DNA from: Candidatus Peribacteria bacterium RIFCSPHIGHO2_02_FULL_49_16
GTDB lineage: Bacteria > Patescibacteriota > Gracilibacteria > Peribacterales > Peribacteraceae
Assembly (NCBI GenBank): GCA_001788955.1
Contig: MFXT01000023.1
Span: forward strand, 1-64,000
Length of the DNA: 64,000 nt
Direction: 5' to 3'
How positions within the stretch are numbered: the first letter of the stretch is position 1; each line of letters begins with the position of its first letter. The notes beneath the pieces are model-generated. The model saw only the letters and a program-made list of their open reading frames with translations. It was not told the DNA's origin and made no database searches. The translations under genes and the position numbers were made by a program. Shown here piece by piece: positions 1 through 64,000 of this stretch.

Positions 1-120
1 GGCAATTTCAAGGTGTTCTCTGGCGGCCAACTGTCGCAGCTCCGTGAGCTGCGCTTCGATGGAGAGCGTCTGACGCTCCTCACTCTCCGATGATTTCCGT
101 GCGTAGAGGAAGTACTTCAT
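1..120 (-). CDS. Serine recombinase/resolvase N-terminus, truncated by window edge
   Basis: Reverse-strand translation from ATG at 120: MKYFLYARKSSESEERQTLSIEAQLTELRQLAAREHLEIA; YARKSSE...R(Q)xLSIEAQ is typical of serine recombinase N-termini. Confidence 0.8.
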   Translation of the reverse strand, partial: MKYFLYARKSSESEERQTLSIEAQLTELRQLAAREHLEIA

Positions 121-127
121 GGGGTCA

Positions 128-146
128 GGAGAAAAAGTTTGCGTTT
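128..146 (+). repeat. 19-bp inverted repeat, left arm (GGAGAAAAAGTTTGCGTTT)
   Basis: Exact reverse complement of 386-404; lies just upstream of the recombinase start at 120 (minus strand). Confidence 0.9.
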
Positions 147-222
147 GGCGGCAATGGGCAAACGCTGCGGCCGCAAGCCACGAAGGGGTGGCGCGTACTG
201 CTCCAAAACCCGCGATTTCGCA

Positions 223-332
223 ATTGGCAGGCTGCGTTCGCAAAAATTCGAACAGATTTTAGCACCTCCGGCTGCGGCAGCTGAAATTTTGGGGGCACCA
301 GCCGCCGCAGCTCCGACGACCGGCCGTTTCGG
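223..332 (+). repeat. 110-bp inverted repeat, left copy
   Basis: Matches the reverse complement of 5415-5524 at 108/110 positions by hand alignment; contains internal dyads (GTTCG..CGAAC; GCTGCGGC..GCCGCAGC). Confidence 0.93.
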
Positions 333-385
333 AAAACCGCCAAAGAACCCGGAAAACGATCGGCTCGAACGTTCTTCGGTCCGCT

Positions 386-404
386 AAACGCAAACTTTTT
401 CTCC
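386..404 (-). repeat. 19-bp inverted repeat, right arm (AAACGCAAACTTTTTCTCC)
   Basis: Exact reverse complement of 128-146; lies just upstream of the methylase start at 411. Confidence 0.9.
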
Positions 405-410
405 TCATTC

Positions 411-1748
411 ATGACGGAACTTTACCATGAAGAGATGAGTGTACAAACGTACACCACAACATTTCGTTGGGCACCGCAGCACCAAATTCTGGCAGGAATG
501 GCTAAAGATCGTTATGCTCTGTTCAACTTAGTAAAACGCATTCTTGAATTTTCTATGTACGATAATGCTGTTGCACAAAGGGTCGCTCAACAATACAAGC
601 AAAAACCTCTTACGGATTTTGCGAGTATCAACTCCCGCACTGATTTACATGTACTTAACTTAAATTGGAGAGAGAGGGATTTGCCCGAGTTCATTCGCAC
701 GAAACATGTGCATAGACTTCACCCGTATCTTGGAAAGTTTATCCCACAGCTTGTTGAGATTTTTCTACGGAAGTTCAAACCAGAGGTAGTTTATGACCCC
801 TTCTGTGGTTCGGGAACGACTCTCGTTGAGGCGAATGCTCTAGGTATTGATGCAATTGGAACCGATATATCTGCATTTAACGTTCTGCTTTCCAAAGCCA
901 AAACAGATAAATACGACATCGGTGTTTTGGAAAAAGATATTTACGATATTTTGAGAAGGTTATCGACTTACAAAACGAAATTTGAGGGTGATGCGAGGGT
1001 GAGAAAGATGTTGTCTACAAATAACAGTTACTTGAATGAATGGTTTGCAGATCAAACAAGGAGAGAGCTTTTGTGTTATTCAAAACTCATCAAAGATTAC
1101 AAATACCAAGATCTTATGAGAATCATCCTTTCACGGTCAGCAAGGTCAGCAAGATTAGTTACTCATTTTGACTTGGATTTTCCCAAGAAACCCCAGCGCG
1201 AATCTTATTTTTGCTACAAACACGGGCGTACATGTTCACCAGTGCAAGAAGCTTACAAATTTCTGCACCGTTACACTATTGACACACTAGAGCGCGTGAA
1301 AGATTTTTCCGCAATTCGAACAGAGGCAGATGTGAAAGTCATTCATGGAGACTCAAGGGAGGTACCCCTGCCCAATGGGATCGATATGGTGTTTACCTCA
1401 CCGCCATATGTGGGATTGATCGATTACCATGAACAGCACAAGTATGCGTATGAATTGATCGGCTTGAAAAACAATGAAACAAGAGAGATCGGTGCAGCGA
1501 AAGATGGCCAATCAGAGAGTGCCAGGCAAAAGTACATCGATGGCATTAATCAAGTACTTCTTCACACGAGGGACCACATGGCTCCAAAGGGAATCATGGC
1601 GATTGTCGTGCACGATAAATGCAACCTGTACGATCCGAGCATTGTAGGCTTCAAAGCTGTAGGCAGGGTTGAGCGGCATGTGAATAGACGAACGGGCAGA
1701 AGAAGCGGGGCATTCTATGAGAGTATTCTTATTTGGCAAAAAGTATGA
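411..1748 (+). CDS. Site-specific DNA methyltransferase
   Basis: Motif I DPFCGSGTTLVEA and catalytic TSPPY; overlaps the downstream restriction enzyme ORF. Confidence 0.92.
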   Translation: MTELYHEEMSVQTYTTTFRWAPQHQILAGMAKDRYALFNLVKRILEFSMYDNAVAQRVAQQYKQKPLTDFASINSRTDLHVLNLNWRERDLPEFIRTKHVHRLHPYLGKFIPQLVEIFLRKFKPEVVYDPFCGSGTTLVEANALGIDAIGTDISAFNVLLSKAKTDKYDIGVLEKDIYDILRRLSTYKTKFEGDARVRKMLSTNNSYLNEWFADQTRRELLCYSKLIKDYKYQDLMRIILSRSARSARLVTHFDLDFPKKPQRESYFCYKHGRTCSPVQEAYKFLHRYTIDTLERVKDFSAIRTEADVKVIHGDSREVPLPNGIDMVFTSPPYVGLIDYHEQHKYAYELIGLKNNETREIGAAKDGQSESARQKYIDGINQVLLHTRDHMAPKGIMAIVVHDKCNLYDPSIVGFKAVGRVERHVNRRTGRRSGAFYESILIWQKV

Positions 1749-2557
1749 ATGCAAAGATTCGCAGTGAAATTAAGGGCTTTCTCGAAGGATTCATCCAAGG
1801 GATGATCAATGAGAAGACGGAGAACAATTTCGATCCCAAGAAATTACGACCCCTGAGAAAAAGTTCACCGAAGGGCGACCTGAAACCTTTTCACGAGTCA
1901 TTGCTACCGGATGGTCTACTAACAATCACAGAATTTGAGAGATCTTTTTCAACAAAACTTGGCACCACTTTTGAGGAGTGTGCGAGACTCATCGCCAATG
2001 ATTACCACAAAAGTGCTATCAGGGGTTACAGAGTTAAAGGAACTGTGACAGCAAAATCCATAAAGAGGATTGAAGAGATAGTCAGCAAAATTGGTAGTGG
2101 TGGGATGAAGAAGAATTTTCCCGACTATGTCGAGGAAGTTGTCGGGTACAGCAAAGTCGGAAGAGGAGCCGAACGCACAAGCATCGCCGATCTTTATATT
2201 GAAACGAAGAAAGGTGAGGAGTTGTACTTCGAAATAAAAAGCCCTAAGCCAAACAAGGGACAATGCTTGGAGGCAACAGGACGATTGCTACAAATCCACG
2301 CAATAAGGCATGCACAATATCCTCGCATGAAAGCATACTATGCAATGGCATATAACCCTTACGGGATCGAAAAATCAGTGTACAAGCATAGTTTCGTTGT
2401 GAACTACATGGATGTAAAAAATGAGGTTTTGATCGGCAAAGAGTTTTGGGATCTTATAGGTGGGCCTGGTACTTATGAGGAAGTATTGGGGATATATCAG
2501 GAAGTTGGTCGCGAGAAGGGGCCTGATCTGCTGGATCAGCTTGCTATGGGATATTAG
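1745..2557 (+). CDS. Type II restriction endonuclease, TdeIII-like
   Basis: Directly follows the methylase; PD-(D/E)xK-like tract (IADLYIETKKGEELYFEIKSPKPNKG); overall resemblance to TdeIII family; start at internal Met MNAKIRSEI assumed. Confidence 0.75.
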   Translation: MNAKIRSEIKGFLEGFIQGMINEKTENNFDPKKLRPLRKSSPKGDLKPFHESLLPDGLLTITEFERSFSTKLGTTFEECARLIANDYHKSAIRGYRVKGTVTAKSIKRIEEIVSKIGSGGMKKNFPDYVEEVVGYSKVGRGAERTSIADLYIETKKGEELYFEIKSPKPNKGQCLEATGRLLQIHAIRHAQYPRMKAYYAMAYNPYGIEKSVYKHSFVVNYMDVKNEVLIGKEFWDLIGGPGTYEEVLGIYQEVGREKGPDLLDQLAMGY

Positions 2558-2625
2558 CTGTAATGGTGCCAACAAAGGATTGCGGGATGGTTTTCAGTCC
2601 TCTGTAAGTAAATTACACTGTTCGC

Positions 2626-5379
2626 ATGCATTCAGATGCCACTGGATATTTACGGGAATGGATTGAAAGCGACAAAATACCTCAGTGGCTGCGCAATTTA
2701 GTACATGAGATATTGGCTACACAATCAAGCTTGGAGGATGAGAACGTACTAGAAAGATTGTGTAACGCCCTTCTTATTGAAGAAGGCTTAAAAAGTGCAC
2801 CGCCGGTTGCACATAGACAAGAGATGACCAGTGGTTTAGTCAATCACCCCACTGAGGAACCCGATACGGAGACCAATAGTTCATTCACCATCACATCAAT
2901 CTCCGGCGTGGAAGGTGTGAATTTGTTGCGCAACGACCAAGCGCTAAATTTTAGCCCCTCACTTACGGTTGTTTACGGACTCAATGGGTCGGGCAAAACT
3001 GGTTACTTCCGTGTTCTCAATGCCATATCCGCACGTACGGCTGATAATAAAGAGGAGGACATAATCGGTAACATTTTTCTTGAAGAGCAGGCAGGCCTCA
3101 GTGCGCAGATTGGTTATAAACTGGGCAATGACGCACGGGCATATCATTGGAATGGCGAAAAAGGTGACTCATGCCTCAAAGATTTGGAGGTGTTTGATAC
3201 TGCGTTTTCTAGGGCGCACCTTTCCCGAAAGCAGAATGAGTTTCAAGTTACCCCTTTTCGCACCGGTTTATTTCCCATGGTTGCCGAAGGCATTGATAAA
3301 GTCCAAGCCACATTTGACGACATTGTTAAAGAGCGGCGAGATGAATACCAGAAAATACAGCAAGAGCTTTTGACCAAAGTTTCCCAGAGAGGAGCCGTGC
3401 ATAGTTTTGTTGAGCGTATGGACTTGCTTTCGGAAGAGGAGAGGGCGAACACATTGAAAGGTCTGCTTAAATGGACTACGGAGGATGTAAAAGCGTTAGA
3501 AGATAAAGGAACGGAATATCGCAAAGTCGTTGCCAAGGCTTCAGAGGAAGGTAAGAAGGGGCTACAAGTTCAACTCTCTGATTTAGGAAAGTTGTATGAA
3601 GCGCTTCTCAAAGTTTTGCAGCTCGTGCAAAAAGAGGAGATGAAAAATGCTAAAGATGCAATATCAAAATTGCTTGGTGCCAAAAAGAAAATGGAGGATG
3701 AAGCGCAGAAGTTAGAGGTACTCCAAACAATACCGTCTGGCGAATCGCCAGAGTGGAAAAGTTTTTTGGTAGCTGGAGAAACATATCGCCAAACTGCCGG
3801 TATCAATCCATATCCTTCTTCCGATACAACGTGCCTGTATTGTGGGCAGGATTTGGAGGAGCCGGCGCTTAAGCGTGTTCAAGCGTTCCAATCTTGGTTG
3901 TACAGCAAAGCTAGTGAGGAGTTGTCCACCGCAGAGGAAGAGCTTGCCAAGGCGGCCGCTACTTTCGGAAACGTGTGCACATTAGGACTTAGCGAAGCTG
4001 AAACAGAACGCCTCAAGGAGCTATTAGGCGAGGAAGTTTTTGGGAAGGCAGAGTCCTTTGTCGCCGCATGCGAAGAGCATAGAAAACAGGTTGAAGGGTA
4101 TTTGAAGGCATTGAAGTGGGGACAAGATATTGCCACTCCGGAAGATGGAATCACCCCCGTCATTTCAGGAAAAAAGAGTTCCACTGCCGAGGCGTTAAAG
4201 AATTTTGATTCTTTGGTGAAAGGTGCACAGGAAAAAGAACGCACCCTACAAAAGGAGATGCAGGAACTCCGTGACCGGCAACAATTTACTCTTATGAAAG
4301 AACAAATCCTTAAGTCGATGAAACACATCAGCTGGCTGCAAAGGGCAGAGAATATACAGTTTGAAGGTTACCGGCGCAGTTGTTCATTGCTGCGCACCAA
4401 AGCGGAGCGGGATTTATTGGGCACCACTTTTACAACACGGTTTGAAGTAGAAAAGAAAAAGCTACGCGTCCGCGTTCCTGTTGAAGTGAATATGCACACT
4501 TCCGATGCAGTTTCAGAGCGGCGCAAATCCATTGGCAATTGGAGGGGGAATATTGATGCGATTCTCAGTGAGGGCGAACAAAAGGCCATTTCGCTTGCTG
4601 ATTTCTTTGCAGAGCTTTCACTCAAGCGGAGCAGAGCTCCGATTGTTTTTGATGACCCCGTTACCAGTTTGGATGATGTACGCATGGAGCAGATTGCTAA
4701 GCGCTTGACAGAAGAGGTCAAGGCCGGCCGCCAAATCATCATTTTTACCCACTCTCGCGCCTTCTACTTTGCGCTCATGAGTGCTTTGCGTTGGCATGAA
4801 GATGAGACGTGCTACAAGAATCCCTATGCCAATGGTTGCGCTTTGTGTTGGGATACCGAGAATGTACCAAAGTGCACCAAGAAAAAACGGTGTCACAACA
4901 GTTACCAAATTATGGAATCCGGCGAATCAGTTGGTATTGTTATGCCGGAAGCATATGGAGATAACGTTCCAATTCTCATTGCCAAAACTGTGGAGGCTGC
5001 TGATAGAGGAGAAATATCGCCAGCATGTCATCACCTAAGAGAGGCAATAGAGCATTTTCTTGATGAAGTGGTATTGGCAAAGCTCCGTTCAAAATACTGG
5101 CCAGAGCGCCATGAGATAGATTGGAAAGCTACGGCCAAAGTACGACCTCTTTCTGATGAGGAGCGGGCATTAATTACCGAGGCATGGGGTGTTGCAAGCG
5201 GCAATACCCACCTTTCAGAAAGGCGGGGAAGTGTTTCTTCAACCGACATCAAAGAACATGCATCCAATCTCAAAGAACTCTATGACCAATGCGTCACATC
5301 ACCGGAAATTAAGAGTGTAACTGCAACCAAAGTGCAAGACGTAAAAGATGTTATGGTTAATTGTTCTCTTGAACAATAG
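2626..5379 (+). CDS. AAA_13/RloC-like ABC-type ATPase with zinc-hook CxxC and C-terminal HEPN-like motif
   Basis: Walker A YGLNGSGKTG, coiled coil with CLYCG, signature LSEGEQKAISLADF, Walker B APIVFDDPVTSLDD, H-loop IIIFTHS; C-terminal HHLREAIEHFL. Confidence 0.85.
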   Translation: MHSDATGYLREWIESDKIPQWLRNLVHEILATQSSLEDENVLERLCNALLIEEGLKSAPPVAHRQEMTSGLVNHPTEEPDTETNSSFTITSISGVEGVNLLRNDQALNFSPSLTVVYGLNGSGKTGYFRVLNAISARTADNKEEDIIGNIFLEEQAGLSAQIGYKLGNDARAYHWNGEKGDSCLKDLEVFDTAFSRAHLSRKQNEFQVTPFRTGLFPMVAEGIDKVQATFDDIVKERRDEYQKIQQELLTKVSQRGAVHSFVERMDLLSEEERANTLKGLLKWTTEDVKALEDKGTEYRKVVAKASEEGKKGLQVQLSDLGKLYEALLKVLQLVQKEEMKNAKDAISKLLGAKKKMEDEAQKLEVLQTIPSGESPEWKSFLVAGETYRQTAGINPYPSSDTTCLYCGQDLEEPALKRVQAFQSWLYSKASEELSTAEEELAKAAATFGNVCTLGLSEAETERLKELLGEEVFGKAESFVAACEEHRKQVEGYLKALKWGQDIATPEDGITPVISGKKSSTAEALKNFDSLVKGAQEKERTLQKEMQELRDRQQFTLMKEQILKSMKHISWLQRAENIQFEGYRRSCSLLRTKAERDLLGTTFTTRFEVEKKKLRVRVPVEVNMHTSDAVSERRKSIGNWRGNIDAILSEGEQKAISLADFFAELSLKRSRAPIVFDDPVTSLDDVRMEQIAKRLTEEVKAGRQIIIFTHSRAFYFALMSALRWHEDETCYKNPYANGCALCWDTENVPKCTKKKRCHNSYQIMESGESVGIVMPEAYGDNVPILIAKTVEAADRGEISPACHHLREAIEHFLDEVVLAKLRSKYWPERHEIDWKATAKVRPLSDEERALITEAWGVASGNTHLSERRGSVSSTDIKEHASNLKELYDQCVTSPEIKSVTATKVQDVKDVMVNCSLEQ

Positions 5380-5389
5380 CAAGGGTTTA

Positions 5390-5415
5390 CCGCCAGAGAA
5401 CACCTTGAAATTGCC
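5390..5415 (+). repeat. 26-bp fragment of the recombinase coding sequence (inverted copy of 1-26)
   Basis: CCGCCAGAGAACACCTTGAAATTGCC is the exact reverse complement of window positions 1-26. Confidence 0.9.
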
Positions 5416-5524
5416 CGAAACGGCCAGTCGTCGGAGCTGCGGCGGCTGGTGCCCCCAAAATTTCAGCCGCCGCAGCCGGAGGTGCTAAAATCTGTTCGAA
5501 TTTTTGCGAACGCAGCCTGCCAAT
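5415..5524 (-). repeat. 110-bp inverted repeat, right copy
   Basis: Reverse complement of 223-332 with 2 mismatches. Confidence 0.93.
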
Positions 5525-5579
5525 CGACTCGCTTACCCGATCCTTCTCAAATCTCCATAAATCCTTATACTGTCATCAA

Positions 5580-5990
5580 ATGCATCTGAAGATATTCGTC
5601 AGCCTCGGCTTTGCAGTCCATGCTCTTCTCGGCAACTTCTGCATGATGCCGATGGCGTTCGCGCAGGAAATGCCGATGCAGCATGAGGAACACATGGAAA
5701 TGGCAATGACACCATTGTCATTGATGTCGCCGATCCACTGCGATCATTGTGTAAAAGTGCAATCAAGTGGTGATCAATCAGAACGTTCGGTTGGGTGTGC
5801 CGGACATTGCTTTTCTCAAGCAAATGCCACAAAAGTAACTGCACAAAATTTCAACGCGCCGCACGTCGTGGCTGCTTCTCCAATACCGATCACCGTTGCG
5901 ATGACACCTCAAATACTTTCGATAGTCGCTCCACCCGCAACGACACTGCCTTTATCCATTCATATCGACACAATCGTCTTGAGAGTGTGA
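5580..5990 (+). CDS. Small exported His/Met/Cys-rich protein, putative metal-binding
   Basis: Signal-like N-terminus; MPMQHEEHMEMAM, HCDHC, CAGHC; heads the copper locus. Confidence 0.65.
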   Translation: MHLKIFVSLGFAVHALLGNFCMMPMAFAQEMPMQHEEHMEMAMTPLSLMSPIHCDHCVKVQSSGDQSERSVGCAGHCFSQANATKVTAQNFNAPHVVAASPIPITVAMTPQILSIVAPPATTLPLSIHIDTIVLRV

Positions 5991-6028
5991 AAGAAAGGAA
6001 AACCTCTTACCTTTCTTCTCATATATCT

Positions 6029-7396
6029 ATGTCCGAATCCAAACATCTCCACGCAGAAATCCGCATTTCGGGGATGACGTGCGGCAGCTGCGAATTGCTC
6101 CTCGAACGAAAGATAAAAGCGGTATCCGGTGTTATCGATGTCCACGTCAATCATCGCAAGGGCATTGCCGTTATTACTGCACATCCCGATACTCTCCCAT
6201 CATCGCAGGACATTGAAAATATCATCCGAAAGGCAGGGTATGGCATCGGTGACAAAGTAGTACAAGAGACCGCATGCAAGATTATCGAACCGCCCCATCG
6301 CAAGTGGATGGAGATCGGTGGATCGCTCCTTATCATCTTCGCCCTCTACAAGCTCCTCCAAGCTTTTGATCTCGTATCACTTGCTCCTTCAACATCAGGC
6401 ACGCTTTCCATTGGCGGCATCTTTGTCATTGGTCTTGTTGCGGGAACCAGCAGCTGTCTCGCCGTCACGGGCGGACTTCTCCTTGCGCTCGCCGCGAAGC
6501 ACAATGATATCCACCAAGCGGAGACTCCGTGGCAAAAGTTCAAGCCGCTTCTGCATTTTAATGTCGGACGGCTCGCCTCGTATTTTGTTCTCGGCGGCCT
6601 CGTCGGACTCCTCGGCCAGTCAATTACGCTCTCGACGAAAATGTCGGGGTACATGAATATCGTCGTGGCATTCATTATGCTCTGGTTGGCGCTCACGATC
6701 CTCCGGGTCATTGCGAAGGGCAGCTTCCCCATCAGACCTCCAAAGAAACTTTCGCGCTGGATTGCAAACCTCTCGGAGAGTGATCATCCTCTGGCTCCCT
6801 TCACGCTCGGAGCAATGACATTCTTCTTGCCCTGCGGTTTCACGCAGTCATTGCAACTCGTCGCACTCGCATCTGGCAGCTTCCTCACCGGGGCGATGAC
6901 CATGCTTGTCTTCGCATTGGGTACGCTTCCATCCCTTGTAGGCTTGAGTGCGGTTTCCTCCACTGCCAAAGGAACATTCTCCCGTCTCTTTTTGCATTTC
7001 TCCGGCGCACTCGTCCTCATCTTGGCTCTCTTCAACCTCAATAGCGGCTTTGCGCTCACAGGCATCGATCTCTCTCGCATGTTCGTAAGCGCAAACCGGC
7101 AAGCGACCGCTTTGCTCCCAACCGTAAACGACGGCGTACAGGAAGTGGCAATGAAAGTGACATCGTACGGATACGAACCTCGCAATCTCACCATCAAAGC
7201 GGGGATGCCCGTCCGTTGGAAAATCGACGGAACGCAAGCTTTTGGATGTACCAGTGTGATGACTATTCCTTCATTGAATATCTTTAAGCCACTGCATCGG
7301 GGCGAGAATATCATCGAATTCACCGCGCCAAAGTCCGGGAAGCTCGCCTTCATGTGCTCGATGGGCATGGTACGCGGTTCCTTCACTGTTCTTTAA
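6029..7396 (+). CDS. HMA domain - TauE/SafE-like membrane domain - C-terminal cupredoxin-like fusion
   Basis: GMTCGSCE HMA motif; multi-TM core; C-terminal VRWKIDGTQAFGCTSVMTIPSLN...FMCSMGMVRGSFTV; start set at MSESKH. Confidence 0.85.
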   Translation: MSESKHLHAEIRISGMTCGSCELLLERKIKAVSGVIDVHVNHRKGIAVITAHPDTLPSSQDIENIIRKAGYGIGDKVVQETACKIIEPPHRKWMEIGGSLLIIFALYKLLQAFDLVSLAPSTSGTLSIGGIFVIGLVAGTSSCLAVTGGLLLALAAKHNDIHQAETPWQKFKPLLHFNVGRLASYFVLGGLVGLLGQSITLSTKMSGYMNIVVAFIMLWLALTILRVIAKGSFPIRPPKKLSRWIANLSESDHPLAPFTLGAMTFFLPCGFTQSLQLVALASGSFLTGAMTMLVFALGTLPSLVGLSAVSSTAKGTFSRLFLHFSGALVLILALFNLNSGFALTGIDLSRMFVSANRQATALLPTVNDGVQEVAMKVTSYGYEPRNLTIKAGMPVRWKIDGTQAFGCTSVMTIPSLNIFKPLHRGENIIEFTAPKSGKLAFMCSMGMVRGSFTVL

Positions 7397-7417
7397 CCAT
7401 CTCTCCTCTCTTTTCTT

Positions 7418-7558
7418 ATGATTCCCCTCAATTGGCAAGAAATACCGCAGAAACAATCCAGTAGACGTTCCGGACTCTCATCGACGGGCAATCCTTGGTT
7501 CGGTGTCTCGCTGGGACTCATCGGAATCATTGTCGGATATCTGATCGGCACAGTCTGA
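7418..7558 (+). CDS. Small single-TM protein (46 aa), unknown
   Basis: ORF MIPLNWQEIPQKQSSRRSGLSSTGNPWFGVSLGLIGIIVGYLIGTV between two copper genes; absent from ORF track because short. Confidence 0.45.
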   Translation: MIPLNWQEIPQKQSSRRSGLSSTGNPWFGVSLGLIGIIVGYLIGTV

Positions 7559-7586
7559 CTCTTTAACCATTACCACTTTTCCTCTC

Positions 7587-7808
7587 ATGCTTACTACCAA
7601 AGTCTCCATCCCCGGCATTCACTGTGCAAGTTGCGCGGCAATGATTAAGGACGTAAGTGCGGATTTTCCCCAAGTGAAGAATGTCACTGTGGATATAGGG
7701 ACCAAGAATATCACTATAGAACACAGCGACGATTTTGATCTGTCTGCTTGGACAAAGGAGATCGAATCACTCGGTGATACGTATAAAGTTTTCTCGATTG
7801 CCGTATGA
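7587..7808 (+). CDS. Heavy-metal-associated domain protein (CopZ-like)
   Basis: [11 protein letters not shown] motif, 73 aa, stop overlaps the CopA start. Confidence 0.85.
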
Positions 7809-10135
7809 CAAACGTGCAGATTACCCTTGCGATCACCGGCATGCACTGTGCGAGTTGCAGTGCACTCATCACCCGCAAGCTCAAGAAGACTGCGGGGGTT
7901 GAGGAAGCGAATGTGAATTACGGTGCGAATAAAGCTCGCATCCGCTTCGATCCTGGCAAAGTTGACGAACAAGGTCTCATCGCCGCCGTGAAAGCGGCAG
8001 GTTACGGTGCGGCGATCGCGAATGAAAAGGACAGAGAGGCGGATAAAAAGCGGAGACTTGGGGAGATCGCCACCTATCGTTGGAAGTTCTGGATCGGTTT
8101 GCTCCTTAGTCTTCCAATGCTCTTCTTCATGGCACTGACGTTCGTACCGGAAAAGATGGTACCGCTTGCCATGAGCGCAGTCGAAGGGTGGATGGGAGTC
8201 GTTTCTCTTATTCTCGCAACACCTGTGCAATTCTGGCTTGGCTATGGCTTTTACCGTGGCTTCTGGTCAAGTCTCAAAATGGGAACATTCAGCATGGACA
8301 GTCTCATCGCGATCGGGACGTCCACTGCCTACTTCTACAGTCTTTGGAACTTCATCGTGCATGTCTTTGAGCACGGATCGCTCCTTGGGGAAGTCCACGA
8401 TCTCTACTTCGAGGTCGCGGCATTGCTCATCACGTTTGTCCTTCTTGGTAAATGGCTGGAGGCACGTGCGAAGGGTTCTACGAGTGAAGCGATCCAAAAA
8501 CTCATGGGGTTGCAGGCAAAAACTGCACGCATCCTCAAGGATGGACAACAAATGGATGTGCCGATTGAAGAAGTTCAGATGGGAGATATTGTTGTTGTCC
8601 GTCCCGGTGAAAAAATTCCTGTGGACGGCACTGTGACGAAAGGACTCTCATCCATCGATGAATCGATGCTTACCGGTGAAAGTATTCCCGTGGAAAAGAA
8701 GGAAGGAGACAAAGTATTCGGCGCAACGATGAACGGGCATGGGAGTATCGAGTTCCGCGCGGAAAAAGTGGGGAGTGAGACCGCGCTCGCACAGATCATC
8801 CGCTTCGTGGAGGAAGCCCAAGGAAGTAAGGCGCCGATACAGGCATTTGCCGATTGGGTATCTTCGTGGTTTGTTCCCGCCGTGATCGGCATCGCCATCC
8901 TCACGTTCGTTATCTGGATGTTCCTCGGTGCAACGGTAATTTTTGCTCTGTTGGCATTTGTCTCTGTAATTGTTATTGCTTGTCCATGTGCGCTGGGGCT
9001 CGCCACGCCCACAAGCATCATGGTCGCAACGGGCAAAGGTGCGGAATATGGCATCCTTATTCGCGGCGGCGAGCCGCTGGAGGCTGCGAAGAGAATCAAT
9101 ACGATAGTGTTTGATAAGACGGGGACATTGAGTAAAGGGAAGCCGGAGGTAACAAACATCGTTGCCTTTGAAGAATCAGAAGACGATGTCTTAAGAATTG
9201 CTGCCAGCTTGGAACAAGGTTCTGAACATCCACTCGCAGAGAGTATCGTGAAACACGCGAGGGAGAAGAGAACGACACTCGCTGCCGCCGAACATTTCAA
9301 GGCTATTCCCGGTCATGGCGTGGAAGGATCCATCGATGGAAAGAAGTACTTCCTCGGGAACCGCAAACTCATGCAGAAGATCGCCGTCTCTGAATTGGAA
9401 GCCGAAGAGCAGATGCAGGCACTCGAGGATGAGGGGAAGACCGCGATGTTGCTTGCTGATGAGAAGCACATCCTCGGTATCATTGCCGTTGCCGATATTC
9501 TCAAGGAAACTTCAAAAGAGGCCGTCGATCAACTCAAGCGAATGGAGATCGAGGTCTATATGATCACCGGAGACAACAAGCGTACAGCGCACGCGCTCGC
9601 GCGGGAGGCAGGTATCGAAAATATCCTTGCGGAAGTGCTTCCGGAAGATAAGGCAAACGAAGTCAAAAAGCTGCAATCCGCAGGTAAAAAGGTCGCGATG
9701 GTGGGCGATGGAATCAACGACAGTCCCGCGCTTGCGCAGGCCGATCTTGGAATTGCGATGGGTTCTGGCACAGACATTGCCATGGAGACCGGTGGGATTG
9801 TGCTTGTGAAAAATGATCTGCGCGATGTCGTGACCGCGATCCGTTTAAGCCGGGAGACGGTGAAAAAAATTCATCAGAACATGTTCTTCTCACTTTTTTA
9901 CAATGTCATCGGCATTCCGATTGCCGCCCGCGCTTTTGCATTTGCAGGGTTCATTCTGCGTCCGGAACTTGCCGGACTCGCGATGGCTTTTAGCTCTGTC
10001 TCTGTTGTCACGAACTCACTCCTTCTTAAAGGGTTTCATCCGCAAAAGCGAAACTGGGTATCGGATGTTGCGCCGATCATCATGGCCGCCGGCTTCACTG
10101 CCCTCTTTATTCTCTTTGCCAAGATCAGTTCCTGA
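7805..10135 (+). CDS. copA: Copper-translocating P1B-type ATPase
   Basis: N-terminal [11 protein letters not shown] ([13 protein letters not shown]), [13 protein letters not shown] motif ([11 protein letters not shown]), [10 protein letters not shown]. Confidence 0.96.
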
Positions 10136-10161
10136 TTTCTTTATTTCTTTTTCATTTCAGT

Positions 10162-10389
10162 ATGCGCTGTTCTCATCTCTGCATCGGTCTCATTCTCGTT
10201 GGAATCGGCGGTGCCGCCATCTTTGCGTACTCCGGTAATACACAAGCCGTTTACTTCCTATCAATTCTCCCTTTCCTCGCTTGCCCACTCATGTGTGTTT
10301 TCATGATGATGGGACACAAACGTGGAGATAAGGAATGTGATGCCCATAACAGAAAATCTGCTTCTCCCCGATCTCATGTGGAGAAGTAG
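10162..10389 (+). CDS. Small membrane protein, DUF2933-like
   Basis: Short double-TM protein with LPFLACPLMCVFMMMGHK, as in DUF2933 proteins of copper loci. Confidence 0.6.
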   Translation: MRCSHLCIGLILVGIGGAAIFAYSGNTQAVYFLSILPFLACPLMCVFMMMGHKRGDKECDAHNRKSASPRSHVEK

Positions 10390-10445
10390 CATCCTTGTCA
10401 TTTTTGCTCTCGGAAAACGTTTCTAATTCTTTCCTTTTTTTGCGT

Positions 10446-11315
10446 ATGCACATGAAATATCTCACCATCGGCCTACTGTTTCCTCTCCTCGCGGCGTGTG
10501 CTGGCGGCAATCCCGTTGCTTCGCTTAAAGCGAGTCATGTCCATGGCCTTGCCGTCGATCGAGGCGACAGCAATCGCGTGTACATTGCCACCCATGACGG
10601 TCTTTTTGCAGTGCAGAACAATACCGACCTTCAGCGAGTGGGTAGCAGCCGCGACGACTTCATGGGTTTCTCTCCGCACCCCATGGATTCAAACATTCTC
10701 TTTTCAAGCGGCCACCCAAAGGGCGGCGGCAATATCGGCTTCCAGCAATCAGATAACGGAGGCGAATCGTGGAAAAAGATCAGCAATGGCAATCCTGCCG
10801 GTCCCGCGGACTTCCACGCGATGATGGTGCATCCGGCAAATCCCAAACATATTTACGGTTGGTATAAGCTCCGCGTCCACCGCTCGCTTGATGGAGGGAA
10901 GACGTGGGAGATTCTTCAGAAGCAACCGCCGGAAATCTTAAGCTTCGCGGGTGATCCTCGTAATGAAAATGTCGTCTATATCGGGACGATCGGTAATCTT
11001 CTTATAAGCAGGGATGCAGGAGAGTCCTGGACGAGTATGACCAGTGCATTCATAAACGATGTCGTGTTCGATGTTGAAGCAGATGCGTCAACTGGTAACC
11101 TCTTCCTTGCGACGAGAGATAACGGCATCCAGCGTGTTTCACGAGGACAGGAGGGTGGGATACTCATCGAGGCAATTGGGAAACTCCCGGATGGCGACAT
11201 ACCGCAACATCTTGCGCTTGATCCGAAGAATGCAGCAACGATGTACGCCTTCGGTAAGTCCCACACGCTCTATAAGTCCGCGGATGGAGGGAAGACATGG
11301 CAGAAAGTGCTCTAA
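10446..11315 (+). CDS. BNR-repeat/F510_1955-like glycosyl hydrolase-fold lipoprotein
   Basis: Lipobox LLAACAGG; repeated SxDGGxxW (SDNGGESW, SLDGGKTW, SRDAGESW, SADGGKTW). Confidence 0.8.
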   Translation: MHMKYLTIGLLFPLLAACAGGNPVASLKASHVHGLAVDRGDSNRVYIATHDGLFAVQNNTDLQRVGSSRDDFMGFSPHPMDSNILFSSGHPKGGGNIGFQQSDNGGESWKKISNGNPAGPADFHAMMVHPANPKHIYGWYKLRVHRSLDGGKTWEILQKQPPEILSFAGDPRNENVVYIGTIGNLLISRDAGESWTSMTSAFINDVVFDVEADASTGNLFLATRDNGIQRVSRGQEGGILIEAIGKLPDGDIPQHLALDPKNAATMYAFGKSHTLYKSADGGKTWQKVL

Positions 11316-11331
11316 GTCGATTCCTCTTACA

Positions 11332-11361
11332 TTGAAAGTATTACATATGTAATACTTTCAA
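11332..11361. promoter_or_regulatory. Perfect 30-bp palindrome containing cop-box-like core TACATATGTA
   Basis: TTGAAAGTATTACATATGTAATACTTTCAA equals its own reverse complement; core fits the CopY cop-box TACANNTGTA; intergenic inside the copper locus. Confidence 0.75.
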
Positions 11362-11397
11362 CCGCATCCTCATGAAGCTCTTTTTCCCTTTCCTGCC

Positions 11398-11928
11398 ATG
11401 ACGCTTAAGCCCATCCGGCGCCTTCTTGTGGCAACCGTAATCCTCCAGAGCTTCCACATGCTCGAGCACGTTATCCAGGTGACGCAGATCAGTCTTGGGA
11501 TCAGCCCAGCAAATGGACTCATTGGTGCCTTCAACCTGGAGTGGGTCCACTTCCTCTACAACACAGCGTATTTCATATTGCTTCTCGTGCTATTCGTGAC
11601 GCTCATATGGAACCGTGTGCTCCTCTCACGCATCCCCCTCCGCATACCGATCTTCGCCGCTTTGCTCTTCTTAGTCACCCTGCAGGGCTATCACGTCATA
11701 GAGCACACTGCAAAACTCCAGCAACACCTCGCGACGGGGATGCAGGGAACGCCTGGCATTCTCGGTGTACACCTCAATCTCGCCTGGTTCCACTTCTTCC
11801 TGAACCTTGCCGTCTACCTCCCACTCCTCTTTGTTCTCTACGGACTTTGTAGAGTACTCCGAAGCACTGCACCCATCGGCACCTCTTTTCCCTGCCCTCG
11901 GAAGTGTGGTCTGTCAAAAGGCACGTGA
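11398..11928 (+). CDS. Membrane protein with repeated HxxEH helices, unknown
   Basis: Multi-TM; FHMLEHVIQ and YHVIEHTAK plus HF/HFF pairs; inside copper locus. Confidence 0.6.
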   Translation: MTLKPIRRLLVATVILQSFHMLEHVIQVTQISLGISPANGLIGAFNLEWVHFLYNTAYFILLLVLFVTLIWNRVLLSRIPLRIPIFAALLFLVTLQGYHVIEHTAKLQQHLATGMQGTPGILGVHLNLAWFHFFLNLAVYLPLLFVLYGLCRVLRSTAPIGTSFPCPRKCGLSKGT

Positions 11929-11942
11929 TAGAGTGTGTATTG

Positions 11943-13532
11943 ATGAAACCCTCTCTTGTTACTCTCATTTTCGTTCCTATTTTCCTCTCTGCCTGTACCG
12001 GCGGTCAGTACCGCTCCGGTGATCGGGGGTTTAGTGAACTTCCTCAAGCAGAAGCTACAAGAATTATCGAAGTGAATGACGGTGAGACTATTACCCTCAA
12101 TCCGGGCTTTGTGCGCAACTCCATCGATGGAAAGGAGTTTGCGATGTATGCGTATAACGGCCAAATCCCCGGGCCTCTGCTCAAAGTAGAACAGGGATCG
12201 ACCTTCACGGTGAACGTGAAAAATAACATCGATGTTCCGACGACGATTCACTGGCATGGTCTCCGTCTGGAAAACAAGTTCGATGGCACGGCAGGCGTCA
12301 CGCAGGAGGCCATCGAACCGGGGCAGAGTTTCATCTACACCGTAAAAGTGCCGGATGAAGGAATGTTCTGGTACCACCCGCACGTCCGCGAGGATCTGCA
12401 GCAGGACATGGGTCTCTATGGCAATCTGTGGGTCGTTCCGAAAGATAGCAATCTCTATAATCCGGTGAATCGTGAGGAAGTCGTCATGCTCGATGACATT
12501 CTGCTCAATGATGGATTGCCGGTGCCGTATGGCGAGAAGGAAGCCGATCATGCACTCATGGGACGGTTCGGGAACACGATGTTTACAGGTGGAAAGACTG
12601 AATACAACCTTTCTGTCTCGCGCGGGTCGGTCGTCCGTTTCTCTCTGACGAACACCGCGAACACCCGCACCTTCAACGTGCGCTTCGGGGACGCGAAAAT
12701 GAAGTTGGTTGCCGGAGATGCCGGAAGGCATGAACAAGAGCAATTCATCGATTCCATTCTACTTTCGCCATCCGAGCGAGCGGTCGTGGAAGTCCTCTTC
12801 GATGAAGCTGGAACGTATACAATGGAACAAGTAACTCCCAAGCAGACAGCGACGCTCGGCACGGTTGCTGTCTCCACTAGTGCCGCATCTCCCTCGTATG
12901 CGGAGACATTCTCGACGCTACGGCAAAGCAGCAATGTCGTTGCCGATATTGATACGTACCGCCCATTCTTTGATAAACCTGTGGATAAGACGATCCACCT
13001 CTCCGTCGAGTCGATGATGGCGCAGATGATGCAACAAGGGAGCGGCACGCAGCATGGAGGAGGACATGGCGGCAGTACGACACAGGAAGAGAGTAACGAG
13101 GGAATCGAGTGGGAAGACCCGATGCCGCAGCAGAACGCCATGTCCACAAAGCACAATACGAAGTGGAAATTCATTGATGAAACATCGGCTGCCGAGAACA
13201 TGGACATCGCCTACAACTTTAAGGTTGGTGATACAGTGAAGATCCGTTTGGTGAATGACCCCACTTCGCCCTCCGGGCTTCGCGGGGCAAGCAAGGGGTC
13301 GAACCATCCTATGCAGCATCCGATCCACTTTCACGGGCAGCGGTTCCTCGTGCTTACGGTCGACGGCGAATCAAATAAGAACTTGGTGTGGAAGGACACG
13401 GTGCTCGTCGAAAAGGGTCAGAGCGTCGATATCCTTCTCGATGCGAGCAATCCCGGTGACTGGATGTTCCACTGTCACATCGCGGAGCACCTGACGAACG
13501 GGATGATGGGGATGCTCCGGGTAAAGGAGTGA
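11943..13532 (+). CDS. Multicopper oxidase (lipoprotein)
   Basis: Lipobox FLSACTGG; TIHWHGLR, WYHPHVRE, HPIHFHGQRF, HCHIAEHLTNGMMG copper ligands. Confidence 0.95.
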   Translation: MKPSLVTLIFVPIFLSACTGGQYRSGDRGFSELPQAEATRIIEVNDGETITLNPGFVRNSIDGKEFAMYAYNGQIPGPLLKVEQGSTFTVNVKNNIDVPTTIHWHGLRLENKFDGTAGVTQEAIEPGQSFIYTVKVPDEGMFWYHPHVREDLQQDMGLYGNLWVVPKDSNLYNPVNREEVVMLDDILLNDGLPVPYGEKEADHALMGRFGNTMFTGGKTEYNLSVSRGSVVRFSLTNTANTRTFNVRFGDAKMKLVAGDAGRHEQEQFIDSILLSPSERAVVEVLFDEAGTYTMEQVTPKQTATLGTVAVSTSAASPSYAETFSTLRQSSNVVADIDTYRPFFDKPVDKTIHLSVESMMAQMMQQGSGTQHGGGHGGSTTQEESNEGIEWEDPMPQQNAMSTKHNTKWKFIDETSAAENMDIAYNFKVGDTVKIRLVNDPTSPSGLRGASKGSNHPMQHPIHFHGQRFLVLTVDGESNKNLVWKDTVLVEKGQSVDILLDASNPGDWMFHCHIAEHLTNGMMGMLRVKE

Positions 13533-13551
13533 TGGGTTATGATGAGAGTGT

Positions 13552-14283
13552 ATGTATGGAACACGTGAGCGTTATCGTGAATTGGATGCCCTTCGGGGAA
13601 TCGCGGTTCTGTGTATGATCGCGTATCATTTCTTCTTTGATCTTGCGTACTTTTATGGGTATGACATCCCGATATATACAGGGGCATGGAAATTATTTGC
13701 GCGTGGAACGGGAGTACTGTTTCTGCTGGTTGTGGGGATCTGTTTTATGATTTCGTGGGAGAGGACAATGAAAGAAAAAAGAATCATAAAAACACTCAAA
13801 CGGGGGATGATTATTTTTTCGGGGGGGATGATCATTTCGGCGGTGACATGGATCATTGCTCCGCATGCATTTGTAAAGTTTGGAATTTTGCATCTCATTG
13901 GCATCAGTGCACTGTTGCAGCCGGTTTTTTCGGTTTTCAAAAGTTGGAATGTCCTTATCGGACTGCTGTTTGTGATTGTGGGGATTTCGTTTACGAAGAA
14001 GACCGTTAACTCATTACTGCTGTTTCCATTCGGCCTTGAGTATCCAGGGATGCAATCTCTTGATTATTATCCGCTCTTCCCGTGGTTTGGGGTGATTCTT
14101 TTGGGAATGGCTCTTGGTCAGTGGCTGTATCGGCCCATGCGGCATCGTGTTCTTACATCGCTCGGGTCCCTCGCATATCCGCTGCCACTCCTTTGGTGCG
14201 GGCGCCGCGCGCTTCTTCTGTACTTCTTTCATCAGCCGGTGATTCTTCTTTTCCTTCGTTTTTTGATATACTCACATCGCTAG
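13552..14283 (+). CDS. DUF1624 / heparan-alpha-glucosaminide acetyltransferase-like membrane protein
   Basis: N-terminal RYRELDALRGIAVLCMIAYHFFFDL and multi-TM layout. Confidence 0.8.
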   Translation: MYGTRERYRELDALRGIAVLCMIAYHFFFDLAYFYGYDIPIYTGAWKLFARGTGVLFLLVVGICFMISWERTMKEKRIIKTLKRGMIIFSGGMIISAVTWIIAPHAFVKFGILHLIGISALLQPVFSVFKSWNVLIGLLFVIVGISFTKKTVNSLLLFPFGLEYPGMQSLDYYPLFPWFGVILLGMALGQWLYRPMRHRVLTSLGSLAYPLPLLWCGRRALLLYFFHQPVILLFLRFLIYSHR

Positions 14284-14424
14284 CGACTGCCTGCCCCTTT
14301 GACAGAGATTGTGGGGCTGCCAACAACGAAATCGCGGGCGTATTGCTTTGCATTTTATGTATGGGTAAGATTGATTTATTGCTCTTTCTTACACTGTTTC
14401 TCTAACTTTCAAAGGGAGGATGTC

Positions 14425-14943
14425 ATGCTGAAACATGTCTGTCTGGTCTTCGTATTTCTGTTTGGAAATCTGGCGTTGGCGGCCGATACCAAAGAGCCCG
14501 CACCACCTGTGGAGACCGACGTACAGATTCATCGCAAAGGCAATGAAATTCGGGTCGATCTCAAGAATGTGCGCATTCTGTGGCTCGACTTGTACCGTTA
14601 TCAATTGAGTGTCAATAAGGTCGCGGAGGCCGAGATTATACTCATCATTGACCTTTACGATCGCACGACCGGTGCAACGATCGTCGGTCCCGTGCGGATG
14701 TATCGTGCAAAATCAGTACATATCCGCGGGGTTTTCATGACAAAGTTGGAGTACAAGGATGGAATCCTGATCGATTCCGTCGGAGAGGAGTACATGTTGC
14801 ACGAAGGATCTTCTCACAGTTCTGCCAAGAACATCGCCATCGAGGGAACGTTCGAATGGAAAGATGGCGAAATGATGTACCTTACGGAAAAATCCGGTCG
14901 TGTCTGGAAGCGCTCTGTCCGCGAGATACCCACAAAGAAGTAG
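14425..14943 (+). CDS. Secreted protein of unknown function
   Basis: Signal peptide MLKHVCLVFVFLFGNLALAAD; SD-like AGGGAGGA just upstream. Confidence 0.6.
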   Translation: MLKHVCLVFVFLFGNLALAADTKEPAPPVETDVQIHRKGNEIRVDLKNVRILWLDLYRYQLSVNKVAEAEIILIIDLYDRTTGATIVGPVRMYRAKSVHIRGVFMTKLEYKDGILIDSVGEEYMLHEGSSHSSAKNIAIEGTFEWKDGEMMYLTEKSGRVWKRSVREIPTKK

Positions 14944-14946
14944 ATC

Positions 14947-15705
14947 TCATATACGGGGAGCTGATACGTCAGTTCCCCTCTTTTTGCTCTTCCTTTTGTT
15001 CCATCGATAAATCGGAACGTTCAATGCACGTTGGATTTTGGCGATTGCTTCGTTATGAATGTACATAACTATTTCTTGGCTTAGGCCCATTGCCTGTCCA
15101 ATATCGGATATGGTTCGATAATGAAAATAACGCTGTAAGAGAACCTCTCTTTGCCTGTCAGAACACACTGACAATGCTGTATGGATCATATCTGCTTCCT
15201 CTGCAATAACAGCCGGGTCTTTTTCACGACCGTTTCCTTCCTCCTTGTCTATTGCGTTCAAAGAAACAGTTGTAAAGCATTGTTGTATGCGTGTGATAGC
15301 AATTGCTGTTGATCGGCAACACCTATATTTGGCACACAGTGTTTCAACTGAAAGTCGGTCATCTTCTTCCTCCATCATTTTTACAAGTGTACCAATTGGT
15401 CGACTATAGGGCATTGTGGCTCTCACAGCCTCGAGTATCTGTCCTCTGATATGTTTTTTGACAAATACTTCAAGATTTTCTCCATTCTGCGGTTTGAATG
15501 TGCGCAGAGCTCGTCCAATACCGGTCACACCTTCGGACACGCAGTCATCCATAGTTATAAGAGCATTTTTGGTTTTTTGAACAACCTGACTCGCGACATA
15601 TCGAATATATGGAAGCATTTGATGCATGAGCATTTCCCACATTTCTTTCTTGTCTTGTTCATGTTGTTTCTGATGTTCCATAGATGACACAGGAATATCT
15701 ATCAT
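14947..15705 (-). CDS. RNA polymerase sigma-70 family factor
   Basis: Region 2-like (DDCVSEGVTGIGRALRTF) and region 4-like (LSVCSDRQREVLLQRYFHYRTISDIGQAMGLS); start at MIDIPVSS with upstream AGGGAGAG. Confidence 0.8.
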   Translation of the reverse strand: MIDIPVSSMEHQKQHEQDKKEMWEMLMHQMLPYIRYVASQVVQKTKNALITMDDCVSEGVTGIGRALRTFKPQNGENLEVFVKKHIRGQILEAVRATMPYSRPIGTLVKMMEEEDDRLSVETLCAKYRCCRSTAIAITRIQQCFTTVSLNAIDKEEGNGREKDPAVIAEEADMIHTALSVCSDRQREVLLQRYFHYRTISDIGQAMGLSQEIVMYIHNEAIAKIQRALNVPIYRWNKRKSKKRGTDVSAPRI

Positions 15706-15748
15706 ATTTTCTCTCCCTGCCTCTCCTCTCTCCTCACCGGCTTTCGCC

Positions 15749-15775
15749 CAGCTCTTTGTTAAAAAGAGCTGGGCT
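15749..15775. repeat. Strong inverted repeat/hairpin
   Basis: CCCAGCTCTTTgttaAAAAGAGCTGGG; no T-tract on either side. Confidence 0.6.
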
Positions 15776-15793
15776 ACGACCGACATATTTCAC

Positions 15794-16075
15794 TTAAGCA
15801 GCGTTACGCTGGTTCATGAAACACTCCTTGCAGAGAACAGGCTTACCGCCTTCCTCAACAGGACGTGGCTTGAACGGTACCTGACAAGCGGAACCGCATT
15901 CCGCACAGACAGCATCGTGCATTTCGCGGGGACCGCGATCAGACTTGCGTGCCTGACGACAAGACTTACAGCGCTTCGGAGCGCTCAATTGTTTGGAGGC
16001 GTAGAACTCCTGTTCGGCTTCGGTGAAGTCGAATGTAGCTCCACAATCTCCACAGGTGATCTGCTGATCAGCCAT
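15794..16075 (-). CDS. Zinc-ribbon domain protein
   Basis: CGDCGATFDFT, CKSCR, CAECG, CKEC motifs. Confidence 0.8.
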   Translation of the reverse strand: MADQQITCGDCGATFDFTEAEQEFYASKQLSAPKRCKSCRQARKSDRGPREMHDAVCAECGSACQVPFKPRPVEEGGKPVLCKECFMNQRNAA

Positions 16076-16251
16076 ACGAGAAAAGAAAAATGGATAGAAA
16101 GGTCTACTGACCGTACCTTCTTCCAGTTTTCTCGGATAACCGATTTTCTGCCCGAAGGACGTTCTGTAGCTGGCGCCAGTGTATAGAAACGGCTTTCTCT
16201 TGCCAAGACTATTTATCCCCCTCTAAAAGGGTCTTTAGGTACTCTCCCGCC

Positions 16252-16884
16252 TTATTCTGAAATTGATATGGGAGATCTTCTTTCCGCATATACTCGAATG
16301 AGAACTGCGGCGATGACACAACCGAGAAAGTTGAAGACGAGATCCCATCCCGTATTGATGTATCCGCCGACATTGGTTTCCGGAAGCAGCAATACGGCAA
16401 AGAATTCAATCATTTCGTTGAATGCCCCCAGCCCCATTCCCGCAAGTACGCAAAAGAGAAGTACACCACCGGATGTCACGCTCCTGCGAAGGAGTAGTTT
16501 AAGAGCCCACCAGCAGATGAGCGTCGCCACGCCGAATCCGTATGCATGAACCAATTGATCATATTTTAAAAGATCCGTGAATACCCACAAGCTATAAAGC
16601 ACCTGTTTCCCGCCATCGGTCGCCCACCCTGCCGGTACAGGAAAAAGTCCTCCCGCCATATGAAGAAGGCCCCACACACTCAACGCCCAGAGCATCGAGA
16701 TGGGCAGATGAATCTTGATCCGCAATGCCACTGCCACAAAAGCAAATGCGAAAACAACGAAAATATACAAGACAAATTCCCAGTTCTGGAGCCGTAAAGC
16801 GGCAAGGATCGCGATGACAAGATACATTCCGGTAAAGCATCCGACGGCGCCGAGTGTCTGTACGTGTGTTCTTTGCATAGGCAC
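16252..16884 (-). CDS. Multi-TM membrane protein, DUF2238-like
   Basis: Multi-pass hydrophobic profile; DQLVHAYGFG and FNEMIEFFA acidic/His residues in TM context. Confidence 0.55.
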   Translation of the reverse strand: MPMQRTHVQTLGAVGCFTGMYLVIAILAALRLQNWEFVLYIFVVFAFAFVAVALRIKIHLPISMLWALSVWGLLHMAGGLFPVPAGWATDGGKQVLYSLWVFTDLLKYDQLVHAYGFGVATLICWWALKLLLRRSVTSGGVLLFCVLAGMGLGAFNEMIEFFAVLLLPETNVGGYINTGWDLVFNFLGCVIAAVLIRVYAERRSPISISE

Positions 16885-16924
16885 AGTATGCCATACTACA
16901 TACGATGCGTTTTTATTCTCTATT

Positions 16925-17206
16925 ATGCCTCGCTTCGATTTTCACTGTACGGCTTGTAACAAAACATTTGAAGAAACGCTTCCCTTTGGATCAAAGGATA
17001 TTCCTCCCTGTCCGATCTGTCACAAAAAAACATTTGTCGAGAAGCAGATGACGCCGCCATTGGGCATTCACTTCAAAGGGGGCGGGTTTTATAAGACGGA
17101 AGAAAAGCGGGAACCAGAAAAAGGAAGACGGGAATCAGAAAAAAAAGAGGAGAAAATTGTCAAAAATGAAGAAAAGAAGCCGGAAAAGAAGGGTACTGAT
17201 AAGTAG
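16925..17206 (+). CDS. FmdB-family zinc ribbon protein
   Basis: MPRFDFHCTACNKTFEETLPFGSKDIPPCPICHKKTFVEKQMTPP; charged Lys/Glu tail. Confidence 0.8.
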   Translation: MPRFDFHCTACNKTFEETLPFGSKDIPPCPICHKKTFVEKQMTPPLGIHFKGGGFYKTEEKREPEKGRRESEKKEEKIVKNEEKKPEKKGTDK

Positions 17207-17242
17207 CTTATTTATAAATAGTATGGTAAAATACTGTTAGAG

Positions 17243-18094
17243 ATGGTTATAAACAAAAATACAACAATGAAGAAGACATTTCGACACTTCATGGAGATCC
17301 TCATCAATCTCTCCAATGGTGCGCTCTTGTCAATATGGATGGGGGCAACATTCGGTTTTGCTATCTTCTATTGGCTAATGGCTCATTATATGCCCGAGCA
17401 CGGCCCCACCATCATCGCCCATTCAACCTCGTCATGGGAAGCGTTCGGCAACAGTCTGTATTTCAGTATCATCACCGCAACCTCCACGGGCTATGGCGAC
17501 ATAGTTCCCATAGGATTCTCCAAATTCCTCGCAAGCATCCAGTCAATCATTTCACTCTCAACATTCGCCATTCTCATCACCAAGCTCGTCTCACGAAATC
17601 AGGACGTCGCCCTGCAACAGGTTCAGCGCTTGACATCGGAAGAGAGTCTACACAATCTCTTCGAGGAATTCTTCCTCATTCGCAAAGACTGTGACAGGTT
17701 CATGCAGGAAATCGACGAACATAACATCATGTCTGCACAACACTGGAACGATCTTCTTATGGCCTACGAGCGATTTCAGGCATTCTTCAGTGAAGTCCCG
17801 AGTTTCTATACAGAAGCCGTTCACTTCTACTCCATTGACTCCCGAAGAGAAAAAGTACTCATCGAAGCAGTGCGTCGGACCCTGCATCGTATGACTCTCC
17901 TTCTTCAAACCATGGATCGCCGAACAGTCGATTGGAAAACACATGAAGATCACATGAAAAAATTCCTGGAACTTCTGGAGACGACAAAGCGCACATTCGT
18001 ACACTGGCAGGAAAACATTCCCGAAGAACGAAGCGGTTCTCTTAAAGAGATTGAAGAATCTATCCAAAAACTCCAATCTTTTACAAGCAATTAA
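17243..18094 (+). CDS. Potassium channel-like ion channel protein
   Basis: Selectivity filter TATSTGYGDIVPIG between two TM segments. Confidence 0.85.
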   Translation: MVINKNTTMKKTFRHFMEILINLSNGALLSIWMGATFGFAIFYWLMAHYMPEHGPTIIAHSTSSWEAFGNSLYFSIITATSTGYGDIVPIGFSKFLASIQSIISLSTFAILITKLVSRNQDVALQQVQRLTSEESLHNLFEEFFLIRKDCDRFMQEIDEHNIMSAQHWNDLLMAYERFQAFFSEVPSFYTEAVHFYSIDSRREKVLIEAVRRTLHRMTLLLQTMDRRTVDWKTHEDHMKKFLELLETTKRTFVHWQENIPEERSGSLKEIEESIQKLQSFTSN

Positions 18095-20301
18095 CGACGC
18101 GGTGAAAATCTCCCGCCGCCCTGTCCGCCACCGCCATGCCTCGGCGGTTCATATCCTTCCGGAGCTTCTTGCATTTTTTTGAGTGACATGCGGGTTTTTC
18201 CATCAACGGCATCGTATTCAACGCATTTCGCCTGTATCTCGTTACCGATCTTGAGAACATCCTCGACATTCTCCGTCCGTTTCCACTGAAGTTCGGAAAT
18301 ATGGATCATCGCGTCTTTCCCGCGAAGAAATTCCACAATGGCCCCGACACCGGGAATAATGCGCACGACTGTACAGTCATATACTTTTCCGATTTCCGGC
18401 TTCTCCGTAATTCCTTGGATCCATTCCTTTGCTTTCTGCATCGACTCACCGTCTGTCGATGTTATGAAAATCACTCCACTGTCTTCGATATCGATCTCCA
18501 CGCCCAATTCCCCGGTAATTTTCTGAATAGTTTCGCCGCCCTTGCCGATCACGAGACGAATGTCATCCGGATTGATCTGCACGGTTTCGATTCGCGGAGC
18601 ATAGGGACTCATTTCGACGCGCGGTTCTGCAATGGCTGTGAGCATTGACTGTAAAATCTGCATCCGACCTTTTTGCGCGCGCTCAAGAGCTTCCTCGAAT
18701 ACTTCATCCGGCAATCCTTTGATCTTGATATCCATCTGGATCGCCGTAATCCCTTTTTCGGTTCCCGTTAATTTAAAGTCCATATCTCCACCAAAATCTT
18801 CTTCATCCTGCAAATCGGAAAGCACGATATATTTTCCGCTCTCTTCATCGGACATTAATCCCAATGCAATACCGGAAACCGGTGCGGCAATAGGCACGCC
18901 GGCTGCCATAAGCGCGAGCGTACTTCCGCAGGTCGCCGCCATAGAAGACGAGCCGTTACTTTCCAAAATCTCTGTCACGGTGCGAATGGTGTAGGGGAAA
19001 TCCTCGATCTTTGGAAGAACCGGTTCCAGTCCGCGCTGGGCGAGATTTCCGTGACCGATTTCGCGATTACCCACAAACAAGCGATTACTTGTTTCGCCAA
19101 CGGAAAACGGAGGGAAGTTATAGTGATGCATGTAGCGAAGCTCCTGTTCCCCCTCCATTCCTTCAACAAGTTGTTTGTCTCCCGGAGCACCCAATGTGCA
19201 GGTAGTGAGACCTTGTGTTTCTCCACGCTGGAAGAGTGCAGACCCATGTACACGCTTGGGAAGAATATCCACCATCACAGAAATCGGACGAATCTCATCC
19301 ACTGTGCGACCACTCATACGTATGCCTTCTTCAAGAACGAGCCTGCGGACTTCTCCTTTGATAATTTTGTCGACAAAAGCAAAAGCATTATTCAAAAGTT
19401 CCTCTTTTTCTTCATCGCTCGCCGCTATCTGATTACCATTCAATGCCTCTTCCAATTTTGCTTTCGCTCCATAGAGAAATTCATTGAAAATACGTCTGCG
19501 CTCCAATTTAGGCAACGGATCTGTAATCGACTTGGTAATCGTTGGCACTGTCCACTCTTTCAAAAGTACATATGCTGCATCATGCATGTAGGGTTCCGCT
19601 ACCTCCTGTTTCTTCTTGCCAATTTCTCCTTGGATACCTGCAAAAAATTGTGCGATTTTCTGCGCCCACTTCTTTCCAAATGCAATCGCGCGCAACATCT
19701 CTGCTTCCGAAATCTGATTGGCAGCGGCTTCGACCATGACAACGCGGTCCAGTGATGTTGTCACAAACAAATCAAGATTGCTCTTTTTCCGCGCTTCATG
19801 GGATGGATTGAGCACCAATTCTCCGTCAATAAGCCCCACACGAACGGACCCGAGAGGCCCATCGCACGGACACTGTGAAAGCGCCGCAGAAAGATTTGCA
19901 CCATTTGCCGCAGCAATATCGTGCTCATGTTCGAAATCGTAACTTAAAACCGTACAAAATATCTGAATGTCATTGTGTAAATTTTTTGGAAACATTGGAC
20001 GGAGCCCTCGGTCAATCATGCGCGCAAGAAGAACATATGAATCCGCAGGCCGCCCCTCGCGCTTACGAAAACGACTGCCGGCAATCCTGCCGCCGGCATA
20101 ATATTTTTCCTGATAGACCACTTGAAGCGGAAGGAAATCGACGCCACTGCGCGCTTCTGCACTCATGGTGCAATTACTTAAAACAACTGTATCACCTATT
20201 TGACAAATAACGGATGCATTCGCCTGATTTGCAAGCAAACCCGTACGAACAGTAAGCAATTCATCTCCCAATGTCAGAGAGTATACTTTTTCTGTAGACA
20301 T
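18091..20301 (-). CDS. pnp: Polyribonucleotide nucleotidyltransferase
   Basis: Full-length PNPase with two RNase PH domains, KH (IGKGGETIQKI) and S1 domain; paired with rpsO. Confidence 0.97.
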   Translation of the reverse strand: MSTEKVYSLTLGDELLTVRTGLLANQANASVICQIGDTVVLSNCTMSAEARSGVDFLPLQVVYQEKYYAGGRIAGSRFRKREGRPADSYVLLARMIDRGLRPMFPKNLHNDIQIFCTVLSYDFEHEHDIAAANGANLSAALSQCPCDGPLGSVRVGLIDGELVLNPSHEARKKSNLDLFVTTSLDRVVMVEAAANQISEAEMLRAIAFGKKWAQKIAQFFAGIQGEIGKKKQEVAEPYMHDAAYVLLKEWTVPTITKSITDPLPKLERRRIFNEFLYGAKAKLEEALNGNQIAASDEEKEELLNNAFAFVDKIIKGEVRRLVLEEGIRMSGRTVDEIRPISVMVDILPKRVHGSALFQRGETQGLTTCTLGAPGDKQLVEGMEGEQELRYMHHYNFPPFSVGETSNRLFVGNREIGHGNLAQRGLEPVLPKIEDFPYTIRTVTEILESNGSSSMAATCGSTLALMAAGVPIAAPVSGIALGLMSDEESGKYIVLSDLQDEEDFGGDMDFKLTGTEKGITAIQMDIKIKGLPDEVFEEALERAQKGRMQILQSMLTAIAEPRVEMSPYAPRIETVQINPDDIRLVIGKGGETIQKITGELGVEIDIEDSGVIFITSTDGESMQKAKEWIQGITEKPEIGKVYDCTVVRIIPGVGAIVEFLRGKDAMIHISELQWKRTENVEDVLKIGNEIQAKCVEYDAVDGKTRMSLKKMQEAPEGYEPPRHGGGGQGGGRFSPRR

Positions 20302-20324
20302 AAAATTCAAGAGAAGAAATAGTC

Positions 20325-20594
20325 TTATCTTTTCAACTTATTCGCATCCAGCACCTTCTGGTACTCCTCCGGCTTATTCATACGCATGTAATTGAGCAAA
20401 CGACGGCGTTGAGCCACTTTTGCAAGAAGACCGCGTCGCGCAGAATGGTCTTTTTTATGTTCTTGGAGATGCTTTGTCAGAAGCGCAATTTCTTTCGTCA
20501 GAATCGCGATCTGCACGTGCGGAGAACCGGTATCCTTCTTATGCGTACGGTGTTTAGAGATAAGAGAACGCTTCTGGGTACGTCGGAGAGCCAT
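20325..20594 (-). CDS. rpsO: 30S ribosomal protein S15
   Basis: HKKDTGSPHVQIAILTKEIALLTKHLQEHKKDHSARRGLL. Confidence 0.97.
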   Translation of the reverse strand: MALRRTQKRSLISKHRTHKKDTGSPHVQIAILTKEIALLTKHLQEHKKDHSARRGLLAKVAQRRRLLNYMRMNKPEEYQKVLDANKLKR

Positions 20595-20803
20595 AAAATC
20601 TTAAGAAAAATACGCAAAACTCATTCCTTGGATGCCTTCAAGACCTTCCAAACGCTTCTTTAGCAGAGGAAGGTGCTCAAAAGCACGGACAGAACATTTT
20701 TCCATAGAACTTTGAGAAAATCAAGAGAAAATACGAAAATACGGAACTTCAACCGGTTTTTTCCGTCTTAGCACTGTCCTCCTTTCTCACCTATACTCTC
20801 TCC

Positions 20804-21892
20804 ATGAATAGAGAAACACTCATGATCATCAGCGTCGTCATCGTCTGCACGATCTTTATGTGGATAAAGTTCCGAAAGACCGACGAAGGCAATTCACTCA
20901 CCGAAGAACTTCTGAAGCTGCGCGAAGAACTCCAAAATGCGCGGCTCAAGGATCGCGAACATCTGCAGAACCGTATTGATCATGTGTCAAAAATTCTGCA
21001 GGAGCACACGCAACAATCGACCAAAACATTACAGGGGCAATTTCGCCAGAGCACAGATATTATTAAGCAAGTAACGGAAAAACTTACCAAACTCGATGAA
21101 ACCAATACACAGGTGATGAATTTTTCCGAGCAACTTCATGATCTTCAGGCAATTCTCAAAAATCCGAAAGGACGCGGCGTATTGAGCGAGTATTGGCTCG
21201 AAACGATGCTCGGTCATGTTCTACAACCGGAGCAGTACAAAATGCAATACACATTCTCCGATGGGGAAATCGTAGATGCGGTCGTGTTCTTTCAGAAAAA
21301 CATCATTCCGATTGACGCAAAGTTTTCTGCCGATCGTTTCAATCAGATTGCCAGCGAAAAGAATGCCAAGATACGGGAAACACTGGAGAAAGAATTTAAG
21401 CAGGATTTGAAATTGCGCATCGATGAAACTGCCAAATATATTCGCCCCTCCGAAAATACAACAGAGTTTGCCTTCATGTTTATTCCGGCAGACGGCATTT
21501 ATCACGACCTCCTTGTAAACAGAGTCGGTACTGTAGAAGTCAACAAACTTTCTCTTATGGAGTACGCCTTCGGCAAACGCGTGATCATTGTCTCTCCTTC
21601 CACCTTCTTCGCCTATCTCCAAACTGTGTTGCAGGGACTCAAAGCATTTAAGATGGAAGAATCCGTACGCGATGTCCTAAAGAAAGTGGAACAACTCGGC
21701 AAACACCTCGGCAGCTTCGAGACCTACATAACCAAACTCGGCAATAATCTGGGGACCTCCGTCAGCATGTACAATCAGGCCTATAAGGAATTTCAGAAAG
21801 TCGACAAAGATGTTCTTAAACTCACCGAAGGGAAAGTTGGAGGAAGTGTCGAGGTGATGGAACTGGAAAAGCCGGCTATGGCGAATGTCTAA
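20804..21892 (+). CDS. rmuC: DNA recombination protein RmuC
   Basis: N-terminal TM, coiled coil, LKNPKGRGVLSEYWLETML, PIDAKF, FMFIPADGIY. Confidence 0.93.
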   Translation: MNRETLMIISVVIVCTIFMWIKFRKTDEGNSLTEELLKLREELQNARLKDREHLQNRIDHVSKILQEHTQQSTKTLQGQFRQSTDIIKQVTEKLTKLDETNTQVMNFSEQLHDLQAILKNPKGRGVLSEYWLETMLGHVLQPEQYKMQYTFSDGEIVDAVVFFQKNIIPIDAKFSADRFNQIASEKNAKIRETLEKEFKQDLKLRIDETAKYIRPSENTTEFAFMFIPADGIYHDLLVNRVGTVEVNKLSLMEYAFGKRVIIVSPSTFFAYLQTVLQGLKAFKMEESVRDVLKKVEQLGKHLGSFETYITKLGNNLGTSVSMYNQAYKEFQKVDKDVLKLTEGKVGGSVEVMELEKPAMANV

Positions 21893-21904
21893 ACTTGCAT
21901 TTCA

Positions 21905-24181
21905 ATGCCACAATCCCTCGCTATCGATGGCATTCTTCAGTCCCTCAATGAGGAGCAAAGGAAGGCCGTAGAACATACCGACGGACCCACATTTATCCTT
22001 GCCGGAGCAGGAAGCGGCAAGACGCGCGCGCTCACGCATCGCATCGCCCACCTTATGCATCAGGGCGTTCCCCCTTGGCAGATCCTTGCTGTGACATTTA
22101 CCAACAAAGCAGCCAATGAGATGAAAGAAAGGATACGAAACTTACTGAAAATTACCAGCTTAGACCCACTCCCCCATCCTTTATCTTCCCTGTCAGTGAC
22201 AGGTACCCTGCCGGTGATGGGAACATTTCATTCTGTCTGTGTTCGCATTTTGCGGCGTGACATTGAGCATATTGGTCGTGATCGCAGTTTCATCATCTAC
22301 GACAGGGACGATCAGCAGAAATTCATGAGAGAAGTACTCAAAGAATTTCACATCGATGAGTCCGAACTCAAACCCCGTGCGGCACTCGGTTATATCGGAC
22401 GCTTTAAAGCAGAAGCCGTGAGACCGAAAGAAGCAGAAAAGGACGCAACGACTGCACGACTGGAACAGATTTGTCGGGTCTATATGCGCTACCAAAAGAA
22501 ATTACAGGAAAATAATGCACTCGACTTTGATGATTTGATTTTGGAAACTGTTCGCCTCTTCCACGAATGCCCCAAGATTCTCGATCGTTATCAGGAGACT
22601 TGGCGATATCTGCACGTCGATGAGTACCAAGACACGAATCATGCACAATATCTCTTTATTACCCTCCTCTCACAGAAATATCGAAATCTCTGCGTGATCG
22701 GCGATCCCGATCAATCCATCTATGCATTTCGCGGAGCAGACATCCGAAACATTCTCGAGTTCAAAAAGGAATATCCCGACGCTATCGAAATCAAGCTCGA
22801 ACGCAACTATCGTTCGACGCAACCAATCCTCACGGCAGCGGACGCGGTTATTGCCGCCAATCCCAATCGACCGAAGAAGGCCATGTGGACGGAACGAAGC
22901 ACAGGTCCACACATCGTACTGCACGAACTCGAGCACGAACGCAACGAAGCGGAGGAAGCGCTGCGGGCAGTGGAAGAACAGAAACAAAACGGTCTTTTGC
23001 TTAATGACCAAGTCATTTTGTATCGCACGAATGCGCAATCGCGTCTTTTTGAAGAAGCCTGCATGCGATTCGGCATTCCCTATCGCATCGTCGGCGGAGT
23101 CAAGTTCTACGCGCGCAAAGAAGTGAAAGATATTCTCGCATATCTCCATCTTCTCTTAAACACCAAAGATACCATTTCGCTTTTACGCATCATCAATGTT
23201 CCCGCACGAAAGCTTGGTCAGACAACACTGGAAAAAGTTCAAGCTCACGCAAGCGCACACGAACTGACACTATGGGATGCGCTCAAAGATGCGCGCACGA
23301 TCGACACTCTTGAGCCTTCCAAAAAGGAATGTATTGAACGATTTGTGCTTCTCATCGAGAGTTATCGGCAACATGCTCAAAAAGACGTTGTCAGTATACT
23401 CACACAAAAACTTCTCGATGATCTCGGTATGGAACGCTGGATACGCGATGAAACTGATGAAGGAGAAGAGCGCTGGCAAAATATTCAGGAACTTATCAGT
23501 GTCATGCATAAATACGATACGCTTCCTTCCGAAAGTGCTCTTTTCCATTTCCTCGAAGAAGTCGCACTCGTCTCGGAAGTTGATAAACTGAATGAAATAA
23601 AAAATGATGCTCTTACGCTGATGACACTCCATTTATGCAAGGGCTTGGAATTCGAGCACGTCATTATTGCCGGATGCGAGGAAGGAATTTTCCCACATAG
23701 TTCCAGCATGTTTGATCGCGAGCAATTGGAAGAAGAACGTCGTCTGATGTACGTCGGCATGACACGCGCAAAAACGCATCTCCGTATCCTCTTTACAGAC
23801 CATCGCATGCTCTGGGGTAAAGAGCAATGTAATGCCCCAAGCAGATTTCTCGATGATCTTCCGAATGAAGTTATTGAAAGAAAAAGTTACACGGTTTTGA
23901 GCAATTTTGGATGGAAACCAGAAAATACTCTTCCGAACAAACACAAGAAACTCGAACCTTATCGGCAGCATCACACTATTGATATTGAATTCAATCAGGA
24001 CATCGATTGGGAAAAGATGGAAAATGAACAAAACATCTTCGACGAAGGAGCACGAGTTCATCATCCTTCATTTGGCATGGGAACCATCATCAGCCGCAAT
24101 GGAGACATTGTTGATGTGCACTTCGATGGCGGCGAGCGAAAGAAATTTGCATTGAGCATCGCGCCATTAAAAAGGGCATAA
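21905..24181 (+). CDS. pcrA: ATP-dependent DNA helicase UvrD/PcrA
   Basis: GAGSGKTRALTHRIAHL, DEYQDTNHAQY, IGDPDQSIYAFRGAD, HLCKGLEFEHVIIAGCEEG. Confidence 0.95.
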   Translation: MPQSLAIDGILQSLNEEQRKAVEHTDGPTFILAGAGSGKTRALTHRIAHLMHQGVPPWQILAVTFTNKAANEMKERIRNLLKITSLDPLPHPLSSLSVTGTLPVMGTFHSVCVRILRRDIEHIGRDRSFIIYDRDDQQKFMREVLKEFHIDESELKPRAALGYIGRFKAEAVRPKEAEKDATTARLEQICRVYMRYQKKLQENNALDFDDLILETVRLFHECPKILDRYQETWRYLHVDEYQDTNHAQYLFITLLSQKYRNLCVIGDPDQSIYAFRGADIRNILEFKKEYPDAIEIKLERNYRSTQPILTAADAVIAANPNRPKKAMWTERSTGPHIVLHELEHERNEAEEALRAVEEQKQNGLLLNDQVILYRTNAQSRLFEEACMRFGIPYRIVGGVKFYARKEVKDILAYLHLLLNTKDTISLLRIINVPARKLGQTTLEKVQAHASAHELTLWDALKDARTIDTLEPSKKECIERFVLLIESYRQHAQKDVVSILTQKLLDDLGMERWIRDETDEGEERWQNIQELISVMHKYDTLPSESALFHFLEEVALVSEVDKLNEIKNDALTLMTLHLCKGLEFEHVIIAGCEEGIFPHSSSMFDREQLEEERRLMYVGMTRAKTHLRILFTDHRMLWGKEQCNAPSRFLDDLPNEVIERKSYTVLSNFGWKPENTLPNKHKKLEPYRQHHTIDIEFNQDIDWEKMENEQNIFDEGARVHHPSFGMGTIISRNGDIVDVHFDGGERKKFALSIAPLKRA

Positions 24182-24191
24182 GACCTCCTTC

Positions 24192-25772
24192 TCACTTCCA
24201 CACCGTTCCTCTTACCACCGGTGCATCCATCTGCACCCACCCGAAATTTGATATGCCATCTGTCCAGGTAATTGACCCAGTGGACGTTATTGTTCCAGGA
24301 GAATTGATGGAAAGCTGCAATGCCGGCGTCGATATGCTTCCATCCGTAGACACATCTCCGTAGATGCGAATACGGCGCTCTCCACCAGAATCAAGTGTGC
24401 CGTGAATGGATGGAATGGAACTGCACAGCAGCGTCGTCAACGATAGCAAACAATCATGCGTATGATTCGTATTTTCTCCCTGCAGGTACACATTCGTAAG
24501 AGTACTATCATTTGTCATGCTCACTGAAAATTCCACATCAGAAATTGCTGCTTCTGCGAGAGTATCACTCTCTTCTCCCTTAAAACGGAACTCTCCAAGC
24601 AATTGTCCGGGGCCCAAGGGAAAGACACTTTCGCTGTCCCCTGCATTTTCAATTGCTGTTATGCGTGCGCGTGCCGTTTGAAATGAGAGGAAGGTTTCTG
24701 AAGACGATTTCGTCACCGTCTCATTCGTCCACATGCCGTCACCTTCGATAATGAATGTATCAATCTGTACGTGCTGTCCGCCCATTCCTCCGTTATCCTT
24801 TGCCTTTATCATCGCCCGAACGTACATGGATTTTTCGATGCGTTTGGGAATATTCAACGTGCCATGAGACATTGGGAGGCTATATCGCCTATTCGTTCCC
24901 GTAGATGTATTAAGATTTGCACGACCGAGATACTGTCGATCTTCGTCGTATAGAAGAAGCGCTTCTATGCTGCCGACCTCCTGCGTAAGATCAACGGAAA
25001 CATTCGTCACGGTGAATGGTTCATCATCATGAAAAATCTTTACGCTTCCGAGAATTGAAGAAGTGCGTCCGAGAAGAAGAAATTGGGAATGAATGTCGGT
25101 ATCGGGCAATTCGTCCATGCGTACAGAAGATGTGGATGAAGAAGTTACGGCCGGTAAGGAAGATGTAAAGGACGATGTGGAGGACGATGTCATTTTATGA
25201 GATGAAGAAGAGAACGCCAAAAATGCTGCGGTGAGTCGTGTCACTTCGCCTCGTGTCAGCGGATGACCTGGAAAAGCGGAGGGCAAATGAATCTCTCGCT
25301 CTTCTGCCACGCGGATATACGGCACATACCATTCTCCTTCCGTATCTTGTAGAGAAATAGCAAATACGTTGGTGAGTATTTTTAATGCCTCTTCGTACTG
25401 CACGGGACGCGCCGGTTGAAATAGCCTATTTCCCTCGACAAAACCAAGCATCTTTGCACGGCAGATGAAAACTTCAAACCACGCACCAAACGGAACATCT
25501 GGAAAACATGAACGAGCATAGTGATCCGTACTTTCCGGCAAGAGTGTCATCGCGATCTTCAAAAATTCCGCGCGATTCACAAGACTTTCCGCACGAAATG
25601 TACCATCGGCATATCCCTGAATGGCCCCTTCCTGCGTAAGAATATTCACGGCGATTGCCGTTTCAAGATCGGGAGCAGCATCGCGGTACGACCATGCATG
25701 TGTGTCTATTGCTCCAAAAGACACAGGAATGTAAACCCAAAAAAGCATCAAATACAAGACAATTCGCTTCAC
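24192..25772 (-). CDS. S-layer homology (SLH) domain surface protein
   Basis: Signal peptide, SLH-like repeats (GAIQGYADGTFRAESLVNRAEFLKI), Ser/Thr-rich linker; GTG start. Confidence 0.85.
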   Translation of the reverse strand: MKRIVLYLMLFWVYIPVSFGAIDTHAWSYRDAAPDLETAIAVNILTQEGAIQGYADGTFRAESLVNRAEFLKIAMTLLPESTDHYARSCFPDVPFGAWFEVFICRAKMLGFVEGNRLFQPARPVQYEEALKILTNVFAISLQDTEGEWYVPYIRVAEEREIHLPSAFPGHPLTRGEVTRLTAAFLAFSSSSHKMTSSSTSSFTSSLPAVTSSSTSSVRMDELPDTDIHSQFLLLGRTSSILGSVKIFHDDEPFTVTNVSVDLTQEVGSIEALLLYDEDRQYLGRANLNTSTGTNRRYSLPMSHGTLNIPKRIEKSMYVRAMIKAKDNGGMGGQHVQIDTFIIEGDGMWTNETVTKSSSETFLSFQTARARITAIENAGDSESVFPLGPGQLLGEFRFKGEESDTLAEAAISDVEFSVSMTNDSTLTNVYLQGENTNHTHDCLLSLTTLLCSSIPSIHGTLDSGGERRIRIYGDVSTDGSISTPALQLSINSPGTITSTGSITWTDGISNFGWVQMDAPVVRGTVWK

Positions 25773-25824
25773 GGTCGACAGTATACGCTTGTGTGAAGAT
25801 CATTCCCATGGAAGGCTTTAGGCA

Positions 25825-26643
25825 ATGCTTCTCGAACAAGAAATCCGTAATTTCTGTAAAAAGCACGGCATACAGTTGAATAAAGATTATGGACAGCATT
25901 TTCTCATTACTGAAAACATACTCGAGAACATCATCAAGGCCGCAAACATTCAACCTCATGATCACATCGTCGAAATCGGCCCAGGCATCGGCACGCTCAC
26001 GCGAGAACTCCTGAAATGTACTTCTCATATCACTGCCATTGAAATTGATACATGTCTCACTCGCCTGCTTCAGGAATTTCTCGTAACAAGTAACGCAAAA
26101 AACATCACGAATAATTTGAATATCATCAACAACAACGCTCTCCATACCCCTTTCCCCGCTATTCCCTACAAAATCGTCGCCAACATCCCCTATCACATCA
26201 CCTCGCCACTTCTTCGACATACATTTTTGGAATCGGCATGCACTCCGACTTCACTGACGCTGATGATACAGAAAGAAGTTGCGGAAAAGATTTGTGACGA
26301 AAAAAATCGCGGACTTCTGACCATTCTCGTCAGTCTCTTTGGAAAACCTCACATTATCTGCACTGTTCCGCGCTGCGCATTTCTCCCACCTCCAAAAGTT
26401 CATTCTGCTGTGCTGCAGATTGATTGTTTTTCAAAACCCATTGTCGATAAACCCACACTGGAAAAAATCTTCATACTCGTCAAACATGCTTTCTCCCAGA
26501 AACGCAAAATGCTGCGCAACACCATCGGCAGTCTCCCGGATGGTTTGGATATGCTCCAAAAGGCAGGTATTGATCCTGAACGCAGGCCACAGACCGTCAG
26601 TACGGAGGAGTGGATTCGCTTGGCAAAAGTAGTGTCATCCTGA
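25825..26643 (+). CDS. rsmA: 16S rRNA dimethyladenosine transferase
   Basis: DYGQHFLITENILENI, EIGPGIGTLTREL, NIPYHITSPLL. Confidence 0.95.
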   Translation: MLLEQEIRNFCKKHGIQLNKDYGQHFLITENILENIIKAANIQPHDHIVEIGPGIGTLTRELLKCTSHITAIEIDTCLTRLLQEFLVTSNAKNITNNLNIINNNALHTPFPAIPYKIVANIPYHITSPLLRHTFLESACTPTSLTLMIQKEVAEKICDEKNRGLLTILVSLFGKPHIICTVPRCAFLPPPKVHSAVLQIDCFSKPIVDKPTLEKIFILVKHAFSQKRKMLRNTIGSLPDGLDMLQKAGIDPERRPQTVSTEEWIRLAKVVSS

Positions 26644-26694
26644 AGGATCGACACATTTTTTCATTGTCTCAATTCCGCTACTCTTGCTGACTTT

Positions 26695-28380
26695 ATGCGT
26701 CCACATCACGTCACCTATCTCTTCTTCGCCACTTTTCTTACAACCATTTTCCTGCTCCAGTGGTACCAATCCCCCTCATATCCATTTTTCGTATGGGCTC
26801 TCCTCGGACTCCTTGGATGTATTGGCTTCCTCGGACTCCTTTCAGATCACACAGAGCAGCAAAGCACAATCATGATCATCATCATATTGAGCGTCTCCCT
26901 CGCTCTTTTCACCATCACCCGAACGACGCATATTTCAACAGTCGACACTGTTGACACTTATGCAACGGGACAGAATGTCACTCTCTATGGAACTATCGTA
27001 GATGAACCGGACAAGCGACCACTGAAGACCAAATATACAATCGCCGTTGAACAGATTGAATCACCGAACCTCTTTCAGGCACAAACGGCTCATGGTCTCA
27101 CACTCGTCACTGACCACTCCCAATGGCCCGAATTTCATTATGGAGATTCTGTCATTGTCATCGGAAAACTCGAAAAGCCTTTGCAAATTGAAGACTTTCA
27201 CTATGACCGCTACTTAAGTCGCTACGGGATTTACAGTGTGATGTACAGAGCAAAAATAGAACCAGGGAAACAGTACACTCCCTTATCGCCTTCCAAATTG
27301 TTTACAGGTCTACGAAACGTACTATTCACAAGGCTGTACTCTCTCAAAGAACGATTCGAATTCCAAATCAATCGCCTGTACTCCGAACCGCATGCATCCT
27401 TCCTTGCAGGACTTCTCACCGGATCGCGCCGCGGCATCCCCAAGCATCTTCTCGAAGACTTCAATGTAACGGGTCTCACACACATCATTGCCATCTCGGG
27501 CTACAACATCACCATCATCATTTCTCTGATCGCCATTCTCTTTTTCTTTCTCCCTCTACAATGGCGGCTTTTTCCTTCGATCATCATAATCATTCTTTTT
27601 ACATTCTTTGTCGGTGCCAGCGCCGCGGTCGTCCGCGCGGCGATTATGGGTATCCTCGGACTCCTCGCATTGCACTTCAAGAGAAAAGAACACACATTCC
27701 TCACGATTCTTTGGACTGCATCCATCATGGTTCTCTGGAATCCGAAACAGCTCTGGTACGATGCCGGATTTCAACTCTCCTTTCTCGCCGTCATTGGTCT
27801 CGCCATATTCGGATCTTCTCTCCAGCGCTGGTGTAATGGCTTCTGCAAAACCTCTTGGATCTGCGATGCCCTTGCCGCAACACTCGCTGCACAAATCTTT
27901 GCTCTACCGTGGATTGTCTTCCTCTTTGACCGCCTTCCTCTTCTCTCACCATTGGCAAACGTCCTCGTTGCACCACTTATTCCATTTGCGATGCTCTTCG
28001 GAGTGCTTGGTGTCATCATCAGTTTTGTTATTTTTCCTCTCGGACACATCATCGCCTATCTTGGTTGGGGCTGCTTGCAACTGATCATTCTCATCGCCAA
28101 AGCATTCTCTTTTCTCACGCCAGATATCGAAATTCTCACCATCCATCCCATCCTCATTATTCTCTATTACATTGGCATTGTAGGTTTCCTCTCTTACAAA
28201 CATCGTCCCGCCCACTATCTATCACCTACCACTCATAGACCCACACCTTCTTCTTCCCCAACCACGTCTGCACTTCTTCGTGCCGAACCGGTTTGCGATT
28301 TGGAAACGGAAAGACATTCGCGACAACTTTCGTCCCCGGACGCAATTCCCGATCGAACTTTTTTTCGAGTTCGCTCATGA
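26695..28380 (+). CDS. comEC: ComEC/Rec2-family competence protein (N-terminal/membrane part)
   Basis: DUF4131-like N-terminus, LLTGSRRGIPKHLLEDFNVTGLTHIIAISGYNI. Confidence 0.9.
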   Translation: MRPHHVTYLFFATFLTTIFLLQWYQSPSYPFFVWALLGLLGCIGFLGLLSDHTEQQSTIMIIIILSVSLALFTITRTTHISTVDTVDTYATGQNVTLYGTIVDEPDKRPLKTKYTIAVEQIESPNLFQAQTAHGLTLVTDHSQWPEFHYGDSVIVIGKLEKPLQIEDFHYDRYLSRYGIYSVMYRAKIEPGKQYTPLSPSKLFTGLRNVLFTRLYSLKERFEFQINRLYSEPHASFLAGLLTGSRRGIPKHLLEDFNVTGLTHIIAISGYNITIIISLIAILFFFLPLQWRLFPSIIIIILFTFFVGASAAVVRAAIMGILGLLALHFKRKEHTFLTILWTASIMVLWNPKQLWYDAGFQLSFLAVIGLAIFGSSLQRWCNGFCKTSWICDALAATLAAQIFALPWIVFLFDRLPLLSPLANVLVAPLIPFAMLFGVLGVIISFVIFPLGHIIAYLGWGCLQLIILIAKAFSFLTPDIEILTIHPILIILYYIGIVGFLSYKHRPAHYLSPTTHRPTPSSSPTTSALLRAEPVCDLETERHSRQLSSPDAIPDRTFFRVRS

Positions 28381-28855
28381 GCGACGGAAACAGATAGAGA
28401 AAGACAACATCTGCATCACAGATATCCCGACGCAATGCGTTCGCCCGCTCAAAGCGAATACCGCTTCCTCTGGATCGGACCCAGCCAAGAAGCCAGATCG
28501 TCGGCACGCGTTCTATGCCGATAGCCGTGATCTCCGGATAGTATTTTTTACTTTTGAGAAGCACGCGCCCATCCCCCGCTCCCAGATCATATACAGTCTC
28601 GTTTCCGGTGAGCTTCGCGAGCGCAATCATCGTCTCAATACTTTTTCGTGATGACGGCACATAGGGAATTCGCAAAAAGAGATGCATGAATACAGTTCCC
28701 ACGAGCGCTGCGATGAGGAGAAGAACGAGAAAGAGTAGAATATCGGCAAGCACGCATGCATCGTAGCTTGACCATAACAAACACGCCACAAGGAGATAAG
28801 TCCCGGCGGCGATGTTTGTATTGATCATCCACCAATCTTGAGACAAGCTCTCCAT
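28226..28855 (-). CDS. Class I SAM-dependent methyltransferase, membrane-anchored
   Basis: N-terminal TM segments, VYDLGAGDGRVLLKSKKY SAM motif; 3' end overlaps comEC convergently. Confidence 0.8.
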   Translation of the reverse strand: MESLSQDWWMINTNIAAGTYLLVACLLWSSYDACVLADILLFLVLLLIAALVGTVFMHLFLRIPYVPSSRKSIETMIALAKLTGNETVYDLGAGDGRVLLKSKKYYPEITAIGIERVPTIWLLGWVRSRGSGIRFERANALRRDICDADVVFLYLFPSLMSELEKKFDRELRPGTKVVANVFPFPNRKPVRHEEVQTWLGKKKVWVYEW

Positions 28856-28938
28856 CAATGAATGACGTAAATAGTATAGCAAACTTTGCACCCTATTTCA
28901 ATAGGGAAATCTGTCACCTATGCTCTCATGGCAAATAT

Positions 28939-29013
28939 GGCCCCATCGTCTAGCGGTTAGGACGCCAGGTTCTCATCCTGGTAACCGGGGTTCGATTCCC
29001 CGTGGGGCTGCCA
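28939..29013 (+). tRNA. tRNA-Glu (anticodon CTC), CCA encoded
   Basis: GGCCCCA...TGGGGCTGCCA acceptor stem, CCAGG TTCTCAT CCTGG anticodon arm, GGTTCGATTCC T arm. Confidence 0.97.
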
Positions 29014-29130
29014 TGATCTGTACCCCATTTAGTAGACACATCACCACGTAAAATCGCTCGCAGCGGCTCGCGATCACGTGGTACAGTCACTACGTCAGAG
29101 ACGAGAAAACTGCCTTTCCCAATTCATGCA

Positions 29131-29802
29131 ATGACCGTACGCCCCTTGGCCACCATCTGGGATATGGATGGCACATTGCTTGATACCGAAGCCCTTACAC
29201 TACGGTGTTGGGAGAAGGCGTGCGCCGAGTACGGCTATCGGAACGTGCATCTTGTTCTATTGAAACTCATCGGACGGACGGCACGCGATGCCGACACAGT
29301 GCTTCGACAGGAACTGGGAAACGATTTTCCTGTCGAGCTCGCGCGGGCTTTCAAAAACCAGCTGGCGCAGGGGTATTTTTACGAGCACGGAGTACCCGTG
29401 AAAGCAGGGGTCCGCCCGACGCTCATGTGGCTGCGAGATCACAAGGTTCCCTGTGCTGTAGCGAGTTCCACCCAGCGCAACAAGGTGCTGGCCCACTTGG
29501 AACGTGCCGCGCTCATGGAGTATTTCCAATGCATCACCGGAGGAGACGAGATCAGCCGAAGCAAGCCGGACCCCGAAATCTTCGTAACCACGGCCGGCCG
29601 ACTCAATGTGGATCCCAGAGACTGCGTCGTGTTTGAAGATTCCTTCAATGGCGTCATCGCTGCGCATGATGCCGGTATGCGCGTGGTGATGGTGCCCGAC
29701 CTCATCCAGCCCACACCAGAAATCCTACAACTCACGCACCAAACACTGCGATCATTGGAAGATGCGATACCTCTGCTCCATCAACTATTCCACCCAGAGT
29801 AG
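29131..29802 (+). CDS. HAD-family phosphatase (beta-phosphoglucomutase-like)
   Basis: WDMDGTLLDTEAL, VASSTQRNK, SKPDPEIF, VVFEDSFNGVIAA. Confidence 0.93.
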   Translation: MTVRPLATIWDMDGTLLDTEALTLRCWEKACAEYGYRNVHLVLLKLIGRTARDADTVLRQELGNDFPVELARAFKNQLAQGYFYEHGVPVKAGVRPTLMWLRDHKVPCAVASSTQRNKVLAHLERAALMEYFQCITGGDEISRSKPDPEIFVTTAGRLNVDPRDCVVFEDSFNGVIAAHDAGMRVVMVPDLIQPTPEILQLTHQTLRSLEDAIPLLHQLFHPE

Positions 29803-30007
29803 TAAGCCCGTTTTCTACCGTTCATTGTACGACAGGCATCTCTTTGAGGACTTTATACCAATCAATCATCATCCCTATGACAGAGTTCGTACTAACACTC
29901 CTTCGGGCTGCCAATCTTCGTCGCAGAGCTATGCAGAATGATGGACATATTCAATGAGCGCATGAAGAGCATATTGCGATTGTTGTAGTCATTAGTAAGA
30001 TGAATAT

Positions 30008-31087
30008 ATGAAACAGATCAAAGTTTTGTTTTTCGCAGTCCTGCTTTCGGCTTGTATACAACAAGAACACGAGGAGCAGATGCGCGAGGAAACACCTCCT
30101 ATAGAAGTCATTGCAGAAGACCTCACGATTCCATGGGACATGGCATTTCTTCCTTCCGGAGAACTACTCATTACGGAACGGCCGGGCACGCTCCTCATTC
30201 TTGGAAACGAACGACGTGTTATTCCTATAGAAGACGTGCATCATCGCGGAGAAGGAGGGCTTCTTGGTGTGACACTCCATCCGAATTTTCGAGAGAATCG
30301 CTGGATCTATCTCTATCACACCGAAACCGCGAACGGCGCTACAAAAAACCGTGTCGAGCGATATCGCTTGGAAGATGCCACATTGACAAACCGCACAACG
30401 ATTATCGATGAGATTCCCGGGGCGATGTATCACGATGGAGGACGCATGGAATTCGGACCCGACGGGCTGCTGTATATCACAACAGGCGACGCGACCCAGA
30501 GTAATCTCGCGCAGGAAAAATATTCTCTCGCCGGAAAAATCCTGCGCGTAGAGGACGATGGATCTATCCCGAATGATAACCCGTTCGGCACTGCCGTCTA
30601 TTCCTACGGTCATAGAAATCCTCAAGGACTGACATGGGATGATGAAGGACGTCTCTGGAGCACGGAGCACGGACGCAGCGGCGTGCAGACGGGATACGAC
30701 GAGCTTAACATGATCGAACCTGGAAAAAACTACGGTTGGCCCCATATTCAAGGATCACAAACAGCCGTAGATATGACCTCACCCATTCTTCAGTCCGGAG
30801 CATCCGATACATGGGCACCCGCATCTGCGGCATATCATCATGGCAGCATATTCTTTGGAGGACTGCGCGGCGAGGCGCTCTATGAAGCAGTCTTACCAAA
30901 AGACGGAGCAAAGGCCATCCTGAAAACACATTTTAAAAACCGCTTTGGACGCATCCGTACGGTGCGCCTCGGCCCGGATGGTTTCTTGTATCTCACCACG
31001 AGCAATACAGACGGTCGTGGCACTCCTCAAAGTGGAGATGACAAGATTATTCGGGTATACATGAGTGAAAGAACAGAGGATAGATGA
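30008..31087 (+). CDS. PQQ-dependent sugar dehydrogenase (glucose/sorbosone dehydrogenase family) lipoprotein
   Basis: Lipobox LLSACIQ; TIPWDMAFLPSGELLITERPG, GEGGLLGVTLHPNF, YSYGHRNPQGLTWD. Confidence 0.93.
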   Translation: MKQIKVLFFAVLLSACIQQEHEEQMREETPPIEVIAEDLTIPWDMAFLPSGELLITERPGTLLILGNERRVIPIEDVHHRGEGGLLGVTLHPNFRENRWIYLYHTETANGATKNRVERYRLEDATLTNRTTIIDEIPGAMYHDGGRMEFGPDGLLYITTGDATQSNLAQEKYSLAGKILRVEDDGSIPNDNPFGTAVYSYGHRNPQGLTWDDEGRLWSTEHGRSGVQTGYDELNMIEPGKNYGWPHIQGSQTAVDMTSPILQSGASDTWAPASAAYHHGSIFFGGLRGEALYEAVLPKDGAKAILKTHFKNRFGRIRTVRLGPDGFLYLTTSNTDGRGTPQSGDDKIIRVYMSERTEDR

Positions 31088-31089
31088 TC

Positions 31090-32544
31090 CTATTTCCCTT
31101 TCTGTAGTACACTCACTGTCTCTATGTGCGCGGTGTGCGGGAACATATCCACGGGCTGGACGGTGCGCAGCTCGTATCCGTTTTTGAGGAATTCTCCGAG
31201 ATCGCGGGCGAAGGTCGCCGTATTGCAGGACACATACACAATACGATTTGGATTATGCACACATATGGCCTCGCGCGCCTTCGGATGAAGACCCGCGCGC
31301 GGCGGGTCCACGATCACAATATCGAATGCGTATTTTCCTCCGGGTTTCAGCTGATCATTGAGTAATTTCTCAACGCGTCCTTGAAAGAAACTGATATTGC
31401 CAATGCGATTCTTCCCGCTGTTTTTTAAGGCATCTTCAATGGCGGCCGGGTGACTCTCGATCCCGATGACTTTTTGACAGTACCGCGCAAGATACTGTCC
31501 GATCGTCCCCATGCCGCAATATGCATCAAGAATGATATCTCGTTGTGAAGGATCAGCCCCCTGCATGATGGCCTGATACAATTTTTCTGCGGCCAACGTG
31601 TTTGTCTGGAAAAACGAAAATGGGGAAATCTCGAATGTGAGATCAAAGAGACGTTCGGTAATGAACGATTTCCCGACCAGCGTATGGATACGTGGGGATT
31701 CCGGTTTGTCATTCATGCCCATATGTTCTACGACAAGAAGAGATGCAAGCCCAGTCCGTCCGCCGAAACGCAGGAAATGCTGAAAGAGCGGTTCGATTTC
31801 TTTTTTGCGTGCATTGACGATAAAACACATCATCTGTTCCCCCGTCTGCACGCCGCGACGCAGAAGCAGCATACGCAGAAGGCCCTTGTGTATCTTCGGA
31901 TTATACACCGGTAATTTCGTATCCTGCATAAATCGTCGCACGTCGGAAAGCATTGTTCCGATCTGTTCATCGTAGAGATGACATTCGGTGATGGGCAAAA
32001 TCGTTGCCCACTCTCCGGGTTTATGGAATCCGATAGAGGGATTCTCATCAAAGTAGATGCGTTTTCCCTGCTCTGTTTCGCTTCGCATCGATTCGTATCC
32101 GAACGAGAGTTCTAGCTTATTGCGGTAATGAAAAATCTGCGGGCTCGGAATGATTTTTAGCACGCGTCCTGGGAGGGTTTTACGAAGGGCATCCTCCGCA
32201 GGCGTCAGATGTTCCAGTGTCTCGCGCACGATGTCTTCCTTGTACTCCAATTGCTTGTTATATGGCAGATTTTGCCACACACAACCTCCGCATTCGTGAA
32301 AATGCGTACACCTCGGCAAAATTTCCTCTTTTGCCTTTTGGAGAACGCGCTCCTTACGCCCTTCGGCGTATTTAGGCTTTATTTTCGTGATAGTAACCTC
32401 AATCCGCTGGCCGGGAATCGTATCGCGTATAAATATGGGAAAATTCTCTATATATGCCAGTCCTGCGCCTCCATGAGTCACTTTATCAATAACCACTGTA
32501 AGGCGTTGTCCCGATTGAACAGGAGGGTCAACAATACTTGACAT
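31090..32544 (-). CDS. 23S rRNA (uracil-5-)-methyltransferase RlmD/TrmA family
   Basis: TRAM domain, CTHFHECGGCVWQ Fe-S motif, DAYCGMGTIGQYLA, VDPPRAGLHPK, YVSCNTATFARDL. Confidence 0.93.
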   Translation of the reverse strand: MSSIVDPPVQSGQRLTVVIDKVTHGGAGLAYIENFPIFIRDTIPGQRIEVTITKIKPKYAEGRKERVLQKAKEEILPRCTHFHECGGCVWQNLPYNKQLEYKEDIVRETLEHLTPAEDALRKTLPGRVLKIIPSPQIFHYRNKLELSFGYESMRSETEQGKRIYFDENPSIGFHKPGEWATILPITECHLYDEQIGTMLSDVRRFMQDTKLPVYNPKIHKGLLRMLLLRRGVQTGEQMMCFIVNARKKEIEPLFQHFLRFGGRTGLASLLVVEHMGMNDKPESPRIHTLVGKSFITERLFDLTFEISPFSFFQTNTLAAEKLYQAIMQGADPSQRDIILDAYCGMGTIGQYLARYCQKVIGIESHPAAIEDALKNSGKNRIGNISFFQGRVEKLLNDQLKPGGKYAFDIVIVDPPRAGLHPKAREAICVHNPNRIVYVSCNTATFARDLGEFLKNGYELRTVQPVDMFPHTAHIETVSVLQKGK

Positions 32545-33416
32545 TTTATGTAAAAATAGTGATAATAACTGCCTTTTTGCCTATGAATAGAAGAAGAACG
32601 ACAGAAAACACCGAACGTGCTTTGCGGAAGATGATGTGCATACTACTCTCCTGTACCGTTATCGCACTCCTTCTACGAGGAAGTGTACTCAAAGAAACAG
32701 TGAATGCAAGAGGTGATCTTGGCGCACAGAAAAGCATTCACCTCGCCAGTGAGTCCGATGCCATCCCTCTCCCACTCCAATCAACAATGGAGGCTATTCA
32801 TCAACATATGATTGCCGATGCATTTGCTCTCCTTCCAAAGCGTTGCACGTCGAGCCTAAAACATCTCTTTGTGCGCTATGATAATCCCGAAAGGCGTGGA
32901 ATGGCCGGTGCATCGACGATTATTCTTGATGGCAATCAGCCGCATGATGAATTTCGGGCGCTCTTCATTCACGAATTCGGCCATGTAATTGATCTGGGAT
33001 GTCTTTCGGGAACATCGGAGTCTGCGATCAGTGTATTTAAGGATGGCAGTATGCGATTTTTTGAAAACGATCCGAGCGTGACATTCTATGAAATCTCCTG
33101 GAAAGATGAGTTCACACAAAAAACAGATGCACGCGCTGAAGATTTCGTTTCCGGGTATGCACAGGAAGATGCCTTTGAAGATTTTGCCGAGACATTTGCT
33201 TACTACATTCTCCAACAAGAACGCTTCAAAGAACGCGTGCGCGAAAATGAAGAGCTACGCAAAAAATACAGATGGATGCGACGTTATCTTTTCAATGGAA
33301 CCGTCCCCAATATCGTCGAAGGCCTTTCTACAGAAAATGATGGCATTCCGTGGGACATCACAAAGCTTCCTTACATATGGAAACCGACATTGATCGCTAA
33401 AAAACAGGGATACTAG
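32538..33416 (+). CDS. Secreted zincin-like putative metallopeptidase
   Basis: N-terminal TM; HEFGHVIDLG (HExxH) and downstream EDFAETFAYYIL. Confidence 0.65.
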   Translation: MTFYVKIVIITAFLPMNRRRTTENTERALRKMMCILLSCTVIALLLRGSVLKETVNARGDLGAQKSIHLASESDAIPLPLQSTMEAIHQHMIADAFALLPKRCTSSLKHLFVRYDNPERRGMAGASTIILDGNQPHDEFRALFIHEFGHVIDLGCLSGTSESAISVFKDGSMRFFENDPSVTFYEISWKDEFTQKTDARAEDFVSGYAQEDAFEDFAETFAYYILQQERFKERVRENEELRKKYRWMRRYLFNGTVPNIVEGLSTENDGIPWDITKLPYIWKPTLIAKKQGY

Positions 33417-33451
33417 ATACACAATACAAAATACTGAATACTAGTTCTGTT

Positions 33452-34252
33452 ATGCGCCACGGTGTATTGATCATCATTTGGCTTCTGACCGACCTTCTAC
33501 TGTTTATTGCCCTCTATGCTTTGGCGTACTTTCTTCGCGTTGGTTTCATTTTCTCTACAGACTTCCCCTTTGATCGATTTTTCATTGCGATAACATTCGT
33601 CGCACCTTTCTGGTTAATTGCACTCATCATCACACGAGCATTTTCATTGATGCGTCGCCAAAGGCACTGGCGTACCGGTGCATATATCGGTTTCTGCGCC
33701 ATCCTCGGGACCGCACTCTTTTCACTCTCATACTATTTTCTCTTCGGCATCTTCTTCAGTCGCCTCCTTCTCGTCGAAGCATTCTTCTTTACATGGTTCG
33801 GTCTTTGGCTTTGGCACATTCTGTTTGAAAAAATCCTGCGCACACAATTACATGCACATTCTGTCTATCCCACACTTATTGTCGGTGTAACACGGGAATC
33901 AGGAAAACTCATTGCACTTCTTCAGAAAGAGAAAAATCCTCTCACCCCCGTCGCCATCCTCGATGCACGCGGATCAAAAGAAAAAGATATCTTCGGCGTT
34001 CCCGTCAAAGGAAAATTAGACATGCTCGAACACGTCCTGGAAGAAGATCGGATCACGCATCTCATTCAGTGCAGCAATCTTGAACAATCACTGAATCTCT
34101 TAAGCGCATGTCGTCAGCAAGGCATTACCTACATTGTTCTTCCTTCCGTCTTCGGTATTGTGGAACGCGACGAACGCGTTGATCGTCTGGAAGGACAACC
34201 AGTCACCACTGTAAGCCCGAAAGGACCATGGTGGGAATGGCTTTTTCAATAA
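33452..34252 (+). CDS. Polyprenyl glycosylphosphotransferase-like membrane/CoA-binding region without catalytic domain
   Basis: TM region plus Rossmann-like segment typical of the N-terminal part; ends before the sugar-transferase domain. Confidence 0.65.
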   Translation: MRHGVLIIIWLLTDLLLFIALYALAYFLRVGFIFSTDFPFDRFFIAITFVAPFWLIALIITRAFSLMRRQRHWRTGAYIGFCAILGTALFSLSYYFLFGIFFSRLLLVEAFFFTWFGLWLWHILFEKILRTQLHAHSVYPTLIVGVTRESGKLIALLQKEKNPLTPVAILDARGSKEKDIFGVPVKGKLDMLEHVLEEDRITHLIQCSNLEQSLNLLSACRQQGITYIVLPSVFGIVERDERVDRLEGQPVTTVSPKGPWWEWLFQ

Positions 34253-34256
34253 TACA

Positions 34257-35225
34257 ATGCAATACCTCATTCTTGCAGGCGGATTTGCCACTCGCCTCTG
34301 GCCACTGACGGAAAAACGCGCGAAGCCCCTTCTTCCTCTGGGAGGAAAGCCGGTCATTACACACCTCATTGAAAAAATCCCTTTTGATGCACCTATCACC
34401 GTCAGCACGAATGCGGCGTATGGAGAAAGTTTTCAGAAATGGAAGCACGATTTTCCAAATAGACAGATCACGATCGCCGTCGAGCAGACACGCAGCGATC
34501 ATGAAAAACTTGGCGCGCTCGGCGCTGTGGCACAATGGATTACGAACGAGCATATCGACGATGACATTTTCATTCTTACGGGAGATAACTACGTCGGATT
34601 CTCTTTTTCAGATTTTTTAAAACACTACACACCGGGGATACCGCTTCTTGCTGCCCACGATATCGGAAGCAAAGAAGAGGCAAGACACTTCGGAACAGTC
34701 GTTCTTCATGAAGATAACAAAACTGTCCGCTCCTTTGAAGAAAAGCCCGCCGAACCCAAAACCAGTCTCGTCTCAACCGGTTGCTCCATCATCCCAAAAA
34801 AAGAGCTTCCTATTCTCATCGAATTCGCCAAACAGAAACCCGACAATATCGGTGGTATTTTTGAAGAATTCCTGCGTCGGCGTATTCATGTCCATTGCTT
34901 CTCTTTTCAGGAACCTTGGTTCGACATCGGCTCATTTGACACCTATCTTCAGGCAATCATCGCTGTCCTCGGCCCGGGCGTGGAGCAGGCACCGGATGTG
35001 CACAGAGAAGAGCTCCACTATGAGGGAACAGTCGTCATAGGAGCACATTCGCATGTGAAACGATCACACCTAAGAGACACGGTTATTTTTGAGAATTGCA
35101 TCATCGAAGATTGTGTACTCGAACGCTGTGTTATCGATAATAATTGCATACTGAAAGGCATGGATCTCTCTGATAAAATGCTTCGGGATGGAACGCGTCT
35201 CATTGCTCGTAAGTTACGAGACTAA
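34257..35225 (+). CDS. Sugar-phosphate nucleotidyltransferase
   Basis: MQYLILAGGFATRLWPLTEKRAKPLLPLGGKPVI; C-terminal hexapeptide-like repeats. Confidence 0.93.
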   Translation: MQYLILAGGFATRLWPLTEKRAKPLLPLGGKPVITHLIEKIPFDAPITVSTNAAYGESFQKWKHDFPNRQITIAVEQTRSDHEKLGALGAVAQWITNEHIDDDIFILTGDNYVGFSFSDFLKHYTPGIPLLAAHDIGSKEEARHFGTVVLHEDNKTVRSFEEKPAEPKTSLVSTGCSIIPKKELPILIEFAKQKPDNIGGIFEEFLRRRIHVHCFSFQEPWFDIGSFDTYLQAIIAVLGPGVEQAPDVHREELHYEGTVVIGAHSHVKRSHLRDTVIFENCIIEDCVLERCVIDNNCILKGMDLSDKMLRDGTRLIARKLRD

Positions 35226-35256
35226 CACCTTGACTACTTGTCAACTAATCGGATGA

Positions 35257-35285
35257 TTGCCATAACACATTCCCTCACCTACACT
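35257..35285 (+). promoter_or_regulatory. Sigma-70-like promoter: TTGCCA - 17 bp - TACACT, 8 nt before the ATG
   Basis: Optimal 17-bp spacing, followed by ATG at 35294. Confidence 0.6.
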
Positions 35286-35293
35286 CGAACCCT

Positions 35294-35965
35294 ATGAAAA
35301 GAACAGTCACTCTTCTCTTTGGCGCATCCATGCTCCTTGCAGGGTGCGGTGCGCAAAACATCGTGTACGACATTGCATTCCGCACTGTCGACAAAGCGCA
35401 GCAGGGGCAACTCCTTCTGGCAAGCATTCGTGTGATCGAACGTCGACTCAACAGCATAGGAAAAAACCAGCTCCTTGATCACACTATCGACACGAAGAAT
35501 GGCGCCGTTTCCATAACGCTCTCTATTCGTGATAAAGCAGCGGCAGAAATCCTCGCCAATGAATTGATGCAATCCTTCACGCTGAACATCATGCTCAATA
35601 CCGATGAAGGAGAAGAGTCCGACGTCACGATCGATGGACATGGAGGTTTTAAGAAAACCGACATTACCGAAGAACATCTCCTCTGGGCAGAAGCGCAGGA
35701 AGATACGCGCACAGGTGAAAGCAAAGGGAGGATCTTTCTCATTTTTACTCAAGAAGGACAACAGAAGATGCAAAAACTGTTTCAGGGAAATCTGGGAAGT
35801 TCCATCGGTCTTTTCGTTCGCGGACGCCTGGTCAGCAAATTGCGCATCGATGTGGAAATCATCGAAGACAATATTGTTATTGATAACATTCCATCATATG
35901 AGGTTGCGGAAATCTTTGCCGATGACGTGAATGTCGGCCTCCACGTGATATTTACGACACACTGA
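35294..35965 (+). CDS. Lipoprotein resembling a stand-alone SecD periplasmic head (P1) domain
   Basis: Lipobox LLAGCG; RVIERRLNSIG and IFLIFTQEGQQKMQKLFQGNLGSSIGLFVRGRLVS parallel SecD segments in the next gene. Confidence 0.65.
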   Translation: MKRTVTLLFGASMLLAGCGAQNIVYDIAFRTVDKAQQGQLLLASIRVIERRLNSIGKNQLLDHTIDTKNGAVSITLSIRDKAAAEILANELMQSFTLNIMLNTDEGEESDVTIDGHGGFKKTDITEEHLLWAEAQEDTRTGESKGRIFLIFTQEGQQKMQKLFQGNLGSSIGLFVRGRLVSKLRIDVEIIEDNIVIDNIPSYEVAEIFADDVNVGLHVIFTTH

Positions 35966-35975
35966 CGGTCATCGC

Positions 35976-38402
35976 ATGTTTTACAGTCACCAGGCAAAGG
36001 CTGTCAGCATGATTCTCCTCATCGGAGTGGCGTTCTTTATTACCCTCCCGTCAGACTGGAAGCGATGGACGCCAAATATGCTGCAAAAAGCGCGCTTGCA
36101 TTTGGGATTGGATCTTGCAGGAGGAACACAGCTCGATTTTCGCATTTCTGAAGAAGAGATTGACCGGCAACTGAAAAATATTCAAGAAGAAATCACCGCT
36201 CGGGAAGCACAAGGGGGGGTGGCAGTTGATTCCAGTAATCTGCGAACACAACAGCAGGTTCTTCTGGAACAGAAACGTAATATCGTCGAAGCTATTCGCA
36301 CTGTTCTGGAACGCCGCATGAATGCACTCGGTGTCAGTGAAACGACGATTACGCCATCGTACGTCGGCAATGAAAAGCATCTTCTCGCCGAATGCCCCGG
36401 AATCATCGATTCGGATACCTGCATCGATACTGTCGGCAAAACGATCCAATTGGAATTCAAAGAAGAACATACGGAGCCAACGGAAGAATTCCATGCACAA
36501 GTGGAAGAGCAGTTGGAAACCGCTCTGCGACGTGTCACCGAAAGCGGTGAAACACTCGCAATGCTTGGACAGGATCTTGGTGATAATATCGGCATTTTCT
36601 ATCAGAAAGAACGTACATTCTTTCAGGATGAATTGGCAGATGCTCTCAATCCCCTCTGGAATCTGACTCCTCGCTCTGGAGTGCGACGCATAGAAGGAAT
36701 CATCATGGAAGAGAGTATAAATGCCGACGGACAACCCGTGCAGCAAGAAATTCCCGGCATGTTTCTTGCAGAAGTCACCCGAGCCCGTACACAAACCGGC
36801 CGTCTGGTCAATGATGCTCCCACTGCATTCTCCATACTGGAAAAACAACAAGGAAATTCCACATATCGCCTCCACGAACATGTCCCACTTACAGAGAATA
36901 TGAATGTTTCTCTGCGCACGACGTTGCAAAATATGCAACCGGGACAATTGAAAATTGTGCGCGTTGATGACAATACCTCACATCTTTTATTTTTGAGACA
37001 ATTCATCCCTCCAGAGGACATCGTCGATGTCAGCCACATTCTCATCGCCTATACGGACGCGCTGTCCGCCGAACCATCTGTGATACGAACAAAGGCAGAC
37101 GCATTTCAAAAAATCCAACAGCTCAAAACCCAGCTTGATGAAGGCGCTAACTTTGCGAACATGGCGCGACAAGAATCAGATGGACCCTCCCGAATGAAAG
37201 AAGGATATCTTGGGCGCATGACACGAAGCGAAATGGTGCAAAATTTCGCGCGCGTCGCGTTCAATCTCCAACCGGGCATTATCAGTGATCCCGTCGAGAC
37301 ACCATTCGGTTTTCATCTCCTTCGTGTCAATGAGCCCGCAACGACCACCGAACCCGTCATCAGTTACGATGAACTCATCATTCGCGGATCCGACGCTGAA
37401 GAACGGGGAAACACTCTTATCGCACAAATGCAAGCAGGAGATATTACAAAGATGGAAGATCAGATCCGTCTCCAGTATCTTTTCTTCTCTTTCGTTCCTT
37501 CAGGATGGAAAGATACGCTTCTTGATGGAAAGCATTTCCGCACTGCTTCTGTCACAGTCAATCCCACAACCAATGTTCCCGTCGTCGAAATACAGTTCGA
37601 TAGTGAAGGAGCCAAGCTTTTCCAGGAACTCACCCGCAAGAATATCGGCAAAAGCATTGCCATCTTCGTAGGAGGTCAACTTATTTCTGCACCAATCGTG
37701 CAGGAAGAAATTTCCGGTGGCACTGCCATCATTACCGGAAGCCAGAATTTTGAACAGGCCCGTTTTCTTGCACAGGACCTCAATACAGGAGCTATCCCTG
37801 CCCCTATTCATCTCACGGGCATTCATACCGTAGAACCTTCGCTCGGAGCACGAGCACTCGAAACCTCAATCATAGCCGGCCTGATTGGCTTTGCGGCTCT
37901 GGCTCTGTATATGTTTCTTGTGTACGGATTACTCGGCATTGTGGCCAATATCGCTCTCTTCTTCTATATCATATTGCTCTTTGCACTTATGAAGCTTCCG
38001 CTCTTCTTCTTTTCCGATCAATACATCGTCCTGACACTCGCAGGAATTGCCGGAATTATCTTAAGTACCGGTATGGCCATTGACGCAAACATTCTCATTT
38101 TTGAACGACTGAAAGAAGAAATTCGCAAAGGAAAGTTTCTTAAGACAGCAATCGAGATCAGTTTCAAACGTTCATGGAGCGCCATCTGGGACAGCAACTT
38201 CACCACGCTGCTTACGTGCTCTATTCTCTTTTTTATCGGTACGTCCATCATACGCGGTTTCGCCATAACGCTCGGGCTCGGCATTCTTCTTTCCATGTTT
38301 ACTGCCATTACCGTTACACGATGGATGCTCCGATGGTTAGTGCATCAATTCCCCATTCTCAATGAACACCCGGAACGCATCTTCGGCATCAGGCATTCTT
38401 GA
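35976..38402 (+). CDS. secD: Protein translocase subunit SecD with inserted parvulin (PpiC-like) domain
   Basis: LHLGLDLAGGTQLDFRI; VLERRMNALGVSE; insert VDVSHILIAYTD...GANFANMARQESDGPSRMKEGYLGRMTR...FGFHLLRV; C-terminal TM block with SIIAGLIGFAALALYM and GMAIDANILIFERLKEE. Confidence 0.93.
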   Translation: MFYSHQAKAVSMILLIGVAFFITLPSDWKRWTPNMLQKARLHLGLDLAGGTQLDFRISEEEIDRQLKNIQEEITAREAQGGVAVDSSNLRTQQQVLLEQKRNIVEAIRTVLERRMNALGVSETTITPSYVGNEKHLLAECPGIIDSDTCIDTVGKTIQLEFKEEHTEPTEEFHAQVEEQLETALRRVTESGETLAMLGQDLGDNIGIFYQKERTFFQDELADALNPLWNLTPRSGVRRIEGIIMEESINADGQPVQQEIPGMFLAEVTRARTQTGRLVNDAPTAFSILEKQQGNSTYRLHEHVPLTENMNVSLRTTLQNMQPGQLKIVRVDDNTSHLLFLRQFIPPEDIVDVSHILIAYTDALSAEPSVIRTKADAFQKIQQLKTQLDEGANFANMARQESDGPSRMKEGYLGRMTRSEMVQNFARVAFNLQPGIISDPVETPFGFHLLRVNEPATTTEPVISYDELIIRGSDAEERGNTLIAQMQAGDITKMEDQIRLQYLFFSFVPSGWKDTLLDGKHFRTASVTVNPTTNVPVVEIQFDSEGAKLFQELTRKNIGKSIAIFVGGQLISAPIVQEEISGGTAIITGSQNFEQARFLAQDLNTGAIPAPIHLTGIHTVEPSLGARALETSIIAGLIGFAALALYMFLVYGLLGIVANIALFFYIILLFALMKLPLFFFSDQYIVLTLAGIAGIILSTGMAIDANILIFERLKEEIRKGKFLKTAIEISFKRSWSAIWDSNFTTLLTCSILFFIGTSIIRGFAITLGLGILLSMFTAITVTRWMLRWLVHQFPILNEHPERIFGIRHS

Positions 38403-39333
38403 TACACAAAGGCGATATATCGTTTCTGCACAAGAACTCAATGATCTCTGCTCGCTCTTGGTTCAACGCCTCTGCACCGAATGGTTACCTTCTGCATACC
38501 CTCTGCGGATTTATGGAATCCCGAAGAGCGGTTCGATCGTCGCTGCACATATGCAAGGGACATCACCAAACATCATTCTCGTTTACAATCCGGAAGAGGC
38601 GGATTGCTTTGTTGATGACATTATCGATACGGGACGAACTCAAAAGCTCTACTACGATCGCTACAAAAAAAATACATATGCGCTCTTTGGGAAAGGGGCA
38701 TCATTGAATTGTCTTCGCTCCGTTCCACCGACGCAGTGGGTGGAATTTCCCTGGGAAAGCGAAGAACAGACCAACAAAGAGCATCAGGATTTTGTCGTTC
38801 GTCTGATCGAAGAACTTGGAGAAAATGCATCACGGAAAGAATTACAAGATACGCCGGCGCGTTTCTTAAAATCCTGGCGAGAGATGACACGCGGATACAC
38901 GATGGAAGTGAATCTCAAAGCCATAGCTACGGAAGAATCACTCTTTCCTACAGATACGCACGGCATGATTATTGTTCGCGATATTGACTTCCACTCCCTC
39001 TGCGAACACCACCTTCTTCCCTTTGTCGGCAAAATTCATGTCGGATATCTCCCAAACAAACACACGATCGGTCATAGCAAAATCCCCCGCATTGTGGAAA
39101 TGTACGCACGACGACTCCAGGTACAGGAACGCCTCGGCCAACAAATATGCGATGCACTTGCACATGTTCTTCAACCAAAAGGTATCGGCGTTCTTATTGA
39201 AGGTTCGCATTTCTGTATGCTCATGCGCGGCGTCAAAAAAGAACATGCCACAATCATGACAAGCCACTTAAAAGGCATCTTTAGTGAAGATGCACGCACA
39301 CGACAGGAATTCTTGCAGCTTGTTCACCATTAA
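38362..39333 (+). CDS. folE: Fusion: N-terminal phosphoribosyltransferase-like domain + GTP cyclohydrolase I
   Basis: N-term CFVDDIIDTGRTQ and WVEFPWE; C-term DIDFHSLCEHHLLPFVGKIHVGYLPN..GHSKIPRIVEMYARRLQVQERL. Confidence 0.9.
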   Translation: MNTRNASSASGILDTQRRYIVSAQELNDLCSLLVQRLCTEWLPSAYPLRIYGIPKSGSIVAAHMQGTSPNIILVYNPEEADCFVDDIIDTGRTQKLYYDRYKKNTYALFGKGASLNCLRSVPPTQWVEFPWESEEQTNKEHQDFVVRLIEELGENASRKELQDTPARFLKSWREMTRGYTMEVNLKAIATEESLFPTDTHGMIIVRDIDFHSLCEHHLLPFVGKIHVGYLPNKHTIGHSKIPRIVEMYARRLQVQERLGQQICDALAHVLQPKGIGVLIEGSHFCMLMRGVKKEHATIMTSHLKGIFSEDARTRQEFLQLVHH

Positions 39334-39843
39334 TCAGAATGATCTTTGCCGTTCATATTGCACATATGTAAATGAATATTTGTGCTTTTTATCCGCCGGA
39401 TGGTTTTTTCGATCCACTTCTTTCCACTCTTTTTCCGAAATTTCCGGAAAATATACATCACCGTCAACTTCTGCATGAATACGCGTGAGGTAGATCCGAT
39501 CTGCAATCGGAAACGCAAGACGATAGATCTCGCCGCCGCCGATCACAAATACTTCTTCCGGATCATCCTGCCTTGCAACAAGAATGGCTTCTTCCAGAGA
39601 AGAGACTGTATCGCATCCCAAAAGAGAACGTTCTGTATTTCGCATCACAACGATATTTCGCCGTTCGGGCATCGGCCGAATGCTCTCCGGAAGAGATTCG
39701 TATGTTCTTCGTCCCATAATCACAGGCTTGCCCTTCGTACTATCCCGAAAGTATTTTCGATCATCCGGCAAATCCCATGGCAAATGCCCATTCTTCCCGA
39801 TGACGTTATTCTCCGAAGCCGCGGCGATAAGGGATATTTTCAT
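39334..39843 (-). CDS. folA: Dihydrofolate reductase
   Basis: MKISLIAAASENNVIGKNGHLPWDLPDDRKYF, VIMGRRTYESLP, EVFVIGGGEIY. Confidence 0.96.
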   Translation of the reverse strand: MKISLIAAASENNVIGKNGHLPWDLPDDRKYFRDSTKGKPVIMGRRTYESLPESIRPMPERRNIVVMRNTERSLLGCDTVSSLEEAILVARQDDPEEVFVIGGGEIYRLAFPIADRIYLTRIHAEVDGDVYFPEISEKEWKEVDRKNHPADKKHKYSFTYVQYERQRSF

Positions 39844-39845
39844 CT

Positions 39846-40658
39846 CTAAACAGCCACAGGAGCCTTGATACTCGGATACGGGTCATACTTCACAATGGAA
39901 ATATCTTCGTATCGGAAGTCGAAAAGGGATTGCACGTCTTCGTTCAAGATAAGTTGCGGCAATTCTCGCGGCTCACGTGCGAGTTGTTCGCGCGCCTGTT
40001 CAATGTGATTGCGATACAGATGCACATCGCCGAATGTCTGTACGAATTCCCCAACATCATAACCGCATACGTGCGCCAACATATGCGTCAGAAGAGCATA
40101 ACTGGCGATATTAAACGGCACCCCAAGAAAAAAATCCGCACTGCGCTGGTAGAGCTGGCAGGAAAGTCTGCGCTTTCCATTGTTATCGGGAGCCGAAGTA
40201 TAGAATTGAAAGAGACAATGACACGGCGGCAATTTCATCTGCGGTACTTCGGCCACGTTCCACGCACACACAAGATGGCGACGAGAATCGGGATCACATT
40301 GAAGACTCTCAAGGAGCATCGATATTTGATCATGAAGAGAACCGTCTTTTCCTTCCCACCGTCTCCATTGTTTCCCATAGACCGGACCCAGATCTCCATT
40401 CTCATCCGCCCACTCATCCCAAATTTTTACGTTATTTTCCTGCAAATATTTGATGTTCGTCTCTCCCTGCAAAAACCACAGGAGCTCATGCACGATCGCC
40501 CGCGTATAGAGCTTCTTTGTTGTAAGTAACGGGAATCCTTGCTGTAAATCAAAACGTAACTGCCGACCAAAAAGCGACCATGTCCCCACGCCCGTGCGGT
40601 CTTCTTTCTCCTGTCCTTCGTCGATGATTTTTTGCAGAAGATCGAGATACTGACGCAT
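39846..40658 (-). CDS. thyA: Thymidylate synthase
   Basis: [55 protein letters not shown]; start moved to 40658. Confidence 0.97.
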
Positions 40659-40677
40659 GAGAACAGTGTAGCAATTT

Positions 40678-42498
40678 TTACTGTCCAAATGTAAATGCGT
40701 ACCCTTCCACTCCCACACCATCAAACTTCAACGTAATCTCATGTTCCCCATATTCCCCCTTCCAAAGCTGATATATATCAGAAAACTCGACAGTAAACTC
40801 CTTACTGTATTCACCATCAACCTCAACATTCACAACAGGAAAATCCTGCGAAGCTTGCAGAGCAGAACCCAGAACCAGGCTGATCTCCCCACCCAAAAAT
40901 TTCATGCGAATCTCTCCGGTATCACTCACGAGTACTTGTCGCTCATTGTCTTTCATCTGCCAGTCGCCTACCAGATAGTACTTATGTAACTGCATGCTTT
41001 CAGGAGATTTGTATGACACAACTTCACCTGTCGGCAATCCTTTTCCATTTCCCAACGCAGCAAAACTACGGGCACCCAAATACGTTTCCGGACTCTGATC
41101 CCCATATCGTCCCACCTCTATACCCTTTTCGCTCCTTTTGTCCTCTCTGCCCTCTACCACCACCCCAATCTCTTGCAATAAACTCTCTATCGCCAACGCC
41201 GTCTCCTCATACGCCCCTTCACCAAAATGGGTATAACGAATAATGCCATCGGCATCGATCAGATACTTTGCCGGCCAATAACGATTGGCAAACGCATTCC
41301 ATGTCTTGTAATCGTTATCCTGTGCGATCGGATAGGTAAGTCCATGACGCTTGATAGCCTCCGCAACATTCTTCTCACTCTTTTCAAAGACAAATTCAGG
41401 CGTGTGAACACCAATTAAGACAAACGGTGCATGTTGGAATTTCTCCCAATACCCCTGAATATACGGCAGGGTTCGGATGCAATTGATGCAGCTATATGTC
41501 CAAAAATCGATCAGCACGACTTTGCCTCGCAAGCTCTCGAGCGTAAGAGGTTCACTGTTGTGCCAGGGTCCGAGACCCGTGAACTGCGGTGCGCGCGTAA
41601 TTTTGGGGAGCTTCGAGAACACTGCTGGAGCTAAAGAATTGGAGGAAGGGCCAAGGAATATAGTGCGCTCGAAGAGCTTCTCCTCAATCCGTGTCCCCAG
41701 ATCGCCGAAATTTGTGTGGTCAAGGAGCCAAATCTGGGCTTTTTCGAACAGACGAAACTGGAGGGCGACGGCGGTAAGGATCAACAGCAATCCGGCAACT
41801 TTCTTTATGGTACCAGTATAGCGGCTCACCGCATGAACGGAGTGCACAGCAGCTTGTCCCCCGTAACCAATCGCCAATAAAGGCACACCCGTGCCAAGTC
41901 CATAGAATGCGAGCGCAAGCAGAGCTCGCGGCCCAGGCTCTTCACGCACAAGCGTGAATGCAAACCCGAGAGCAGGACCGGCACATGGCACCCATACGAG
42001 ACCGAGCGTAAGACCGATAACGAATGCTGTCCATGGTGAATCCTTTCCGAATTCCTCCTCTGTTTTCTGTTGTACGTCCACCCCGAATTGCTGGATCCGT
42101 GTGGCGATCTTGTTGCCAACTGCAAGTGCAATGACCCCAAAAGCAGCTCCGATGACCACCGCGAACCACCCCTTGGACAGGAAGAACGCCGAACCCACGA
42201 GTGCACCAAGCAACTGGACCGGGCGACTATGCGTAAGAAATCCAATCCCAAAAAGCACCAGAATGTAGTACGTCGCGAGGCGAATGTAATCCGCGAACTC
42301 TACGAACTGATTCAAAACGACGAGAAGCAGGAACGAAAAACCTACAAAGCTCACCACCATCCCCAGCACCGTCAAGACCGGACGCCACCGGCTCCGCCCA
42401 ACAATACTTACTCCAAGAACGATCGGAATAAGAGGAAGGATACAGGGTAAAAGAATTGTCAGAAGCCCTGCAATAAACATGGTGACGTAGAGAGTCAT
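40678..42498 (-). CDS. DipZ-like CcdA membrane domain + thioredoxin-like + C-terminal domain
   Basis: CcdA-type TM core with [10 protein letters not shown]; redoxin [25 protein letters not shown]-terminal beta-rich region. Confidence 0.9.
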
Positions 42499-42523
42499 GC
42501 CAGGACAGCATACAGAATTTTCT

Positions 42524-43192
42524 CTATGATGCCCTTCCTAAATCCTTCCGCTTCATTGTCAGAGATGATGGACACTCTTTTTGAAAAACACACTGATCAC
42601 ATTTTCGATTGCGCGCTGTACAGACAGCACGACCGTGACTGATAAAAAGTGTTGTCATGTTTCCCCAGGAACGCTTTGGTGCGGCCTTCATAAGATCCAG
42701 TTCGACCTTCGTTGGCGTCTTGTTCTTGGAGAGCCCCAAACGCCTCGACACCCGCAAAACATGCGTATCAACGGCAATTCCTTCATTCTTTTTAAAAATT
42801 GCAGAGAGAATCACCGCTGCCGTTTTTCGGCCAACGCCCGGTAAAGCTGTCAGCTCCTCCATTGTCTGCGGCACGTTTCCATGATGTTTTTTCAGGAGCA
42901 TCTGGCACATCTCCTGAACGTGTTTTGCCTTCATACGATACGTACCACATGAATACATATCCTTTTCCAATTCTTTTCGTGAAACATGCGCATAATCTTT
43001 GGCAGTACGGTATTTTTTGTAGAGCGTTTTCATCACAAGATTCACACGAATATCCGTACACTGCGCGCTCAAAATCGTCGCGACCAACAAATCAAGGGGC
43101 GTGCGAAAATTCAAAAACGTTCTCGGCGGCTTGTAGAGTTTTCGTAGCTTCTGGAGAACTCCCTGCACTGTCAACTTCGTTGTGGTCACCAT
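42524..43192 (-). CDS. nth: Endonuclease III
   Basis: LLVATILSAQCTD, LPGVGRKTAAVIL, VDTHVLRVSRRLGL, CxxxxxxCxxCxxxxxC Fe-S cluster. Confidence 0.95.
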   Translation of the reverse strand: MVTTTKLTVQGVLQKLRKLYKPPRTFLNFRTPLDLLVATILSAQCTDIRVNLVMKTLYKKYRTAKDYAHVSRKELEKDMYSCGTYRMKAKHVQEMCQMLLKKHHGNVPQTMEELTALPGVGRKTAAVILSAIFKKNEGIAVDTHVLRVSRRLGLSKNKTPTKVELDLMKAAPKRSWGNMTTLFISHGRAVCTARNRKCDQCVFQKECPSSLTMKRKDLGRAS

Positions 43193-43281
43193 AGAACAAT
43201 GTAGCAATGTAACAATAAAACCCTGTCATGCAACAATGAAACCTCGCCCCTCTCTTCAGACCATCCTACACTCGCCTTCCT

Positions 43282-43860
43282 ATGCTTCCATCACTTACAA
43301 TTTTTGATGTCGAAACAACAGGCTTGGATCCCAAGAAAGGTAATCGTATTATCGAAATTGCCGGCGTACGAATCGAAAACAATCTCATTCAAGAGGAATC
43401 CGTATTCAGCTCTCTTGTGAACCCGGAATGTCTTCTGCCTCCACAGATACGACAGATCTGCAAACTTACCGACGACGATGTCGCTCATGCACCGACGATC
43501 ATGAATGTCCTTCCTGACTTCCTTTCATTTGTTCACGGATCTGTGCTCTTGGCACACAATGCCACATTCGATATGAGTTTTCTGGAAATGGAAAAGGAGG
43601 CTTGTTGGGGATACATCGAATTACCCGAATGTCTCTGTACGATGAAATTAAGCCGGAGTCTCTTTCCACAGGAATTCCGTCACAACCTTGATACGCTTGC
43701 AAAGCGTTTTGGGTTCACTATGCCGGAAAACAGACATCGGGCATTGCCTGATGTTCTTCTGACAGCCAATGTGCTTCTCAAGATGCTCGAACACGGAAAA
43801 ATCACGAATATAGATGAATTGCGAAAAAGAGCAAATATACAGACCATGACAAAGGTCTAG
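43282..43860 (+). CDS. DnaQ-family 3'-5' exonuclease
   Basis: FDVETTGLDPKKGNRIIEIAGV, LLAHNATFDMSFL, HRALPDVLLTA. Confidence 0.92.
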   Translation: MLPSLTIFDVETTGLDPKKGNRIIEIAGVRIENNLIQEESVFSSLVNPECLLPPQIRQICKLTDDDVAHAPTIMNVLPDFLSFVHGSVLLAHNATFDMSFLEMEKEACWGYIELPECLCTMKLSRSLFPQEFRHNLDTLAKRFGFTMPENRHRALPDVLLTANVLLKMLEHGKITNIDELRKRANIQTMTKV

Positions 43861-43873
43861 AGTAGGATGCGAC

Positions 43874-44338
43874 ATGGAGCTGCGGTATGCTGTTTCCATA
43901 GCAACCTTGTCCATTATCACCGGCGCAGAAACGGCCATACTTCGCACGAAAACGACGAACGTGCCGAGCGTGACAAAAAATATTGTGAGTCTGCTTAAAG
44001 ATATGGAGGAAACCATGAAAAGCGCCAATGGCCTTGGCCTTGCCGCGCCACAAGTGGGTCAATCTCTCCGTCTATGCCTCGCGTGCATCAACGATAAAAT
44101 CACTCCTCTGATTAATCCGGAAATTCTCTGGAAGAGTAACGAGGAAGAGATTGCCGAAGAGGGCTGTTTGAGTCTCCCGGGTATCTTTGTTCCCGTCCCG
44201 AGATCCCGATGCATCACATTGAATTTTATCGATCTGAAAGGACATTCACAAGAACGTAAACTCGCATCCATAGATGCACGCATCGTGCAGCATGAGCTTG
44301 ACCACCTCGAAGGAATACTTATTGTCGATTATCAATAG
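43874..44338 (+). CDS. def: Peptide deformylase
   Basis: GLGLAAPQVG, EEGCLSLPG, QHELDHLEGILIVD. Confidence 0.95.
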   Translation: MELRYAVSIATLSIITGAETAILRTKTTNVPSVTKNIVSLLKDMEETMKSANGLGLAAPQVGQSLRLCLACINDKITPLINPEILWKSNEEEIAEEGCLSLPGIFVPVPRSRCITLNFIDLKGHSQERKLASIDARIVQHELDHLEGILIVDYQ

Positions 44339-44344
44339 AGAAAT

Positions 44345-45796
44345 ATGACTCTCCCGTTAGAAACAATTATTGGACTGGAAGTGCATGCCCAAATGAGCAC
44401 GCGAACAAAAATGTTCTGCGGGTGTGACAACGATGCATTCGGCAAGGCCGCTAACACGACAATTTGCCCAATCTGCACCGGACATCCGGGAACACTTCCC
44501 ACACCAAACGAAGAAGCAATTCGTACAGCAATTCGTACATCGTTGGCCTTAGGCTGCACGATACGAAAAGAATGTCATTTCGACCGAAAACATTACTTTT
44601 ACCCCGATCTCCCCTACGGATTTCAGATTTCCCAATACGATTTCCCTCTGGCAGAGCATGGGGAATTGAAATTTGATATACATAATCACAGCGGCAATAT
44701 TTTACACGAAAGCACATGCCGCATTACGCGTTTGCACATGGAAAATGATGCAGGAAAATTAACGCATCGCGGCAGCACCACACTCTGTGACTATAACCGG
44801 GCTGGCACACCGCTCATGGAAATCGTCACAGAACCGGATTTGCGCAGTGCACAGGAAGCTGTTGCATTTGCACAGGAACTGCGCCGTATACTTATCGCTC
44901 TTGATGCATCGCAGGCAGATATGTTTAAGGGCATGATGCGCTTTGATGCATCCATTTCCCTGCGAGAAAACGGAACAGAGAAACTTAATCCACGCAGCGA
45001 AATCAAGAATCTCAACTCGTTTAAATCACTCGAAAAAGCATTGCAGTATGAAGAGAAGCGACTGGTTGCACTCTGGAAAGAATGTAAAGGGCCGCTTCCA
45101 CACAACATCACCGTTGGTTGGCTGGACGACGAAGAGAAAACGAAGATCCTGCGGGAAAAAGAAGAAGCACAGGATTATCGATACTTCCCGGAACCGGATA
45201 TTCCCCCATTATACTTCTCCCAAAAGGACATTGACGAAATAAAGAGCCGTCTCCCTTCATTGCCACGAGAACGACAGCAGCAGTATATTTCTCTCGGACT
45301 CAACGAAAAGCAGGCACAGCAACTTATAGACCAACCAAAACTGTGTGTGATGTTTGATGCTGTCTATAAGAAAACCAACGATGCAAAGCGGGCAGCAAGT
45401 CTTGTTTTAACACAACTGCTGGGCTTTCTCAATACGCAAGAAAAGTCCGTTCATGATGGACCGGATGCTACGGCACTTCTGGAACTCATCGAACAGATTG
45501 ATAACGGAACCATCTCCGCACATGCCGGAAAAGAGGTTTTAGAAGCCATGACTCAAACCGGAAAATCTGCCTCCGTTCTTATTGAGGAAAAAGGACTTCG
45601 ACAAATTTCTGATGACAGAATCATTGATGATCTCGTTCAAAAAGCCATACAGGAAAATCCGAAAGCCGTTGGGGCCTACAAAAATGGAAAAAAGCAGGCA
45701 CTCGGCGCTATCGTTGGTTGGGTGATGAAGAAATCGAAGGGACAGGCAAATCCTGAAAAGGTGAATGCGATACTTAAAAAAGAGTTGCAGCAATAG
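44345..45796 (+). CDS. gatB: Asp-tRNA(Asn)/Glu-tRNA(Gln) amidotransferase subunit B
   Basis: TIIGLEVHAQMSTRTKMFCGC, DYNRAGTPLMEIVTEPD, YRYFPEPDIPP. Confidence 0.97.
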   Translation: MTLPLETIIGLEVHAQMSTRTKMFCGCDNDAFGKAANTTICPICTGHPGTLPTPNEEAIRTAIRTSLALGCTIRKECHFDRKHYFYPDLPYGFQISQYDFPLAEHGELKFDIHNHSGNILHESTCRITRLHMENDAGKLTHRGSTTLCDYNRAGTPLMEIVTEPDLRSAQEAVAFAQELRRILIALDASQADMFKGMMRFDASISLRENGTEKLNPRSEIKNLNSFKSLEKALQYEEKRLVALWKECKGPLPHNITVGWLDDEEKTKILREKEEAQDYRYFPEPDIPPLYFSQKDIDEIKSRLPSLPRERQQQYISLGLNEKQAQQLIDQPKLCVMFDAVYKKTNDAKRAASLVLTQLLGFLNTQEKSVHDGPDATALLELIEQIDNGTISAHAGKEVLEAMTQTGKSASVLIEEKGLRQISDDRIIDDLVQKAIQENPKAVGAYKNGKKQALGAIVGWVMKKSKGQANPEKVNAILKKELQQ

Positions 45797-45799
45797 AAA

Positions 45800-46360
45800 C
45801 TATTCCACCCGCGACATGTACATTCCCGTCTCCGTATTCACCCGCACCTTGTCACCTTCATGAAGAAAAAGAGGAACATTGATGATTATGCCGCTCTCAA
45901 GCTTTGCCGGCTTGGTCCCTCCGGTCGCCGTATCGCCTTTCACTCCGGGCATCGTTTCGATGATCTTCATATCCACTGTGGATTTTAGTTGAACACCGAT
46001 GGGCTTTCCATTAAAAGAGAGAACATCTACTTCACATCCTTCTACAAAATACTGCGCGGCATCTCCAATAACATCTGCGGGAAGTGCAAATTGATCGTAA
46101 TCATTGAGATCCATAAATGTGTGTGAGGAATCATTGCCATACAAATATTGCACGCGCCGATATCCGAGCTCTGCGGGCTCGATTTTTTCACTGCCCTGAA
46201 AATTCTCCGAAATCACCGCCCCTGTAACTAGATTCCGCAATTTACACTGCATATTTGCCTTGCTCTGACTTTTACGACCGAATTTTGATGAAACAATATA
46301 ATATGGCGTCCCATTCAGATTAATCGCACGACCGGGCTTGAGATCGGTAATTTCATACAT
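45800..46360 (-). CDS. efp: Elongation factor P
   Basis: EITDLKPGRAINLNGTPYYIV; C-terminal VPLFLHEGDKVRVNTETGMYMSRV. Confidence 0.95.
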   Translation of the reverse strand: MYEITDLKPGRAINLNGTPYYIVSSKFGRKSQSKANMQCKLRNLVTGAVISENFQGSEKIEPAELGYRRVQYLYGNDSSHTFMDLNDYDQFALPADVIGDAAQYFVEGCEVDVLSFNGKPIGVQLKSTVDMKIIETMPGVKGDTATGGTKPAKLESGIIINVPLFLHEGDKVRVNTETGMYMSRVE

Positions 46361-46381
46361 AGAGCATAGGAAGCTAAGAAG

Positions 46382-48193
46382 CTAAGAAGCTAAATCAATC
46401 TGTTTCCGTCGAAGTTCCTGGATGGCAAAACGAATAACACGCAAGAGTTCGCTTCCTTCCGGAAATTCCAGATACATACGTCGCAAAATTCGCCCTTCAT
46501 CACGATGCCCTTCTATATGACGCAATTCCTCCAGAAGCTGATTACGACGACTGCGTGGCAATGTATAGGTCACAAACACTCTGTAATGTACATCCTTCAC
46601 AAATTCCTCCAATTCCTCCTCTGTAAGAGGCGGCAGTTCGGCACTTTTTCGAGGCAAGTACGAGAGCAACACACCGAGTATTTTCTTTTGTATAGCACTA
46701 CCATCTCCGTGCTCATCAAGAAGAACAGACGTTCGTGATAGCAGCATGTGCGCCTCCCGACGAGCAGGAAGCGAAAGACGATTCTGTGAAATCAGCGCTA
46801 ATGCCGGTTCTAATTCTGTAAAATGCTTTTCGAGTTTTTCCGGATCATAAGCGTTCTCGGAAAGAGCGGCCAAGCGATCCAAAAGAAACACTTCATCAAT
46901 ATCCTGTTTCTCTGCATCATCCTGATGAATAGACGCGCCCGCTTCAAGAATCGCTTGCTTGAGCAAATACAAATCATCATCAGGAAGAACTGCTCCAATA
47001 GCCGCCGCATCTTCCGCAAGAGAGCTACGAAGCAATTCCTGCGCAAAGATATCTTGATCGATGTAACCGGCAACAGCCAAAACTGCCTCCTCGTATTCTT
47101 TCAAAGGAAAATACACCTCTTCGTTTCCGTTCTCCAAAAGAGCGAGTGCTTCATTCAGACGCATCTCTGCCTGATTCAGTTGCTTTTTAACACGTGTTTC
47201 CTCATCAAACGTCAGTAACGTATCAACTGCTTCTGCAGCACGTTTTACCCGGTACAGCGGAGATGTTGGCAGAATTCCTGCCATAGCGATACGCTGTTCT
47301 TTTTGCCATGCAGCGACCTCCTGGCGATGAACTGCATCCCGTTCAAGATTTTGTTCTATCCAGGCAAGTGCATATTCTCGCGGTTGCATGGGCGTTACAT
47401 ACGGTACATTGTCCTGCCATATTTGGATTCGTTCTCCGGCAACAAGTGAAAGTTTGCGCTGCTCATACACAATCTCTGCACGCCGGTTCCACACACTCAC
47501 TTCTGTCAAAGAATTCTCTGTAACAGAAATGCTCCCTTCCTGCACAAAGATCGTGCTCAATGCTGTCTGTATCGATAGAGGTTCTACGCCATACGGCAGA
47601 AGTCCCTGCACCCAGATTGTTCCTTCAAGAAGGACGAGACTCGGCTCTCCAATGGTATCCTGCGGACGATTAGAGAGATCGCGCACATGGACACGCGTCG
47701 ATGGCGCCAGACGCACGACACCGTCATCATGAAAAACAATCGTCAATTCACCATCAGGTCCCGTGCGAAATTCCCGATTATTGTCCAACACAAGCTGCTT
47801 GCCGAGCGGTTCCCATCCACCCGATTCACCGAATACATATGTGGTTCCGCTGGTCGGAAAGATGAATACGGATGATCCTGCGGTTGTTTCTGATGCAAAA
47901 AAGAGAAGAGGACTCGACCGAATCACGATCGCAACAAGGATAATGGCAACAACCCACTTTGGGAAAAACCAGAGTGAAGAAGAATGTTTCTTCTGCTTTA
48001 GACAAGCAACAACATGTATCCAAATACGAAAAATGGCATCTGCAGGAATACATGTTTCCCGGCTCGTCTGCAGTACCGCACGTGCATGTGAAGGAGAAAT
48101 TTTTTCCCGAACACGCATCCATATGTCTTCCCTCTGCCGATCAGATGCAGAGAGAGAGGACCGAAGAACGATGATCTGGGAGAGGAAGGACAT
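46382..48193 (-). CDS. FecR-like domain membrane protein, probable partner of upstream ECF sigma factor
   Basis: TM segment followed by FecR-like beta region (DGELTIVFHDDGVVRLAPSTRVHV); helical C-terminus; directly downstream of sigma factor. Confidence 0.7.
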   Translation of the reverse strand: MSFLSQIIVLRSSLSASDRQREDIWMRVREKISPSHARAVLQTSRETCIPADAIFRIWIHVVACLKQKKHSSSLWFFPKWVVAIILVAIVIRSSPLLFFASETTAGSSVFIFPTSGTTYVFGESGGWEPLGKQLVLDNNREFRTGPDGELTIVFHDDGVVRLAPSTRVHVRDLSNRPQDTIGEPSLVLLEGTIWVQGLLPYGVEPLSIQTALSTIFVQEGSISVTENSLTEVSVWNRRAEIVYEQRKLSLVAGERIQIWQDNVPYVTPMQPREYALAWIEQNLERDAVHRQEVAAWQKEQRIAMAGILPTSPLYRVKRAAEAVDTLLTFDEETRVKKQLNQAEMRLNEALALLENGNEEVYFPLKEYEEAVLAVAGYIDQDIFAQELLRSSLAEDAAAIGAVLPDDDLYLLKQAILEAGASIHQDDAEKQDIDEVFLLDRLAALSENAYDPEKLEKHFTELEPALALISQNRLSLPARREAHMLLSRTSVLLDEHGDGSAIQKKILGVLLSYLPRKSAELPPLTEEELEEFVKDVHYRVFVTYTLPRSRRNQLLEELRHIEGHRDEGRILRRMYLEFPEGSELLRVIRFAIQELRRKQIDLAS

Positions 48194-48226
48194 GTCGATT
48201 ATAAAAACGAAAAATAATGGCTTCTG

Positions 48227-48796
48227 TTACGATATTTGGCTTAATTCTGGGGAAAGATGCTGTTCGAGCTTCCGAAGTGCACGAAGCTTGAGCACACGCA
48301 CACCCCCTTCTGTTATCCGAAGCACTTTTGCCACCTCTTTATGAGAGAGATCGGCAATAAAGGATAAAATAAGCACTTCACGATACCGATATGGTAATTT
48401 GTCCAGTGCTCTACGAACAAGATAAAATGTTTCCCGCTCTGCAAAGTAGCCTTGCGGCGTATTAAGCGTATCCGGATCAATGAGTGTTTCTGGTAATTCC
48501 TCAAAACCGCGGCGTGCTCGGTACACATCAATGATCGCGTGACGCGCTATGCGAAACAGCCATGCAGAAAAGGGAATATTCTTCTTAAAAGAATAGGTAT
48601 GCAACTTTTCCCATACTTTTACAAAAATGTCTGCCACCGTATCTTCCGCTACATCTTGCGGAAGGCGAAAAACGGTGTAGCGATACACTTGTGCGAAAAA
48701 TGCCTTATAAAGCTGCTCAAACGCTGATGTATCCCCATTTTGCGCTCTGTGCACACAATTCTGCAGCTCTTGCTCCGATGGTTGATCGAGTATCAT
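48227..48796 (-). CDS. ECF RNA polymerase sigma factor
   Basis: FEQLYKAFFAQVYRYTVFRLPQDVAEDTVADIFVKVWEKL; LPYRYREVLILSFIADLSHKEVAKVLRITEGGVRVLKLRAL. Confidence 0.93.
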   Translation of the reverse strand: MILDQPSEQELQNCVHRAQNGDTSAFEQLYKAFFAQVYRYTVFRLPQDVAEDTVADIFVKVWEKLHTYSFKKNIPFSAWLFRIARHAIIDVYRARRGFEELPETLIDPDTLNTPQGYFAERETFYLVRRALDKLPYRYREVLILSFIADLSHKEVAKVLRITEGGVRVLKLRALRKLEQHLSPELSQIS

Positions 48797-48823
48797 GGAA
48801 ACAGGAGTATACCTGACTATTCA

Positions 48824-50212
48824 TTATTCACGCTCTGTGTTCTTACTCGGAATATACACTCCCAAAAGCATCCACATCGTGTACGCCACGGCACTGGATT
48901 CGAAGGAATGCAAAAACAGTGCAACTATTGATATTCCTAAAAAAGAAAGGAATATCGATGAATGGACGATGGGAAAGAGTTGGGCGAAGGCTGGAGGATG
49001 AGGAATGAGCCGTTGTAAAAGAAGAATGAGTAATGTGCTATAGAAAACGAGACCCAAAACTCCTAACTCGATACCAATCTGCAAGTACCAGTTTTCAGGA
49101 AGAAGCGGGCAGATGCAGGGAATATCAGGTTGTACTTGTTGATCTCCGGTAAAAACACAAAGATTTGGATGTGCTTTTGCCCATGCAAAATCAGCACCTT
49201 CTTCGAGGAACACACAAGGATCTGCGGTGCGGTTGGTTGCCGGACCGGCAGTACCGAGGCCGAGGCCGAGAGGATGCGCGGCAATGATCTGGATCGCTTC
49301 GAGAGAGCGGTGGAAATGATCGCGAGAAGAAGCAGCACGCAGCACTACATCTGGGAACAGAATGCTTCCCATTACAACAAGAACGAATAACCCAGTAAGT
49401 ACATACTTGAAGAACTTTCTGCTTATTTTTTTTCTATTCAGCCATATCGCTCCCCCAAGAACGACTACGGCTCCGATCCAGGCGGCACGGGAGAAAGTCA
49501 ATACAAGAGCAGCAAGGAGGAGAATGAGAGTAAGCAGATACCCCCTCCGCTTGTCACTTTGCATCAGTATTGTTACAACAATGCTTAGTGGAATAAGAAG
49601 CCAAACACCAAGTTGATTGGGGCCGCTGAAGGTGGATTGGATGCGACGAATATTGGTTCCGCCGATTTGCTGGAAGGCGGCAAGCGGTTCGCCGGGAACA
49701 TACAAAGAATGAAGATCGGAGTAGCCGAGCCATGTGAAAAAAGATTGAGACAGAAAGAAAGTAAGAACACCGTAGGCGGCAATGAGCGAACCGACAAAAA
49801 GGAGTGAGTAGGAAACAAGAAACAAAAAGCGATCCGACCAATCAACGCGGCGAAGGAGAAGGAAAAGACAAAGGGGAAAGAGTGTGTATTTGAAACCGTA
49901 TATGAAATGGAGAAGGGAGAATGGAGAATGGAGAATGGGAACGAGAAACCCAAGAACAAGCATTCCCAGAATCAATCCATCGAGAATATCCATTCTGAAA
50001 GCTCCTGCTTGAAGATGAAAAGTTTTTCGTATTTCAATAGTAACAATGATGAACACCACCCCCAATATCACTTCCTTCCACATGACCAACCCCATCATCG
50101 GAGAATGACCCGGTCCTTGAAACATTTCCGTTCCCACCGTCACCAAAAACGCATGAAACGGCAAGAATCCCATCAGTAAAAGCACCAACCATTCACGAAT
50201 TCTCTGCAACAT
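48824..50212 (-). CDS. O-antigen ligase/polymerase-like membrane protein
   Basis: Multi-TM; FSGPNQLGVWLLIP and LGLGLGTAGP motifs typical of Wzy_C proteins. Confidence 0.82.
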   Translation of the reverse strand: MLQRIREWLVLLLMGFLPFHAFLVTVGTEMFQGPGHSPMMGLVMWKEVILGVVFIIVTIEIRKTFHLQAGAFRMDILDGLILGMLVLGFLVPILHSPFSLLHFIYGFKYTLFPLCLFLLLRRVDWSDRFLFLVSYSLLFVGSLIAAYGVLTFFLSQSFFTWLGYSDLHSLYVPGEPLAAFQQIGGTNIRRIQSTFSGPNQLGVWLLIPLSIVVTILMQSDKRRGYLLTLILLLAALVLTFSRAAWIGAVVVLGGAIWLNRKKISRKFFKYVLTGLFVLVVMGSILFPDVVLRAASSRDHFHRSLEAIQIIAAHPLGLGLGTAGPATNRTADPCVFLEEGADFAWAKAHPNLCVFTGDQQVQPDIPCICPLLPENWYLQIGIELGVLGLVFYSTLLILLLQRLIPHPPAFAQLFPIVHSSIFLSFLGISIVALFLHSFESSAVAYTMWMLLGVYIPSKNTERE

Positions 50213-50327
50213 CGTGCAAATCCTACAACCTACAGCCACATTCCGCCCAGCCCTTTCTGTCTGCATGCACGCAAAATAGTATATTTTCCTTATAATGAGT
50301 CTGATAACCTATAATCTATAAATTCCT

Positions 50328-51317
50328 ATGCCAAAAAAACGCATTCTTGTCACAGGCGGCGCCGGCTTCATTGGATCGAATTTTTGCAATACGCACGCGG
50401 AAACGTATGACGTGGTGGCACTCGATAATCTCTTCCTCGGTGATCCAAAACACCTGTCATCTGATGTCACCTTCATCGAAGGAGACGCGGCAAATCGAAA
50501 GACACTCGATGCTCTTGGAGAGTTTAAGTACATCATTCACTTTGCGGGCACGTCATCCGGGCCCATGTTTCAACATGATCTTATTGGTTCTTACAAAAAC
50601 AGTATTCTCTCGCATCTCGAAGTTCTCGAATATGCAAAGCGCAGCAGCGTACAAAAAGTTCTCTATGCATCGACATCCTCCTTATATGGCAATACATCTT
50701 CCCCATTAAAAGAAGATTGCCCGCCTATTCCAACCAATCATTATTCGGTTACAAAGATCACGATGGAGCATATCAGTGAATGTTTTCATCGGACGCATCC
50801 GGAATTGGAAACGATCGGATTTCGATTCATGTCGGTCTACGGACCCAACGAAGAACATAAAGGTATATACGCAAACCTCATCAGCCAATTCATCTGGGCA
50901 ATGCAGAGAGGAGAACAACCAATCATTTATGGAGACGGACTACAAACACGGGACTTTACCAATGTCAAAGACGTCGTTCAAGGGATCACTCTTGCCATGG
51001 AAACGGAGAAAAAACTCGAAAATAACATTTTCAACATCGGCACTGGAACAACCGCGAGAGTTGTAGACCTTGTAAAAATGATCAACGAAGCACTCGAAAC
51101 CTCCATCGAGCCGCATCACATCGAAAATCCGGTTACGGAAGGATACATCCGAATGCAGCAAGCCGACATTACAAAAATCCGATTAATTCTTGGCTATACA
51201 CCATCTGTATCATTGAAAGATGGTATTCGTCGCATCATCGAAGAGCGCAAATGCAATGCACAATACTCTGACCGCGACCGCACTCGGCAAGCCAATGCCA
51301 TTCCAAAAAAGGCGTGA
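50328..51317 (+). CDS. NAD-dependent epimerase/dehydratase
   Basis: ILVTGGAGFIGSNFC, YASTSSLYG, YSVTKITMEH. Confidence 0.92.
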   Translation: MPKKRILVTGGAGFIGSNFCNTHAETYDVVALDNLFLGDPKHLSSDVTFIEGDAANRKTLDALGEFKYIIHFAGTSSGPMFQHDLIGSYKNSILSHLEVLEYAKRSSVQKVLYASTSSLYGNTSSPLKEDCPPIPTNHYSVTKITMEHISECFHRTHPELETIGFRFMSVYGPNEEHKGIYANLISQFIWAMQRGEQPIIYGDGLQTRDFTNVKDVVQGITLAMETEKKLENNIFNIGTGTTARVVDLVKMINEALETSIEPHHIENPVTEGYIRMQQADITKIRLILGYTPSVSLKDGIRRIIEERKCNAQYSDRDRTRQANAIPKKA

Positions 51318-51363
51318 AAGTAACCAATGCCGAAGAGTATCTCTGGTCTGCAGAGCACAAATT

Positions 51364-51372
51364 TGGTATAAT
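51364..51372 (+). promoter_or_regulatory. Extended -10 element TGGTATAAT
   Basis: TGnTATAAT, 11 nt before the ATG at 51384. Confidence 0.55.
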
Positions 51373-51383
51373 AGACATGTCAC

Positions 51384-51701
51384 ATGGAAATACACTTCCT
51401 TCATCGTAAACGCTACGTCGGTACGGTTTTTTGGGCATTATTGATCTGCGCGGTCATCGTCACTGTCACATCATTTCTTGGTCGTGCAGCACGCAATCTC
51501 AATGCCGCAGTCATTGATAAACCCGACATTGCCATCTATCTTCTTCTTCCGAAAGAAGATATCTATGCAACAACACTCCTGAAAGAAACAGACAAAGAGC
51601 GTCAATATATCGCCAAAACACCGAACGGGCCGAAATTTGTGAAACTCGTAAAGGGAGAAAAGGAATGGTACGTAGGATTGATAGAAAATTTACACGAGTG
51701 A
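51384..51701 (+). CDS. Small membrane-anchored protein, unknown
   Basis: Single TM near N-terminus, 105 aa. Confidence 0.55.
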   Translation: MEIHFLHRKRYVGTVFWALLICAVIVTVTSFLGRAARNLNAAVIDKPDIAIYLLLPKEDIYATTLLKETDKERQYIAKTPNGPKFVKLVKGEKEWYVGLIENLHE

Positions 51702-52436
51702 GGAGATACGAGCCTTTCCGTATCTCATCACCAACCACGGAAACACCATCACTGCAGTACAGATTCTTCGGATCCTCCACGGTTCCCGGATCATACGCCA
51801 CAACCATTCCAATCCTATTCTCTGCATCCACATGGGTGCCCGCTTTACCTTGCCTGCAAGAAAATCAAAAGTACCACCTACTCCCATCGCAGTGCGCACA
51901 CTCGGCATTTTGTGCAAATTCCGAGAAATCCACATATCCTGTTCCGGCGAACCGTATGCTACGAATAATAATACGGGCTTTGCCTTATTCACGCGCTGGA
52001 TAATCTCATCCAGATCCTCATCACGCGGCGATCCTTCATATACTCCAACGACATGCAATTGCGGATTTTGTTCTCGCAAAGCAAGAAAAGCACAATGAGC
52101 AACGCCATCTCTTCCCCCTAAGAAAAACACCGGCGTATCTTCATGTAATTCCCGACAGACACGTGCGACAACATCCACTCCTGCCACTCTCTCCAATAAG
52201 ATCTGCTCTGTTTTACGTGCAGCCCAGAGAAGTCCCGCACTATCGGGAACATTCAGTGCTGCCTTTTGAAGTACGGAAAAAAATGCCGGATTGTGAAACG
52301 CTTCTACAAGCATCTCGCTATTCGGCGTCATGACATGATGCTGCAGGTCAGATGAAAGCATCTCCTGTATGCGCAGGGTAGCCTCTTGTAGTGAAATCGA
52401 ATCAATCGGGACGCCCAGAATAGAAATGCGTGGCAT
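51690..52436 (-). CDS. WecB/TagA/CpsF family glycosyltransferase
   Basis: VMTPNSEMLVEAFHNPAF, FFLGGRDGVA, VAYGSPEQDMWI, MGVGGTFDFLAGKVKRAP. Confidence 0.93.
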   Translation of the reverse strand: MPRISILGVPIDSISLQEATLRIQEMLSSDLQHHVMTPNSEMLVEAFHNPAFFSVLQKAALNVPDSAGLLWAARKTEQILLERVAGVDVVARVCRELHEDTPVFFLGGRDGVAHCAFLALREQNPQLHVVGVYEGSPRDEDLDEIIQRVNKAKPVLLFVAYGSPEQDMWISRNLHKMPSVRTAMGVGGTFDFLAGKVKRAPMWMQRIGLEWLWRMIREPWRIRRICTAVMVFPWLVMRYGKARISSLV

Positions 52437-52448
52437 GTATGCAGAATA

Positions 52449-52718
52449 TCATGTACGCCGCACCCTCATGAACTTCCTTCTCTCCTTTTTCCCAGAAAGA
52501 ATCTCAATATTCTCTCGTGCCACACCACATTCTATAGAAAGCAGATTAATAAGTTCCCTATTGGCCCTTCCATTTTCCGCGGCTGTCGCAAGATCAATCT
52601 TCACGCTTCCGTCATCCAGAATGCCGGTGATGCGGGAATGCGCAGCATGCGGACGGACGCGCACAGTGAATGTGATACTACGGTTATTCTGTAATGCTTT
52701 TTGATAACGCTCAAACAT
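52449..52718 (-). CDS. DUF167/YggU family protein
   Basis: FTVRVRPHAAHSRITG, AAENGRANRELINLLS. Confidence 0.88.
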   Translation of the reverse strand: MFERYQKALQNNRSITFTVRVRPHAAHSRITGILDDGSVKIDLATAAENGRANRELINLLSIECGVARENIEILSGKKERRKFMRVRRT

Positions 52719-53129
52719 TCATAATGCCAAAAGAAACATCGCAAGGAGTGCGGAAGTGATTCCGGCAACCTGTCGAATTCCGATCTCTTCCTGCAAAAGG
52801 AAATAAGCAAGAATGATCGTCACAAGAGGATAAAGCGCGGTGACGGCCACAACGACAGACACTTTGCCGCTGCGCATAGCAAAGACAAAAGGAATATAAC
52901 TCACACTCATGCATAAACCTCCGGCAAGCGCGTATACGGAACCACGCGAAAAGAATGATGAAGGAAAACCACCGGACAGAAGAGCAAGAAAAGCGATCGG
53001 AATACTCATAAGCATCGTGAAAAAAAGCACCTGATACGGATGCAGATGCACCGATGCCAACTTTAAAAAGAATCCCCATAACCCCCATCCAATCATTGTC
53101 AGAAATGCCAAGAAAAACCATGTCGGCAT
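52719..53129 (-). CDS. Half-size EamA/DMT transporter
   Basis: Single EamA repeat: WGLWGFFLKLAS..SYIPFVFAMRSGKVSVVVAVTALYPLVTIILAYFLLQEEI. Confidence 0.85.
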   Translation of the reverse strand: MPTWFFLAFLTMIGWGLWGFFLKLASVHLHPYQVLFFTMLMSIPIAFLALLSGGFPSSFFSRGSVYALAGGLCMSVSYIPFVFAMRSGKVSVVVAVTALYPLVTIILAYFLLQEEIGIRQVAGITSALLAMFLLAL

Positions 53130-53133
53130 ATGT

Positions 53134-53793
53134 TTAGTATAGATGACATGTCCGCCACTCTTCAATTTCTGCATGATGACCGCTTAAAAGGACGTCCGGA
53201 ACGTGCAAACCACGAAATTCCTCCGGTCGCGTGTAATGCGGATATTCACGTTTTCCATGAAATTTGGTGGAAAAACTCTCTTCTTCTGCGGATTTTTCCT
53301 TGCCAATGACCCCCGGAATCTGTCGCGCCATCGCATCAATAAGCACCATTGCCGGCAATTCTCCTCCTGTGAGCACATAATCTCCGATGGAAATTTCTTC
53401 ATCGATCCATCCACCTTCGACGATACGCTGATCCACTCCTTCATAATGTCCACAAAGAAGAAGCAGATGTTTCAGTGTAGAAAGCTCCTCCACCCGCCCC
53501 TGCGTTAATCTCTTCCCTCGTGGGGAGAAAAGAATACGATGAGGCATTTGTGAGCTCCCAGTCATGAACCGTGAGTCTTCAATGGCATGAACCAACACAT
53601 CCACTTTCAATACCATCCCGGGCCCTCCACCATACGGCGTATCGTCCACTTGTCGATATTTTCCCAGACCCCACTGCCGAAGGTCGTGAAATTCAAGTTT
53701 TAGCGCCTCTTGCTCCCGTGCACGTTGCACAATGCTCTCTGTCAGAGGACCCTGAAACATCCCCGGAAAAAGAGTAAGTATATCGATACGCAT
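53134..53793 (-). CDS. trmD: tRNA (guanine-N1)-methyltransferase
   Basis: MRIDILTLFPGMFQGPLTESIV, DDTPYGGGPGMVL, GHYEGVDQRI, SIGDYVLTGGELPAMVLID. Confidence 0.97.
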   Translation of the reverse strand: MRIDILTLFPGMFQGPLTESIVQRAREQEALKLEFHDLRQWGLGKYRQVDDTPYGGGPGMVLKVDVLVHAIEDSRFMTGSSQMPHRILFSPRGKRLTQGRVEELSTLKHLLLLCGHYEGVDQRIVEGGWIDEEISIGDYVLTGGELPAMVLIDAMARQIPGVIGKEKSAEEESFSTKFHGKREYPHYTRPEEFRGLHVPDVLLSGHHAEIEEWRTCHLY

Positions 53794-53798
53794 GGATG

Positions 53799-53808
53799 CA
53801 GTATACTG
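53799..53808. promoter_or_regulatory. Palindromic -10 region CAGTATACTG shared by trmD and a divergent glycosyltransferase
   Basis: TATACT reads on both strands; trmD ATG at 53793 (minus) and GT ATG at 53817 (plus). Confidence 0.5.
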
Positions 53809-53816
53809 CAAATCGC

Positions 53817-54707
53817 ATGCACAAGCCTACTATTGATATCCTCATGCCGACATATGAACCACAACCGGAGCATTTGCTTAGGGCAATCGATTCAGTGTTC
53901 GCACAAACAGAACAGAATTGGCGTCTTTTGATTCACGATGATGCATCAAAGACAGATGTGCGCTCTGCAATTGCGTTCTATCTTCGCGATCCCCGCATTA
54001 CTTTTCAAAAAAGCACACAACACAAAGGCATCGGGGGTAATTGGAATGCCTGTCTCCGTTTTGTGCATGCTCCCTTTATACAATTTCTCTTTCAAGATGA
54101 TCTATGGACATCATCGTATTTGGAAAGAACAGTCAACATTATGTCAAAAGAACATGATGTATCTCTCCTTTCTGTACACCATGCATACGCCTGTGAACGA
54201 GATATCGAAACAGCATTCAATTATCAATTTGTCCTTCAACAGAAGGAAAAATACTTGCGGCCGGGTAGACAAGACTCCCACATCTTTCTTATTGATTGGC
54301 TTCGCAGGGGTCTCTTTCCCAACGTGATAGGCGAACCCAGTTTCGTCATGCTGCGAAAAAGTCTCGTCGAGATTGTGGGAGACTTTCGTGAAGATTTCAA
54401 GCAGTTCCTCGATATTGAATACTGGGTACGCTGCCTGCAATACACCGACTGGTATTACCTCACGGAAAATCTCGGTACGTTTCGGGTGCATAGAAAAGGA
54501 ACAAGTTTCCAAAATTTTCAGAGTGGAGTCGGTCTTACGGAGCGTTCTCGCTGTCTTTGGGAACTCTATAAAACTTTTCCGGAAAAAAGTGAGGAACGCC
54601 ATGCAATCCGATGCTCTCTCCGTCCACACTTTATACGGATTGTAAAACAATCCATAAAATGGGGAGTACGAACATGTACAAGAATCGTCTCTGCAAAAGA
54701 GAAGTAA
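53817..54707 (+). CDS. Family 2 glycosyltransferase
   Basis: PTIDILMPTYEPQPEHLLRAIDSVFAQTEQNWRLLIHDDAS. Confidence 0.92.
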   Translation: MHKPTIDILMPTYEPQPEHLLRAIDSVFAQTEQNWRLLIHDDASKTDVRSAIAFYLRDPRITFQKSTQHKGIGGNWNACLRFVHAPFIQFLFQDDLWTSSYLERTVNIMSKEHDVSLLSVHHAYACERDIETAFNYQFVLQQKEKYLRPGRQDSHIFLIDWLRRGLFPNVIGEPSFVMLRKSLVEIVGDFREDFKQFLDIEYWVRCLQYTDWYYLTENLGTFRVHRKGTSFQNFQSGVGLTERSRCLWELYKTFPEKSEERHAIRCSLRPHFIRIVKQSIKWGVRTCTRIVSAKEK

Positions 54708-55480
54708 GTTTGCTATCCTTTTTCTGCATGATTCTTCCAAACATCATAACGATAATCGGCAATGCCTATGAGCTCTATCGCAAACAAACGGTATTGAACC
54801 GGATCACTCTCTGGACATTCTTCCCCGCCATGTGGCTATCAACTGCTCTCGAAAGTGTTTTTTCAACCTTCTTTACAGGAGCAATACTTTTTCCTCTCAC
54901 ACTCGTTACATCTGCTGTTATCATTGTTATTGTCACATTTGGGCAAGCAGGAACCCTTATTATCGCCAAGCGCGTTTTGGGCCACCCTGCCGGCCGATCA
55001 CGCACATCGCTGCGACAAGTGTGTACATCGGCACGGGGTTTTATCATTCCTCTTCTCCTCACTGGAATTCTTCGTTCCTGTTTCTCCATTCTCTGGGGCC
55101 TTCTTCTCATCATTCCCGGCATCATCTATGCTCTGCGAACGTTCTTCTTCGATATTATCATCATCACAGAAAAGAAAAATTATCGTGCTGCACTCAAAGA
55201 AAGCATTGTCATCGTCAAAGGACACACATGGTCTATTCTCATCTACGTCATCGGCATTCAGATTCTCTTTTTTCTACCAGTGTATCTTCTGACCTATCTT
55301 ATAAATCACGTCATTCCACAGGGCACATTCCTTTCTGTTTTTGTTCACGGCATAGACAGTCTCCTCATTGCTTATGCCATGATGTTTGAACTTCTCACAA
55401 AAACCGTCTTCATAAAAACGCTCCGCGCTACTCCCATTCAAACAATTCACCCTCCGGAAATTCATCAAGTACAACACTGA
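54674..55480 (+). CDS. Multi-TM membrane protein, unknown
   Basis: Several hydrophobic segments; start uncertain (54674 or 54728). Confidence 0.55.
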   Translation: MYKNRLCKREVSLLSFFCMILPNIITIIGNAYELYRKQTVLNRITLWTFFPAMWLSTALESVFSTFFTGAILFPLTLVTSAVIIVIVTFGQAGTLIIAKRVLGHPAGRSRTSLRQVCTSARGFIIPLLLTGILRSCFSILWGLLLIIPGIIYALRTFFFDIIIITEKKNYRAALKESIVIVKGHTWSILIYVIGIQILFFLPVYLLTYLINHVIPQGTFLSVFVHGIDSLLIAYAMMFELLTKTVFIKTLRATPIQTIHPPEIHQVQH

Positions 55481-55489
55481 TATACAATA

Positions 55490-55840
55490 CTATTTCTTCA
55501 TCACTGTCTCTTTCAGTACCGCATCAAAGACTGATGGATGATGAACGGCAAGTTCACTCAAAACTTTACGATCGAGATCGCATTTGCTGTCCTTGAGAGA
55601 TTTCATAAATACGCCATACCGTATTCCACGGAAGCGAACTGCCGCATTCAAGCGGGAAATCCAGAGTGCGCGAAAGACCCGTTTTTTTTTGCGACGATCC
55701 ATAAAGGCATGCTGACCGGCTTTCATTACAGCCTCATTTGCTTTCTTGAATGTCGAATGACGCATATCAAGATACCCCTTCGCAAGATCGCGAATCTTCT
55801 TATGACGCTTTCGACGAACGGAACCACGTTTGACGCGCAT
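55490..55840 (-). CDS. rplT: 50S ribosomal protein L20
   Basis: MRVKRGSVRRKRHKKIRDLAKGY, WISRLNAAVR; infC-rpmI-rplT order. Confidence 0.97.
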   Translation of the reverse strand: MRVKRGSVRRKRHKKIRDLAKGYLDMRHSTFKKANEAVMKAGQHAFMDRRKKKRVFRALWISRLNAAVRFRGIRYGVFMKSLKDSKCDLDRKVLSELAVHHPSVFDAVLKETVMKK

Positions 55841-55843
55841 GGA

Positions 55844-56047
55844 TTATACGTAGGGAGTAAGAGCCCGGAGCGTCTTTCTATCAGATGAATGGCCGGACAA
55901 AGCACGTGACAGGCGTTTCTGGCGCTTGTTTTTCTGTTGAAGCAAATGATTCCGGCTGTTTCTTTTCAACATAAACGCACCCTTTCCCGTACGGCGAACT
56001 CGCTTTTTTGTGCCGCTATGAGACTTCATTTTAGGCATGGCAGCCAT
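55844..56047 (-). CDS. rpmI: 50S ribosomal protein L35
   Basis: MPKMKSHSGTKKRVRRTGKGAFMLKRNSRNHLLQQKNKRQKR. Confidence 0.95.
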   Translation of the reverse strand: MAAMPKMKSHSGTKKRVRRTGKGAFMLKRNSRNHLLQQKNKRQKRLSRALSGHSSDRKTLRALTPYV

Positions 56048-56088
56048 GCTAGAAGGAAATCTCCATCAGTGCAATATCCTCAAACAGG

Positions 56089-56634
56089 TTATTTTTTTGG
56101 TCGTAGAACGGTAATAAACTGATTTCCCTGCATTTTAACTTCCTGTTCCGTCTCTGCAAAGTCCGATAATTTCCCTATTAAATTCCTCAATTTATTGGCG
56201 GCAAACTCCTTATTCGTCATCTCTCGGCCACGAAGTCGCACGGCCAGCTTCACCATATGTCTCTCATCAAGAAATTCCCGTGCCCGTTCAACAATACGAT
56301 CAAGATCATGGGTATCCGTCCGAAAACTAAAACGCAGCATTTTTACTTCTGTTTGCTTATTATGCGAACGTTGACGTTTCTCTTTTTTTTGTAACTGATA
56401 GAGATAATTCCCGTAATCTCCTATCTTGACGACAGGCGGTCGTGCCTTTGGAGAAATTTCGATGAGATCGAGTTCTTGCGTACGAGCCTGCAGAAGAGCT
56501 TCTTGAAGAGATAATTCTTTCGGCTCTCCCTCGAAGTCCACGAGTAAAACAGTCGACGCAGTAATATTCTCATTCACGCGAGGACGTTTTCCTTGTTTAG
56601 ACCGACGAATTGGACGACGATGCTTTCTGCGCAA
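56089..56634 (-). CDS. infC: Translation initiation factor IF-3
   Basis: ARTQELDLIEISPKARPPVVKIGDYGNYLYQLQKKEK; C-terminal domain; TTG or other non-ATG start. Confidence 0.95.
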   Translation of the reverse strand: MRRKHRRPIRRSKQGKRPRVNENITASTVLLVDFEGEPKELSLQEALLQARTQELDLIEISPKARPPVVKIGDYGNYLYQLQKKEKRQRSHNKQTEVKMLRFSFRTDTHDLDRIVERAREFLDERHMVKLAVRLRGREMTNKEFAANKLRNLIGKLSDFAETEQEVKMQGNQFITVLRPKK

Positions 56635-56654
56635 AAAGAGGAACGGGGAAAAAC

Positions 56655-56673
56655 TACAGTATAAAATACTGTA
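56655..56673. promoter_or_regulatory. 19-bp dyad TACAGTAT-AAA-ATACTGTA upstream of infC
   Basis: Perfect 8-bp arms with 3-bp centre; about 20 bp upstream of the infC start and overlapping a TATACT. Confidence 0.45.
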
Positions 56674-56693
56674 CAGAGCAAATTATTTGTCAG

Positions 56694-57584
56694 TCAAGAT
56701 CGAGAATATGCCTCTAATTTCATATGAAGCCGTATGCGTTCATTTGGAAGCATTCGCGATGCAATAGATTGCATGACGAAAAGTCTGGATGGCCACATAT
56801 CAGATGATTCCAGAAGCTGCCCTGCGCGGCCTGCAAGAAGAAGATGTATTGGTTCTAACGATGTTTTCAACATATGTGCAAATGTAGCCAAGAGAGCTTC
56901 TGATACAAATGAACGCCGTATCTGTTCTTCAAATGAATGCGGATTCTGACTATATTCCAGAAGATCTGCGCCGAAAAAATGTTCCATTGTTACGATACCG
57001 GAAGGATTTTCTTCTTCCGTCATGATAAGAAGCTTCAGAAGCTCTTTCTCACGAAGAATATCGCCAACAGAGAGAAAACCTGCAAGTTGGATAAGATGCG
57101 AAATATCATCCACCATCTCTTGCGATGTTTCGATTGTTACGGTCAAAGGATGAACGGAAAGGATTTCCGTACTCCCGTCAGAAAGGGGAACAGGAATATC
57201 ATGTGGTTCACCAATATGCAGAGAAACCGTGTCTTTCATGCTGCTATGCTCTTGTATCCACTGCTCGAGCACACTAAAGAATCCCAGAATGCGATGGTAA
57301 TCTGCCTGATTCGGAATCACATACATCCGTACAAGTTCTTCTTCGGCATTTCCTAAAAGGAAAGATTGCATTTCTGCGACGCGAATCTGATCTTCAAGAA
57401 TACGTGCCTGTTGTTGTAATACGGGAATATCCGCTAAAACCGGCAACTGCAAAGATGCGACCTGCTGAACCACAATCACATGCTCAAGCAACAGAAACGC
57501 GGAAAGAAGCAGGAAGATGCAACCACTCATATAGAGCGCAATCGGATGATCGGATAGCCGCGCATGAAAGGAAAAAACACTCAT
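56694..57584 (-). CDS. Membrane-anchored coiled-coil protein, unknown (possibly pilus-assembly type)
   Basis: N-terminal TM and coiled coil; start overlaps the stop of the upstream ORF. Confidence 0.5.
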   Translation of the reverse strand: MSVFSFHARLSDHPIALYMSGCIFLLLSAFLLLEHVIVVQQVASLQLPVLADIPVLQQQARILEDQIRVAEMQSFLLGNAEEELVRMYVIPNQADYHRILGFFSVLEQWIQEHSSMKDTVSLHIGEPHDIPVPLSDGSTEILSVHPLTVTIETSQEMVDDISHLIQLAGFLSVGDILREKELLKLLIMTEEENPSGIVTMEHFFGADLLEYSQNPHSFEEQIRRSFVSEALLATFAHMLKTSLEPIHLLLAGRAGQLLESSDMWPSRLFVMQSIASRMLPNERIRLHMKLEAYSRS

Positions 57585-58210
57585 AACACAGGGAATGTCT
57601 CACGAAGAACAGACACATGTAGAGAAATATCGAGCGAAAACGGGGAAAATATTTCTCCATGCTCATTTTTCTGTCGAAGAAAATCCGGCTGCTCTATTAC
57701 ATAAATCCATGGAAGAGCCTGCAGTGCATCAATGAACTCTGCAAGAACTGTGGTACTGCTTGCTCCAGCAAAAACTGACCCTTCGAGTGTGAGCATATCA
57801 CGTGCCGCATCGTACTGTATAAAAGAGATGCGTACTGCATCCTTTACAACAGAACTATGAGACAGAGCAGTACGAAGAATCTCTCTGCGCAGAGAAGAAA
57901 AAGAAACTTTTTTGTGTTTCTCCTGCTTGAGAACATTGTAGAGCGGATCCTGGCCGGGAAGAACCAATTGATTCCGATTGCGGCGCACGCGGGAAACATC
58001 TGCCTGTAACTCCTTGCGATACGTGATGAGATCACGGATATTTTTGGATTCTCCATGCACTTCTGTACGTGTCAATATCGGCAATAAAAATATCCACGAC
58101 AGAAAAAGTAAAGTGGTCAATACCAGGAAAAAGAGGAAAAACGGCACAGCCATGCGACGAAACACTTCACGGAACGGTTGCACCATCTCATTATACTGTA
58201 TACTTATCAT
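57581..58210 (-). CDS. PilN/PilO-like membrane protein, tentative
   Basis: N-terminal TM, coiled coil, alpha/beta domain; tandem with 56694-57584. Confidence 0.45.
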   Translation of the reverse strand: MISIQYNEMVQPFREVFRRMAVPFFLFFLVLTTLLFLSWIFLLPILTRTEVHGESKNIRDLITYRKELQADVSRVRRNRNQLVLPGQDPLYNVLKQEKHKKVSFSSLRREILRTALSHSSVVKDAVRISFIQYDAARDMLTLEGSVFAGASSTTVLAEFIDALQALPWIYVIEQPDFLRQKNEHGEIFSPFSLDISLHVSVLRETFPVL

Positions 58211-58236
58211 CAGTAATACTATTTCCCCCTTCTCTC

Positions 58237-59314
58237 ATGGAAGAGCTCATCCAAAAATTACAGGATCTACAGAAAGCTCTGAATGTTGGGAAGGACTCTC
58301 TTTGAGAAAAAACACATTCCCCAAAAAATACAGGAATTGGAAACACAGTCTAAGGATCCGACTCTTTGGCAGAAGCAAAAAGCGGCAAATGCGCTCTTTG
58401 ATGATTTGCGTATACTGAAAGTCCAATGGGAACCCTTGAATGCGCTTATAACAAGCGTGAATGAGCTTCTTCTACTTGCAACAGACGCAACGCCGGAAGA
58501 TGAAGAAGATCTGTTGCATGAGCTTCAAAAAATAGAACGCCAATGGGATACCATTCAGACACAGCTCTACTTGAGTGGAGAATTTGACCATCGAAACTGC
58601 TTTTTGATGATCAGCAGTGGTGCAGGAGGAACAGAATCACAAGACTGGGCAGCAATGCTCTTACGCATGTATCTGCGCTATGCTGAAGAGAAAAAGTGGA
58701 GCACAACACTCATTGAGAAAACCAATGGTCAAGAAGCCGGCATCAAGTCGGCAACGATACTCGTACAAGGAGATCCGGCATACGGTTACCTAAAATGCGA
58801 ACGCGGAACGCACCGTCTGGTTCGCCTCTCCCCTTTTAACGCAAAAAATCTGCGGCAGACGAGCTTTGCACTCGTGGAAGTTCTTCCAGAAATCACCGAG
58901 ACACAGGAAATAGATATTTCTCCGGAAGAACTTCGCGTCGATACATTTCGCAGTGGCGGCGCCGGTGGACAGCATGTCAATAAGACCGAGAGCGCCGTTC
59001 GTATTACTCATCTTCCGACGAATATTGTTGTCAGTTGCCAGAGCGAACGCAGTCAACAACAAAACAGACAACAGGCGATGAATCTTCTTCGCGCAAAGCT
59101 CCTTGAACGTAAACGCACACAGGAGCAAGAACAGAAAACGGAACTGCGCGGCGCAACGCAGAGTGCGGATTTCGGACAGCAAATTCGCAGTTATGTGCTT
59201 CATCCTTACCAAATGGTCAAAGACGTGCGCACCAATGTGGAAACGAGCAATCCACAATCTGTGTTAGACGGCAACATTCAGGAATTCATCGACGCAGAAT
59301 TGAAGGCAGGATAA
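58237..59314 (+). CDS. prfB: Peptide chain release factor 2 with programmed +1 frameshift
   Basis: Frame 1 MEELIQKLQDLQKALNVGKDSL ends CTT TGA G at 58300-58306; +1 frame continues EKKHIPQKIQELE...; SPF and GGQ motifs; SD-like GGGAAGGA upstream of slip site. Confidence 0.95.
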
Positions 59315-59349
59315 GAAAACACATTGTTTATAATGTGTGTACATAAAGA

Positions 59350-59372
59350 AAAGAGCTCTTGAAGAGCTCTTT
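59350..59372. terminator. Hairpin between convergent prfB and histone-like gene
   Basis: AAAGAGCTCT-TGA-AGAGCTCTTT followed by TATCTTTT. Confidence 0.75.
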
Positions 59373-59398
59373 ATCTTTTAAAGGAATTCTTCGCTTCT

Positions 59399-59572
59399 TT
59401 AAAGATCGCGAGGCTGCACGGTGCCACGACCATTCTCTTTTGCTCTCTTACATGCCCGTTCAACCAACTTCGCCGTCTCCGCATCCAGCGCATCGGCAAA
59501 GTCCCCGGACATACGAAGACCGAGTTTATTAATCAATTCCTTCAGCTTGGAGACAACAACATGTCCGCTCAT
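59399..59572 (-). CDS. Small bacterial histone-fold-like protein (57 aa)
   Basis: MSGHVVVSKLKELINKLGLRMSGDFADALDAETAKLVERACKRAKENGRGTVQPRDL; helix-loop-helix layout and C-terminal RGTVQPRDL as in histone folds; below ORF-track cutoff. Confidence 0.75.
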   Translation of the reverse strand: MSGHVVVSKLKELINKLGLRMSGDFADALDAETAKLVERACKRAKENGRGTVQPRDL

Positions 59573-59823
59573 AGGAAAGGGGGTAAAAAGGTAAAATACG
59601 GGTGAATTGTACTGCTTACAGAATCAGATGCAAGGGATTTCCTCAAAATAACGAGGAAATAGGGCGAAAATAAGCAATTGACGGGAAATTCCATTCTTTT
59701 CTTTTATCAAAAATTGAGAAAAAATAGCTTAAAAAATGGCTTATAAAAGCCGAAATGTACCAAGACAGAGAATGGAGAAAAAGGGTACGCATTTTCCCGA
59801 AATGCTATCCTGCACACAAATAC

Positions 59824-59913
59824 GGAGGGATGGCCGAGTGGTTGAAGGCGCACGACTCGAAATCGTGTAGGCTCGCAAGAGTCTCGAGGGTTCAAATCCC
59901 TCTCCCTCCGCCA
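59824..59913 (+). tRNA. tRNA-Ser (anticodon CGA), CCA encoded
   Basis: GGAGGGA...TCCCTCCGCCA acceptor, CACGA CTCGAAA TCGTG anticodon arm, long variable arm. Confidence 0.97.
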
Positions 59914-59926
59914 GAATATTTTGAAC

Positions 59927-60907
59927 CTAATGGCCCAACATACTACGAGAGAGACATGGAATTGGTGGCAGCTCATGCTCATACGCCATCGCCGCTCTAT
60001 TCACTATGTCATTCAGATCCAACTCCGAAAGAAGCGCCCCCTCCTGTTCCACAACTTTCGAGGCAAGCGCCGCGCCAAGCTTTCCGCCGTCAGCAAGTGA
60101 CCATCCGCCCATCATTCCTGTAAGGAAACCTGCTCGAAATGCATCGCCGGCTCCGATGGGATTGACGACTTTTTCCGTCCGGCACGACGGAAAAACCTCT
60201 TCCCCTTTCTGCGTGAAGATCGTGAATCCCTCTCCTCCATGCGTCACAATGACGTACTCGACTTCCCGAAGAACATCATCCAATGATATCCGCAAAAGAT
60301 TGGCAGCAAGTCCCCACTCATAATCATTCACGATACATCCCGTACACAATTTCAATGCGCGCCACATCTCATCGCGTTCCATCGCAAGAACTCCCTGCCC
60401 GGGATCAAAGAGTGTTGGTACGCCCAATACATGACACCACTCCAGTGCCTGCAAATTCACACGAATATCTCGCGGGCTCATGATTGCATATCCAATTTCT
60501 TCACGCTTGCTGCTCAAATCCGGCCAGCTTCCATATGAATCCGCTCCCGGATGAAAGAACGTGATCTGACGTTCATTACAGTCCGTCGCTACGATCGCCA
60601 TGGACGTTACGTGATCGGCCAACTGCTCGATGTATGTCGTATCGATCCCGCGCTCATCCAGAAGCGCACAGTATGCACCACCATCATGCCCGACAGTTCC
60701 GACAAGAAGCGGATCTTGTTGAAGAAGTCGCGCATTCCATGCAATGTTCGCTCCTGTTCCCCCATGATGCCTCTCAAAATGCTCTGCAATAAAGGCGACC
60801 GAGAGTTGTTCAAGATTACTTTCCTGCAGTCCTTGCACAAAGGATCCTTCGTAATGAAGAAGAAAATCATACGCGATAGAACCAGTGATGAGAATGCGGC
60901 AGGGCAC
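59927..60907 (-). CDS. PfkB-family carbohydrate kinase
   Basis: RILITGSIAYDFLLHYEG, HHGGTGANIAWNARLL, VVNPIGAGDAFRAGFLTGM; GTG start at 60907 assumed. Confidence 0.93.
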   Translation of the reverse strand: MPCRILITGSIAYDFLLHYEGSFVQGLQESNLEQLSVAFIAEHFERHHGGTGANIAWNARLLQQDPLLVGTVGHDGGAYCALLDERGIDTTYIEQLADHVTSMAIVATDCNERQITFFHPGADSYGSWPDLSSKREEIGYAIMSPRDIRVNLQALEWCHVLGVPTLFDPGQGVLAMERDEMWRALKLCTGCIVNDYEWGLAANLLRISLDDVLREVEYVIVTHGGEGFTIFTQKGEEVFPSCRTEKVVNPIGAGDAFRAGFLTGMMGGWSLADGGKLGAALASKVVEQEGALLSELDLNDIVNRAAMAYEHELPPIPCLSRSMLGH

Positions 60908-60968
60908 AGGCAAAAAAGGAAGAATTGCTACTGGCTCTGATCCTAGTCCTTCCCTATACTGCAGCTCA

Positions 60969-62369
60969 ATGAAAATCGCCATAATTGGTACCGGTTATGT
61001 GGGTCTCACGACGGCAGTCTGTTTCGCAGAATTTGGACACCGTGTTATCGGTATGGATATCGATGAAAAAAAAATTGCGATGATACAGAGTGGAAAGAGT
61101 CCAATTTTTGAACCGGGACTTGAAGAGATGCTCAAACGAAATCTTGAAAGTGGGCGCCTGACATTTACGATTGATCTCACAGAAGCGCTCCACGAAACTT
61201 TGGTCGTTTTTAGCGCTGTTGCCACGCCACCAAACGAAGATTTCAGTGCAGATCTTCGCATCGTCTATCAGGTCTGTGAAAACGTTGCACAGATCGCGGA
61301 TCACAATTTCGTCTTCGTGAATAAATCCACCGTCCCGATCGGGACAGGAAGCGAATGCGAGGAGCGTATCGCCGCTATTTTGGAAAAACGCGGCGTCTCT
61401 TATCATATTCCGGTGATTTCCAACCCGGAATTTCTGCGGGAAGGATGTGCTGTAACAGATACGTTTCAACCTGATCGCATCATCGTCGGTGTAAACAATA
61501 ATCCAGAGGCACGTGAACGTATGGAGGAAATTTATCGACCGGTTACACGCACAAAAAAACCAATCCTCTTCATGAATAGAGAGAGCGCGGAGATCGTAAA
61601 ATATGCCAGCAACGCCTTCCTTGCAACGAAAATCTCCTTTGTGAACATGCTTTGTGAACTCTGCGAAAAAAAGGGTGCCAACATTCGCGACGTGACGCAC
61701 GGCATGGGATTGGATGATCGAATCGGTTCCCGTTTTCTTCATGCGGGAATCGGATACGGCGGAAGTTGTTTTCCGAAAGATGTCAAAGCTCTCATTGCAT
61801 TGAGCCGAGAGACAGGTATTCCCATGCCGATTGTTGAAGCCACACACGAAATCAATGAACGACAAAGACAACGTTTCTTTCAAGCACTTCTCTCTACGCT
61901 CCCAAAACGCGCAACCGTTGCCGTATGGGGTTTGTCTTTTAAGCCCAAAACTGATGATATGCGCGACGCTCCCAGCTGTGACCTCATTCCTCTGCTCTTA
62001 GCAGCAGGACACACGATACGCGTATTCGATCCAGTTGCGATGGAGAATGCAAAAAAAATCTTTGGAGATGGAATCACATACAATTCATCCCCAATGGAAG
62101 CTGCACAAGGAGCCGATACGGTCATCCTCCTCACAGAATGGGATGTCTTTCGCGGCATTCATCTGCAGGAACTCAAAAGCACTTTAAAAGGGAATCACCT
62201 CTTTGACGGCCGAAATGTCTATGAACTGCGAGAAGTTACAAAAGCAGGACTGACCTATCACGGCATCGGCATTGGCCCGGACCACTGCTACACTACGTCC
62301 ATATTCCCTTCGTCACATGAACGATCAATCGAATCAGAACCTATCGATATAAAACGAATTGATCATTGA
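60969..62369 (+). CDS. ugd: UDP-glucose 6-dehydrogenase
   Basis: MKIAIIGTGYVGLTTAVCFAEFGH, VNKSTVPIGTG, NPEFLREGCAV, GIGYGGSCFPKDVKAL. Confidence 0.96.
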   Translation: MKIAIIGTGYVGLTTAVCFAEFGHRVIGMDIDEKKIAMIQSGKSPIFEPGLEEMLKRNLESGRLTFTIDLTEALHETLVVFSAVATPPNEDFSADLRIVYQVCENVAQIADHNFVFVNKSTVPIGTGSECEERIAAILEKRGVSYHIPVISNPEFLREGCAVTDTFQPDRIIVGVNNNPEARERMEEIYRPVTRTKKPILFMNRESAEIVKYASNAFLATKISFVNMLCELCEKKGANIRDVTHGMGLDDRIGSRFLHAGIGYGGSCFPKDVKALIALSRETGIPMPIVEATHEINERQRQRFFQALLSTLPKRATVAVWGLSFKPKTDDMRDAPSCDLIPLLLAAGHTIRVFDPVAMENAKKIFGDGITYNSSPMEAAQGADTVILLTEWDVFRGIHLQELKSTLKGNHLFDGRNVYELREVTKAGLTYHGIGIGPDHCYTTSIFPSSHERSIESEPIDIKRIDH

Positions 62370-62386
62370 CAATTTTCTCATCATGC

Positions 62387-63388
62387 ATGTCTCTTTCCGT
62401 CCTCATTACCGGTAGTGCCGGCTTCATTGGATTTCATACAGTCAAAGCGCTCTTGGCGCGTGGGGATATGGTGATTGGCCTCGACAACTTCAATTCCTAT
62501 TACGACGCAACCTTGAAAGAGAGGCGCAATGAGGTCCTCGAGAAATACGAAAACTTCACGTGTATTCGCGGTGATATCAAAGACACAGCAAAGCTGCAAG
62601 AAGCATTCAGTCTTCTAATAAAACCCTCCCCCTGCCCCCTCCCTAAAGGGAGGGGTGCAATGGAAACTCGCGTCTGTCATCTCGCCGCGCAAGCCGGCGT
62701 TCGCCACTCCATCGAACATCCCGACGAATTCATTCAAGATAATATCGTCGGATTCCATAACGTCATCGACGCTGCGCGAAAAAATGACATCGATGGTTTT
62801 GTCTATGCTTCCACAAGTGCCGTGTATGGCGATAACGCCAAGACTCTCTTTAGCGAAGAAGATAAAACCGATGATCAGGCATCACTGTATGGCATGACCA
62901 AGAAAGCCAATGAGCTTGAAGCGCGCGTGTATCACAAGCGCTATGGAATGTATGTTACAGGCCTGCGTTTCTTCACGGTGTACGGCACATGGGGACGGCC
63001 CGATATGGCGCTCTTTCTCTTCACGGATTGGATTTTGAAAAACCAACCGCTCCAGATTTTCGGGAAGGGAAAAATGCGCCGCGACTGGACATGCGTCGAC
63101 GACATCGTTTCCGGCATTATTTCTGCTCTGGATAAAAACTACGCGTGCGAAATCTTCAATCTCGGCGGCGGCCATACCGAAGAGCTTATGGATTTCGTAA
63201 CCATGATCGAAAAATGCTGCGGTAAGGAAGGGGAAAAGAATTTCCTCTCCATGCAACCCGGCGATGTTGTACAAACATCAGCCGATATTTCCAAAGCACG
63301 AAAAATGCTGGAATATGAACCGAAGACGCGAATACAAGAAGGTATTCCGAAATTTGTGGAATGGTATCGGAAGTATTACGGACTATAA
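62387..63388 (+). CDS. NAD-dependent epimerase (UDP-glucuronate 4-epimerase-like) with in-frame insert
   Basis: MSLSVLITGSAGFIGFHTVKALLARGD, HLAAQAGVRHSIEHPDEFIQDNI; insert IKPSPCPLPKGRGAMETR. Confidence 0.93.
   Translation: MSLSVLITGSAGFIGFHTVKALLARGDMVIGLDNFNSYYDATLKERRNEVLEKYENFTCIRGDIKDTAKLQEAFSLLIKPSPCPLPKGRGAMETRVCHLAAQAGVRHSIEHPDEFIQDNIVGFHNVIDAARKNDIDGFVYASTSAVYGDNAKTLFSEEDKTDDQASLYGMTKKANELEARVYHKRYGMYVTGLRFFTVYGTWGRPDMALFLFTDWILKNQPLQIFGKGKMRRDWTCVDDIVSGIISALDKNYACEIFNLGGGHTEELMDFVTMIEKCCGKEGEKNFLSMQPGDVVQTSADISKARKMLEYEPKTRIQEGIPKFVEWYRKYYGL
62636..62655. repeat. Palindromic element inside epimerase CDS
   Basis: CCCCTCCCT-AA-AGGGAGGGG. Confidence 0.85.
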
Positions 63389-63410
63389 GGCGATATAATC
63401 ATATGCACGT

Positions 63411-64000
63411 ATGAATCATCCAAAAGTCAATAATACTCTGATACTCGGGGCTGGACCGGCAGGCATGGCAGCGGCCATGGAACTCCATAAAGCACGGCAT
63501 CATGTCCATGTGGTGGAAAAAGACATACAGGTAGGAGGTCTGGCAAAAACGCTGACCTACGAAGAAGACGGAAATGTCTTTCGCACGGATATCGGCCCAC
63601 ACCGATTCTACAGCAAAAACCCATACCTGTACGCATTCATTGCAGATCTCCTGCACGAGAAGTGGCAACAAGTTCCCCGCTGCACACGGTTTTATATTGG
63701 CGGAATATTCTATCACTACCCCATCCGCTTCACAGATGTCCTGAAAAAGATCGGTCTTTGGAATGCCTGTTGTATTCTGCACAATTATCTCTATGAGCGT
63801 GCACGAAAATGCATATGTCCACGAACACTGAACTCATTTGAAGACTATGTCGTGTCTACATTCGGTCGCAGATTGGCAGAATTTAATATGCTCAATTATA
63901 CCGAGAAGATTTGGGGAGTACCCTGTAATCAGATTAGTATTGATTGGGCAAAACAACGCATCGGAAATCTCAGTGTCATCGCCGCTATCAAAAAAATGTT
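63411..64000 (+). CDS. FAD/NAD(P)-binding amine-oxidase-like protein, truncated by window end
   Basis: Translation MNHPKVNNTLILGAGPAGMAAAMELHKARHHVHVVEKDIQVGGLAKTLTYEEDGNVFRTDIGPHRFYSKNPYL. Confidence 0.85.
   Translation, partial: MNHPKVNNTLILGAGPAGMAAAMELHKARHHVHVVEKDIQVGGLAKTLTYEEDGNVFRTDIGPHRFYSKNPYLYAFIADLLHEKWQQVPRCTRFYIGGIFYHYPIRFTDVLKKIGLWNACCILHNYLYERARKCICPRTLNSFEDYVVSTFGRRLAEFNMLNYTEKIWGVPCNQISIDWAKQRIGNLSVIAAIKKM

Follow-up and report, generated by a model that had tools for sequence, protein, structure and literature searches.

At the left end of the 64,000-nt stretch of Candidatus Peribacteria DNA analysed here (the window), a restriction-modification (R-M) island makes up the right-hand portion of an integrative element, and an assembly gap splits the serine integrase gene of this element. 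Its layout is shared by over 50 sister loci, found in Patescibacteria and in a few further phyla, and combines an inverted internal attachment site (attP) with short integrase-linked pieces at fixed places and a fold that runs through the integrase gene. We judge it somewhat probable that such a tRNA-targeted integrative element goes through a stage of single-stranded DNA, in either polarity, and that it does so probably by natural transformation. The architecture and the fold are presented as observations, from which we infer the route of transfer; transfer as single-stranded DNA is the best explanation that we can offer, with its chances standing at about even.

A repeat search recovered, at the same coordinates, the near-identical 110-bp inverted repeat that a first-pass annotation had placed around the island: positions 223-332 and 5415-5524 form an inverted pair of 110 nt that is 98% complementary, with 5082 nt between its arms. 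The genome holds just these two copies, and a reading of the 110-mer as a common dispersed repeat was therefore rejected. What the annotation missed is that the 110-mer represents just one half, P′, of an attachment site. Two smaller inverted pairs given by the repeat search, 1-31 with 5385-5415 and 127-151 with 381-405, were also absent from that annotation and mattered more than the 110-bp pair.

The serine recombinase that had been noted at the left edge is there, its first 40 codons lying at 120-1 (minus strand), where tblastn places codons 1-40 of a serine integrase on positions 1-120 with a Pfam Resolvase match that is weak because the gene is truncated. Base 1 of the window is base 1 of its contig (C23), so this edge is an assembly break and not a biological one. 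A 420-bp probe from it had a single other match in the genome, C14:22689-22793, on a contig where a tRNA-Glu is followed by the 3′ portion of a serine integrase gene that the contig end cuts off. By tblastn, integrase residues 1-40 lie on C23 and residues 98-488 on C14 in compatible orientations, and for this reason C14 and C23 most likely join across about 170 missing bases. Relative to the intact sister L045 the window's integrase has a 7-nt deletion, which, unless it is a sequencing error, may have left this copy inactive.

The element as a whole is ordered tRNA.core.P, integrase, inverted P.core.P′, cargo, and P′.core.chromosome. Of the two attachment-site arms, P (79 bp) is formed by the 3′ end of the integrase gene and P′ by the 110-mer. 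On C14, attL reads tRNA..GGGGCTGCCA followed by ATTGCG; the internal site (reverse complement of 152-332) reads P′..GCAGCCTGCCA followed by ATTGCG; and the right end reads P′..GCAGCCTGCCA followed by ATCGACTC. Read across these cores, the internal site is a complete attP (P′.core.P), inverted, between integrase and cargo. Its P arm occupies 152-230 (plus strand) as an inverted copy, at 95%, of the integrase 3′ end at C14:22689-22767; its core, read as TGCCA and equal to the 3′ end of the target tRNA, lies at 225-229 (minus strand); and its P′ arm is the left repeat of the first-pass annotation (223-332, minus strand). The right repeat (5415-5524, plus strand) is the outer P′ arm; it closes the element on the right and contains the attR core, TGCCA, at 5518-5522. 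The core common to attL and attR is identical with the end of the target, and the integrase gene adjoins the tRNA, in the window by way of the probable link between C14 and C23. The same three att sites were found in ten sister elements, where the core is again a tRNA 3′ end, mostly ending CCA. As for the class of integrase, sister L031 has the Resolvase, Recombinase and zinc-ribbon families of Pfam, all three above cut-off.

Sites without the element are available for two sisters: for L030, a tRNA-Lys lies beside the far flank in genome G043, and for L031 a tRNA-Lys near truB is free of the element in G053 and G451. An empty site for the window's own tRNA-Glu was searched for in relatives and was not found. 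Taken as a mobile R-M element linked to a recombinase, as it had been proposed to be, the cassette is well supported. At the same tRNA-Glu, the same-genus genome G001 has a different serine recombinase (L129 1794-3071, 425 aa) with no excess folding, which indicates that competing elements share the site.

The cargo of the window consists of an N6/N4 DNA methyltransferase (411-1748, plus strand; PF01555), a TdeIII-family restriction endonuclease (1745-2557, plus strand, with ATG at 1745; PF09520, E 2e-61) and an AAA_13-like ATPase with a CxxC motif (2626-5379, plus strand; best PADLOC model PDC-S06, E 8e-110). The methylase, the endonuclease and the AAA_13 likeness of the ATPase had all been named before; as to the suggested kinship to RloC, which the ATPase may or may not have, no RloC model stood among the hits, of which PDC-S06 was the best and one was a partial match to PrrC (E 7e-8). 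With PF09520 at 208 bits against a cut-off of 27 and the PF01555 methylase adjoining, the pair is predicted to act as a TdeIII-type R-M system. Among the sisters, the larger cargos are R-M systems of Eco57I-like, MvaI/BcnI, CfrBI, type I and type III types, Vsr with a cytosine methylase, and TdeIII in the window and in Schleiferia, the two TdeIII endonucleases being 34% identical. Parcubacteria elements usually carry a single, unrelated gene, judged from ORFs only. A reverse transcriptase (PF00078, E 3e-22) stands beside a type III R-M system in the cargo of L060 (3638-5041) and is possibly a defence gene. To the right of attR, window positions 5580-10135 hold a heavy-metal cluster with one HMA + DsbD_2 + cupredoxin protein, as well as an ORF resembling a copper P-type ATPase.

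Four inverted integrase-linked pieces of 16-30 nt lie at fixed places beside the attP arms. Counted from the integrase ATG, the originals are U at about -43 to -13, N1 at about +94 to +120, N2 at +138 to +157 and C at about +1335 to +1361, with P starting from +1362; the internal site always reads U′-C′-N2′-P′.core.P-U-ATG and the outer end P′-N1′. In the window, N1 (1-26, minus strand), which ends at nt +120, has its inverted copy N1′ at 5390-5415 (plus strand), and U (127-151), just upstream of the ATG, is inverted as U′ at 381-405 with 24 of 25 positions matching. N2′ (20 nt, 333-352, plus strand) corresponds to integrase nt +138-157, the KTAKEP codons, by a position and length as in the sisters, its original falling in the assembly gap. 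C′ (25 nt, 353-377, plus strand) was placed by a genome match, as a copy of the integrase sequence adjoining the P arm (C14:22769-22793).

Among the 63 loci with enough upstream sequence, N2 is present in 51, C in 58, U in 52 and P in 53; with thresholds set before shuffling, shuffled loci gave none. U pairs at 99.1% within an element and at 29.9% between diverged loci (38 distinct sequences in 53 loci), and P at 98.0% within loci against 34.2% between them. The non-coding piece U is thus unrelated between elements and near-perfectly paired within each, and such a match within elements together with free divergence between them indicates that complementarity itself has been kept. Mismatches in the pieces comprise 34 G.T and 49 A.C. 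Decayed pieces are seen in some elements (L055, L065 and L074). A different arrangement is found at L070 (2564-2759), where a tRNA-Trp immediately precedes the integrase start and the pieces are all missing.

The integrase coding sequence itself bears long-range helices that covary and that control genes lack. Synonymous-codon conservation peaks at N1-N2 and at C/P, plus a few other stretches. Among 78 integrases, 78 antiparallel Watson-Crick window pairs reached the covariation threshold of at least 12, and four controls (parallel, mirror and two false-pairing schemes) gave 0 window pairs at threshold 12, on which ground phylogenetic inflation of the covariation was rejected. The strongest helix, H1, pairs nt 172-192 with nt 1316-1336, starting just after N2 and ending at C. 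Since H1 joins N2 and C, the contiguous U′-C′-N2′ strand can form a single backbone by pairing with N2, C and U; as far as pairing in the sequences tells, the integrase body could branch off this backbone between N2 and C, and the attP helix between C and U. The far end of that helix lies between N1 and N2. The predicted helices cross one another, so that the set is pseudoknotted.

Fold stability was compared with synonymous shuffles in 12 integrases, all of which showed an excess, with z from -1.8 to -9.0 on the sense and from -3.3 to -12.9 on the antisense strand; these values are rough, as 12 shuffles were made per gene. The integrase fragment of the window gave z of -3.1 and -5.2 against dinucleotide shuffles. 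Neighbouring genes used as controls were mostly near 0, the strong outlier being a second, more distant integrase of the family (L107 15256-16812; z -12.5 sense, -17.6 antisense), which has the strongest folding excess of all genes scored. Several cargo genes, the window's included, showed no excess, and some single-gene cargos did. Serine integrases of phages and plasmids, and likewise the G001 recombinase, were mostly near 0 on both strands, with the exception of Mimir87 (z -4.4 antisense), and the fold as a generic property of serine integrases was rejected on the phage and plasmid integrases. A search of Rfam found nothing in the region; within the window it hit just two tRNAs, both elsewhere. 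A conserved fold through the integrase gene and attachment sites is, on this comparative evidence, well supported. Mismatches in the supported helices are nearly balanced between G.T (355) and A.C (348), and we draw from this a sharp inference: both DNA strands, rather than an RNA, seem to be under selection, and either may be the single-stranded form.

Both the folded gene and the short repeated pieces suggest a structure of single-stranded DNA rather than a switch by DNA inversion. The first-pass annotation had suggested that the cassette might be invertible, and a double-stranded switch, in which the cargo or the integrase module is turned round at an inverted attP pair, by the integrase or by homologous recombination, would fit the long near-identical inverted repeats that flank both modules as recombining repeats would. 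A second orientation, as expected of a phase-variable locus, was sought among the loci examined and none was seen, and the inversion cassette was rejected on this account. Moreover, U′, C′ and N2′ stay beside the internal attP, the pieces being so placed in 51-58 of 63 loci, N1 was never found at the internal attP, and the 3′ end of the integrase gene faces the tRNA. The normal partner of attP for a serine integrase is attB and not a second attP, and a switch leaves the short pieces and the intragenic helices unexplained, so that we hold it very improbable. An assembly artefact at the contig end could be suspected from the start of the window at a contig break and from the many sister contigs that break at the same repeat; the layout is nevertheless found inside long contigs and in many independent assemblies, including that of the isolate Schleiferia thermophila DSM 21410, and we give this possibility next to no weight.

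Two other explanations are to our minds unlikely, and equally so. Control at the RNA level, by a structured transcript or by antisense pieces that fold the integrase mRNA and control its translation, would account for U just before the start codon, for the complementarity of the upstream U′, N2′ and C′ to the integrase mRNA, and for excess fold stability, which is found on both strands. It is disfavoured by the mismatch balance (355 against 348), since G.U pairs would be expected to persist in an RNA under selection; N1′ is placed at the far cargo end, outside a simple leader, and the cargo genes usually point away from the integrase, so that a single transcript would need to span both. The internal attP may instead be the remnant of a tandem or inverted double insertion with its identity kept by gene conversion, in line with the pieces following the cyclic order of the integrase gene (N2-C-U-cargo-N1), which is what a cargo side derived by deletion from an inverted copy would show, and with the ease with which long repeats convert. 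Pieces of 16-30 nt far from their partners are however poor substrates for conversion, yet they match at 97-99%; conversion cannot make short covarying helices inside one gene; and identical positions recur in very diverse hosts.

Under the preferred reading of transfer as single-stranded DNA, the integrated element would be taken up as a single strand together with flanking chromosome, most likely by natural transformation. The attL (core-P) and attR (P′-core) would anneal side by side to the internal attP, which would act as a splint, and this pairing would rebuild a double-stranded attP and close the element. The paired 3′ end would prime second-strand synthesis, the integrase would then be made, and it would insert the element into a tRNA gene of the recipient. 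Neither excision in the donor nor an excisionase nor transfer genes would be needed, which matches elements made of an integrase and about one gene. Serine integrases exchange both strands; a folded single strand that recombined directly would leave hairpin-ended chromosome arms and thus break the chromosome, and on this reasoning the synthesis of a second strand would have to precede integration. A comEC gene, coding for the DNA-uptake channel of natural transformation, lies on the same contig (window 27412-28206; PF03772, E 1.7e-50). Saccharibacteria are naturally competent (PMC10633639), and folded single-stranded att sites are used by CTXphi and integrons (PMC3089051). A type IV secretion system of Patescibacteria has been the subject of a report (PMC12102498), and conjugation may be an alternative route of transfer.

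The enzyme and its tRNA target are of known kinds. Like other tRNA-targeted large-serine-integrase elements, those described here have an integrase with Resolvase, Recombinase and zinc-ribbon domains, a core at the tRNA 3′ end, cargo between attL and attR, and empty sites in relatives; they differ in the third, complete and inverted internal attP, in the fixed-site integrase pieces and folded integrase gene, and in that no conjugation or excisionase gene is evident in the smallest members. In CTXphi and integron attC sites, a single strand that holds two inverted att copies can fold so that they anneal to one double-stranded att (PMC3089051), and the copies of the window and its sisters can form such a site. 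Here, however, the recombinase is a serine and not a tyrosine recombinase, the att copies lie at least 1.5 kb apart, the fold runs through a whole coding gene, and pairing shows no strand preference (G.T 355 versus A.C 348).

IS200/IS605 transposons are also small and travel as single-stranded DNA whose ends are folded, a likeness to the route proposed here, but they use an HUH transposase and have neither attP nor tRNA target. SCC cassettes (CcrA/CcrB) are likewise mobile, and the integrase is distantly similar to Ccr (E 6.5e-22), at 77.9 bits against a cut-off of 900; tRNA targets, a single integrase, the internal attP and the fold set the present elements apart. The yeast 2-micron plasmid also has two unique segments parted by inverted recombination sites, whereas here the element is integrative, the sites are serine-integrase attP and no isomers were seen. 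In the open-access literature that we searched, neither this architecture nor the folded gene was found described.

It is conceivable, though a little short of an even chance, that these elements form a widespread mobile class that crosses distant bacteria as folded single-stranded DNA, in need of neither excision nor conjugation, with the internal inverted attP as the splint that restores the attachment site and the integrase gene as a conserved DNA scaffold. If true, this would be gene movement needing only one protein and a DNA fold, and a protein-coding gene would be under strong selection for its DNA fold on both strands. It would also account for the gain of R-M systems and other genes by ultra-small Patescibacteria across phyla without conjugation.

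Eight related loci were found in genomes of the same family, and, among 381 genomes from the phylum, 105 have the integrase. Scanning genome contigs yielded 80 loci, and 530 were reported as encoding a relative, in collections that overlap and in which some loci are one element counted twice. They are mostly from Patescibacteria, and come also from the isolate Schleiferia thermophila and from MAGs of other phyla. Over integrase and internal attP, L047 from Patescibacteria and L053 from Schleiferia share 94% DNA identity, and their cargos do not align beyond the element ends. L051, whose MAG bears the name Thermodesulfovibrio, shares 99.5% identity with L053; MAG names may reflect binning errors, whereas the Schleiferia genome is that of an isolate. 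The smallest sisters consist of the integrase and 0.6-1.3 kb, usually one gene, so that no conjugation or replication genes are evident in them. A phage or plasmid origin was rejected, as no phage or plasmid record exceeded 30% identity among the best matches listed. Longer or rearranged repeats, outside the standard layout, are seen at L100, L102, L105, L114 and L117. Upstream of the element in L047, positions 577-860 hold a degenerate second copy of the element ends, perhaps from an older insertion at the same site.
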